A stretch of 41,867 bases of DNA from Candidatus Auribacterota bacterium (GTDB lineage: Bacteria; Auribacterota; Tritonobacteria; UBA1439): NCBI GenBank assembly GCA_026392035.1, contig JAPLCX010000080.1, positions 1 through 41,867 of the forward strand, written 5' to 3'. Position numbers and translations under genes: made by a program. A model generated the notes under the pieces. It was not told where the DNA came from, did no database searches, and saw only the letters and a program-made list of their open reading frames with translations. Shown piece by piece: positions 1 through 41,867 of the stretch. Position 1 is the stretch's first letter, and each line of letters begins with the position of its first letter.

Positions 1-1
1 C

Positions 2-79
2 AAAAAATTGCAGCAGCAGGGCGTCAATCCCAAAGTCCCTTGGCTCTATGATTACAAACTTGACTTCCGCTTCAAATAA
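2..79 (+). CDS. C-terminal end of a possible transposase (cut by window edge)
   Basis: An open frame enters from the left edge and stops at TAA 77-79, giving 25 residues that end in a basic/aromatic tail (WLYDYKLDFRFK). I do not recognise the family from so little. The transposase guess rests only on context: the next 100 bases look like an insertion-sequence end, and a copy of that end recurs in inverted orientation at 12901-12944. It could equally be another protein. Confidence 0.3.
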   Translation, partial: KKLQQQGVNPKVPWLYDYKLDFRFK

Positions 80-182
80 ACGTTGACCTCCGCCTTTTCG
101 GGGGCCGAAGTCCAATAAACTGACCCCCAAAAATGGCTGCTTAGCGGGATCCGTGGCCCCCCTCTATAAGTGACCCCTTACA
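80..182 (+). mobile_element. Probable right end of an insertion sequence
   Basis: This stretch follows the stop of the partial frame. It holds three spaced copies of TGACC[CT]C[CT] (84-91, 121-128, 171-178), as expected for repeated transposase-binding sites at an element end. Bases 139-182 recur exactly, in inverted orientation, at 12901-12944. The likely outer edge is the GACCCCTTACA at about 172-182. No target duplication can be tested because the left end lies outside the window. Confidence 0.45.
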
Positions 183-203
183 CTTAAACAAATTGAACGG
201 TTA

Positions 204-1346
204 TTATTCCGCCTTGATCACAAAAAAGCCACGCTGCGTCCGCACGAGGAATTTCTGGCCTGGCTTCGCATCCCTGACACGCGCCTCCCAATCCGCGAGC
301 CCGGTCACCGGGCGGCGGTTCACATCCAGAACGATATCGCCCCGCCTCATGCCTGCCCTCGCCGCAGCCCCACCCGGGTGCACATCAGTCACCAGGAGCC
401 CTCGCGATTGTGCGCTCAGGTTAAATCTCGCCGCCAGTTGAGGTGTCACCTCTTCAAGAATGAGCCCCAGCCCCGCCTCGCGCCCACGCTCCTTCTCCGT
501 GCGCGCGCCGATCGCGACCTCGATAGTCTTCTCCCGCCCCTCCCTGACGATGGAGAGCGCGACCTTTTCGCCGACCGCTTTCTGCGCGACGAGGGCAATG
601 AGTTCCTGCGGGCTCTTCACCGGCTTCCCCCCGAAGGAACGTATGACGTCACCTTCCTTGATACCCGCGCTATGGGCAGGTCCCGACTCGACCACCATGG
701 CAACCACGACCCCCTGGCCATCGGCAATCCCAAATTCCGCCTGGAGCAGCGGCGTGAGCTCCTGCACCCCTACTCCCAACCACCCCCGCGATAGCTCCAC
801 GCTTTCGATAACCAGCGGATGCATTTCTTTGACCATCTGAAAAGGCGCATCACTCCCCGCGGGCATCCCCGCGAGCCTGCCGGCCTCAAAATCCTGCGGC
901 TGCCTGCTGGCGATCGCCATGATGGAATAGGGGAGCTCCCGGGCCGGGACATCGCTCACACGGGCAGTCGTCTCTCTCCTCTCAGGCTTCTCACGCATGA
1001 GGAACACGCTCGCCGCCAGAACCAGTGCGGCGGCCGCCGAGGTCACGATCACGGCCGGCCTTCTCACCGGGAACAGTTCCCTGAACCGTACCCGCCGCGA
1101 TCCCCGCGCGCCCTCTTCCCGCTTCAATCGCTCCATCAATCGGGGATAAAACTCCTTCCAGTAGCTTTCTGATGGTTGCCCCATCGGCGTATTTTTGACG
1201 AGCACTTCCGTGCGCCCAAGGCGCCGCAAGGCGGACGCGCAGTTCTGACAGGCGGCGAGGTGTTTTTCGACGGAGCCCTTCGTCGTCGGACCGAGAATAC
1301 CGTCGATATAATCAGACAACAGCCATTCAACTTTTCTGCAGCGCAT
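204..1346 (-). CDS. Membrane anti-sigma factor (zf-HC2) with two PDZ domains
   Basis: 380 residues. The N-terminus has a zinc-binding anti-sigma finger (C3, H29, C33, C36), then one membrane segment near residues 96-115 (Ala/Val/Leu-rich, after a basic stretch). Two PDZ domains follow (about 187-275, starting GWLGVGV, and about 285-375 with GGAAARAGMRRGD). Zf-HC2 proteins hold an ECF sigma factor at the membrane, and the sigma gene lies directly upstream. The PDZ pair should lie outside the cytoplasm and may sense peptides or unfolded protein (inference). The ATG at 1346 is chosen because it puts the finger cysteine at residue 3; upstream starts fall in intergenic repeat DNA. Fusion of ZAS finger and tandem PDZ in one chain is unusual compared with RseA/DegS, where they are separate. 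Confidence 0.85.
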   Translation of the reverse strand: MRCRKVEWLLSDYIDGILGPTTKGSVEKHLAACQNCASALRRLGRTEVLVKNTPMGQPSESYWKEFYPRLMERLKREEGARGSRRVRFRELFPVRRPAVIVTSAAAALVLAASVFLMREKPERRETTARVSDVPARELPYSIMAIASRQPQDFEAGRLAGMPAGSDAPFQMVKEMHPLVIESVELSRGWLGVGVQELTPLLQAEFGIADGQGVVVAMVVESGPAHSAGIKEGDVIRSFGGKPVKSPQELIALVAQKAVGEKVALSIVREGREKTIEVAIGARTEKERGREAGLGLILEEVTPQLAARFNLSAQSRGLLVTDVHPGGAAARAGMRRGDIVLDVNRRPVTGLADWEARVRDAKPGQKFLVRTQRGFFVIKAE

Positions 1347-1364
1347 GATATTTTCTCTCATGTG

Positions 1365-1477
1365 AACCACTGAAGACACTGAACAATGCCATTGATTTCA
1401 GTGAATTCAGTGTTCTCAGTGGTTTGTTCTTTCATGTGAACCACTGAAGGCATTTTACTTCAGTGTCTTCAGTGGTT
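1365..1477. repeat. Two hairpin repeats of the CACTGAAGA family
   Basis: Two inverted repeats sit between the sigma and anti-sigma genes. The first pairs 1365-1383 with 1406-1424 (19-base arms, two mismatches); the second pairs 1439-1449 with 1467-1477 (11 bases, perfect). Both are made of the unit CACTGAAGA or its complement and have no T-run, so they are not standard terminators. Related copies lie at 3603-3680 and 11829-11901. In RNA they could attenuate or protect the sigma/anti-sigma message. Confidence 0.85.
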
Positions 1478-1495
1478 CCTCTTATTTTTCGCGGC

Positions 1496-2071
1496 TCACT
1501 CCACAAATTTCCTCAGTTTCTGCTGCATCTTCATCCTCGCGTAGTGCAGCCGCGAGCGCGCCGTCCCTATCGAACATCCCATTACCTGCGCGATATCCTG
1601 GTGCGCCATCCCGTCGAATTCGTGGAGTACCAGCGCCATTCGATGCTTCAGGGAGAGCGATTCGAGCGCGTCAGCGACCGCGCGCTGCAATTCATTCAAT
1701 TCCGCGGAATGGACGGCTTCCGCCGGTCCCGTCGTTACCCCGCTCCCGACCGCACGTTCTTCCATCTGCGCTGCCTCATCCAGCCGGAGATCCCCTCCCC
1801 TGCGCTTTCTCTTCCTCAGTGAGTCCATGCAGCAGTTGATCAGGATGCGGTAGAGCCAGGTATAAAAGAGCGAGTGCCCCTTGAATTTTTTGAGCCCTCT
1901 GTATGCCCTGATAAAAGTTTCCTGAGCGACATCGTCCGCATCGCTGTGGTTGCCCATCACCCGGCAAGCGATATAATATATTTTAGCTTTATATTTGTCA
2001 ACTAATTTCCTGAATGCGTCCGGATCATTTTCCTGCGCGCGTCCCACCAGAAGTTCGTCGGAAAGTTCCAT
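1496..2071 (-). CDS. ECF (sigma-70 family) RNA polymerase sigma factor
   Basis: 191 residues. Region 2 (about residues 10-80) includes the DVAQETFIRAYRGL motif that binds core polymerase and the -10 element. A variable linker follows, then region 4 (about 125-180) with a helix-turn-helix (DIAQVMGCSIGTARSRL) for the -35. The ATG at 2071 has AAGGGG just upstream; a GTG at 2104 would add 11 residues with no support. The next gene downstream encodes its membrane anti-sigma partner, so the pair should act as a cell-envelope stress switch (family knowledge plus inference). A repeat-rich 149-base spacer separates the two genes. The regulon cannot be read from the window. Confidence 0.92.
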   Translation of the reverse strand: MELSDELLVGRAQENDPDAFRKLVDKYKAKIYYIACRVMGNHSDADDVAQETFIRAYRGLKKFKGHSLFYTWLYRILINCCMDSLRKRKRRGGDLRLDEAAQMEERAVGSGVTTGPAEAVHSAELNELQRAVADALESLSLKHRMALVLHEFDGMAHQDIAQVMGCSIGTARSRLHYARMKMQQKLRKFVE

Positions 2072-2144
2072 ATACCCCTTGTATAGTCCGGTCAGTGAGC
2101 CCACGAACGGAAACAGAGCCCCGCCGGCTCCACTGAAGCATATG

Positions 2145-2150
2145 ATTATA
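2145..2150 (-). promoter_or_regulatory. -10 box (TATAAT) upstream of the sigma factor gene
   Basis: A perfect TATAAT on the minus strand lies about 75 bases before the sigma factor start. The hexamer 17 bases further upstream (TTATGC) is a poor -35, so this may depend on an activator or be fortuitous. An autoregulatory ECF promoter was not identifiable. Confidence 0.4.
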
Positions 2151-2373
2151 ATACAAGGGGGTCAGCCGCATAACCTTTTTCCTGACCATTCGAAAAAAAG
2201 AGCCGGACAGGCCGAGTGAAAGGAGGGGACAACGCACCTGCGGTGCGATTTCAAGCTCGAACCTGTCCAGTTCTTTTGAACCTTCCGGTGCACATGCGCA
2301 CTCTTTTCGATCTATAAAGTTAGACGCAGCAGCCCGCGGCGCGTTCAAAATATTTTCGCGCTTCATGTGAGCA

Positions 2374-2409
2374 AAAAAGCCAGGCACTTAACCCCTTGCC
2401 TGGCTTTTT
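2374..2409 (-). terminator. Rho-independent terminator (bidirectional)
   Basis: A perfect 13-base stem (2374-2386 with 2397-2409) with a 10-base loop and A/T runs on both sides. It lies about 85 bases past the stop of the YdjM-like gene and would end that operon. In the other direction no gene needs it. The remaining sequence between 2105 and 2492 shows no convincing gene. Confidence 0.9.
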
Positions 2410-2492
2410 GTTACACTCCACGCCGAACCTAGCGCCAAATCGGAATCCAGATTATGCTTTTTACACTTTCTGCTTTCAACCTTGTGCTGTCG

Positions 2493-3578
2493 TTACTGCA
2501 TATCCCCCGTGGAGAAATCAGTTACCTCATAGGTGAGTTCTTCCGTTCTTATCCTGTCCTCCTTAGCAAGAGCTTTTTCGGCAGAAATCTCCCCGCCTTT
2601 CTTTTCCTCTCCCTTCTCACCGAACAGTTTCGTGATGGCGAAATAGGCGGCGAGGGGGATCGCCAGCACATAGAGGATGTACTGGAGCATCCCGAGCTTA
2701 ATAGGCGGCTGCGGAGAGAAGCGGCTCAAGTTATAGAGCAGAAGCGCTACTGCCAGATAATCCACCGCAAAATTGACGTGCGGGTTGTTCGCCTTGGCGA
2801 GGCACAGGCCGTTCGTCCTGTCCTTCTGAAAAGGCCAGAGGAGGCTCCCCCCCATGTGGCCGGTGAGATCCTCCGCAATGTGGACGGCATAACCCAGAAA
2901 CGCCACCAGCCCATACAGCCAGCCCATGCCCCATCCGGTGACGAGCGATGCAAGGAGCCATACGCCGATGGAAAGGAAAAAGCCCAGGACAAAGCTGTGG
3001 CTCCAGGTCCGATGCCAGGGGAGAAATTCCACCTCCACCACGTCCTCCATTTTCCTGAAACCGAACTGCGGCCCGCTCATGATGTCCACCACCGAGGGTC
3101 GGCCATGCGGATCGAGCATCCTGCCCTTGAGCGTATAGCGTCCCACGCGGTTCTGCTTCGGCTCAGTGCCGAGATAGGGGATCTGTGAGGTGGTGACGAT
3201 TTCGTTGATGACGACCACGATCTCGTTCTTCTCATTGTCGAACTTGATGACATACTGCCGCCAGAGATCCGCACCCAGGCGCATCGGGTAGAGCTGCACC
3301 TTCACATAGCGCCCGGTCGCGTAGGATTCGTCTATCGCCCGTCCGATCTGTTCTGCCATCTTCTGGGGGTTGGGATTATTGGGATCGGCATCAATATCAT
3401 AGTCGACGCGTGAGAGAAATTGGCCGAACTTGAAGTCGAGGGTATCGGGGAGGATCCCGAAGAGACCGCCGAGCACCAGGATATATGAACTCGCGATATT
3501 GCTATTCGCCAGTTTCGTCGCCGCGGGGATAAATGACGCTATCGCCACGCCGCTTATAAAATGGGTCAAACCCTTCAT
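2493..3578 (-). CDS. YdjM/DUF457-like membrane protein (predicted metal-dependent hydrolase)
   Basis: 361 residues. The N-terminus (THFISGVAIASF, then GGLFGILPDTLDF) and the later motifs WSHSF and HIAEDLTGH are those of the YdjM/DUF457 membrane-bound family, whose His/Asp residues are predicted to bind metal. Several hydrophobic segments occur at both ends. A soluble insert of roughly 130 residues (about 55-185) makes it much longer than the ~200-residue family norm. The start has a good site (GGAGGG nine bases upstream). It is last in a unit with the TctA-like permease and OB-fold protein, separated from the permease by 111 bases holding a hairpin repeat. Substrate and activity are unknown for the family. 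Confidence 0.75.
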   Translation of the reverse strand: MKGLTHFISGVAIASFIPAATKLANSNIASSYILVLGGLFGILPDTLDFKFGQFLSRVDYDIDADPNNPNPQKMAEQIGRAIDESYATGRYVKVQLYPMRLGADLWRQYVIKFDNEKNEIVVVINEIVTTSQIPYLGTEPKQNRVGRYTLKGRMLDPHGRPSVVDIMSGPQFGFRKMEDVVEVEFLPWHRTWSHSFVLGFFLSIGVWLLASLVTGWGMGWLYGLVAFLGYAVHIAEDLTGHMGGSLLWPFQKDRTNGLCLAKANNPHVNFAVDYLAVALLLYNLSRFSPQPPIKLGMLQYILYVLAIPLAAYFAITKLFGEKGEEKKGGEISAEKALAKEDRIRTEELTYEVTDFSTGDMQ

Positions 3579-3602
3579 TGCATTACCCTCCGTTCACGTT
3601 TT

Positions 3603-3680
3603 ACCACTGAAGACACTGAAGTCACTGAAAAATATTACTCTTATATTTCTTCTTTCAGTGTATTCAGTGTCCTCAGTGGT
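3603..3680. repeat. Hairpin repeat of the CACTGAAGA family
   Basis: Inverted repeat with 28-base arms (3603-3630 and 3653-3680, three mismatches) made of three tandem CACTGAA units per arm. It sits between the permease and YdjM-like genes inside one apparent transcript. No T-run follows, so RNA processing or partial attenuation is more likely than termination. Confidence 0.85.
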
Positions 3681-3689
3681 TTACCTCTT

Positions 3690-5024
3690 TCAATCTAAAT
3701 GGAAAAATTTCAAGACCGCCGGGCCATGGCCCGCCATGCTGAGCGCCAGCCAGATGAGCAGCAATGCCATAGAGTTACTCAATCGAGCATGGTAAAATGC
3801 GGGAATGAGCCCGATCCCCGTTCCCACCGCCATAAGAAACATTCCCATCCATCCCGTGAGGCCCCAGACAATAGCGAATATAATACCGAGCGCAATCCAG
3901 AGGACATGATGATAGTCGATGCAGGTGATGAGTTTTATCGTCCAGCGGGTGAGCGGGAACATCATCAGGAAAGCGAGCGCGCCACTGATCATCATAACGG
4001 CAAGAATCTGAAAATATTCCTCAAAGGTATAGGGGGTAAAGATCGGCTTCAGAATAATAGACATCCCGCCGCGCGCGATTCCCCCGCCCTTGGGCATGAG
4101 CGTCGGCACGAAGAAAAGCAGAAACGCGCCGACATAGTACACCACCTTTGAAACCCCTTGCGAGACCACGAAGATCCGGTCGTCTCGCTGGCCGGTCGCC
4201 GCCCCTGCAATAATGCCGCCGATGCCACCGGTGACCGCAGGGGTGACCGCCGCAATCCCGCCGCCGATGGTGCCGGCAAAAATACCCTTGGCGAGAAGAC
4301 GATGATCGCAATCGATGGTGGAACTGATATACTGCGGCGGAACCTCCTGCCTCGAGACAAGATTTCTGGAAATAATCGCTACGGCAAAGAGCCCCACGAA
4401 TACCGGCATGATACCCTGGAAACTCATTTCCAATGGCACCAACGTCCGATTGAGTATTATGAATCCCATGAATCCTGCCAGGGCCATCGTCCCGATGCCC
4501 GCAACAAGATTTGCCCAGGCCCATTTGAACTTCTCCCACTTGGTCCTGCCGAGCCCCGTCCCCTTCGGCCATTCACTCATGATCATGTAGGTGACGACGA
4601 GAAGCAGGATCCACGCAAGGTTCTGGCTGCGTATCTGGACGATCGCCGGCAGGGTGTAGAAACAGAACGGCGTGAGGAGCGCCATGACGATGATTGCCGC
4701 GAGACTCCCGACACCGGTGAGGATGGCCGCTTCGTATCCCCGTCCCTGCATCATATACTTCTGCCCCGGCAATACGACGAAGACCGCCGCTTCATCAGGG
4801 GCGCCGAAAAACATCGAGGGGATCGTATTGATGATCGACCAGGCGACAAGCTGCGACATGAAAAACGCCGGCAGGGCAACCTCCGGGATGAGCTGCGGCC
4901 AGGCGAACCATGCGAGCAGAACGATGCCGGCCACATTAAATATATGGAGGGCGGGGATCATTGACAGGAGCCCCCCGATGACCGTGCCGAGAATGGTATA
5001 GATAAGAATCAGGATATAATCCAT
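3690..5024 (-). CDS. TctA-like (DUF112) integral membrane permease
   Basis: 444 residues with about 11-12 hydrophobic segments and two similar halves. Segments such as GTVIGGLLSMIPALHIFN near the N-terminus and GTIGGGIAAVTPAVTGGIGG near residue 260 match the glycine-rich repeats of the TctA permease family (large subunit of tripartite tricarboxylate transporters). No TctB or TctC partner gene is nearby, so citrate transport should not be assumed; this resembles orphan TctA-like proteins. It is preceded by an OB-fold protein gene (23-base gap) and followed by a YdjM-like gene. The ATG has AGGAG six bases upstream. The substrate is unknown. Confidence 0.75.
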   Translation of the reverse strand: MDYILILIYTILGTVIGGLLSMIPALHIFNVAGIVLLAWFAWPQLIPEVALPAFFMSQLVAWSIINTIPSMFFGAPDEAAVFVVLPGQKYMMQGRGYEAAILTGVGSLAAIIVMALLTPFCFYTLPAIVQIRSQNLAWILLLVVTYMIMSEWPKGTGLGRTKWEKFKWAWANLVAGIGTMALAGFMGFIILNRTLVPLEMSFQGIMPVFVGLFAVAIISRNLVSRQEVPPQYISSTIDCDHRLLAKGIFAGTIGGGIAAVTPAVTGGIGGIIAGAATGQRDDRIFVVSQGVSKVVYYVGAFLLFFVPTLMPKGGGIARGGMSIILKPIFTPYTFEEYFQILAVMMISGALAFLMMFPLTRWTIKLITCIDYHHVLWIALGIIFAIVWGLTGWMGMFLMAVGTGIGLIPAFYHARLSNSMALLLIWLALSMAGHGPAVLKFFHLD

Positions 5025-5047
5025 GATCTTCTCCTCTCCCGTATCAC

Positions 5048-5998
5048 TTAAAAAAACACCGACGACTGAGATTCTGATTCTCCCTCGCCCCCTTCGCGAG
5101 AAGCGCCCGGCTTCTTGCCCTCTTCCGCGCCTTCGCGTATCTTTTCATAACCGGGTATCTTCTTCGTGGGGATCGTATCATCCTTCAAAACCTCGATCTT
5201 CTCGACATCGCGGACTTTCACCTGGGGCCTGCCATTAAATGCATCCACACTGCCCGCCACCCTGATCTCGTTGCCAATCCCGGTGACTCTTTCTATATCC
5301 TTGATCCGGTCAAGATCGCTCTTGAAGAGAGGGACATCCGTCGTGCCTGTGACATCGCCGATTACCAGTATGGTAGTCCCTTTAATCCGTTTGACCGCAA
5401 TGATCTCCCCCACCACCTCCACCGCCTTATTCTTATTCGCAAGAGTGACTTTGTCGATCGTTACTTTTTCGAACACCGCCGGGATCACCTTCACTCGTGA
5501 GGGGATATTGATCATGAGGCTCGTCCCGTACTTCTCGGTCATCTGAATGGATCCGACCACACTCACCTCATCGCCCACCTGTGGAACATTCCCCAACGCG
5601 CGCATCTTGCTGAGCCCCCGGAACGCCTGGGCCCTGACCTGCTCGCTCCCATCGTCAACATCGAACGCCACACCATCCCTGCCCGTCATCGAGACCTTCA
5701 CGACCTTCCCCCGCACCTCGACCACGGCGTTGTTCATCCGGGCATTGATGTTCCCGATGCGGACAATGGGTATCTTGATCTTCGTCGCGGTAAACCACAG
5801 GAGCGCCAACCCTCCGATCGCGAGCACCAGGGCGGCGCGCTTGAAGAAGATGATACTCATCCTCTTTTTCAACTCCGTCCCGCAGTACGGGCACTTCTCG
5901 TACGCCCCCACGAACTTCCCGCAACTAGGACAGAGCGTCTCCTCGGGAAACTCACGAATGGCTTCAATGCCACCGCCGACGTATCGTTTCTCTTCCAT
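5048..5998 (-). CDS. Zinc-ribbon, membrane-anchored protein with two OB-fold domains
   Basis: 316 residues. A four-cysteine zinc ribbon (C23, C26, C36, C39) is followed by one membrane segment (about 52-70). Two OB-fold, nucleic-acid-binding-like domains follow (about 90-165 and 183-272, each with a pattern like VEVRGKVV or VEVVGEII). The C-terminal tail is Glu/Gly/Ser-rich and disordered. With a single membrane span the OB folds would face the periplasm if the ribbon is cytoplasmic. The start is firm: GGAGGGG lies just before ATG 5998. It is the first gene of the OB-TctA-YdjM unit. The OB folds could bind single-stranded nucleic acid or a different ligand; no function is established here. 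Confidence 0.7.
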   Translation of the reverse strand: MEEKRYVGGGIEAIREFPEETLCPSCGKFVGAYEKCPYCGTELKKRMSIIFFKRAALVLAIGGLALLWFTATKIKIPIVRIGNINARMNNAVVEVRGKVVKVSMTGRDGVAFDVDDGSEQVRAQAFRGLSKMRALGNVPQVGDEVSVVGSIQMTEKYGTSLMINIPSRVKVIPAVFEKVTIDKVTLANKNKAVEVVGEIIAVKRIKGTTILVIGDVTGTTDVPLFKSDLDRIKDIERVTGIGNEIRVAGSVDAFNGRPQVKVRDVEKIEVLKDDTIPTKKIPGYEKIREGAEEGKKPGASREGGEGESESQSSVFF

Positions 5999-6192
5999 TG
6001 GTCCCCTCCTCTTTTTTGTTAACTAACGCCTATGCACCCTGAATGTGCCCTCACAAGAAAAGCGCAGGCGCGCGATTCATCATCGCGCGGCCCGCGCTCG
6101 TCGTGCCTTCACCCTGCCTCGAGACGCACTTTCCATGGTGATCTCTGATGGGACAATGGGTCTAAATGGTGCACCCGGCTATTGGTCGCTCC

Positions 6193-6201
6193 ATTATAGC
6201 A
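6193..6201 (-). promoter_or_regulatory. Extended -10 promoter for the OB-fold/TctA/YdjM unit
   Basis: TGCTATAAT on the minus strand is a consensus extended -10 (TGnTATAAT), which needs no strong -35. The start would lie near 6186, leaving an untranslated leader of nearly 190 bases. That leader includes a hairpin with seven-base arms, CGCGCGA/TCGCGCG, at about 6070-6090. The rest of 5999-6228 shows no gene. Confidence 0.45.
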
Positions 6202-6228
6202 TTACTCTCGTTTGCCCCCACTGATATT

Positions 6229-7044
6229 TTATCCCCCGTGACACGGTGAGGGCGCCTCGCGCTCTGTGCGGTGATACTCCACCACGTCGCTCACGCGGTC
6301 GGCGTAGGTGAGCCGTATGTTCACACGCTCGAATCCGGCCTCTCGCATTGCCCGTTCCACCACCATGCGCGCCATGCCCGGCCTGTTGCACTCCTCTGAC
6401 AGGTGCGCCAGGAACACGTCCGAGAGTTCCTCCGAGGCAACCTCCGCGATGAGCTCTGCGGCCGCGTCATTGGACAGGTGTCCCACATCACTGCGGATTC
6501 TCTCTTTAAGGGAGACATGCCGCGGGCCGTTGTTGAGCAGATCCTGGTCATGGTTAGTTTCTACTACAAGTACGCTGCACCCCTGGAGCATCCGTTTCAC
6601 CGTTTTTGATGGATGACCGCAGTCGGTGACGATACCGATCCGTATCTCCCCATCGCGGATAATGAAACCCACCGGATCACTGGCATCGTGCGGGACAGGG
6701 AACGGATGGACTGTCACGGTCCCCAGGGCAAACTCAGTCCCGTTCTTGAAAAATTTCAGCCTCTCCGAGGGGATGCCCTTCTCAATGATGGCGCTCGCCG
6801 TCTGCCGGTTGACGTACACCGGGACGCTGTGGCTCCTGCACAGTCCCGCGAGCCCCCTGATATGGTCGTGGTGCTCGTGGCTGATCAGAACGGCCTCGAT
6901 CTCTGAGAGCGCCGCGCCCGCCGCCGAGAGCCGCCCCTCCAATTCCCTGCGGCTCAGACCCGCGTCGATGAGGAAGCTATAGCCATCGCCGGCGATGTAG
7001 ATGGAATTACCGGAACTCCCGCTCCCGAGAACGCACATTCTCAT
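6229..7044 (-). CDS. YycJ/WalJ-type metallo-beta-lactamase fold hydrolase
   Basis: 271 residues. The N-terminal LGSGSSGNSIYI strand and the metal motif HEHHDH (H56, H58, D60, H61) define the metallo-beta-lactamase fold. The GSSGNS start and overall length match the YycJ/WalJ/VicX family, thought to act as an exonuclease in DNA metabolism. Downstream metal ligands are plausible (PVPHDASDP, VTDCGH, HLSNDA, HLSEECN). It stands alone, with 230 bases to the next minus-strand gene. The ATG at 7044 has a modest GGAG upstream. No walK/walR genes are adjacent, so no link to cell-wall signalling is implied. Confidence 0.85.
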   Translation of the reverse strand: MRMCVLGSGSSGNSIYIAGDGYSFLIDAGLSRRELEGRLSAAGAALSEIEAVLISHEHHDHIRGLAGLCRSHSVPVYVNRQTASAIIEKGIPSERLKFFKNGTEFALGTVTVHPFPVPHDASDPVGFIIRDGEIRIGIVTDCGHPSKTVKRMLQGCSVLVVETNHDQDLLNNGPRHVSLKERIRSDVGHLSNDAAAELIAEVASEELSDVFLAHLSEECNRPGMARMVVERAMREAGFERVNIRLTYADRVSDVVEYHRTEREAPSPCHGG

Positions 7045-7158
7045 GGGTTTATTGTCTCCACTTCTCTGTTCATGATATCATTATTTGTGCGGCGCGGCAA
7101 AAACATATCTGCCACGGTACCCCGTCCTACATCATGGTTGGACATGGTGATCCGCGCG

Positions 7159-8718
7159 TCAAAGTGGAGCCGTCAATCCCGGGTTCAGCCGCCTCTCATA
7201 GATCACATAGCCGCCACCCAGAAGCACCGGGTGGTACTCCGTATCGAGGATGAACTGAAGTTCTTTAAACTCCCGACTCGTATCTGGTCCGGAGACCCAG
7301 GGCTTATCAGTCTCAACCTGGATAACGAATCGCGGCTTTGCTGCCGCCAGGCATTTAATGAAACAGGCACGCATTTCTTGTATATAGACACTCGAGACGT
7401 GATGGTAAAAAATGAAATCGCCAAAGAAAGGAGTCGCGAGCGGCGCCCGCGCTATCAGCATCGCATGGACCGCGCCGCCCGTCCAATCAAGCGGCTGGAC
7501 TTTGTCGCCCGGTTGCATATGCGTTTTCAAGTATGCTGCAATTTCGTCAACCCTCCCGTTGTTGGGAGGCGGCGGCAGCCTTCCCTTTATCTGCTCAAAG
7601 AATACGTTCGGGGGGCGTAGCAGAAAACATATCGCAAGGAGAAACACCGCAACAGGGAATCGCCTGCGCACCGCATTGCTTGCCTCAGGCTGCTCAACAA
7701 AGCAGAGGGAACTCAGGAGCGCCATGAAATATGCGAACGGGAGCCAATGGTAGGTGTAGAACTTGCCGGCCCACAGGACATACACACTATATAAGAACGC
7801 CAGCCCGATGAGCAGGACCACCTGCCGTTTCTGGGCGCTCGTGAGTGAGGAACTGAGAAACGAAATGCACACGCCGACCGCGGCGGGGATACAATACAGG
7901 CCGTAACCGCCAAAGCGCATGTAGTTCATTAAAAGATACTTCGCGCGAGGAGGACCGGTAAGTATCTCGTGGTATCCTGTAAGCTGGCCATAAAGCGGCC
8001 AGTAATTGACCGCAATATCAAAGAAACCCTGCAATGCCCCGTTTTGGAATAGCCAGAGCGCTAGTGCCAGCGCCGGGAGTAAAAAACCGAGCATTGAAAG
8101 TCCGATAATCACCGGTACTCGGGAGACGGCTTGCGGGGCGCCGGGGTGACGCCTGCGGTCAATTATTCGCCACGACAGCACAAGCGGAAACGCGATTGCC
8201 GCATGAGGCTTGAGCGCGGCAGCCAATCCGAAAAAGAAGCCCACCGCCATACCGTTCATCGCTTCGCTCTTCCAGCGGTTCGAAGACGCAAGAATGAGGG
8301 CAATGATCACCGGGAGGAGTAACAGATATTCTCTCTGCATGCTCGCGATCGGTCCACGGCCAAGATATATGAGGCCAAAAAGAATCGCCCCGCACCAGGC
8401 AACGCGCCCGCCGAGTTTTTTCATCCAGTGCCACGTCGCACTCAGTATCGCACCGAGGTAAATCAAATCGGCGCATCGAAAACCAAGGTCGCTGTATCCG
8501 AAGATGAGACCAATGCACACGTTCACGAAGTATATTCCCGGGATATTGATGTCAAAGAAATCACGGTAGGGAACATAATGCAGATGTTCAATCAGATACG
8601 CCATATACAACTGAAGAGGGGCGTCGTGCATCATGCGCCATCTCAGCGAGAACACGGCGACTGCGAGGAGCACGACGCTCATGAGCACAAGAATGACAAC
8701 CGCAAACACGCGCTGCAT
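7159..8718 (-). CDS. Polytopic membrane glycosyltransferase-like protein (GT39/ArnT superfamily type)
   Basis: 519 residues with about ten membrane segments and a short soluble C-terminal domain. After the first membrane segment comes HDAPLQLYMAYLIEHLHYVPYRD, here cited only by its key acidic residues D32 and D53. This layout is that of PMT_2/GT39-type enzymes, which move sugars from polyprenyl-phosphate donors outside the membrane. A GTG at 8775 would add 19 residues but lacks a ribosome site; the ATG at 8718 follows a weak GAGAG. It is divergent from a second protein of the same general type. Acceptor and donor are unknown. Confidence 0.65.
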   Translation of the reverse strand: MQRVFAVVILVLMSVVLLAVAVFSLRWRMMHDAPLQLYMAYLIEHLHYVPYRDFFDINIPGIYFVNVCIGLIFGYSDLGFRCADLIYLGAILSATWHWMKKLGGRVAWCGAILFGLIYLGRGPIASMQREYLLLLPVIIALILASSNRWKSEAMNGMAVGFFFGLAAALKPHAAIAFPLVLSWRIIDRRRHPGAPQAVSRVPVIIGLSMLGFLLPALALALWLFQNGALQGFFDIAVNYWPLYGQLTGYHEILTGPPRAKYLLMNYMRFGGYGLYCIPAAVGVCISFLSSSLTSAQKRQVVLLIGLAFLYSVYVLWAGKFYTYHWLPFAYFMALLSSLCFVEQPEASNAVRRRFPVAVFLLAICFLLRPPNVFFEQIKGRLPPPPNNGRVDEIAAYLKTHMQPGDKVQPLDWTGGAVHAMLIARAPLATPFFGDFIFYHHVSSVYIQEMRACFIKCLAAAKPRFVIQVETDKPWVSGPDTSREFKELQFILDTEYHPVLLGGGYVIYERRLNPGLTAPL

Positions 8719-8880
8719 ACTGTCTCTCACCACAGAGGTATGTTCCTCACCGATCAAGAATATCTTCAGGGGCACATGCGCATCGCAGTGTGTCTCTTTT
8801 CCATGATATATCTATTCTCACTGAATGTCATCCGGGAGTTAGCACAATGCTGCTTCTCCCCCTGCACGCAACGATCTGAT

Positions 8881-8910
8881 TTGCCAGGAGGTGGATGAAA
8901 ATGTTATACT
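8881..8910 (+). promoter_or_regulatory. Promoter giving a near-leaderless start for the next gene
   Basis: TTGCCA (8881-8886), an 18-base spacer and TATACT (8905-8910). The ATG at 8918 begins seven bases after the -10 box, so the message would start at or next to the start codon. An AGGAGG at 8886-8891 overlaps this promoter and is too far from 8918 to act as its ribosome site; it faces only a GTG at 8891 that overlaps it and an eight-codon frame at 8895. Confidence 0.5.
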
Positions 8911-8917
8911 CCGCTTT

Positions 8918-10525
8918 ATGAATCGCACCACACGTCCGTTTACCATGGTGTTCATAGCAGGCCTCGCCGCGCGTCTTTTATTTTCCCTGATGCCTGTTTC
9001 AACCCTCATTGGAAAATTTGTCTCGGACGATGCGTACTATTATTTCGTGATCGCCCGCAATGTGGCGCGAGGCTACGGCGCGAGTTTCGATGGGACAAGC
9101 CTGACGAACGGTTTTCACCCTTTGCTTGTTGCGCTCCTGGCTCCCCTGTTCCGCTTCGTGGATGGCAATCCCGATCTTCCAGTCCACTGCGCCCTTGTGA
9201 TGCTCTCGATATTCGACTGCCTCGCCGGCTACCTCATCTACCGCACCCTCCGCACGATCTCCGACGAGCGGGGGGCGCTCATCGGGAGCGCATTCTGGCT
9301 CCTCAATCCCTGTCTCTTCTTTGTTTCCCTGACGGGGACGGAGGCCAGCCTCTGCGCATTCTTCGTGGCGTATGCCATCCTGCTCTATACGGTGCTGATT
9401 CAGCGGCAGGAGCTGGAAACCCGCCGCGCCGTCCTGCTGGGAGCAGTGACCGGGCTGGCAGCGCTTGCTCGCTCCGATTCGATTTTCCTGCTCGCCGCAT
9501 TCCTCATCGGCATCCTCACGCGCCGCGGCACACGCACGGAGAAGCGGCTCGCTCTATCGGCTGCGCTCTGTATCACCGCGCTCATCGTCTGCGCCCCATG
9601 GCTGCTCTGGAACCTTGCGCATTTTGGGACCATCCGCCAGGTGAGCGGCGTGGTAAAGCCATACATACAGAGGCTCCTCTTCCTGAAAGAAGGGGGCGCA
9701 TATGATGCCGCTCATCTCACCGCAAAGCTTCTCTCCAGCCTGAAGGCCGCGTTCGTCATGATCGCCACGAGCTCCGGGGTGCGGGTTACTGGATTTATCG
9801 CCCTGCTCGCGGTCATCGTGAGCGCCCTCACAGGTTTGAAACAGGAACAGTCTCGAAATGCCCGGAATATCATCTCGGTAGTACTCCTCTATGCCACTTT
9901 CATTTTCTTGTTCTACGGCCTCTATTTCTGGCATATCCAGGCCTGGTATTTTCACAGCGTGCTCATGGCCCTCTCAATACCCCTGGGCTGGGCGGCCTCT
10001 CTATGGGTCAGGCGTCTCGGGAGCCGCGTGGAAAAAGCATGGGGAATTGCGCTGGCCGCGGTCATGGCCGTGACTTTCATAAATGGATACAGACACTGGC
10101 GGATAGGATTCTACCCATGGCAGCAGACGTACTATCAACTGGCGCATGAGCTCGGCGATCGTTTCAAAGAACAAGACCGCTTCGCCGCCTTCAACGCCGG
10201 GGCCTACGGCTACTACTCGTCCGTCCCCCTGATCAACATGGACGGGCTCGTCAACAACAAGGCCTTTGACGCAATGAGGCAACGGACCCTGTTTACCGAC
10301 TTTCTCAGAGATCAGCGCGTCCGCTATGTCATGGACCATGAGTATATCGTCAAGATGTACTGGGGACTCTTCGGGACAGGCCGCCTGGAGGACAGATTAA
10401 CGCCCGTGGTGTCAATCATGACACCGTGGGTATTCTCAGATCAGTCTTCAGCACGGATTGTGATTTACGAAGTCGCAGGCAGCGCGGCGGGGCCGGAGAG
10501 CGAGACCACCTCCATACCTCGATAG
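8918..10525 (+). CDS. Polytopic membrane glycosyltransferase-like protein (ArnT/GT39 superfamily type)
   Basis: 535 residues with about 10-12 membrane segments. The first extracytoplasmic loop carries the paired acids SDDAYYYF (D37, D38), the typical catalytic-loop position in polyprenyl-phosphate-dependent GT-C enzymes, followed by NGFHPL. A soluble C-terminal portion ends in a beta-rich segment (ARIVIYEV). The ATG at 8918 fits a near-leaderless promoter; a GTG at 8891 would add nine residues without support. It is divergent from a similar gene and converges on hflX with only two bases between stops, so transcripts probably overlap. The likely role is envelope glycan or lipid glycosylation (inference). 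Confidence 0.65.
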   Translation: MNRTTRPFTMVFIAGLAARLLFSLMPVSTLIGKFVSDDAYYYFVIARNVARGYGASFDGTSLTNGFHPLLVALLAPLFRFVDGNPDLPVHCALVMLSIFDCLAGYLIYRTLRTISDERGALIGSAFWLLNPCLFFVSLTGTEASLCAFFVAYAILLYTVLIQRQELETRRAVLLGAVTGLAALARSDSIFLLAAFLIGILTRRGTRTEKRLALSAALCITALIVCAPWLLWNLAHFGTIRQVSGVVKPYIQRLLFLKEGGAYDAAHLTAKLLSSLKAAFVMIATSSGVRVTGFIALLAVIVSALTGLKQEQSRNARNIISVVLLYATFIFLFYGLYFWHIQAWYFHSVLMALSIPLGWAASLWVRRLGSRVEKAWGIALAAVMAVTFINGYRHWRIGFYPWQQTYYQLAHELGDRFKEQDRFAAFNAGAYGYYSSVPLINMDGLVNNKAFDAMRQRTLFTDFLRDQRVRYVMDHEYIVKMYWGLFGTGRLEDRLTPVVSIMTPWVFSDQSSARIVIYEVAGSAAGPESETTSIPR

Positions 10526-10527
10526 CT

Positions 10528-11820
10528 TTATTTCATATAGTGCTTCACCTCGCCGGCAAGCGCCGCCGGGAGCTCCGCCTCGATAACGACACTGTTCCCC
10601 CGGTAGGTGCGCGCGAGGACATTCCCCTCTTCGTAGATCCGGGAGATCAACGACGCCTCGCCCTGCGGCAGGACGAGGCGGCAGGAGACCATCTGCGTGC
10701 TCAGCTCCGCCTCGACCATCTTAAGCAACCGGTCGAGCCCCTCGCCGCGCAGCGCCGATACCGCGACGTGCAGGGGGAAATGCCTCCCGTACCGTTTAAT
10801 GCGGGATTCATCCCTCAGCAGGTCGATCTTGTTGAACGCGACAATGGCAGGCTTCTCGCCCGCCCCGATCTCCTTGAGCACCCCGCACGCCGAATCCATC
10901 TGTTCTTCCACCTGGTCATGAGAGACATCGACCACATGGATGAGCATATCAGCGCTCACCACCCCGTCGAGGGTCGCCTTGAACGATTCGATCAGATGGT
11001 GTGGGAGCTTTCGTATGAAACCGACCGTGTCCGCGAGCAGTATCTTCCGCCCCTTCGCCAGGGCGAGCACACGCGTGGTGGGGTCGAGCGTGGCGAAAAG
11101 CCTGTCCTCAACCAGCACGCCCGCGTGCGTGAGCGCATTCATGAGGGTGGACTTGCCGGCGTTGGTGTAGCCGACGATGGTGACCACCGGAATCTCCTTC
11201 CGCCGCCGCTGCTTCCCCTGCGTCCCCCGCTCCTTTTCGATCTCCGTGAGTTTATCGTTAAGATGGTCGATCTTTCCCCGGATGCGCCTGCGGTCAACCT
11301 CGAGCTGCTGCTCGCCCGGCCCCCTGGTGCCGATCCCTCCCTCCTGCCGCGAGAGGTGCGTCCAGGCCCGCGTGAGGCGGGGCAGCATGTAGCGGAGCTG
11401 CGCGAGCTCGACCTGGATCTTCCCCTCGCGTGACCGGGCGCGCTGCGCGAAAATGTCCATGATCAGCTCGGTCCGGTCAATCACCCGGCAGCCGGTGAGA
11501 TCCTGGAGGTTCTTCACCTGGGCGGGACTGAGCTCATCATCAAAAATGACGAGGTCAACAGCTTCTCTCGCGCAGAGGCTGTGGAGCTCTTCTGCCTTGC
11601 CACGCCCGATGTAATACGCGGCGCATGGAGCACGCAGTTTCTGTATCAGCGTGTCAACCACGTGCGCCCCCGCGGTTGAGGCGAGCTGCGCGAGCTCGGC
11701 GAGGTGGTCCTCGACGTGCCAGCGGCGGTTCATGCCGGTCTCGAGGCCGACCAGGACCCCCCGCTCGCGCCCACTCTCACCACACTCTCCACGCCGGTTG
11801 CTCGTTGTTACATTATTCAT
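10528..11820 (-). CDS. hflX: GTPase HflX (ribosome-splitting factor)
   Basis: 430 residues. The N-terminal HflX domain (about 40-200) contains YYIGRGKAEEL and the conserved GTRGPGEQQLEVDRR stretch. The GTPase domain follows with G1 GYTNAGKST (217-225), G3 DTVGF (264-268) and G4 NKID (330-333), then a short C-terminal domain. HflX splits stalled or heat-damaged 70S ribosomes using GTP. The first ~30 residues are unconserved; M30 is an alternative start. It lies downstream of miaA in the same orientation, with a hairpin repeat in the 81-base gap, echoing the miaA-(hfq)-hflX neighbourhood of other bacteria, though hfq is absent. Confidence 0.95.
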   Translation of the reverse strand: MNNVTTSNRRGECGESGRERGVLVGLETGMNRRWHVEDHLAELAQLASTAGAHVVDTLIQKLRAPCAAYYIGRGKAEELHSLCAREAVDLVIFDDELSPAQVKNLQDLTGCRVIDRTELIMDIFAQRARSREGKIQVELAQLRYMLPRLTRAWTHLSRQEGGIGTRGPGEQQLEVDRRRIRGKIDHLNDKLTEIEKERGTQGKQRRRKEIPVVTIVGYTNAGKSTLMNALTHAGVLVEDRLFATLDPTTRVLALAKGRKILLADTVGFIRKLPHHLIESFKATLDGVVSADMLIHVVDVSHDQVEEQMDSACGVLKEIGAGEKPAIVAFNKIDLLRDESRIKRYGRHFPLHVAVSALRGEGLDRLLKMVEAELSTQMVSCRLVLPQGEASLISRIYEEGNVLARTYRGNSVVIEAELPAALAGEVKHYMK

Positions 11821-11828
11821 GTTTTCTC

Positions 11829-11901
11829 ACCACTGAGGACACCGAAGACACTGAATAAACGATATTTCAGCGCACTCAGTGTTCTCAGTGCCCTCAGTGG
11901 T
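11829..11901. repeat. Hairpin repeat of the CACTGAAGA family
   Basis: An inverted repeat fills the gap between miaA and hflX: left arm 11829-11855 (CACTGAGGA/CACCGAAGA/CACTGAA units), right arm roughly 11873-11901 with the complementary units. No T-run follows. It belongs to the same family as 1365-1477 and 3603-3680. Confidence 0.8.
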
Positions 11902-12885
11902 TTAATCCTCTGTTGTTCGTGTACCATCCCGTGCTAACAAATACATGATTTTCTCTGCGGTTGTATCCGGGGTCTGGCCTTCCTGTATGTCCAGCCACTG
12001 TATCCTCGGATCCCTCCCGAACCACGTCATCTGCCGCTTGGCGAACGCCATGGTATTCTTCTTCAACGCCTCCATGGCCTCCGCGAGGGAGCAGTCCCCT
12101 TCGATATGCGCGCGCAGCTCCTTGATGCCGAGGGACTGCCATATAGTCGCATGAGGATCAATGCCAGCGCCGAGAAGCGCTCTCACCTCTTCGAGCGCGC
12201 CGCCGGCACACATCCGTTCCACCCGCTCCTCAATGCGGCGCCTGAGGGACTCCTTTTCTCTCCTCATCCCAATCATAATTATTTCGCAACCGAGATTCCT
12301 GCTGAAAAAAACTCCCGCATCCCCAACGCGCCCCTCTCCTCGCCACTCTCCCTGCTGCGACGAAATATTCTTCCCCGATACCTCGAACACCTCGAGCGCT
12401 CGGATGATCCTTTTTCTGTCGTTCGGGTGAATCCGCGCTGCCGCGCCGGGATCCACTTCCTTCAATCTCTCATAGAGCGGAGCGAGCCCCTCTTCGGCAA
12501 CCTCCCTCTCCAGCCGATCTCTCAGGACGGCATCCCTCCCCGGCCCTGTAAAGATGCCGTCCAGGAGCGCGCGCACATACATGCCGGACCCTCCCCCCAC
12601 CACCGGCACTCGCCCGTGGCCGCGTATGTTTGCAACTGCCTCCCGCGCGAGTCGAACGTACCGCGCGACATCGAACCGCTCCCTCGGATCGGCGATGTCA
12701 ATGAGATGATGAGGGATCGCCTGCCGCTCGGCGGGAGAGGGTTTCGCTGACAGGATGTCCAGCCCCCGATAGATCTGCATCGAGTCGGCCGACAGGATCT
12801 CGGCCCCGATCTTCCGGGCGAGCTCGATCGCCACTGCTGACTTGCCGACAGCAGTCTGACCGACAATAAATATAATGTCCGGCAT
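11902..12885 (-). CDS. miaA: tRNA dimethylallyltransferase MiaA
   Basis: 327 residues. The P-loop GQTAVGKSAV near the N-terminus, DSMQIYRGLDI and GGSGMYVRALLDG are MiaA signatures. The C-terminal half has the tRNA-binding region with TIWQSLGIKEL and KRQMTWFGRD. It transfers the dimethylallyl group to A37 of tRNAs reading UNN codons; MiaB, encoded at 18889-20223, then methylthiolates the product. The ATG at 12885 has no ribosome site but has TATACT eight bases upstream, suggesting a near-leaderless message; an in-frame TTG at 12894 is less likely. A solo insertion-sequence end begins 16 bases upstream of the start. Confidence 0.95.
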   Translation of the reverse strand: MPDIIFIVGQTAVGKSAVAIELARKIGAEILSADSMQIYRGLDILSAKPSPAERQAIPHHLIDIADPRERFDVARYVRLAREAVANIRGHGRVPVVGGGSGMYVRALLDGIFTGPGRDAVLRDRLEREVAEEGLAPLYERLKEVDPGAAARIHPNDRKRIIRALEVFEVSGKNISSQQGEWRGEGRVGDAGVFFSRNLGCEIIMIGMRREKESLRRRIEERVERMCAGGALEEVRALLGAGIDPHATIWQSLGIKELRAHIEGDCSLAEAMEALKKNTMAFAKRQMTWFGRDPRIQWLDIQEGQTPDTTAEKIMYLLARDGTRTTED

Positions 12886-12893
12886 GATAATCA

Positions 12894-12899
12894 AGTATA
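12894..12899 (-). promoter_or_regulatory. -10 box directly before miaA
   Basis: TATACT on the minus strand, eight bases before the miaA ATG, with no ribosome site between. It abuts the inverted insertion-sequence end at 12901-12944. No good -35 is seen. Confidence 0.35.
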
Positions 12900-12900
12900 T

Positions 12901-12944
12901 TGTAAGGGGTCACTTATAGAGGGGGGCCACGGATCCCGCTAAGC
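12901..12944 (-). mobile_element. Solo insertion-sequence end (44-base inverted copy of 139-182)
   Basis: All 44 bases are the exact reverse complement of 139-182. No transposase frame lies beside this copy, so it is a solo end or remnant. Its outer edge (TGTAAGGGGTCA) faces miaA. Confidence 0.8.
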
Positions 12945-13026
12945 GGGACGGATTATGACGGATATTCACAGATGAAAAGAAAGCTTCATCTGCGGCCATC
13001 CGTGTGGTTATCCGTGAAAATCCGTG
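12945..13026. repeat. Intergenic repeat of the ATCCGTG/CAGATG family
   Basis: Three ATCCGTG units (12998-13004, 13010-13016, 13020-13026) and a small hairpin (CAGATGAA 12969-12976 with TTCATCTG 12985-12992) lie between the solo insertion end and the next gene. The unit is similar in character to, but distinct from, the CACTGAAGA and CACGGAGA repeats. The rest of the gap to 13178 shows nothing definite. Confidence 0.6.
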
Positions 13027-13178
13027 GCGAACATCATTTATCGCAAAATCATAGAAAGGGGATATCTAATCTATAATTACGATAGTTTCGCACGGCGGCA
13101 ATAAATATTCTTGATTTATCGTCTTGAATAAGAGATGATATTGCTCAATCTTTAATCTCTAAAAAGGGAGGAGGTATC

Positions 13179-13541
13179 ATGAAGAAGTTAGCGGTTGCGG
13201 TAGTATTCCTCGCTATCGCCGGCGTCATCTTTGCCCAGGATGCCCCGAAGGCCGAAAAGCCCGAGGGTGCAGCTCCGGCGGCTCCGGTGAGCGGTGAGGT
13301 GAAGGAGGCCCCTGCGGAGGCTCCGGCGAGCGCTGCGGTAAAGGAAGCCCCGGCGGCGGCAGAGGGCGAGTTCTGCGCAAAGGTAAGAACAGTAGATGGC
13401 AAGGAGACGCTGGGAAAGTGCCACAAGAAGGGATGCAAATTTTTCCCGAAAGGCAACCTCAAGTGTTTCCCGACCGCCGACGCCGCCAAGGGCGCCGGTG
13501 TTTTGGGCTTCTGCAAGATGTGCTGCAAGGAGCTTCAATAG
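13179..13541 (+). CDS. Small exported Ala/Pro-rich protein with a cysteine-rich C-terminal domain
   Basis: 120 residues. A signal peptide (cleavage likely after VIFAQ, about residue 20) leads to a low-complexity Ala/Pro/Glu linker (about 22-63) and a compact domain with seven cysteines (EFC, GKCHKKGC, LKC, GFCKMCC). The spacing CHKKGC...NLKCF...AGVLGFCKMC resembles the layout of small zinc domains like the Ada-type metal-binding fold, but this is only a visual likeness. The ribosome site GGGAGGAGG is very strong and a good terminator follows, so it is a well-expressed single gene. Periplasmic metal or redox binding is a guess; I do not recognise a family. Confidence 0.75.
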   Translation: MKKLAVAVVFLAIAGVIFAQDAPKAEKPEGAAPAAPVSGEVKEAPAEAPASAAVKEAPAAAEGEFCAKVRTVDGKETLGKCHKKGCKFFPKGNLKCFPTADAAKGAGVLGFCKMCCKELQ

Positions 13542-13576
13542 AAACGTTTCAAATTCATTCAAGAATGGCAGCGCAA

Positions 13577-13604
13577 AAATGCCCCTCAGCAATGAGGGGC
13601 ATTT
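13577..13604 (+). terminator. Rho-independent terminator after the Cys-rich gene
   Basis: Perfect 12-base stem (13577-13588 with 13593-13604) with loop GCAA, followed by GTTTTG. It is 35 bases past the stop at 13541 and, read from the other strand, also ends the mutS-mutL transcript. Confidence 0.9.
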
Positions 13605-13651
13605 GTTTTGTATCTCTTGAGTTCCCAATAGATTACATACAACGTCTGCAA

Positions 13652-15388
13652 TTACGTTCGGCCGAACTTCTTGTCCAGTTCCGCCATGCTTATCATGATG
13701 ATCGTCGGGCGGCCGTGCGGGCAGGAGTTTGGGGATTTGCACTTCAGGAGATCACTCACCAGCCTCTGGAGTTCCTCGCCCCTCAGCGGGTCTCTCCGCT
13801 TCACCGCGGCGCGACAGACCTTCATGGCCACCCTCGCCGCCATCTCGTCCTTCACCGCCCTGCTCCTCCCCTCCTCCGCGAGCTCGCCCAGGACATCACG
13901 CATGAGCCGCTCGGCGTCTATGGCGCCCAGGCAGGCCGGCAGGTGGTCCACCTTCACGTCATTGTCACCGAATAACTCCACGCCGATCCCCAGTGATGTA
14001 AACGTCCCGATATGGTCGCCCACCAGCGCATACTCGGGCGCCGAGAGGTGCACCACGGCGGGGATGAGGAGGCGCTGGACCTCGCCCTCCCCCTTTTCGC
14101 CGAGGCGCATCACCTTCTCAAACAGGATGCGCTCGTGCGCGGCGTGCTGGTCTATGATCGCCATCCCTTCAGGAGTTTCGCAGATCACGTAGAGATTCTT
14201 GATCTGGCCGATGGGGCGGAGGCGCTCCATTCCCGTTCCCAGAGCGCCCTCACTCGCCCCCTCCGAGGGCAAGGGTTCCTGGGCGAACGGTGCAACGGGG
14301 ATCCTCGAGGTCAATCCGCCCTCGCTCATGGTCTCGTAATGGGCGACCGGTTCGCTGACGGTCTGACCGTGTGCGGTGAACCCCGCTCCCGCGGCGCACC
14401 CTGAGGAGCGGAGTGCGCGCGACAGAACTTCCCGTACGAGATCGCGGACGAGTGAACCGTTTCGAAAACGCACCTCGCGCTTCGCGGGGTGGACGTTCAC
14501 GTCAACCTCGGCGGGGTCAATTTCGAGAAAGACGAAAACGACCGGGTAGCGTTTCGCGGGAAGGACCCCCTCGCAGGCGTCCACAACCGCGAAACTTATG
14601 ATTTTGTCCTGGACTGGCCGGCCGTTGACAAAGAAATGCTGCCCGCTGCGATTTCCCCGTGTCACCTCGGGCGCGCTGATGAAGCCGCGTATCGAAACCG
14701 AACCACTTCCCTCACCGAACGGTATTAGTTTGTCCGCGAGCTCCGCGCCGAAGAGCGCTCTGATGCGGTCGATCGCCTTTGCGGCGGCAGGCCCCCTGAT
14801 AATCTCCTCACCATCTGAGATGAGCGTGAAACCTATCTCCGGCCTCGCCAGCGCCTGAGAGATCACCGCTGAGGCGATGTATGAATTCTCCGCCCGTTCG
14901 GAGCGAAGAAATTTGCGCCGCGCGGGGGTGTTGAAAAAGAGGTCGCGGACGATGACCTCGGTGCCCTCCGGAGCGCCCGTTTCCTTGACCTCTCCGATCC
15001 TGCCCCCCACCACGGTCACGCGCGTCCCGGCAAGCGCCCCCCGTTCCTTTGTCGTGAGTTCCAGGCGCGAGACGGCCGCGATGGAGGGGAGCGCTTCGCC
15101 GCGGAATCCCAGCGTGCGGATGGCGAAGATATCGGCGGCATCGGTGATCTTGCTCGTCGTGTGCCGCTCCAGTGCGAGCCCCGCGTCCTCCCGCCCCATC
15201 CCGCAGCCATTGTCACGCACCCTCACCAGCGACGTGCCGCCCGTGCGCACCTCGATGGAGATCTCGGAGGCGCCCGCGTCGATCGCGTTTTCCATAAGCT
15301 CCTTGACCGCGGACGCCGGCCGCTCGACCACCTCGCCGGCGGCGATCTTGTTCACGACCCCATCGGGCAACACCCTAATGCGGCTCAC
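13652..15388 (-). CDS. mutL: DNA mismatch repair protein MutL (endonuclease type)
   Basis: 578 residues. The GHKL ATPase core has MENAIDAGA, DNGCGM and TLGFRGEAL; the transducer domain has GRPVQDK and VDVNVHPAK. The C-terminal domain carries the endonuclease motif DQHAAHERILFE (from D413) and CPHGRP (from C556), so this MutL should nick DNA itself, as in bacteria without MutH. The linker (about 325-390) is short. The start is GTG at 15388, overlapping the mutS stop by 14 bases, so translation is coupled. It is the last gene of the mutS-mutL unit. Confidence 0.97.
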   Translation of the reverse strand: MSRIRVLPDGVVNKIAAGEVVERPASAVKELMENAIDAGASEISIEVRTGGTSLVRVRDNGCGMGREDAGLALERHTTSKITDAADIFAIRTLGFRGEALPSIAAVSRLELTTKERGALAGTRVTVVGGRIGEVKETGAPEGTEVIVRDLFFNTPARRKFLRSERAENSYIASAVISQALARPEIGFTLISDGEEIIRGPAAAKAIDRIRALFGAELADKLIPFGEGSGSVSIRGFISAPEVTRGNRSGQHFFVNGRPVQDKIISFAVVDACEGVLPAKRYPVVFVFLEIDPAEVDVNVHPAKREVRFRNGSLVRDLVREVLSRALRSSGCAAGAGFTAHGQTVSEPVAHYETMSEGGLTSRIPVAPFAQEPLPSEGASEGALGTGMERLRPIGQIKNLYVICETPEGMAIIDQHAAHERILFEKVMRLGEKGEGEVQRLLIPAVVHLSAPEYALVGDHIGTFTSLGIGVELFGDNDVKVDHLPACLGAIDAERLMRDVLGELAEEGRSRAVKDEMAARVAMKVCRAAVKRRDPLRGEELQRLVSDLLKCKSPNSCPHGRPTIIMISMAELDKKFGRT

Positions 15389-17990
15389 GACATTTCTCCT
15401 GCAATATCTTCAATCTGTAGAGCGCCTCGATGGGCGACATTTTGTCAACGTCAATGCTCTTCAACTCCTCGATGACCGGATGAGGCCGCATTTCAAAAAG
15501 GGTCAACTGCTGCGCCCCCGCCTGATCAGGGGGCGCGCCCTCAGGCCTGGGAAGCCGCTCCTCGCGGATGCAGCCTTCCTCAAGGGCGTTGAGGATGTCT
15601 TTCGCCCTCTCGATCACCTTCCGGGGGAGGCCGGCGAGGCGCGCGACGTGGATCCCATAGCTCTTATCCGTTCCGCCGGGGACGATCTTGCGCAGAAAGA
15701 CGATCTCGTCATTCCACTCCCTGACGGCCACGTTGTAATTCTTCACGCCGGGGAGATTCATTTCAAGTTCGGTGAGCTCGTGGTAGTGCGTGGCAAAGAG
15801 CGTGCGGGCGCGGACGGCGGTGTTGTTGTGGAGATACTCCGCCACGGCCCACGCGATGCTGATCCCGTCGAACGTGCTCGTCCCCCGCCCGATCTCATCC
15901 AGCACGATCAGGCTCTTCTCCGTAGCGTTGTTGAGGATGTTCGCGGTCTCGTTCATCTCCACCATGAAGGTGCTCTGCCCGCGCGTGAGCTCGTCCGACG
16001 CGCCCACGCGCGTGAAAATCCTGTCAACGACGCCGATCGTCGCGCGGGTCGCGGGGATGAAGCTTCCCGTCTGCGCCATGAGGACGAGGAGCGCCACCTG
16101 CCGGATGTAGGTTGACTTGCCCGCCATGTTCGGCCCCGTGATGATGAGGAGTTGGTCGGTCTCGGTGTTCAGGAGCGTGTCATTCGGGACAAATCGCTCA
16201 TCCACGAGCATCAGTTCGAGGACGGGATGCCGGCCGTCGATAATCTCGATGACATCCCCCTCGTTCACCTCCGGCCGCACGTAGTTGTTCCTGCGCGCCG
16301 CCACCGCGAGGGAATTGAGCAGATCGAGGAGGGCGACCCCCCGCCCCACGCGCTGAACCCTCTCCGTCTCGGCAACGATCTTTTCCCTGATCCTCTGGAA
16401 TATCGTGTACTCCATCGCGGCGGCCTTCTCCTCCGCGCCGAGCACCTTGGACTCGTACTCCTTGAGCTCGAGGGTGATGAAGCGCTCGCCGTTGACCACG
16501 GTCTGCTTCCTGATGTAGTCAGCGGGCGCCGCGCCGAGGTTCGGTTTCGTCACCTCGATGTAGTACCCGAATACCCTGTTGTACCCCACCTTCAGCGACC
16601 TGATGCCCGTCCGCTCGACCTCCCGCTTCTGGAGTTCGACGATCCATCCCTTGCCGCTGCGCGCGATGCTCCGGATTTCGTCGAGTTCCGTGTCGTACCC
16701 CGACCTGATGACGCCGCCCTCGCGCACCGTCAGGGGTGCATCCGGGTCGATGCCCTTTTCGATCAACGCCGAGATATCGCTCATGTTTTCGATCGTCCCG
16801 CGCAGGCCTCCGATAATCTCAGAGGCCAGGGGCGCAATGCACTCCTTCAGGGACGGCAGGAGATCAACGGACTGTTTCAGCGCGAGGAGATCGCGGGCGT
16901 TCGCGTGCCCGCAGTCGATCCTGGCGATGAGCCGCTCGATGTCTTTAAAATCCTTCAATATTTTCGAGAGCGCATCGGAGGTTGCGGCGTTATCGAAGAG
17001 CTCCTGTACCCCGCCCTGCCTGCGCACGATATCCTCCACGCCGATGAGCGGCTGGAGCAGCCACTGCCTGAGAAGCCTCGCGCCCATCGAGGTCGAGGTG
17101 TGGTCGAGCACTGAGATCAGCGTCCCCTCGCAACCGCCGGACCTCAGGTTTCGCACGAGCTCGAGGTTGCGCTGCGTGTAGATATCGAGGATCATCTGAT
17201 CGGTGTTAATCGAGCGGGTGATCTTCGTCACATGGGCGAGTGAGGAGTGGCCCGTCTCCTTGAGGTAGTGGATGACCGCGCCCGCCGCGCCGATCGCGGG
17301 GCCGAGGTTCGAGCAGCCGAACCCGTCGAGTGATTGGGTATGGAAGAACTCTTTCAGGCGGCCGTACGAGCTCTCGTACTCGAAGAGCCAGTCGTCAAGC
17401 GGGTTGACCATCGCGAAGGAGCTTTCCTTCACGCGGCGCAGGAATTCCTTGTCTTCCGCGAGGCCCAGCGGCAGCAGGAACTCGCTCGGCGCCACGCGAC
17501 CGACCTCGTTGAAGAGATCCGTTTCCCGCGCGATCTCCGCCACCACGAACTCTCCCGTCGAGAGGTCGAGATAGCACAAACCGTAGAGGCCGTTTGCCCG
17601 GTTGATGGCGGCGAGGTAGTTGTTGCTCTTTTCCCTGAGCAGGCTCTCCTCCAGCACTGTCCCCGGCGTCACTACCCTCGTGACCTCGCGCTTCACCAGC
17701 CCCTTGGCGAGCTCGGGGTCCTCCACCTGGTCGCACACCGCCACCCTGTGCCCCGCCCTCACGAGCTTCGCGATATACTCCTGGACGGCATGGTACGGGA
17801 CGCCGCACATCGGCACCTTGTTCCCCTTCCCGCTCTCCCGGGAGGTGAGGGTGATGTTGAGTATCCGGGATGCGGTGAGCGCGTCGTCGAAGAACATCTC
17901 GTAGAAATCGCCCAGTCGGAACATGAGGATGGACGGGGGGGTCTCTTTCTTGATCTTTCTGTACTGCTGCATCATGGGCGTGAGTTTCAT
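15375..17990 (-). CDS. mutS: DNA mismatch repair protein MutS
   Basis: 871 residues. The mismatch-reading motif FYE (29-31, in GDFYEMF), the connector, lever and clamp domains, and the ATPase with Walker A GPNMAGKST (619-627), then LDEIGRGTSTFDG and THYHEL, make this a canonical MutS1. The ATG at 17990 is chosen: upstream in-frame starts (17996, 17999, 18050) would add residues translated from intergenic CACGGAGA repeat DNA (reading LRALRGET), which is not part of the family. It overlaps mutL by 14 bases and follows the GxxExxY gene by 49 bases. Confidence 0.97.
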   Translation of the reverse strand: MKLTPMMQQYRKIKKETPPSILMFRLGDFYEMFFDDALTASRILNITLTSRESGKGNKVPMCGVPYHAVQEYIAKLVRAGHRVAVCDQVEDPELAKGLVKREVTRVVTPGTVLEESLLREKSNNYLAAINRANGLYGLCYLDLSTGEFVVAEIARETDLFNEVGRVAPSEFLLPLGLAEDKEFLRRVKESSFAMVNPLDDWLFEYESSYGRLKEFFHTQSLDGFGCSNLGPAIGAAGAVIHYLKETGHSSLAHVTKITRSINTDQMILDIYTQRNLELVRNLRSGGCEGTLISVLDHTSTSMGARLLRQWLLQPLIGVEDIVRRQGGVQELFDNAATSDALSKILKDFKDIERLIARIDCGHANARDLLALKQSVDLLPSLKECIAPLASEIIGGLRGTIENMSDISALIEKGIDPDAPLTVREGGVIRSGYDTELDEIRSIARSGKGWIVELQKREVERTGIRSLKVGYNRVFGYYIEVTKPNLGAAPADYIRKQTVVNGERFITLELKEYESKVLGAEEKAAAMEYTIFQRIREKIVAETERVQRVGRGVALLDLLNSLAVAARRNNYVRPEVNEGDVIEIIDGRHPVLELMLVDERFVPNDTLLNTETDQLLIITGPNMAGKSTYIRQVALLVLMAQTGSFIPATRATIGVVDRIFTRVGASDELTRGQSTFMVEMNETANILNNATEKSLIVLDEIGRGTSTFDGISIAWAVAEYLHNNTAVRARTLFATHYHELTELEMNLPGVKNYNVAVREWNDEIVFLRKIVPGGTDKSYGIHVARLAGLPRKVIERAKDILNALEEGCIREERLPRPEGAPPDQAGAQQLTLFEMRPHPVIEELKSIDVDKMSPIEALYRLKILQEKCREPH

Positions 17991-18014
17991 AATCATCATC
18001 CAAAGAAATAATGT

Positions 18015-18039
18015 CTCACCACGGAGAGCACGGAGACAA
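18015..18039. repeat. CACGGAGA repeat, downstream flank of the GxxExxY gene
   Basis: Units CACGGAGAG and CACGGAGAC in tandem, ending at the GxxExxY stop codon. It is complementary to the units at 18411-18440, so the two could pair around the gene. Confidence 0.75.
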
Positions 18040-18411
18040 TTAAAGAACAAACCTCTTTAGACCCTCTTTCAGTATCGCAACATTGAAATTGATGAGCAGG
18101 CCAACCTCAATCTTGGCAAGCTTCATATAGGTTAAAAGCTGAGCCTCATGGATACCCATAATTTCTTCAACACTTTTGATTTCCACTATTAGCTTTTTAT
18201 CCACAACCATATCAATCCTATAGCCACAGTCGAGCCGTATGCCTTTATATTCTAACGGGAGGGGGACTTGAACCTCAAAAGGGGTATTGCATAGTTCCAA
18301 TTCACGTGCGAGACACTGCTCATATGCTGACTCCAGAAGACCAGGGCCAAGCGCCCTGTGGACCTCAATAGCGCATCCTATTACTTTTTCAGTCAAATCA
18401 CTATACTTCAC
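18040..18411 (-). CDS. GxxExxY family protein (PD-(D/E)XK-like fold)
   Basis: 123 residues. GPGLLESAY (the GxxExxY signature, about residues 22-30) and the core [17 protein letters not shown] (Asp...Glu-Ile-Lys) followed by QLLTYMKL and GLLINF place it in the GxxExxY family, related to PD-(D/E)XK nucleases. Activity is uncharacterised. The gene is flanked on both sides by complementary CACGGAGA repeats. Its GTG start directly follows the upstream repeat, whose GGAGG acts as the ribosome site. Its base composition is more AT-rich than mutS next door, suggesting transfer. Repeat plus gene may be one mobile unit. Confidence 0.85.
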
Positions 18412-18440
18412 TCCGTGTCCTCCGTGCCTCCGTGGTGGAA
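18411..18440. repeat. CACGGAGA repeat, upstream flank of the GxxExxY gene
   Basis: Tandem units reading, on the minus strand, CACGGAGG-CACGGAGGA-CACGGAG and running into the GTG start codon. The internal GGAGG is correctly placed to serve as the ribosome binding site. Confidence 0.75.
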
Positions 18441-18447
18441 TTACACT

Positions 18448-18750
18448 CTATTCTCGTTGTTGTTTTTGCTGTTGTGGCGGTTTTAGGCGGGTGAGCTCCG
18501 CCTCGGCATCCTGCGCCCGTTTCCTCAGCCGCAGCACATGCGGCAGGAGCTCGGCGATGGCGATGAGCACTCCGATCAGGATAGAGACGAAGATGATGAT
18601 GCTGATGGGCGTCCTCCCGATCTGCCAGAACAAGAGGTGCACCCTGGTCTTCTCGTGGAAGTTCTGGATGGCGAACACTATCAGGAAAATAAAAATCACG
18701 AGGGCGGCGATCAGTTTGACAATCTCCTTCTCCGGCATCTTGGGACTCAT
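18448..18750 (-). CDS. LapA-like (DUF1049) small membrane protein
   Basis: 100 residues with two membrane segments (about 12-30 and 44-64) and a charged C-terminal helix ending in a Gln/Pro/Lys tail. The first segment followed by QNFHEKTRVHLLFW, then the second, is the lipopolysaccharide-assembly protein A (LapA/DUF1049) layout; LapA-type proteins help control LPS synthesis with LapB. LapB is not in view. The ATG at 18750 has AGAGGTGG seven bases upstream; a longer reading frame to 18819 is repeat-derived and rejected. It lies between miaB and the GxxExxY gene, with repeat hairpins on both sides. Confidence 0.75.
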   Translation of the reverse strand: MSPKMPEKEIVKLIAALVIFIFLIVFAIQNFHEKTRVHLLFWQIGRTPISIIIFVSILIGVLIAIAELLPHVLRLRKRAQDAEAELTRLKPPQQQKQQRE

Positions 18751-18774
18751 TTCAAGCCACCTCTTTACTGTTTC

Positions 18775-18888
18775 ACCACGGAGCGCACGGAGACTACACG
18801 GAGAGCACAGAGAAAACAAAGGATATACATGATTATTTTAATTATCTCCGTGTCCTCTGTGTCTCCTCCGTGCTCTCCGTGGTAAACC
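18775..18888. repeat. Long hairpin repeat of the CACGGAGA family
   Basis: Left arm about 18775-18815 (CACGGAGCG, CACGGAGACTA, CACGGAGAG, CACAGAGA) and right arm about 18844-18888 carry complementary units, separated by an AT-rich 28-base middle. It fills the gap between the stop of miaB and the LapA-like gene. Confidence 0.8.
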
Positions 18889-20223
18889 TTAAACCGCTTC
18901 TCCGATGAGCGTGAGCGGCGTCGCCTCGCGTATGATAACATAAACGAACTTCCCTATCAAATCCCCGCTCCCCTCGAAGACGACGCGCTTATTCGTCCCC
19001 GTCCTGCCGAAGAGACGCTCCGGATTCCTCGGGCTGTATCCCTCAACAAGGACCTCAAGCGATGCCCCGAGCAGCTTTTTGTTCTTCTCCATGCCGATCT
19101 TCTCCTGGAGTTTCAGGAGTTCCGCGTGGCGCTGTACGACCACAGCCTCCCCGACCTTGGGCTGTAGCTCATACGCTCTCGTTCCCTCACGGTCTGAGTA
19201 CTTGAATATGAATGCGCTGTCAAAGCCAATCTCATCAAGTGCACGAGCCGTCTGATTGAAATCGTCATCGGTCTCCCCCGGGAAGCCGACCAGTATGTCG
19301 GTGCTCAAAGAGATCTCCGGAACGGCTTCTCGTATTTTTTGTGCGAGTCCACGGTATGATTCAAATGTGTACCCCCTATTCATTACTTTGAGGGTTTTGT
19401 CGGATCCGGATTGGAGCGGGAGATGGAGATGCTCGCACACCTGGGGAACTTCTGCCATCGCGCGGATGAGTTCGTCGGAGAAGTCCTTCGGGTGCGACGT
19501 CATAAACCTGATCCGATCGATTCCTTTGATTGCCGCGACCTCCCGCAGCAGGGCAGAAAAAGAGACGCCCCCCGCGCGATAGCTGTTCACATTCTGACCG
19601 AGCAGCATCACTTCACGGCAGCCCTCACGCGCGAGCGATTCCACCTCGGCGAGCACTTCTTTCAACGATCTGCTCACCTCGTGTCCCCGCACGTAGGGGA
19701 CCACGCAGTAGGCGCAGTAGTTCTCGCAGCCGCGCATGACAGGGACAAAGGCCTTGAGCCTGCTCCTTCTCCTCTTGGGGAGACCGGCGAGACATGGCTC
19801 CCTGCTCATGTCAATGTCGATCACCATCCCTCGCCCTTCAGCCGCCCTCGCGACAAGCTCCGGGAGCCGGTTGAACGCGCGCGTACCGCAGATGACCTTC
19901 ACGTGAGGGCACCTCCGCGCAATCTCTTGTGCTTTCGCCTGGGCCATGCACCCGCAGACGCCGATGATGAGCCCGGGCTCCCGCATCGCGCGCTCGCGAA
20001 GTTCGAAGAGCGCCCCCCACACCCTGTCCTCGGCGTGCTGCCGCACCGAGCAGGTGTTCAGGAGAATCACATTGGCTTGCGACTCGTCATCCGTGAGGAC
20101 CCACCCATCTCTCTCGAACAGACCCGCGATCACCTCGGAATCATACTCGTTCATCTGGCAGCCGTAGGTGCGGAGATGCACTTTACGGGGTGCCGGTTCC
20201 AAGGGTCTCTCTTTATCGCTCAT
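18889..20223 (-). CDS. miaB: tRNA-2-methylthio-N6-dimethylallyladenosine synthase MiaB
   Basis: 444 residues. The N-terminal methylthiotransferase domain has its three auxiliary-cluster cysteines (C22, C58, C92). The radical SAM domain has CENYCAYC (C166, C170, C173), and a C-terminal TRAM domain ends the chain. It adds the 2-methylthio group to i6A37 made by MiaA (encoded at 11902-12885). The ATG at 20223 has no ribosome site; TAGAAT lies exactly six bases before it, so the message is probably leaderless. A terminator-like hairpin sits just upstream (20245-20280). The hairpin, -10 box and first ~21 codons recur twice further upstream, in front of unrelated genes. Confidence 0.96.
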   Translation of the reverse strand: MSDKERPLEPAPRKVHLRTYGCQMNEYDSEVIAGLFERDGWVLTDDESQANVILLNTCSVRQHAEDRVWGALFELRERAMREPGLIIGVCGCMAQAKAQEIARRCPHVKVICGTRAFNRLPELVARAAEGRGMVIDIDMSREPCLAGLPKRRRSRLKAFVPVMRGCENYCAYCVVPYVRGHEVSRSLKEVLAEVESLAREGCREVMLLGQNVNSYRAGGVSFSALLREVAAIKGIDRIRFMTSHPKDFSDELIRAMAEVPQVCEHLHLPLQSGSDKTLKVMNRGYTFESYRGLAQKIREAVPEISLSTDILVGFPGETDDDFNQTARALDEIGFDSAFIFKYSDREGTRAYELQPKVGEAVVVQRHAELLKLQEKIGMEKNKKLLGASLEVLVEGYSPRNPERLFGRTGTNKRVVFEGSGDLIGKFVYVIIREATPLTLIGEAV

Positions 20224-20229
20224 GCGGCT

Positions 20230-20235
20230 ATTCTA
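20230..20235 (-). promoter_or_regulatory. -10 box of a leaderless miaB promoter
   Basis: TAGAAT on the minus strand, six bases before ATG 20223, which places transcription start on the start codon. The same spacing is kept in the two duplicate cassettes (TACAAT at 21686-21691 and 23788-23793). No clear -35 is seen because the upstream hairpin and T-run occupy that space. Confidence 0.5.
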
Positions 20236-20244
20236 ATAAAAAAC

Positions 20245-20280
20245 GGGAGCGACTGCCCCAACAATAGGGCGATGGCTCCC
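20245..20280 (-). terminator. Terminator-like hairpin between the DUF4143 ATPase gene and miaB
   Basis: On the minus strand GGGAGC...GCTCCC forms an imperfect hairpin, followed by GTTTTTTATT. It would end the ATPase transcript 32 bases after its stop and insulate miaB. The loop CTATTGTT is nearly complementary to AGAATAG just before the miaB start, a possible regulatory pairing. Confidence 0.75.
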
Positions 20281-20311
20281 AAGGAATGCCCTCTCTATGG
20301 CGCGGCCGGTG

Positions 20312-21568
20312 TTATCGCAACGGCGTAAGTTCCTCCAGAATCCTTGGAAAAGACACCGCACGTATCTTTTTGCCGAGCAGGAAAGTATGCTCCCCCGCAT
20401 GAACAACGTCCAACCGATCCAACTTCAAGTCGGAGAGCGCAATCCGCATCGATGTGGTGATCTGTGGCGCGCTGGTTCGCTTCACTTCAAAGCCCCACCG
20501 ATGCCGTCCCCTGACCACAAGGAGATCAAGTTCAGCCCCTGCGTGCGTTGCCCAGAAAAAACATTCGTCTGTGTCTGCTTCCAATCGACGAATAATCTCC
20601 CCGGCTACAAATCCCTCCCACGATGCCCCCACCTTCGGATTTCCTTCGAGATCCGTCATGTTCCTTAGATTAAGCAATGAGTGCAGCATGCCGCTATCGG
20701 CGATATACACCTTGGGCGATTTTACCTGGCGCTTGGAAATATTTTCATGCCATGGGAGCAGTTGTCGAACAACGAGCGCGGACGTAAGCAGATCGAGATA
20801 ATGCCGGACCGTTGTATCGGCAACCCCGAAGGATCGCGCAAATTCCGAGGCATTCCAGATCTGCCCGTGCCAGTGAGCCAGCATCGTCCAGAAACGACGT
20901 AGCGTAACCGAACGGATGTTAATGCCGAGTTGAGGGATATCCCTCTCAAGGAAGGTCCTGATGAATCCGCGGCGCCACTCATCACTTTCAGAGAGAGAGC
21001 GGGCAAGGAATGAACGCGGGAATCCGCCCCTCAGCCAAAGCCGGGCTGAGTACTCCATCCCCGTCTCGTCAAGCGAGAAACCTCTCATTTCGTGGTATGC
21101 AATTCTGCCCGCGAGTGTCTCAGAACTCTGGCGAAGCAGCTCAGGTGATGCACTCCCAAGGATCAGGAAACGAGCGGGTGTCCCGGGTCGATCGGCTAAT
21201 ACACGCAGAATATTGAAGAGGCCCGGATATCTTTGAATCTCATCAATAACGACAAGACCCCTCAGCGATTTAAGCACCAGCATCGGATCACCGAGTCGCG
21301 CCATATCCTCTGGATTTTCAAGATCATAATATGTCGTCGGTCCCCGCGCCTCCGATGCAAGGGAACGCGCGAGGGTGGTTTTTCCCACCTGGCGCGCCCC
21401 GACAATTCCCACAACGGGATAACGTCGGAGAAACCCGCGTACAATTTTCAATTCCCTATCGCGTCTTATCATGGTGCCAGTATACCTTGAATATTCTGCG
21501 GCAACAACCGAATTTTCAATGAGTGGTTCCAGGAAGTCACTCTGCCCCAGAAGGCGCCCGGCAGACAT
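20312..21568 (-). CDS. AAA-family ATPase with DUF4143 domain
   Basis: 418 residues. An AAA_14 ATPase domain with Walker A GARQVGKTT (57-65) and Walker B LVVIDE (D109, E110) precedes a DUF4143 domain whose end contains ELDLLVVRGRHRWGFEVK, a PD-(D/E)XK-like Asp...Glu-x-Lys pattern. These common, often horizontally moved proteins have no settled function. The ATG at 21568 has AAAGGAG nine bases upstream; M33 (21472) is where homology usually begins but has no ribosome site. The gene follows a truncated miaB reading frame whose TGA overlaps that ribosome site, so it appears to be expressed from a duplicated miaB promoter. Confidence 0.9.
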   Translation of the reverse strand: MSAGRLLGQSDFLEPLIENSVVAAEYSRYTGTMIRRDRELKIVRGFLRRYPVVGIVGARQVGKTTLARSLASEARGPTTYYDLENPEDMARLGDPMLVLKSLRGLVVIDEIQRYPGLFNILRVLADRPGTPARFLILGSASPELLRQSSETLAGRIAYHEMRGFSLDETGMEYSARLWLRGGFPRSFLARSLSESDEWRRGFIRTFLERDIPQLGINIRSVTLRRFWTMLAHWHGQIWNASEFARSFGVADTTVRHYLDLLTSALVVRQLLPWHENISKRQVKSPKVYIADSGMLHSLLNLRNMTDLEGNPKVGASWEGFVAGEIIRRLEADTDECFFWATHAGAELDLLVVRGRHRWGFEVKRTSAPQITTSMRIALSDLKLDRLDVVHAGEHTFLLGKKIRAVSFPRILEELTPLR

Positions 21569-21583
21569 TGATCCAGACTCCTT

Positions 21584-21679
21584 TCAGGCGGGCATCTTTG
21601 CCGCATTCAACGGCCAGCCGTGTGTGCGGAGGTGCACTTTCCGTGGTTCTTTTATCTTCTGTTCCGCCTCGATCTTCAT
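21584..21679 (-). pseudogene. Truncated miaB 5' end (31 codons), copy 2
   Basis: Starts with ATG six bases after TACAAT. Its product contains PRKVHLRTHG, matching MiaB residues PRKVHLRTYG (12-21). Likeness ends exactly where MiaB has Cys22 (here Trp); about ten unrelated codons follow to TGA at 21584. That TGA begins the TGAAAGGAG ribosome site of the ATPase gene, so the frame may now act as a translated leader. Confidence 0.75.
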
Positions 21680-21735
21680 GAGCTTATTGTAATAAAAAAT
21701 GGAAGTGCCCGCCCCCATAATGGAGCGGGCACTTC
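21618..21735 (-). repeat. miaB-leader cassette, copy 2 (terminator + promoter + 5' codons)
   Basis: 118 bases, about 90% identical (12 differences, no gaps) to 23720-23837 and more distantly related to the miaB start itself. Contents on the minus strand: perfect 11-base terminator stem (21725-21735 with 21702-21712), T-run, TACAAT (21686-21691), six bases, ATG 21679, then about 21 miaB-like codons. Confidence 0.85.
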
Positions 21736-21784
21736 AGGGTTGTTGCTTGGGAATTGCATAACTGGCGCGCGTGGATGTGGACTC

Positions 21785-21818
21785 AAAAACAGGGGCCCTT
21801 TAGAGGCCCCCTGTTTTT
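21785..21818 (-). terminator. Terminator of the propeller protein gene
   Basis: Near-perfect hairpin (AAAAACAGGGGCC against GGCCCCCTGTTTTT, one bulge) 20 bases past the stop at 21838, with A/T runs on both sides. The cassette terminator at 21702-21735 lies only 50 bases further. Confidence 0.85.
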
Positions 21819-21837
21819 GCTAGAAAGACAACCCCGC

Positions 21838-23580
21838 TCAGTTGACCACCGCCGCGCCCTTCGAAAGCAAGATCACATACTGGGTGCTCGGCGTGAGATC
21901 AGAAAGCTTCCTCACCGGCGGCTTCTTGCCCGCCTCTATGACAGCGGTGTAAAAGGTGATCGTCTTCCCCTTCATGGACGCGGGGATTTTGACCGCGGGG
22001 CGCACCGTCGTTATGAAATCCTTGGTAAAGCTCTGCACGTTCTTGTAGAGCGGCGTGATTCCCTTCTTGATCTTGCCGTTCAGGTAGATCGTATAGACCC
22101 CGGCAGGAGTGTCGGCGAGCATATAGAAGTCGAATGGCGGGGTAATATCCTCAGTCAGCCCCACGTACAGTGAGAAGGTCTGCCCGGTTGTCAGCGGCCC
22201 CGGAACAACGACCAGCGGCGGTGTGGGCGTTGCGGTTGGCGTCAGCGTGGGAACCGCCGTCTCCGTTGGAGTGTCCGTAGGCGTACTGGTCGGCGTCTCC
22301 GTCGGCGTCTGAGTTGGGGTGTTCGTCGGAGTATGAGTGGGTGTGTCAGTTGGCGTATTGGTCGGCGTGTTTGTCGGAGTATGCGTCGGTGTTCGTGTTG
22401 GCGTTCTTGTCGCCGTCTGTGTTGGAGTTACAGTCGGGGTGGATGTTGGCTCCTCCTGGATAATATAGAGGTAACCATCCCACGAGCCAAAACACACCCT
22501 CTTATCCGAACCTATCGCGGGTGAGGAATCTATCGTGTGTTCGGTTTTATAACTCCAATCAAGGATCGCGTTTGAATTAATACTATAGAGGCAAGTATCA
22601 TACGAGCCAACGTATACCTTCCCATCCGAACCTATGGCGGGCGAGGACTCTATAGCGCTTCCAGTTCTATAACTCCAGTCAAGGGTCGCGTTTGAATTGA
22701 TGCTATATAGATAATCATCCGCGGAGCCGATATAAACCTCTCCATCTGAACCTATCGCGGGTGAGGATATTATGAGGAGCCCGGTTTCATAGCTCCAGCC
22801 GAGGGTCGCGTTTGAATTAATGCTATAGAGAGCATTATCCTTCGAGCCAATATACACCCTCCCATCCAAACCTATCACGGGTGAGGAATCTAAGAAGTGC
22901 CCGATCATATAACTCCAGTCAAGGGTTGCGTTTGAATTGATGCTATAGAGGTGAAGATCCTTCGAGCCAATATACACCCTCCCATCCAAACCTATCGCGG
23001 GTGAGGACATCGCTATGTAGTACCCGGTTTTATAACTCCAATCAAGGCTCGCGTTTGAATTAATACTATAGAGGCAAGTATCATACGAGCCAACGTATAC
23101 CTTCCCATCCGAACCTATTGCGGGTGAGGAAACTATATCGCTCGTGGTTTCATAACTCCAGCCGAAGGCCCCATTAGAATTAATGCTATAGAGGAAATTA
23201 TACGGCATGCCAACATATACTGTTCCATCCGAACCTATCGCGGGCGAGGATGTTATGAAGGGCACGCCACCGCCGGCCTGATAACTCCAGTTTAAAGTCG
23301 CATCTGCATTAATGCTGTAGAGGTAACCATCATAGGAGCCGACAACTACTTTCCCATCAGGGTCTATCGCGGGCGAAGAATAGCCTATAGCGGCCCCGGT
23401 TTCATACGTCCACGCCAGAGCTGGTACTGAGGGGCCGGCATAAGGGCTCTGGCCTGTGTGCTGGAGATTCTGGTGAAACATCGGCCAGGAGCTGGTGGCA
23501 AGCTGGGCATGGAGGACTGAATTTGAGAGAAGGATCAAGAGGAAGGATACAATCACACCGACAAGTATTCTTGGTTTCAT
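21838..23580 (-). CDS. Secreted PQQ-like beta-propeller protein with Thr-Pro linker and C-terminal domain
   Basis: 580 residues. A signal peptide (to about VLHAQ, residue 26) leads to eight repeats of about 40 residues, each built on [15 protein letters not shown]...[14 protein letters not shown], giving a predicted eight-bladed PQQ-type propeller (about 55-380). A ~75-residue linker of TPT units follows, then a ~115-residue C-terminal domain (from [15 protein letters not shown]) that recurs in the secreted protein at 27564. No cofactor ligands can be assigned. The ATG at 23580 has AGGAG five bases upstream. Blades 3 and 7 share 94 bases with one mismatch, a recent internal duplication. It is probably cell-surface or extracellular. 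Confidence 0.85.
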
Positions 23581-23715
23581 AACCACTCCTTATAAAAGAA
23601 ATACCACTGTGGTGAGATTTCGCTACTTGAGCCTATCAAAGATATTGAATATGGTAAAACCCTTTACGAATGAATGACACAACCGACGGTCATTCGTCCT
23701 TACCGCATCCATCGG

Positions 23716-23781
23716 TCATCCGTAGGTGCGGAGGTATATTTTCCGCGGCTCTTTCATCTTCTGTTCCGCCTCGATCTTCAC
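23716..23781 (-). pseudogene. Truncated miaB 5' end (21 codons), copy 3
   Basis: GTG start six bases after TACAAT; the product holds PRKIYLRTYG, matching MiaB residues 12-21, and stops (TGA) exactly at the Cys22 codon. The propeller gene starts 135 bases downstream with its own ribosome site. Confidence 0.75.
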
Positions 23782-23837
23782 GAGCCTATTGTAATAAAAA
23801 ATGGAAGTGCCCGCCCCCACAATAGAGCGGGCACTTC
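23720..23837 (-). repeat. miaB-leader cassette, copy 3 (terminator + promoter + 5' codons)
   Basis: Ungapped counterpart of 21618-21735. Stem 23827-23838 with 23803-23814, T-run, TACAAT at 23788-23793, GTG at 23781. The loop CTATTGT is exactly complementary to ACAATAG just before the start codon. The hairpin also lies downstream of the small basic protein gene (24002-24370). Confidence 0.85.
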
Positions 23838-23861
23838 CAGAGCACATCCGCCGCCTTTTGC

Positions 23862-23974
23862 AGCGCACCCTTAAGGGTGCGCTATGGACCATTTAATCGC
23901 TTCTACATTACTCGTTCGGTTCCAGTCGTAGCCGACACTTAAATTCTGGCTACTATGGGGGCCTTAAGGCCCCC
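23862..23974. repeat. Two TTAA-centred perfect palindromes
   Basis: AGCGCACCC-TTAA-GGGTGCGCT (23862-23883) and GGGGGCC-TTAA-GGCCCCC (23957-23974) lie in the gap between the miaB-leader cassette and the small basic protein gene. Neither is followed by a T-run. GTAGCC (23928) and GGCTAC (23948) add a weaker inverted pair between them. No gene is visible in 23838-24001. Confidence 0.7.
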
Positions 23975-24001
23975 CTACGCTGTGGATAACTTTACGGTGT
24001 C

Positions 24002-24370
24002 TTATTGACCGGTTTTTGCTTCCTCGGGCAGAGCCTGCGAAGGGACGTTCACCGCGGGGGGCTGAACCTTTGGTGAGGATGCCCCGGATTCGGTCGAAGG
24101 GGCTGTTTTCTCTTCTTCCTTCTTACCGCTGGATTTCGCAGGCCTCACTTTGGATCCCGTCTCCTTGACCTTCACACCGGAGCTCGACTCTTTGATCTTG
24201 TACTTTTTTCCGCTCTTTTTGACTTTCCATTTGTCGCCGGATTCCTTCACCTTCCTCCATTCGCCTGTTTCTTTGTCCTTCACCCAAAAGGCGTCCTGCG
24301 CGGCGACTCTGGCCGATGACAAAACCAGGGCGAACACCCCCCCCACGACACATACGCACGCTCTTTTCAT
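24002..24370 (-). CDS. Small exported Lys-rich protein of unknown function
   Basis: 122 residues. A signal peptide (cleavage near RVAAQ, residue 25) is followed by a very basic region with a degenerate short repeat (WRKVKESG, WKVKKSG, YKIKES, VKVKETG, about residues 37-75). A Pro/Ser/Glu-rich low-complexity tail ends the chain. The ATG at 24370 has AGGAGG six bases upstream. It could be a periplasmic protein that binds acidic polymers such as LPS, nucleic acid or peptidoglycan (speculative). No family recognised. It is divergent from the solute-binding protein gene. Confidence 0.65.
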   Translation of the reverse strand: MKRACVCVVGGVFALVLSSARVAAQDAFWVKDKETGEWRKVKESGDKWKVKKSGKKYKIKESSSGVKVKETGSKVRPAKSSGKKEEEKTAPSTESGASSPKVQPPAVNVPSQALPEEAKTGQ

Positions 24371-24498
24371 GGAATCCTCCTCTCCCCCGCGGCTGTTGTT
24401 ATATCATGCCGGTGCCTCCTCAGGCAGGGGCTTTATACGTTGACCCTGACATGCGCTTTGATAGACTCTCAGTAAGTATAGCACATGGGGAGGTTCTT

Positions 24499-25374
24499 AT
24501 GAAATATGTCGTCTTTGTCGCGGCGCTGATCGCGTACGTCACAGTGGGTTTCGTCCTCGCTCAGACCCAGCCCGTCGAAAAGGCGGGAGGGCAGGCCCCC
24601 TCCTCAGCGGCCACAACAGGCGCTCAATCAAGCTCACCGAACCCCGCCGAGAGAACACTGCGTTTTATTTCAGATTTTTCCTCTCCCCCATTTTCATACA
24701 AGGAGGGAATGAAACGCGTCGGCTTCGAAGTTGACCTCGCCGAGGCACTGGGGAAGGAGCTCGGAGCGAAAATTGAGTGGACTGAGATGAACTTCAGCAT
24801 CAATGCGTACGCGAGTGCGCTCGACATGGGGAAAGCCGATGCGGCCATATCGAGCATTAGCATTACCAACGACAGGAAAGAACAGCTCGCGTTCACTCGC
24901 CCCTACTACCGCGCCGGATTTGCCATTGCGGTGAATAAGGACGTTGACTGGGAGCACCAGTGGTTCACCTCGGGGCTCAAGGGATGGAAAATTGGCGTGA
25001 TGAGAGGGACGACCGGCGAGCAGTGGGCACGGGATAATCTCGATGGCAAAATTGAGACCTACTCATCGGCTGATCGCCTCGGCCAGGCACTCAAGAACTC
25101 AAGGGGGGCTTTGAAGAGCGGGAAGGCCGGCTTCTGTATTTTCCACGACGAGACCATCCTGAAGTGGATTCTCTCTGATTACAGCTATCATTACCAGATC
25201 CCTGAAAGGAAAATCGCGCGCGAGTACTACGGCATCGCCGTGAGCAAGAACAACACAACACTCCTCTCCGAACTCAACGCGGCGCTGGGCAAGCTCCGCG
25301 ACAGCGGCGCCTATAAGAAAATCTACCAGAAGTGGTACCGCGAGTCTCAAGACATGCCGATGTTCAATGAATAG
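24499..25374 (+). CDS. Family 3 extracellular solute-binding protein
   Basis: 291 residues. A signal peptide (to about FVLAQ) and a short linker precede an SBP_bac_3 domain (about 50-285): FISDFSSPPFSY, GFEVDLAEALGKELG, DAAISSISITNDRKEQLAFTRPY cited here by its D-R-K-E and F-T-R-P-Y ends, GVMRGTTGEQW, and YKKIYQKWY at the end. Family members bind amino acids or opines for ABC import or act as sensors; no permease or ATPase gene is adjacent. The ATG at 24499 follows GGGGAGG; upstream in-frame ATGs lie in non-homologous sequence. The stop overlaps the next gene by eight bases, so translation is coupled. Confidence 0.88.
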   Translation: MKYVVFVAALIAYVTVGFVLAQTQPVEKAGGQAPSSAATTGAQSSSPNPAERTLRFISDFSSPPFSYKEGMKRVGFEVDLAEALGKELGAKIEWTEMNFSINAYASALDMGKADAAISSISITNDRKEQLAFTRPYYRAGFAIAVNKDVDWEHQWFTSGLKGWKIGVMRGTTGEQWARDNLDGKIETYSSADRLGQALKNSRGALKSGKAGFCIFHDETILKWILSDYSYHYQIPERKIAREYYGIAVSKNNTTLLSELNAALGKLRDSGAYKKIYQKWYRESQDMPMFNE

Positions 25375-27379
25375 CGCGCCCGAGAACCGCATCGCCAGGC
25401 ATCCGGCAGGTATATTCCGCTCCGCCCTATCTCTGTGCGCAATCGTGTGCCTCGTCTTCTCTGCGGGGTGCACGACGCTCAACATCCAGAAAATACCGCC
25501 GCAGGACCTCGTCTATCCCGCCAGGCTCGCGCCCGACGCCCCGCTTGTCCTGGCAATACCCGGCCTGGTGGTGCCGGGCCTGCGCATCACCCAGGATCAG
25601 CATTTCGGCCGCCTGCCGGAGATGCTCGCCGCCGAGGGGATCCCCTGCCGCATCCTGGCCTATGACACCCCCGACGACCCCGTGTCCAGGCAAGCCGCCC
25701 TTTACTCTCCCGACCATGGCCTCGCGTGGACGCGCGTCGGCCCGGCGATGGCAAGAGAGTTCGAGGCGGAGAACGAGCGCCGCGCCGCGCGCGGCATCCC
25801 CCCCGTGAAGAAACTCGTCTTGATCGGGTACAGCCAGGGAGGCGTCCTGCTGAGCCAGATCGCGAACCGCGTCTTTTACACCTTTGCACAGGAGTACGAG
25901 GAGGCTGTCAGGGAATTCGGAGGTGAGTGGGCCGCGCTCCAGAAGGACCCCGAGTTCCTGCTCTTTATTAACGTGCTTGACGACAACATCGCGATCAGAA
26001 ATATCAAGACTCAGTATGAAACGCTTTTCACAGAGAGCCCCTCGCTCAGGAGATTCTATGAGCGCGCGGAGAAGAAGCTTGCCCGGCAGCACGAAGAGTT
26101 CCTTCGCTACCTCGTCGACCCGGCGAGCAAGTACCCCGGGGTCAAAAAGTTTGAGGGGATCGAGAGCCCGTACTACCCGAAGCGGTACGAAAAAATAAGG
26201 GAGTATGCGGCTGCCCGCGAATCCCGGTCTGAAGCAGAAAAGGAGAAGAACAGGCAGTTTTTCATCACCTACGCGCAGTACCGCGCCCTCCTCAACGTGC
26301 AGCCGTATTTCATAATGGCCGCCGCCTCGCTCTTCGGCTCCCCTCAGGCGAACGACACCATCAACATCGTGAAGTGGACGCCGCTCATCCGGCACTTCAT
26401 CATCGGCAGGGAATACGACCAGATCAAGCAGACGGAGCTCGGGACCGCCCAGCACCTCGAGAGGATAGAGAAGCTCGCCCAGGAATGCAGGGACAAACGC
26501 TACCCGATCTCCCCGTCGCAGGCGCTCTTCATTGTCGGCGCGAACGGCAATTCGGGGGACGGAATGGTGGACCAGCCCTCCGCTCACCTCAGCATGCACA
26601 CCTACACTCGTATGAGGGTGAAGGATGGCGGGGACGGGCGGCTGCAATTGGAGGAGACCGAGCGCGCCACGCTCCCGCCGCTCGCGGTCGCGCCGCTTCG
26701 TGTCATGCATTTATCTGAGAAGAAGCTGTGGGGGCTCTCCGGGGCCACGTACGGCGCGGCGTACATGGTGCCGGGGAATCCCGCGTACCCGTACATCCTG
26801 AATTTCATCAAGGGGGACTGGGCGGCGATCGAGAGGGACCTGGCCCGCGATGCCGACCTCTTTAAGCAGTTTATGGTCGAGGTCTCATTCAAAGGCGCAA
26901 AGATGAACGAGTCCGACGTGCGATGGGAAGACGTGTCGGATAATATCGAGGTGACCGGCCGCTACTTCAATGAGGAAAGCCGCACCCTTGTGTGGACGGG
27001 CTATTTCAAGGAAACGGGCGTCCTCGCGGAACTCCAGGAGAAAACGCGCCTGCTGAATTTCACCGACATGGTCCCCGGGGTCCGCGACGTCTTCGGCAAG
27101 TCCGGCGCTGAGAGGCCCCACCTCCTGAAGAATCTGCGGAGGCACGCTCACCTCATCAACCCGGCCCCGTTCATCCCGAAATCCGACAAGGTGCTCGGAT
27201 GGACCGGCCTCGTCGGCGAGGAGATGAAGGCGGGGGAGGGGAGCGTGCGCTTCACCGTGCGCCTGCCGGGCGGCGAAAAAGTTCCCCTCACCTGCGCGGT
27301 TCACCCGGGACGCATCAGCTTTGTCATGATCGAGACAGGTCGAGAAACATCTGACGCAGGGCTCCGGGAGAGTAGTTAG
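25367..27379 (+). CDS. Lipoprotein with alpha/beta-hydrolase (lipase-like) domain
   Basis: 670 residues. The lipobox FSAGC puts the lipidated cysteine at residue 35. An alpha/beta-hydrolase core follows: strand LVLAIPGLVVPG (about 60-71) and nucleophile elbow GYSQGG with S156. Candidate acid and His residues cannot be fixed by eye. The remaining ~500 residues, including RYEKIREYAAAR and a C-terminal beta-rich region, are not recognised. Start ATG 25367 overlaps the solute-binding gene by eight bases, suggesting the two products work together at the envelope, for example hydrolysis of a substrate whose product is then bound. That link is inference. Confidence 0.7.
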   Translation: MNSAPENRIARHPAGIFRSALSLCAIVCLVFSAGCTTLNIQKIPPQDLVYPARLAPDAPLVLAIPGLVVPGLRITQDQHFGRLPEMLAAEGIPCRILAYDTPDDPVSRQAALYSPDHGLAWTRVGPAMAREFEAENERRAARGIPPVKKLVLIGYSQGGVLLSQIANRVFYTFAQEYEEAVREFGGEWAALQKDPEFLLFINVLDDNIAIRNIKTQYETLFTESPSLRRFYERAEKKLARQHEEFLRYLVDPASKYPGVKKFEGIESPYYPKRYEKIREYAAARESRSEAEKEKNRQFFITYAQYRALLNVQPYFIMAAASLFGSPQANDTINIVKWTPLIRHFIIGREYDQIKQTELGTAQHLERIEKLAQECRDKRYPISPSQALFIVGANGNSGDGMVDQPSAHLSMHTYTRMRVKDGGDGRLQLEETERATLPPLAVAPLRVMHLSEKKLWGLSGATYGAAYMVPGNPAYPYILNFIKGDWAAIERDLARDADLFKQFMVEVSFKGAKMNESDVRWEDVSDNIEVTGRYFNEESRTLVWTGYFKETGVLAELQEKTRLLNFTDMVPGVRDVFGKSGAERPHLLKNLRRHAHLINPAPFIPKSDKVLGWTGLVGEEMKAGEGSVRFTVRLPGGEKVPLTCAVHPGRISFVMIETGRETSDAGLRESS

Positions 27380-27500
27380 GTTCGTTCCTCTCCCAGAGGG
27401 GCGATTTGCATATTGCCCTATTCTCCACTGCCATCCCCTTCCCTCATCTTTGCTCTGGACAGGCTCCGTCTCCGGCGATGGATATTAAACCAATGGGAAA

Positions 27501-27534
27501 CGAGGGCGGCATTATAACCGCTGTGCCGCCCTCG
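27501..27534. terminator. Hairpin between convergent genes
   Basis: Perfect 11-base GC-rich stem (27501-27511 with 27524-27534) and 12-base loop, between the convergent stops at 27379 and 27564. There is no strong T-run, so termination strength is uncertain. Confidence 0.6.
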
Positions 27535-27563
27535 ATCTTAGGCTGAGAGCTATCGCCGTGTGC

Positions 27564-28973
27564 TCACTGCGAAACAGTTCTTGCGCTCTTGCCCAAGAAG
27601 ATGACGTTGGCGGTCTTTGGCGTCAGTTGTGACGGGCTTGAAACGGGGGGAAGCTTGCCCGTCTTGACCGCGCACGCGTAGAGTGTCAGCGTCTTCCCGG
27701 CCATCGCTGCGGGGATACGCACGCGGGGAGTGATCGTCGTGGAAAATCCCGCTGAGCGGCGGGGGACATTCCTGGAGAGCGCCTTGATCCCCTTCTTCAT
27801 CGCCCCGTTCAGGCGGATCGTATAGATTCCGGCCGGGCCCGCGTCCGCGAGGATGTAAAAATCAAACGGCTCCGTGATATCCTCGTTCAGCTTGAGATCG
27901 AGCGTGAAGGTCTGGCCAGCCTTCAGCGCGCTCGGCGTGATGGAGAGGGGCGACACCCCCGCCGATCCCCCTATCGCCACGTCCTTCGGCGAAGCGAACG
28001 TGTACGTGAGGACCGCGCTCATGCCCTTCTCGCCGCCCCAATTCGTGGCATTCTGATCCACTGTCGCAGATGCCTTCCCCTGATCTATGTACGCGCTGAG
28101 CTGCGCCTTGTCTGTCGTCCCGAAGAACGCCTGGAGCGACGCGTCCGGCACGTAGAGGTAGGCGATCCGCGACTGGCCGGTGGGGCCGTAGATGGTGAGG
28201 CCACATTTGGCGTCCGGGCTGCCCAGCGTGCCGCCGTTCCCGAGGATTGCCGCGCTTGAATCAAGGCCGGGGAGGAGCGGGAATATGTCGCCCACCCAGG
28301 CATCTGTCTGGCAGATCAGCTTGAGCGGGGTGGCGCCGAACTTCGTCTGGTCGGTCACCAGCATGACGCCGATGATCGAGTTGAACGCATCACCCGCTTG
28401 GCTGGTGGTGTTTAAAGTATTTGATCTGACAACCAGCGTCCCGGTTCCCGTTGCATCGTATGTCACCACCGGCTCGGCCCCGCCTATTATCCCGACCACG
28501 TGAGGCACCAGGCCGTCCATGTCAATGGTGAATTCAACAGAGGTGCCTGCCGGGATGCCAGCATCGGCGAGCGAGATAAACTTTTTATTCACCGGCCCCT
28601 GCGCCTCGCCGAGGATCTGCGTGTTTGCGTTGGTGGGCATGTTCTGACCAATAATCGTGGGGTCTGCCGCTATATCTGCGAAATCTTGATCACTGAGCTG
28701 AACCAGACAAGTTCCCCAGCCGTCAATATCGCCCTCCATCGGGGCAGGCGCGGCGGGAGGAAGGCCGTAAGGGGGCGAACCAGAGTTCACATCCCCAATT
28801 TTCTGGCCGGGCATCACCCAAATCGTCCCGGCAGTATCGACCTCGTCGTGACCCACCGCGAGATAATGATTCGCCGCCACTGCCGTACCGAGCCCCACCT
28901 TCGTCACCTTGGGGCCCGCCCACACCGTGCTCACCGCGCACAACACGACCGCAACCGCCAGCAACCATTTCAT
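27564..28973 (-). CDS. Secreted protein with the C-terminal domain shared with the propeller protein
   Basis: 469 residues. The signal peptide ends at about TVWAG (residue 20). The body (about 20-345) is Gly/Thr/Asp-rich and beta-rich, with no recognised domain. The last ~118 residues (from GQTFTLDLKLNEDIT, through PFDFYILAD, IYTIRLNG and TPKTANVIFL) align closely with the end of the propeller protein at 21838 (DITPPFDFY versus DITEPFDFY, KKGI, GKTITFY versus GKTLTLY, LTP). ATG 28973 has AGGAGG seven bases upstream, and a consensus promoter lies 50 bases before it. Probably secreted or surface attached; the shared domain may be an anchoring or sorting module. Confidence 0.7.
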   Translation of the reverse strand: MKWLLAVAVVLCAVSTVWAGPKVTKVGLGTAVAANHYLAVGHDEVDTAGTIWVMPGQKIGDVNSGSPPYGLPPAAPAPMEGDIDGWGTCLVQLSDQDFADIAADPTIIGQNMPTNANTQILGEAQGPVNKKFISLADAGIPAGTSVEFTIDMDGLVPHVVGIIGGAEPVVTYDATGTGTLVVRSNTLNTTSQAGDAFNSIIGVMLVTDQTKFGATPLKLICQTDAWVGDIFPLLPGLDSSAAILGNGGTLGSPDAKCGLTIYGPTGQSRIAYLYVPDASLQAFFGTTDKAQLSAYIDQGKASATVDQNATNWGGEKGMSAVLTYTFASPKDVAIGGSAGVSPLSITPSALKAGQTFTLDLKLNEDITEPFDFYILADAGPAGIYTIRLNGAMKKGIKALSRNVPRRSAGFSTTITPRVRIPAAMAGKTLTLYACAVKTGKLPPVSSPSQLTPKTANVIFLGKSARTVSQ

Positions 28974-29378
28974 CACGCAGCCTCCTTTTCTGTATCTGCT
29001 CCGTTCGTATAACTACACGTTAAGGATAGCTCACTTCTGATTTGATGTCAAACATATTATCATTACCAAATTTCCCTGATGATGCGGCAATATGTGCTGC
29101 CCTTCCCCAAATTCCAACAGTCAATTCATACTCTTGTCACAACAGAAAATGGCCATTTTCACGCAGGATTCAGGTTAAGTCTCTGCTATGGGAAAAGATA
29201 GGCAAAAGCCTGCACATCTTAATATATCTATCGCCGCAAGCGACAGTGCAAGTTTTAATCTTTTTACCTACGCCTCCTTATAAGGCTCAGAAAATACGCT
29301 ATTAATTAACTGGCGGGGAAGAAATTGCAAAGAGTGTCCCTTCTCCTCGCTAGGATGGGCGGTGTTAATCTTCCGTAG
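28974..29378. other. 405-base AT-rich intergenic region
   Basis: Besides the promoter at 29023-29051, this stretch holds a small hairpin (AGGC-AAAA-GCCT, 29200-29211) and a CCTTATAAGG palindrome (29276-29285). I see no convincing gene or structured RNA in it. It is clearly more AT-rich than the flanking genes. Confidence 0.5.
29023..29051 (-). promoter_or_regulatory. Sigma-70-type promoter of the secreted protein gene
   Basis: TTGACA (29051-29046 read on the minus strand), 17-base spacer, TATCCT (29028-29023). Start near 29016 gives an untranslated leader of about 43 bases before ATG 28973. Confidence 0.6.
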
Positions 29379-30431
29379 TTATCTGACCATTACTTCTGCT
29401 GTATCCGCATAGCCGGGTATGCAGTTTTGCACGCCCCTCGGGACCGTCATGGCAGGTACAATGCCGACAATCACTGAATAGTTTCCCGGGGCGCGCGCCA
29501 TGAGAGACGGACTCGAAAAGAGACGCCTGGTCAATACTGTTTTTATGCCCTCGATATGAGTAACATATACCCGAGCTCCTGGGCAAAGCCCGCGTGTAGT
29601 GCCGGCGATTAGTGAGTAGTACTCACCTCCGGGAGCTTTTATCACCGCCCACACGTCGATAAGCCGCTGTAGTGGCTGCACGGTTACATCAATAGCAACA
29701 GCCTGCCCGCACAGCAGTTCGCTGCTGCTCACGTTCACTTTCAGAAGAGGCGTCGCAGTAGGAGCGGGGTCCGGGGTAACACCTGGGAGCAGATCGCCAC
29801 CCTCTTTGACAAGCGTGACAGAACCATCGACAACGGTATAATCCCAGTAGTGTCTGAATATGCACCCCGCGGGGCAATCTCCCCATCCAAAGTTGAACTC
29901 GTAGTGCGGTATGAAGACCCTGATACGTGAGCCATCGCCGGCAATGTAGGCGGGCTCCACGCGGCTTACCCCATCCGCTTCCCCATAGTAAACGGCCAGC
30001 ACGCTGGGATGATAGGGCTGTGTAAATCGCAACACCAAGCAAGTATCGTATGGAACTATCTTCACAGGACCATACTCAACGTTCAGCACATCGAGACCGT
30101 GATATTCTCCTTTTTTATACTGATCCATCGCCTCTGGTGTCAAGGTGACCTCAAGCTCGCCAGGTGTCCATGGCGGCATGTGAGTGACCATATTCATATC
30201 CGGATAGGCGAGCCGAATCGCAGCAAGGTCGGCGTGTATTTGATTATAGAGATCCTCAGGTGGAAGCAACTCCCCCGAGGTCTCCAAAGCCAGAACCGCC
30301 GCTTCCTGATCAGGAAATTCCACCGATGTCGATAGGGAGGCTGGTGCCTGACTGTTACCCAATGCCGTGATAACGAATGCGCCGATAATTGATATAATTG
30401 CGAGTATTGTGGCCCTAGTCATAGTCGCCAT
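29379..30431 (-). CDS. Exported protein under cyclic-di-GMP riboswitch control
   Basis: 350 residues. An N-terminal hydrophobic segment (about 8-24) acts as signal peptide or anchor. The middle (about 35-225) contains a cysteine pair (DCPAGC) and no recognised domain. A Pro-rich hinge (PDPAPTATP, about 228-238) leads to a ~110-residue C-terminal domain (GQAVAIDVTV, APGGEYYSL, APGNYSVIVGIVP) with a layout like the domain ending the proteins at 21838 and 27564, though more distant. No ribosome site is clear before ATG 30431. Being preceded by a riboswitch with a terminator, it is likely part of a surface-attachment or motility switch (inference). Confidence 0.6.
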   Translation of the reverse strand: MATMTRATILAIISIIGAFVITALGNSQAPASLSTSVEFPDQEAAVLALETSGELLPPEDLYNQIHADLAAIRLAYPDMNMVTHMPPWTPGELEVTLTPEAMDQYKKGEYHGLDVLNVEYGPVKIVPYDTCLVLRFTQPYHPSVLAVYYGEADGVSRVEPAYIAGDGSRIRVFIPHYEFNFGWGDCPAGCIFRHYWDYTVVDGSVTLVKEGGDLLPGVTPDPAPTATPLLKVNVSSSELLCGQAVAIDVTVQPLQRLIDVWAVIKAPGGEYYSLIAGTTRGLCPGARVYVTHIEGIKTVLTRRLFSSPSLMARAPGNYSVIVGIVPAMTVPRGVQNCIPGYADTAEVMVR

Positions 30432-30483
30432 TTCAATTAACCGTGTTGACTCACCTCACCCCGGGGCATATCCCAGCGGACAG

Positions 30484-30536
30484 AAAAAAACCGGCCTGCC
30501 GGATGTACTTTTACTTCCGTACTTCGGCAGCCCGGC
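30484..30536 (-). terminator. Riboswitch expression-platform terminator
   Basis: On the minus strand GTACATCCGGCAGGCCGG (about 30508-30491) pairs with the 3' end of the aptamer (CCGGGCTGCCGAAGTAC) and is followed by seven T (30490-30484). Because the left arm includes the aptamer's closing strand, ligand-bound and terminator folds exclude each other. Confidence 0.8.
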
Positions 30537-30607
30537 TGTCCCTACCTACTTCAAGGATCCTCGGCTTTGCGCCACCGCCTTACAGCGGCTTTGCCTTTAT
30601 CGGTACG
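30518..30607 (-). ncRNA. Cyclic di-GMP-I (GEMM-I) riboswitch aptamer
   Basis: The minus strand carries the GEMM-I landmarks in order: AAAGGCAAAGCC, a small hairpin (CGCTGTAAGGCG), GGCGCAAAGCC, then GTAGGTAG and CAGCCGGGCTGCCGAAG. The closing stem P1 is CGTAC (30607-30603) with GTACG (30522-30518). The residue matching G20 of the class is G, as in c-di-GMP rather than most cGAMP-binding variants. With the overlapping terminator this should be an ON switch: ligand binding blocks terminator formation. Confidence 0.88.
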
Positions 30608-30625
30608 CGTTCCCTATATGCAGAA

Positions 30626-30654
30626 ATTATCTCACCATTTTGATCGGATGTTTA
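30626..30654 (-). promoter_or_regulatory. Promoter of the riboswitch transcript
   Basis: TAAACA (30654-30649), 17-base spacer, GATAAT (30631-30626), with start near 30619, about a dozen bases before the aptamer. Confidence 0.5.
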
Positions 30655-30703
30655 CTTTTTTTGTAACTGTTCAGGAGCCAGAATTCAGTAGTTATGGTAA
30701 AAC

Positions 30704-31294
30704 TTATGACGATTTTCTGGGCCTGCCTTTGCCCTTTTCAGGCAAGATTCCCAGGATGTCCATCCGGTATTTGAGCTTCCTCCGGCTGATCTTAAGCCTC
30801 TGCGCAGCCCTTGTCTGGTTCCAGTGGCATTTCTCCAGCGCGTCAAGAATAAGCCGCCTCTTGAGATCATGTTCTGCGGCCTCCAGGGAATGAACGCGGA
30901 CGGGCGCGGGCAACGACGGATCGGGCTCATCCCCCTTCTTTCGTGGCCGCACAATCCGCTCCACCAGACGCCGGAGCTCATCCGCGTCGAAGGGCTTGAC
31001 AAGGTAGTCAGCCGCCCCGAGCTTCATCGCCTTCACCGCCATCCTTATATCCTTAACGGCAGTCAGTATCACCACCTCCGCCCCGCTCTTCTTTCTAATT
31101 TCCTTGATGACGGTCAACCCGTCGAGGCCGGGCATGAGTATGTCGAGGAAGACCAGGTCGATCTCATCCTCCCCGATCGCCTTTATGGCCTCCTGTCCGC
31201 TGGCGGCGAGGCGGACATTGTAGGAATCTTCGAGTATTACCCGCACCGATTCACGCGTGCCGCGTTCGTCATCCACGATAAGAATTGTTTTCAT
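30704..31294 (-). CDS. Response regulator with receiver and Fis-type DNA-binding domain
   Basis: 196 residues. Receiver domain (2-115): acidic pair D8/D9, phosphoacceptor D51 (LVFLD), and LVKPFD lysine near 101. A short linker leads to a Fis/HTH_8 helix-turn-helix (about 150-190, WNQTRAAQRLKISRRKL). There is no AAA+ domain, so it is of the ActR/RegA layout rather than NtrC and should not need sigma-54. ATG 31294 lies 13 bases after the kinase stop; the frame is open to a TTG at 31330 but the family begins at MKTILIVDDE. It is the last gene of the five-gene operon and probable target of one or both kinases. Confidence 0.92.
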   Translation of the reverse strand: MKTILIVDDERGTRESVRVILEDSYNVRLAASGQEAIKAIGEDEIDLVFLDILMPGLDGLTVIKEIRKKSGAEVVILTAVKDIRMAVKAMKLGAADYLVKPFDADELRRLVERIVRPRKKGDEPDPSLPAPVRVHSLEAAEHDLKRRLILDALEKCHWNQTRAAQRLKISRRKLKYRMDILGILPEKGKGRPRKSS

Positions 31295-31307
31295 CAGCGC
31301 TTCGATC

Positions 31308-33308
31308 CTACTCCTGGCCCGCACCTTCAATCGGGATCGCCACCCTGATCACGCTCCCCTTCCCGGGAGCACTGTCCACCCCGATCGATCCCTGATGATC
31401 CATCACGATCCGCCTCGCGATGGCGAGGCCGAGCCCCATGCCTCTCGTCTTCGAGGTGGCAAAGGGGGTGAATATGGCGCCGAGCTCCTCCTCCGTCATC
31501 CCCCCACCGTTATCTTTGAACAGAACCTCCACCGCGCCGTTCTGGCCGTGCACCGCCTGCGTCAGGGCCGTTGAAATGGTGATGGTCCCCTTGTCGGCGA
31601 TCGCATCGGCCGCGTTGTCAATGATGTTCGCGAACGCCTCGGAGAGGAGGGCCGAATCGACACGCGCCGCGAGCGGTTCCTTCGCGAAATTTTTAATCAC
31701 CTTGGCATTTTTGGCGCTGAGCTTGACCCTCTCGAAGTTCAGCGCGTCTTCGATAACCTTGTGGATGTGCGTGGATTTTAGTTGAACCGGCGGTGAGTCG
31801 GCGAACTTCGTGAGCTGGGTGATGATATCGTTCAGACGCTCGATCTCGCCGTTCACCACTTTAAAGAATTCCTCTCTGAACTCCTTATCTTTGTATCTTT
31901 GGGGCAGGAGCTGCGCGAAGGTCTTGATCGGGACGAGGGGGTTCTTCACCTCGTGCGCGAGCCTGCTGGCAACCTTGGCCCAGAACTCGATCCGCTCAAA
32001 GTCCTTCTCCTTCTCCTTCATCTTTTTGATCGCCGAGAGATCGGCGAAGACCATGATGGCGCCGGCGGTGTGCCCCTCGTCATCCCGCATCTCGGAGGTG
32101 CTCACGCCGAGCGGCTTCTTGTTCACGGGCGAGACGATCTCGTGGCGCGTATACACGACCTCTCCCTTCAGCGTCCTGAGCATGAGGTCCGCAAACACCG
32201 AGCCCAATTTTTCCACCTTCTGACCCACCATCTCCGCCCGCGTGCACCCGAGGATCTCCTCCGCCGCGGCATTGAACAGGGTGATGATTCCCTTGGAATC
32301 TATCGTGACGATGCCGCTCCTGAGGTAGTTCAGCACCTGTTCGTTATGGGCGCGGCTTCTCGCGATGTCCCTGTAGAGCAGCGCATTCTCCACCGCCATC
32401 GCGAGGTAGGTCGTGAGGATGGAGAGGAGCTCCAGGTCGGTGTCGCCATACTGCCTCCCCGTCACCTTGCTCCCCAGCACAAGCATGCCGATGAGCTTTC
32501 CCTTGGCAAACAGTCCCGAGATGATCTCCGCGTCAAGTAACGAGGCCTGCTGATAGAGTTCGAACTGGTCCCCACCCGTCATCTCCCTGGTGAGCAGCAA
32601 CTGGTTATGCCTCGAGAGCCATACCGGGAGCAGGTCAGATGGCTCAAGGGTATGTGTGGTGATAAGTTCCTGGAGATAGCCGCTGGAGGCGACCGGTATG
32701 TACTTACCGCCCCTCTGGTCGAAGAGAAATATCGCCGCCCTGCCCGCGCCGAATGTTTCGATGAGGCTCTCGACTGCGAGGTCGAGGAGCTTCTTGTGAT
32801 CGAACACCTGCGAGATGGCTTTTGAGAAACGCCGCACGAGCTCGTGGTAAAAACGGGAGGGATCGGACTCTCGTTCGGGGCCCGCAGCCTCGGGCGGCCG
32901 CTGCCCCGTGGTTTTTAAAAATTCTATCTCGTGGAGGAGCTCCTTCCGCTCCATCGCCCGCTCCACCAGGTCGCGAATCACCCGCCGGTCAAACGGCTTC
33001 TCCAGCACGACATACGCGCCGGCCTCCCTCACCTCATCCACCAACGACGCATGAATCGAGGGGACGAGGACGATGACCGGCAACGACGTCTGCGCCTGGA
33101 GGAGTTTCCTCACTGCCTCCGCGGTATCACGATCTTTGACACAGGAGTCAAGGATGACAAAGTCAACGTGACCGGTTGCCACTTCCTTGATCCCCTGGTG
33201 GGTCGTCGCTGCCTTCAGCAGATGTGCAACGCCGGAGAGCACAATATCCAGCGTTTCAACCAGCGACTTTTCGTTTGAAATAACCATCCCGCACTTCATT
33301 TCGTTCAC
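31308..33308 (-). CDS. Cytoplasmic histidine kinase: receiver-GAF-PAS-HisKA-HATPase
   Basis: 666 residues. An N-terminal receiver-like domain (1-125) keeps D54 and K104 but lacks part of the usual acidic pocket, so phosphorylation is uncertain. A GAF domain (about 165-312), PAS (about 322-425) and HisKA follow, with phosphoacceptor H452 (AHEVKNPL) and a HATPase domain to the end (DNGGG, GMGLGLAI). No membrane segment is present. The H-box region through ~50 residues closely matches that of the next kinase upstream, so the two are paralogues. It starts two bases after the preceding stop and is followed by the response regulator gene. Confidence 0.92.
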   Translation of the reverse strand: MNEMKCGMVISNEKSLVETLDIVLSGVAHLLKAATTHQGIKEVATGHVDFVILDSCVKDRDTAEAVRKLLQAQTSLPVIVLVPSIHASLVDEVREAGAYVVLEKPFDRRVIRDLVERAMERKELLHEIEFLKTTGQRPPEAAGPERESDPSRFYHELVRRFSKAISQVFDHKKLLDLAVESLIETFGAGRAAIFLFDQRGGKYIPVASSGYLQELITTHTLEPSDLLPVWLSRHNQLLLTREMTGGDQFELYQQASLLDAEIISGLFAKGKLIGMLVLGSKVTGRQYGDTDLELLSILTTYLAMAVENALLYRDIARSRAHNEQVLNYLRSGIVTIDSKGIITLFNAAAEEILGCTRAEMVGQKVEKLGSVFADLMLRTLKGEVVYTRHEIVSPVNKKPLGVSTSEMRDDEGHTAGAIMVFADLSAIKKMKEKEKDFERIEFWAKVASRLAHEVKNPLVPIKTFAQLLPQRYKDKEFREEFFKVVNGEIERLNDIITQLTKFADSPPVQLKSTHIHKVIEDALNFERVKLSAKNAKVIKNFAKEPLAARVDSALLSEAFANIIDNAADAIADKGTITISTALTQAVHGQNGAVEVLFKDNGGGMTEEELGAIFTPFATSKTRGMGLGLAIARRIVMDHQGSIGVDSAPGKGSVIRVAIPIEGAGQE

Positions 33309-33310
33309 CC

Positions 33311-35857
33311 CTATTTTGCAGAAACCGTTGATTCATGCGGCAACATGGGCATCGTAATTGAAAACGTCGTCCCCTCCCCCACCATACTTTTCACATCGAT
33401 GATCCCGCCGTGCTCCTTGATGATGCTGTGCGCGATGGCGAGGCCGAGGCCCGCCCCTGATTCCTTCGTGGTGAAAAACGGGTCAAAGAGGTGGGGGAGG
33501 TCTTTCGGATCGATCCCCTTGCCGGTATCTGATATCTCGATGAGCACGCAGTCCTGGGCCCAGAGCCGGTGGAGCCTCCTCACGAGCCCCTCCCCGCGCG
33601 CGGCAGCCGCAGCCGCCTCGGTGGCCCTCCGAATCCTCGCCGAGACCGTGAGAATTCCCTTTTCCCCCATCGCCTGGAGGGAGTTGATGATGATATTCAA
33701 CAGCACCTGCTTGAGCTGGTCTCCGTCGGCCATGATCATCAGCGGCAGTTTCTCGATTTCTTTCTTCACCTCTATATTCTGCTCGGTGGTCTTGCTCTTC
33801 AGGAGGAAAAGCGTATTCTCAAGAATCTCGCATATATCTGTTTTTCTGAACGAGGGCAGCGAGGGACGGGCGAAATTGAGGAGCTGCTCGACGAGGGAGT
33901 TGATCCTGTCCACCTCCTGGTTCGCCAACTTTGAAAAGTTCTCTCTGAATTCCCGGTCGCTGTATTTTTCCGGCAGAAGCTGCGTGAACGTTTTCAAAGC
34001 GACCAGCGGGTTCTTGATCTCGTGGGCCATCCCCGCCGCGAGCGTGCCGAGGGAGGCGAGCCTGTCGGCGCGGCGCATCTCCGTCTCGAGTATCTTCCTC
34101 TCCGTGAGGTCCGAGAACACGATGAGGGCCCCGAGCGTCTTGCCGTCGTAGCTATTGAATATCGATGAGCTCACCGCGAGCGGCAGGTCTTTGTCCGTGT
34201 CCGTCTTGAGCACCACCTCCTCCGCGCTCACGCTCACCCTGTTCTTCAGCGTGTCGAGAAGTACATCTCTGAGCTCCGGGGCGAGGAGGTTGAGGTCAGC
34301 GCTGAGTGCGCGCTCGGCGCTCAACCCGAGCATCTTCTCCGCCCTCGCGTTGAACGCGGTGATCCTCCCGCTCAGGTCTATGGCAACGATTCCGCTCGTC
34401 AGGTTATTGAGGAGGATCTCCTGGTATATCTTGCTCTCCTCCACCTTGGTGTAGAGCTGGGCGTTTTCAATGGCAACGGCGATGTGATGGGAGAGGGTGT
34501 TGAACATTTCTATGTCCTCGAGCGTGAATGTCTCACCCGTCTCCTTGCTCCCGAGGAAAAGCAATCCCGTCAGTACGTCCTTTGAAAAGATGGGGATGCA
34601 TATATCGGCTTTCACATTCCCGAGCAATGCGACGATCGCGCCCGTCTCCTGAGACTGGGGCAGCCGCTCGAGCTGCTCTCTGAGTATGAGGTCACGCCTC
34701 CACATGAGCTTCCTTATGAGCGGACTGTCCAGTGCGATCGCCGTGTGACTCGAGGCGGTATTGTTATTTCCATGATGGGCCATCGCAATAAACGCCTTGC
34801 CGGGGTACTGCGGGAGATAAATAGAGCCGCGCTCCACACCCATGGCCTTCGTGATCACCCTGAGGATAAGCGAGAGCAGTTCCTCGAGGCTGTAGATCGA
34901 GGTGAGTATTCTGCTCAGGTCACTGAGAATCTTGCGATGGTCGTATCTTTTCTTGAAAAGTGTTTTATCAATGAATGCCTGGATGCCTTCCTTGACCGGC
35001 GCAAACGCAAACGCAATCAGGAGGGCAGCCACCATTGCCGGGATCAACGTCTGCAGCCCCATGATGCCGCCGAAGAGCCAGTTTGATCCCAGCACGATCC
35101 CGATATAGCTTACCGTAATGGACGCGGTGAGCAACGCATAGAGCGTCGTGCGCTTGATAACGATCGTGATGTCCATGAGGTGAAATTTCGCGATCGCATA
35201 GGTAATGAAGCATATCCACACAAGGCCGAAGACCGGGGCAAGGCTAGCTACATGGGTGGCAACAAGACCTAAGAGGGGAGCGATTAAACCTGCAGAGATA
35301 GCCAATACCGCAAAGATCAGTGAACCAAAAAATACGTATTGAAATTGGAGTCTTTGAAAACCGACGTGTTTTCTCGCATTGGCAGCCAGATAATGAAGTA
35401 TATATCCAAAAGATAGCGAGTAGTACATGAGGAAGATAACGAGCCATGAGCTGTACCGGACAGAGAGCTCTCCTCTCTCACTCACACCGTGACCGGGTAT
35501 CAGCAGCGGAGTTAATGCGATAAAAGCAAGGCAAAGGGCAAGTGCGTAAACTACGGCAAGCCTTCTAAGCGGCGGGATCTTTTTCTGAGAGAGCGTAGTC
35601 GAGAATAACAACAAATTGGGAGCGAGGAATACGCTCACGGCGAAGGACATCCGCCCCCAGAAAAGATACGATTCAGGACGTGTACTGACGATGATCATCA
35701 AAACCACAAATGTCCATAGGGCCTGGTTGGAGAAAAATATAAAACAGGTCTTATTAATTATACTTGTCCTGTTTCGGAGGTACGCGAATGTCCCCAGGCA
35801 GAGGGCGGATGTAAGGCTGATGAGCAATAGGTACTTTTCAAAATGCACTAAATCCAT
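33311..35857 (-). CDS. Membrane histidine kinase: 7TM-type sensor-GAF-PAS-HisKA-HATPase
   Basis: 848 residues. About eight hydrophobic segments fill residues 8-290 (7TM-type histidine-kinase sensor layout). A GAF domain (about 320-465), PAS (about 478-590), HisKA with H612 (AHEIKNPL) and HATPase with NIIINSLQAM, DTGKGI and GAGLGLAI follow. The arrangement recalls PrsK-like kinases of exopolysaccharide/exosortase systems, but no such genes are here. ATG 35857 comes six bases after the ketosynthase stop and has no clear ribosome site; TATAGT five bases upstream could be an internal start. The membrane domain probably senses a lipophilic or envelope signal (inference). Confidence 0.92.
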   Translation of the reverse strand: MDLVHFEKYLLLISLTSALCLGTFAYLRNRTSIINKTCFIFFSNQALWTFVVLMIIVSTRPESYLFWGRMSFAVSVFLAPNLLLFSTTLSQKKIPPLRRLAVVYALALCLAFIALTPLLIPGHGVSERGELSVRYSSWLVIFLMYYSLSFGYILHYLAANARKHVGFQRLQFQYVFFGSLIFAVLAISAGLIAPLLGLVATHVASLAPVFGLVWICFITYAIAKFHLMDITIVIKRTTLYALLTASITVSYIGIVLGSNWLFGGIMGLQTLIPAMVAALLIAFAFAPVKEGIQAFIDKTLFKKRYDHRKILSDLSRILTSIYSLEELLSLILRVITKAMGVERGSIYLPQYPGKAFIAMAHHGNNNTASSHTAIALDSPLIRKLMWRRDLILREQLERLPQSQETGAIVALLGNVKADICIPIFSKDVLTGLLFLGSKETGETFTLEDIEMFNTLSHHIAVAIENAQLYTKVEESKIYQEILLNNLTSGIVAIDLSGRITAFNARAEKMLGLSAERALSADLNLLAPELRDVLLDTLKNRVSVSAEEVVLKTDTDKDLPLAVSSSIFNSYDGKTLGALIVFSDLTERKILETEMRRADRLASLGTLAAGMAHEIKNPLVALKTFTQLLPEKYSDREFRENFSKLANQEVDRINSLVEQLLNFARPSLPSFRKTDICEILENTLFLLKSKTTEQNIEVKKEIEKLPLMIMADGDQLKQVLLNIIINSLQAMGEKGILTVSARIRRATEAAAAAARGEGLVRRLHRLWAQDCVLIEISDTGKGIDPKDLPHLFDPFFTTKESGAGLGLAIAHSIIKEHGGIIDVKSMVGEGTTFSITMPMLPHESTVSAK

Positions 35858-35863
35858 ATGGCA

Positions 35864-37129
35864 CTATAGAGCTCTTGGTTTTCCTATGATGAGAACTGAA
35901 TGCGTACCACCCACGCTGTGGGAATTCATGAGAATTGTAGTGACCCTATTACATCTCGCGCTATTGGGAACATAATCCAGGTCGCATCGGGAGTCAGGAT
36001 GTTCGTAATTTATCGTGGGGGGGATAACATTATCGACAAGAGTAAGGCATGACGCTATAAGCTGGAGACCCGGGGCGGGCGCAAGGGATTGTCCCGTCAT
36101 AGACTTAATGGAGCTGATCGGAATTCGGTAGGCATACTCACCCAACGCCAACTTGAAGCCGTTTGTCTCGCTTATATCGTAGTCTATCATCGAGTTGCCA
36201 TGGGCATTGATGTAATCTATATCGCACGGATTGAGATTCGCATTTTTGAGCGCACGCGCAATCGCTTCTGCGATGCTCTTCCCGGACATTTCGACAGTCA
36301 CCGACTGGCCCGCTTCTGAAACTGATGCGAACCCGAGTATCTCTCCATATATCGTCGCTCCCCTATCTTGTGCATGAGTTAATTCTTCGAGGACGACCGC
36401 CGCACCTCCCTCGCTGAGCACCATTCCATCTCTTTCAGCATCATACGGTCTCGATGCTTTTGCAGGATCATTATTGCGCTTTGAAAGAACTCTCACAGCG
36501 CAAAATGTGGCAAAAGTGAAGGGAAAAATCGGCGCGTCAGAAGCTCCAACGATGACCATGTCGGCACTTCCTTTACTGATCTGATTCCACGCCCAGTTAA
36601 CCCCATCAATCGCCGTGGAGCAGCCCGATGAGATGGTAGTGATAGGGCCCTTTATGGCTAATTCAATGGGAACATACGACGTTGCCATGTGGGCTGTGTA
36701 CTCAACACAGGTGAGGGGGCTAATGGTTCTTAATCCCTTTTGGAAAAAAAGAGGTATGTGTTTCTCACCAACATCTCCTATCCCGAGAGAAGAGGAACCC
36801 ATACATACACCAATCCGGTACGGATCGGTACCGTTGAGCTGTATGCGAGCATCATCAAACGCGAGCCTGGCCGCCGCCACCGACAGCTGTGCAAAACGTG
36901 CGGCGGAAGAGGCTGTCTTCTTGGTCATGAATTCCCCAGGGGAAAAACCCTTAACCTCACCGGCGATCCTGCTCGGATATGACGAGGCATCAAATCGCGT
37001 CACCTCCGTGATCCCCGACCGGCCATGGACAAGGGAATCCCAGAACGCCTCCTTGCCAATGCCCACCGGAGACACGGGGCCGAGGCCGGTGATCACCACG
37101 CGCTTTTTATTGTTTCTGCTGAGTTGCAT
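35864..37129 (-). CDS. FabF-like beta-ketoacyl-ACP synthase with an altered active site
   Basis: 421 residues of thiolase fold. The nucleophile is present (SSGCSTA, C170) and the first histidine is present (NAHGNS, H310). The second catalytic histidine, normally in KSMTGH, is replaced by Gln (KSMTGQ, Q347), and the C-terminal glycine loop is NSHSVGGTH instead of NSFGFGGTN. Loss of this His should impair decarboxylative condensation, so the protein may be an acyltransferase-like or partner ketosynthase. It overlaps the upstream radical SAM gene by 23 bases and precedes a membrane kinase by six. No ACP, ketoreductase or dehydratase gene lies nearby, so it is not a complete fatty-acid or polyketide cluster. 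Confidence 0.88.
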   Translation of the reverse strand: MQLSRNNKKRVVITGLGPVSPVGIGKEAFWDSLVHGRSGITEVTRFDASSYPSRIAGEVKGFSPGEFMTKKTASSAARFAQLSVAAARLAFDDARIQLNGTDPYRIGVCMGSSSLGIGDVGEKHIPLFFQKGLRTISPLTCVEYTAHMATSYVPIELAIKGPITTISSGCSTAIDGVNWAWNQISKGSADMVIVGASDAPIFPFTFATFCAVRVLSKRNNDPAKASRPYDAERDGMVLSEGGAAVVLEELTHAQDRGATIYGEILGFASVSEAGQSVTVEMSGKSIAEAIARALKNANLNPCDIDYINAHGNSMIDYDISETNGFKLALGEYAYRIPISSIKSMTGQSLAPAPGLQLIASCLTLVDNVIPPTINYEHPDSRCDLDYVPNSARCNRVTTILMNSHSVGGTHSVLIIGKPRAL

Positions 37130-38801
37130 AGATATATTCCCGCAACGGCTTCCTGGTCACAGCGTTATTAATCTTCTTATTGAGGTCATGTGCCTTCTCC
37201 CAATCGCCGGAGAAAAATATGCCCATGATGTGGTTCATAAAATATCGCTCTCTCCCTCTAAACCCTGCACGATCCGCCATCAAAAGGAGGTCGTCAGACA
37301 TGCCCACCAGAAATCCCTCCTTTCTCAATGCACGCGAGAAATCAGACGTCATCCGTGTATATGCCCTGAATTTCCTCCCATTCAATGTGTAGGGGAGCAC
37401 GTTCCAGAATCGTGGAGGGAACAGCCACTTGATCTTGTAGTCCATATTATTTTCAATCCAGTATTTGTCAGTAATCCTGAAGCCAAATTTCTTGGGGTCC
37501 TCCGCCCATGCAGTTGTCGGCGTCACTATGGGGAACGTCACGATAACAGAATCGGGCAGGACGGACTTAAGCAACGCCACTGTTTCATGTCTGGATTTCT
37601 CGCTCTCAAAGGGAGCCGGGAAAATAATGCTCGCTATTGTAAAGATGCCGCTCTCCCTGCTCTCCCTCAGAACCTTTCTGGCGTCACTGACCGTAAATCT
37701 CTTCCCTATGCCCGCTTTGAGAATTTCTTCGCTCCCGGATTCCAGACCAAAAAATATAGCGCGGCACCCTGAAGCCTCCAGGGCCGCGAAATGCTCGCCC
37801 CTCGACATGAGTATATTGCCGAACATTGAATAGTCTATACCGAGCTGCTTCTGAATAATCAGATCTGCTATTCTCTTTGCAAACAATGTGGGTGTGGCTG
37901 AACCCGCGTAACGAAAAGCGCTAAACGAATAGGCATTCATCAGGTGTTCAATTTCATCAACGAACCTTTCGGGGGTCTTCATCCGAAGCTTTTTGCCGCT
38001 CTTATTGGGGTGCGGACAGAAGTAACACCCGCAGAAACAGCCCCTGGACTCATCCACGGTAACGATCTTCATTTTCTGATCATCTTCCAGGGACGGATAG
38101 ATGCCGTGGTCGTAACTCGGATAAGGCAAGTCGTCGAGCTTCGCAATCCATTTCGGCTCGGTAGTTTCTACAGCACCATTATCCCTGTAGATCAAATTGG
38201 GAATCCCTTTGAGCGAGCGTTTTACCTCTAGGCATTCGGCCAGCTTTACTATCGTCTCTTCCCCCTCGGCATAGGTAAGCACATCGAAGGCACCATTCTT
38301 CTCGATGACGAGTTGCCTGAATATATCCACGTGGGGCCCCCCTGCAATGAGGGGAAGGGCAGGGAATGTCTTCTTTATGGCGTGTGCAATTTGAGCACTG
38401 CCGGAATACCCATCTCCTGTCCAGAGCTTGAATCCGACGAAGTCGGGCCTGAAATCTCTGATTTTATGGCATATCTCCTGCGCTATATTGTGTACTTCTC
38501 TGCGCTGATGCCTGATCAGATTCCAATCCAGATATTTCAGGAACAGCATATCCCTGTAGGTGGGCTTGTAATCACCGTTGGAATCACCAAACACCCTCTC
38601 GCAGAAGAGGGCAGCCTTCCGGGAGAGCCGGGCAGGATAGAGCCTCCTCATCGTATCCACAGTGCCGTAGTCGAGAATCAGGGTTTGATGGCCTGTCTGT
38701 GTGAGGGCTCCGGCGAGATTGGCAAGGCCGTTGTCAGGCATAAGGCTGCTCGGGGTAAAGGGATACCCCGCGTAGCTTATGAGGATGCTCCGTGTAGGCA
38801 T
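37107..38801 (-). CDS. B12-binding-domain radical SAM protein
   Basis: 564 residues. The N-terminal cobalamin-binding-like domain (about 1-180; LANLAGAL, ILDYG, GGPHVDIF) lacks the DxHxxG ligand, as in many of these proteins. The radical SAM domain has CFCGCYFC (C255, C259, C262), followed by FGLESGSEEILKAG. A C-terminal DUF4070-like extension (about 440-564) is typical of BchE/HpnP-type enzymes. Such enzymes methylate or cyclise lipids and other unactivated carbons; the ketosynthase-like neighbour makes a lipid substrate attractive (inference). ATG 38801 follows a recognisable promoter; a GTG at 38834 would lie inside it. First gene of the five-gene operon. Confidence 0.85.
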   Translation of the reverse strand: MPTRSILISYAGYPFTPSSLMPDNGLANLAGALTQTGHQTLILDYGTVDTMRRLYPARLSRKAALFCERVFGDSNGDYKPTYRDMLFLKYLDWNLIRHQRREVHNIAQEICHKIRDFRPDFVGFKLWTGDGYSGSAQIAHAIKKTFPALPLIAGGPHVDIFRQLVIEKNGAFDVLTYAEGEETIVKLAECLEVKRSLKGIPNLIYRDNGAVETTEPKWIAKLDDLPYPSYDHGIYPSLEDDQKMKIVTVDESRGCFCGCYFCPHPNKSGKKLRMKTPERFVDEIEHLMNAYSFSAFRYAGSATPTLFAKRIADLIIQKQLGIDYSMFGNILMSRGEHFAALEASGCRAIFFGLESGSEEILKAGIGKRFTVSDARKVLRESRESGIFTIASIIFPAPFESEKSRHETVALLKSVLPDSVIVTFPIVTPTTAWAEDPKKFGFRITDKYWIENNMDYKIKWLFPPRFWNVLPYTLNGRKFRAYTRMTSDFSRALRKEGFLVGMSDDLLLMADRAGFRGRERYFMNHIMGIFFSGDWEKAHDLNKKINNAVTRKPLREYIYATQQKQ

Positions 38802-38817
38802 AAAACGTGCCCGTAAT

Positions 38818-38835
38818 TTTGTACATTTTTGCACA
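38818..38835. promoter_or_regulatory. Operator-like direct repeat, promoter-proximal copy
   Basis: TTTGTACATTTTTGCACA overlaps the -10 region of the radical SAM operon promoter. It matches 38861-38878 at 15 of 18 positions. A bound protein here would block transcription. Confidence 0.5.
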
Positions 38836-38853
38836 ACGGCATTATTTTGTCAA
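38825..38853 (-). promoter_or_regulatory. Promoter of the radical SAM/ketosynthase/kinase operon
   Basis: Perfect TTGACA (38853-38848), 17-base spacer, weak -10 AAAAAT (38830-38825). Start near 38818, 17 bases before ATG 38801. Two operator-like direct repeats bracket it. Confidence 0.5.
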
Positions 38854-38860
38854 GCATTAA

Positions 38861-38878
38861 TTTGTACAATTATGCGCA
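38861..38878. promoter_or_regulatory. Operator-like direct repeat, upstream copy
   Basis: TTTGTACAATTATGCGCA lies eight bases upstream of the -35 box; centre-to-centre distance to the other copy is 43 bases, about four helical turns. The regulator is not identified. Confidence 0.5.
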
Positions 38879-39259
38879 TATATCTAAGTGTCGGCTACAT
38901 GTCATTAAAAAAATAATTGTCATTTTTTTGTGGAATTATTTTTGCGCTTTCGGTATGCTTTCACAAAACCCCAGTATATTGACTGATTTTGTAGCGTACA
39001 CTCTTTGTCGGCAGTTTTGAGATGTCGAAACAGTAGAAGAGAACGCGTGCTTCATATTGTTTTCCCTTGAGGAAAAATTGAGCACAAAATCGTCAGCTTC
39101 GTCCATTCGGTTATGTTTCAGATATACACGTAATCCTTACCCATACCCCCTACTCTCTAGACGCAAGAATACTCCATCACATACGTGCTCTCCCTTGCAC
39201 GATCTAATTCTCGCATCGGGAGCTTCCCCTGACTGCTCTTTACCCCAAGGAGAAAGACG
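38879..39259. other. Intergenic region between divergent operons, no gene seen
   Basis: About 380 AT-rich bases between the radical SAM operon and the FadL-like gene. TAAGTGTCGGCTAC (38885-38898) is the exact inverse of 23928-23941, perhaps a mobile-element scrap. I find no convincing promoter for the FadL-like gene, only its ribosome site (AAGGAG, 39247-39252). Confidence 0.5.
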
Positions 39260-40534
39260 ATGCGTATCGTGAATAAAAAACAAGTTCCGTTTCACGTAAC
39301 CTTCGTCATCGCACTCGCCATTCCGGCTATCGCTTCTTCGCAGGCGTTCAGAAACCCCCCCCAGGACGCACGGGCGGCCGGTATGGGCAACGCATTCACC
39401 GCGAGGGCTGACAACGCTTCAGCCGTATATTACAACCCTGCCGGTATTGCTTTCCTGGAGAGCCCCATCTCGGTAACGGGCAACCTGAGCATCATCAACC
39501 CTCGCTATAAGAATACGACGCAGGAGTTCAGAACGGAAAAAAGGGATTTCTATATACCTGACGGTTTTATCGCAACAAACCTCTTTAACAAATATCTCTC
39601 ATTCGGCTATGGTGCGTTCTCCGAGTATGGCCTCGGTAATTCCTATCCCAAAGACTCCCCCGCCGCCCCTCTCGCGTACTTTTCCTCACTGCAAACAGTG
39701 GACAACAGATTCACATGGGCCCTCAGAGCACCAAAGCCCCTCGACTGGGTGGCCGTCGGCGGCGGTTTTGATCTGCTCTACGGGCAGACACGTACAAAAG
39801 CGGTCACCGATTTCGGCGCGCTTACCACCGGTCTTCCCACCGGGCAACTTGGTCGGGCCCGGTTTTCCGCGGACGGCCACGCGTTCGGCTGGCACCTCGG
39901 CGCGCTCGTCAAGGCGAAACGGATGCACTCTGCGGGCATAAGCTTCGCGAGCCAGATGGACATCAACCAGCGCGGGAATTTCAGGCTCGCGGGAATCCCA
40001 TCCTCCATCTCTCCGGTCCCCGAGTTCTCCTTCCCCGCGACAACAAAATTCGTCCTCCCGGCGAAGTTAACGGCGGCATACAACTTCAAACCGGTGGAAT
40101 GGTTCCAGGTCGAGTGCGACCTCACCTGGCTCAAGTTCAGCAAGTTCAAGAACGTGGCGATCAACATAGATGACCCGACCGGGTTTGTACCGAGTCAAAC
40201 AATTAACTTCGACTTCACCAACAGCTGGATCTGGGCGCTGGGTGCCGAGCTCGGGCCCTTCAAGGGATTCTCGCTCAGGAGCGGCTGGTCCTATATTCAA
40301 ACGCCCGTGCCGGGGAGCGCCTTCAACTCGATGATTCCCGACAGCGACCGGAATGTCGCCTCCGTCGGACTGGGGTACAAATACAAGAACATATCGCTCG
40401 ACGTATGCTACGCCGCGGTCGTCGTCAATAAGCGGAAGGTGAACAACTCCGTGGGGTTCCCTTTCACCTCGATCAACGGCACATGGAAGGGCTTCATCAA
40501 TCAGATCTTGATGGGGGCAAGCTATGCGCTCTAG
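39260..40534 (+). CDS. FadL/OmpP1/TodX-type outer-membrane channel
   Basis: 424 residues. A signal peptide (to about IASSQ, residue 28) is followed by the family N-terminus ARAAGMGNAFTARADNASAVYYNPAG, here noted by its key pattern GMGNA...D...YNPAG, the hatch region of FadL. The rest shows alternating amphipathic beta-strands to a terminal strand (MGASYAL). FadL proteins import long-chain fatty acids or other hydrophobic compounds across the outer membrane. AAGGAG lies seven bases before the ATG. The stop overlaps the following kinase gene by 11 bases. It diverges from the operon holding a ketosynthase-like and lipid-type radical SAM enzyme, a possible lipid theme (inference). Confidence 0.88.
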   Translation: MRIVNKKQVPFHVTFVIALAIPAIASSQAFRNPPQDARAAGMGNAFTARADNASAVYYNPAGIAFLESPISVTGNLSIINPRYKNTTQEFRTEKRDFYIPDGFIATNLFNKYLSFGYGAFSEYGLGNSYPKDSPAAPLAYFSSLQTVDNRFTWALRAPKPLDWVAVGGGFDLLYGQTRTKAVTDFGALTTGLPTGQLGRARFSADGHAFGWHLGALVKAKRMHSAGISFASQMDINQRGNFRLAGIPSSISPVPEFSFPATTKFVLPAKLTAAYNFKPVEWFQVECDLTWLKFSKFKNVAINIDDPTGFVPSQTINFDFTNSWIWALGAELGPFKGFSLRSGWSYIQTPVPGSAFNSMIPDSDRNVASVGLGYKYKNISLDVCYAAVVVNKRKVNNSVGFPFTSINGTWKGFINQILMGASYAL

Positions 40535-41723
40535 CGCCACGGGGCGGTCCCTTTCAGCACGTCCCGCCGTCGGGAGGCCGCGGATTCTCGTCGTCGACGA
40601 TGAGATGGGCCCCCGAGAGAGCCTGCGGATGATCCTGAAGGATCAGTACGAGCTCATCCTTGTTGAGTGCGGAAAGGAAGGGGTCGAGAAGATGAAGGGG
40701 GGCGGCATCGACCTCGTCCTCCTCGACCTCAAGATGAAGAAGATGAGCGGGATAGAAGCCCTCGAGAAGATGAAGGAGATTGATCCATCCGTCAGCGTGG
40801 TGATTCTGACGGGGTACGGGACGCTCGATACCGCGCAGAGAGCCATCCGCCTCGGCGCCGCAGACTATGTGAGCAAACCGTTCGATGTCGTGGAACTCAC
40901 GAAAACGGTGCGGAAGATCTTGGAAAAGCGGAGCGAGGGAGCGGAGAAGGAACAGATGCTGGAAAAGCTCAAGACCCTGAACCGCAATCTCGAGGACCAG
41001 AGCACCTCGTTCAAGAAGCTCATATCCTCCCAGAAGCTCTACAGCTCCTTCTTCCACGAGATCTGCAACCCCCTTACCTCCATCCTGGGCTACGTTCAGA
41101 TCCTCCTCATGGAGCTCGAGAAGAAAAAAGGGTTCGCCGATGAGGATCGGGAGCGCGCGCAGAAGTATCTCCATATCATTGAGAACGAGCTGGACAGGTG
41201 CCGCCTCCTCTTCAGGAGCTTTACGAGCAACGCGAAGAGCGGCAAAGAGGATACGAAACCCTCAAGCCTTAAAATGGTGATCGAGGAAACCTTTCTCCTT
41301 CTCAGACCGCAGATGGAGCTCAAGGGAATACGCATTAAAGAGGAATTTGACGCGCCCGATTCCAGTGTTTTGCTTGAAGACGGCCAGCTGAAGCAGGTGC
41401 TCCTGAACCTCTGTATCAACGCAATGCACGCCATGGGCAAGGGCGGCACGCTGAGCGTGAGCGCGCGGCAGAACGCCAAAGGGACGGTTGCGATCGAGGT
41501 GGCGGATACCGGCTGCGGAATGGATGAAGAAACCCTCCGGAAGGCATGGCAGCCCTTCTACACCACAAAAGACCCGGCCACCGGCAGCGGCCTCGGCCTC
41601 GCGATATCAAAGGGGATAGTTGAAAAAATGGGGGGGAGCATCGGGCTTGAGAGCAAAAAGGGTGTGGGAACGCGGGTGACGATCACGATCCCCTCTCAAC
41701 GCACACCTTCCTGCGATAACTAG
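40524..41723 (+). CDS. Soluble receiver-histidine kinase (REC-HisKA-HATPase)
   Basis: 399 residues. The receiver domain (about 19-135) has D25/D26, phosphoacceptor D68 and K118. A coiled-coil linker (about 136-172) leads to HisKA with H178 (FFHEICNPL) and a HATPase domain (NLCINAMHAM, DTGCGMD, GSGLGLAI) to the end. There is no membrane segment, so its input is phosphate from another kinase through the receiver. It overlaps the FadL-like gene by 11 bases and is translationally coupled to it. The two kinases and the regulator of the operon at 30704-35857 are candidate partners (inference). Confidence 0.92.
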   Translation: MRSSATGRSLSARPAVGRPRILVVDDEMGPRESLRMILKDQYELILVECGKEGVEKMKGGGIDLVLLDLKMKKMSGIEALEKMKEIDPSVSVVILTGYGTLDTAQRAIRLGAADYVSKPFDVVELTKTVRKILEKRSEGAEKEQMLEKLKTLNRNLEDQSTSFKKLISSQKLYSSFFHEICNPLTSILGYVQILLMELEKKKGFADEDRERAQKYLHIIENELDRCRLLFRSFTSNAKSGKEDTKPSSLKMVIEETFLLLRPQMELKGIRIKEEFDAPDSSVLLEDGQLKQVLLNLCINAMHAMGKGGTLSVSARQNAKGTVAIEVADTGCGMDEETLRKAWQPFYTTKDPATGSGLGLAISKGIVEKMGGSIGLESKKGVGTRVTITIPSQRTPSCDN

Positions 41724-41867
41724 TCTTACTTAGGGTCTCCTGAAAAAGTCTAAAAATATATATAATATCATACAAGGCAAGTAGATATGATGTACAATGC
41801 TCTCCAGAATGATGGATAAAATGCACGGGAATTCGGGACAGGTGCCCGAAACCCGTGCAGTTATACA
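41724..41867 (+). other. Tail of the window: -10 box and a strong hairpin
   Basis: TATAAT at 41761-41766 lies in an AT-rich stretch. From 41822 to 41859 the bases form a two-part hairpin: TGCACGGG (41822-41829) with CCCGTGCA (41852-41859), and inside it TTCGGG (41832-41837) with CCCGAA (41845-41850). It could be a small RNA, a terminator whose T-run lies outside the window, or a mobile-element end. No gene is supportable. Confidence 0.45.

Follow-up and report, generated by a model that had tools for sequence, protein, structure and literature searches.

Three genes in the 41.9-kb window (the whole stretch of DNA that was analysed) form a single minus-strand unit, in the order OB-fold protein, TctA-like permease, YdjM-like protein (Table 1). 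The first-pass annotation had described three co-directional genes in one unit, with an extended -10 promoter ahead of the first and a terminator after the last; the reading frames, coordinates, strand and order hold, and both control elements were recovered. Sites such as the promoter element TGCTATAAT number 2 in the window, against 0.35 expected. The last gene is followed, at about 2376-2409, by a terminator-like hairpin with a T-run, which is absent from a consensus terminator scan with a loop limit of 8. A metallo-beta-lactamase-fold gene lies upstream, and genes of this kind (cluster C5) occur in 5 of the 80 named loci; since the promoter sits between, it is probably not part of the unit. 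The interval between the permease and YdjM-like genes contains a long, strongly folding hairpin, missing from the earlier annotation, which is one copy of a dispersed palindromic repeat.

Table 1. Features of the three-gene unit and its surroundings (positions in the window).
Feature	Position	Strand	Basis
Terminator-like hairpin with T-run	2370-2415	minus	folding z -3.08
YdjM-like membrane protein, 361 aa, inserted beta domain at residues about 92-185	2493-3578	minus	PF04307
Long hairpin, permease/YdjM interval	3603-3680		z -9.51
Orphan TctA-like permease, 444 aa	3690-5024	minus	PF01970 2.1e-31
OB protein with N-terminal zinc ribbon, single TM helix, OB folds 1 and 2, and C-terminal tail	5048-5998	minus	PF01336
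OB fold 2, residues about 187-275	5174-5440	minus	NCBIfam HAN nuclease, partial match to residues 187-274
OB fold 1, residues about 87-163	5510-5740	minus	Pfam
Single TM helix, residues about 52-70, KKR before it	5789-5845	minus	sequence
Zinc ribbon, residues about 20-44, CPSCGKFVGAYEKCPYCG	5867-5941	minus	sequence, alignments A3 and A5
Extended -10 promoter element TGCTATAAT	6193-6201	minus	sequence scan
Metallo-beta-lactamase-fold protein, upstream neighbour	6229-7044	minus	PF12706 7.7e-24

The first gene product matches Pfam tRNA_anti-codon (PF01336) at 5.7e-12, and its earlier description as a membrane-anchored zinc-ribbon protein with two OB folds is correct: a CPSC..CPYC ribbon and one TM helix are followed by the two folds. 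The ribbon is conserved in alignments A3 and A5, and a CxxC..CxxC ribbon is present in 46 of the 72 OB genes of the named loci; its Pfam zinc-ribbon matches fall under the curated cut-offs, and it was read from the sequence. Eleven of the 72 are lipoprotein-like. Because KKR precedes the TM helix, the OB folds are predicted to lie outside the cytoplasmic membrane, and probably do so; in 42 of the 46 ribbon-type genes the net positive charge before the helix exceeds that after it. Compared with the PDB, a profile of the OB family has its best match in archaeal RPA (1.2e-10), with RPA32, STN1 and exonuclease VII also among the matches, as are the OB folds of tRNA synthetases and TiaS. RNA and sugars are bound by OB folds as well. 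A match of the OB gene to DUF4131 is weak (0.002, under the cut-off).

The permease was first described as lacking TctB and TctC partners, and none exists in its own genome, which has one TctA, 0 TctB and 0 TctC (the TctB search did give matches in control genomes); pairing with a distant TctB/TctC is thereby ruled out. TctC occurs in 2 of 59 relatives. In a Pfam scan up to E 1, TctA was the sole family found for the permease, and the Competence domain PF03772 was absent. While it thus shares Pfam TctA with the tripartite tricarboxylate transporter TctABC, it differs from that system in standing without TctB or TctC, in belonging to a separate branch, and in its altered TM1 and TM7 motifs. The permeases of the trio form their own branch within TctA, separate from the canonical sequences (tree support 0.983), scoring 58-137 bits against PF01970 vs 425-547 bits for full-length canonical sequences. 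The protein carries the motifs PALH..N / PDE / LPGQ; it has PALH at TM1 and PAVTGG at the second site (TM7), rather than the canonical PG-type motifs, as represented by 7 canonical sequences chosen via a PGxG filter, among which the first site varies (PGLT, PGLS, PGMT, PGLG) and one of the 7 reads PALG at the second. By sequence, no solved structure was matched at E 1, and a fold search with the permease model found no significant likeness to any solved structure; the weak fold matches were mostly small-solute carriers.

Those weak matches and the membership in Pfam TctA are in line with a carrier for small anions (carboxylate-type) that needs no TctB/TctC, the OB protein replacing TctC as an extracytoplasmic receptor or regulator. 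We consider this unlikely. RPA-type OB repeats are not known to serve as solute-binding proteins of this class; the alteration of the canonical TctA motifs also argues against it, as do the archaeal genetics described below, which indicate DNA. In its favor, carboxylate transport has been proposed for the archaeal stand-alone family (Makarova 2015, in PMC5898192).

The third protein matches PF04307 at 6.3e-16 (58.8 bits, with a curated cut-off of 29), and has the conserved His/Asp motifs of the YdjM family together with an inserted beta domain. Eight residues are invariant in 42 sequences (H6, D45, D48, H189, R190, H194, H233, and D237). No solved structure was matched by sequence at E 1, and with the structure model (pLDDT 88.9) Foldseek matched none at E 0.001 or better; in another fold comparison the best VIA Z was 6.1, covering residues 262-321 only. 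Phospholipase C and P1 nuclease were absent among the fold matches listed. According to PMC11442139, E. coli YdjM is predicted to be a metal-dependent hydrolase of the membrane and may be a phospholipase.

That prediction would suit an envelope or lipid module, in which the permease would flip an envelope component that is anionic or linked to lipid, YdjM would act as a membrane lipid/phosphate hydrolase, and the OB folds would bind oligosaccharide. Two loci (L085 and L087) do have a neighbor with an MlaD domain. On the other hand, genes for glycosyltransferases or lipid synthesis are not broadly conserved next to the unit across the named loci, the OB profile is RPA-like, and YdjM is not always found: among named loci with enough flank, it lies downstream of the permease in 41 of 68 (35 within 400 bp) and was not found there in the other 27. 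A function of this kind seems very improbable.

The first-pass annotation had left it to a gene-neighborhood search whether the three families belong together, and across phyla they do co-occur: many unrelated bacteria have the trio side by side. In the fetched loci of relatives with the main permease, OB was present in 18/18 and YdjM in 17/18, with order and strand kept; in permease loci outside the phylum, the counts were 10/13 and 12/13 (stored stretch ends cut two of the three OB misses). For named loci of other phyla with enough flank, OB lies upstream of the permease in 60 of 71, in 56 of these within 150 bp. The search for relatives covered Bacteria, and the genome-contig scan the best 80 of 104 relatives. 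Three genomes of the family carry a second full copy, with all three genes. An apparent OB-permease fusion at L109, a 977-aa open frame, is not one; what lies ahead of the permease there is an extension that is out of frame. Carriage by phages was rejected, as the viral contigs gave no relative, and so was carriage by plasmids, among which a search gave only the two cyanobacterial records described below, and none with the OB protein as query.

Distant TctA genes of cyanobacteria likewise have an OB gene as an immediate or near neighbor. On the plasmids NZ_CP060823.1 and NZ_CP112877.1, an OB membrane protein is encoded upstream (by 11 and 383 bp, respectively) of a TctA that groups with the unit's branch, at ~23% identity to the permease here; there is no zinc ribbon, and none of the genes tested there matched YdjM. 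In Cylindrospermopsis, a nuclease-related gene lies beside the OB/TctA genes.

Nuclease-type neighbors of the unit are lineage-specific: an EEP-family nuclease gene adjoins it in 3 loci, a lamin-tail + PLD-like protein in 3, a lamin-tail + LysM protein in 5, and an MBL + HHH + OB protein in one (L060), these being raw counts. An association with SNase, as in the archaeal screen, was not found; 42 of 59 relatives have SNase, with and without the trio.

The closest experimental parallel is archaeal. In Methanococcus maripaludis, MMJJ_13020 (an OB protein with one TM) and MMJJ_13030 (TctA-like) are each reported as essential for natural transformation by plasmids, with complementation; the TctA homologue of Methanoculleus thermophilus is likewise essential, and the OB/TctA pair is a candidate for the transporter that brings DNA into naturally transformable archaea (PMC10133366). 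As here, a single-TM OB protein and an orphan TctA-like permease have consecutive locus tags, a likeness at the Pfam family level. Unlike the archaeal pair, the unit includes a zinc ribbon and, in most cases, a YdjM gene, and its bacterial hosts nearly all have ComEC. On the reading preferred below, the unit would work like the archaeal pair, to which it is probably related. MMJJ_13030 is also listed among genes altered by selenium status (PMC11097638), which would fit a solute carrier.

ComEC itself (DUF4131 OB + Competence + MBL) offers a functional analogy, combining an OB domain with a DNA membrane channel, although its permease is unrelated to the TctA-like permease. A ComEC (PF03772) is encoded in the unit's own genome, separate from it, as well as in 19/19 genomes of the phylum with permease or OB and in 46/50 other, named permease genomes. 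Since nearly all carriers have ComEC, the unit cannot be its substitute; the DNA-import step would therefore already be covered, which counts against DNA translocation.

This leads to a further possibility, nucleic-acid scavenging for nutrition rather than gene transfer: secreted or anchored nucleases would cut environmental DNA, the OB protein capture oligonucleotides, the permease import nucleotides or short oligonucleotides as anions, and YdjM remove phosphate or trim. With ComEC already present, a second genetic-uptake route would be unneeded; the nuclease-type neighbors are consistent with this, and TctA relatives are reported to carry multivalent anions (PMC5812351). However, plasmid transformation requires the archaeal pair (PMC10133366), and genes of nucleotide catabolism are not broadly conserved next to the unit across the named loci. 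We regard scavenging as unlikely.

The reading we prefer, tentatively and at somewhat less than an even chance, is that the unit encodes a membrane module which handles single-stranded DNA on the outer side of the cytoplasmic membrane and most likely translocates DNA. The earlier suggestion was a membrane system acting on nucleic acid, nucleotides or another polymer; its nucleic-acid part is strengthened, as a suggestion, by the RPA-like OB profile, the nuclease-type neighbors in some lineages, and the archaeal OB/TctA genetics (PMC10133366). The anchored RPA-like OB protein would hold a DNA strand outside and pass it to the permease, which might serve as a channel or carrier for DNA or long oligonucleotides, presumably inward across the cytoplasmic membrane. 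The YdjM-like protein, where present, could assist as a membrane hydrolase, either by trimming the substrate or by working locally on lipid or envelope. The trio may thus be an overlooked bacterial DNA-transport module.

A broader proposal, which we think doubtful, is that bacteria and archaea have in common a second machine, independent of ComEC, that carries single-stranded DNA through the cytoplasmic membrane and is made of an anchored RPA-like OB protein and a TctA-branch permease, operating in bacteria beside ComEC and usually with a YdjM-type hydrolase; the TctA branch would then be a DNA-transport family mislabelled as a tricarboxylate carrier. If so, the archaeal case would become a cross-domain family with a recognisable signature, the same pairing occurring in Auribacterota-type bacteria, Chloroflexi, Verrucomicrobia, Planctomycetota, and Cyanobacteria; the misleading "tricarboxylate transporter" label would be corrected, and a second route of DNA transport in bacteria would gain candidates open to testing.

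A long second ComEC (open frame >1000 aa) is found in 8 of the 19 phylum genomes with permease or OB, vs 0 of 25 others; G029 was left out of this count, its 1025-aa frame around the sole ComEC match being taken as an ORF extension. At the family level the figures are 4/7 vs 0/10 (p 0.015, confounded by ancestry), suggestive of a link between a long second ComEC and carriage of the permease or OB genes.

The OB-fold gene, the TctA-like permease and the YdjM-like gene can be read as a single unit, as the first-pass annotation proposed, since an extended -10 element lies upstream of the OB gene and a T-tailed hairpin downstream of YdjM. A metallo-beta-lactamase-fold gene lies upstream, on the far side of the promoter.

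Positions and properties of the unit and of other features (window unless a locus record, L plus number, is named)
Feature	Location	Strand	Remarks
OB protein	5048-5998	minus	316 aa; zinc ribbon, one TM helix, two OB folds
TctA-like permease	3690-5024	minus	444 aa
YdjM-like membrane protein	2493-3578	minus	361 aa
ECF sigma factor and PDZ/zinc-finger protein	204-2104		downstream of unit; latter a possible anti-sigma
Palindromic repeat, dispersed	1368-1474, 3603-3680, 11831-11856		core CACTGAAGACACTGAAG
MutS and MutL genes	13652-18050	minus	adjoining; ~8 kb from unit
Two unit copies	L091:3073-9315		Lentisphaerae record; opposite orientation
MBL, HHH repeats and OB fold in one protein	L060:1702-3435		~2.4 kb upstream; CorA between
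Long ComEC-like proteins	L157:1258-5154, L158:1634-5422, L159:12228-15515, L160:2530-5757		Competence and DUF4131

Among 59 relatives, the permease was found in 17, an OB match in 20 (one of these, in G055, a genome outside the phylum, weak at 1e-4) and YdjM in 16. Of 20 regions retrieved, 18 contain the main permease. OB lies upstream of it on the same strand in all 18, and YdjM downstream, likewise co-directional, in 17; the remaining contig stops ~350 bp past the permease. Three of the family's genomes have another full trio, whose permease is ~50% identical. The co-occurrence extends outside the phylum, to which 13 of the 31 permease-bearing genomes (384 searched) do not belong; YdjM was found at 12 and OB at 10 of these 13 loci.

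Scanning 84,980 species yielded 104 relatives; the named loci are the best 80 of them. The closest of these (L045, titled Candidatus Auribacterota bacterium) has an 89% identical permease; by record title, they include Auribacterota-type bacteria, Chloroflexi, Verrucomicrobia, Lentisphaerae, Kiritimatiellae, Planctomycetota, Spirochaetes, Muiribacterium, Wallbacteria and others. Profile searches of these 80 placed OB upstream in 60 of the 71 loci with >900 bp of room (within 150 bp in 56), and YdjM downstream in 41 of the 68 with >1200 bp (within 400 bp in 35); those without YdjM are largely titled Chloroflexi, Anaerolineae or Thermoflexia. No further gene was found broadly kept beside the unit in this set, so the core consists of OB and permease, often joined by YdjM.

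In L091, the OB genes of the two copies face each other's start. Four loci (L050, L054, L056 and L043, from genomes G013, G031, G033 and G028) have a second TctA-like permease, ~30% identical, after YdjM; in at least two of them, the TM1 His is replaced (PGIR).

The permeases form a branch of their own. They score 58-137 bits against PF01970, versus 425-547 for full-length canonical TctA (partial pieces score lower), and carry PALH..N, PDE and LPGQ in contrast to the PG-type motifs and DG of canonical TctA. A FastTree analysis of 62 sequences split 53 trio-family and two cyanobacterial permeases from seven canonical TctA (support 0.983). The cyanobacterial pair, 22-24% identical, were the only matches among 72,556 plasmid records. 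In the Cylindrospermopsis record, an annotated OB-fold gene (30.9 bits against the OB profile) lies 11 bp upstream of TctA, with a nuclease-related gene downstream; the Pseudanabaena counterpart, 383 bp upstream of TctA, is annotated as a hypothetical 231-aa gene and scores 36.9 bits against the same profile. Because these records were picked by permease alone, their OB neighbors are independent evidence for the pairing.

The permease was also said to lack TctB/TctC partners, and this stands: the source genome (96.5% complete) has exactly one TctA, and searches that matched TctA, TctC and TctB in some control genomes found no TctC or TctB there. Two other controls, Methanocaldococcus jannaschii and Methanosarcina acetivorans, likewise have TctA without either, as described earlier for archaea (PMC5898192, PMC5812351). 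We regard a small-anion carrier as unlikely.

The OB family profile (35 sequences) matched archaeal replication factor A best in the PDB (1.2e-10), followed by RPA32, STN1, aspartyl-tRNA synthetase, TiaS and exonuclease VII. By profile similarity, these are OB folds of the nucleic-acid-binding class, with ssDNA binders at the top and other binders among them. Simple regular expressions and hydropathy, used in place of a dedicated predictor, sorted the 72 OB genes of the named loci (best 80 of 104) into 46 with a zinc ribbon, 11 lipoprotein-like and 15 matching neither pattern, several of the last cut or mis-started; the charge pattern in 42 of the 46 predicts that the ribbon is on the inner side of the membrane and that the OB folds are on the outer.

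A comparable pair is known from archaea. According to Fonseca et al. (2023; PMC10133366), MMJJ_13020 (OB) and MMJJ_13030 (TctA-like) of Methanococcus maripaludis are each essential for transformation, both were complemented, and the latter is proposed as the DNA transporter; the TctA homologue is essential also in Methanoculleus thermophilus, where BLASTp did not single out one clear homologue of the OB protein. A search of openly licensed PMC literature found no description of a bacterial OB-TctA-YdjM unit. The archaeal genetics, RPA-type OB folds, orphan permease branch and conserved pairing point in the same direction: quite possibly, if at somewhat under an even chance, the unit handles and transports DNA or long oligonucleotides.

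The main difficulty for DNA transport is that ComEC, the known DNA-import channel, is also present in nearly every bacterial carrier. The unit may therefore provide a second route for DNA, work in another direction or on another strand product, or import degradation products. Several trio-carrying genomes also encode a second, unusually long ComEC-like protein (~1080-1300 aa); three of the four tabulated match MBL weakly or not at all.

By raw counts, nuclease-type genes lie next to the unit in some lineages. OB is preceded by an EEP-family nuclease in L070, L080 and L121 (Pfam domains determined for L070); proteins combining LTD and PLD-like domains lie downstream in L065, L074 and L115 (determined for L065 and L115), and proteins combining LysM and LTD come after the permease at five loci (determined for L086). 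The same group includes the MBL, HHH and OB protein of L060 and an MBL protein near L055, on the opposite strand; these MBL sequences may be ComEC-like. LTD domains tend to accompany extracellular nucleases. The remaining immediate neighbors are unrelated (e.g., GNAT, MlaD and methyltransferase domains). Scavenging of nucleic acid seems rather doubtful as the unit's role.

YdjM itself is a clear family match, with His/Asp residues invariant across 42 sequences; PF04307 presumably belongs with phospholipase C/P1 nuclease. The structure model is confident (pLDDT 88.9), and no significantly similar solved structure was found. The E. coli relative is LexA-regulated and possibly a phospholipase, according to a review (PMC11442139). 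An envelope role for the unit is considered quite improbable.

Within the window, the CACTGAAGACACTGAAG repeat core has 10 matches (≤3 mismatches; 0.08 expected), and one copy forms a strong hairpin between permease and YdjM. Genes similar to the ECF sigma and zinc-finger/PDZ pair lie near the unit in a few relatives.
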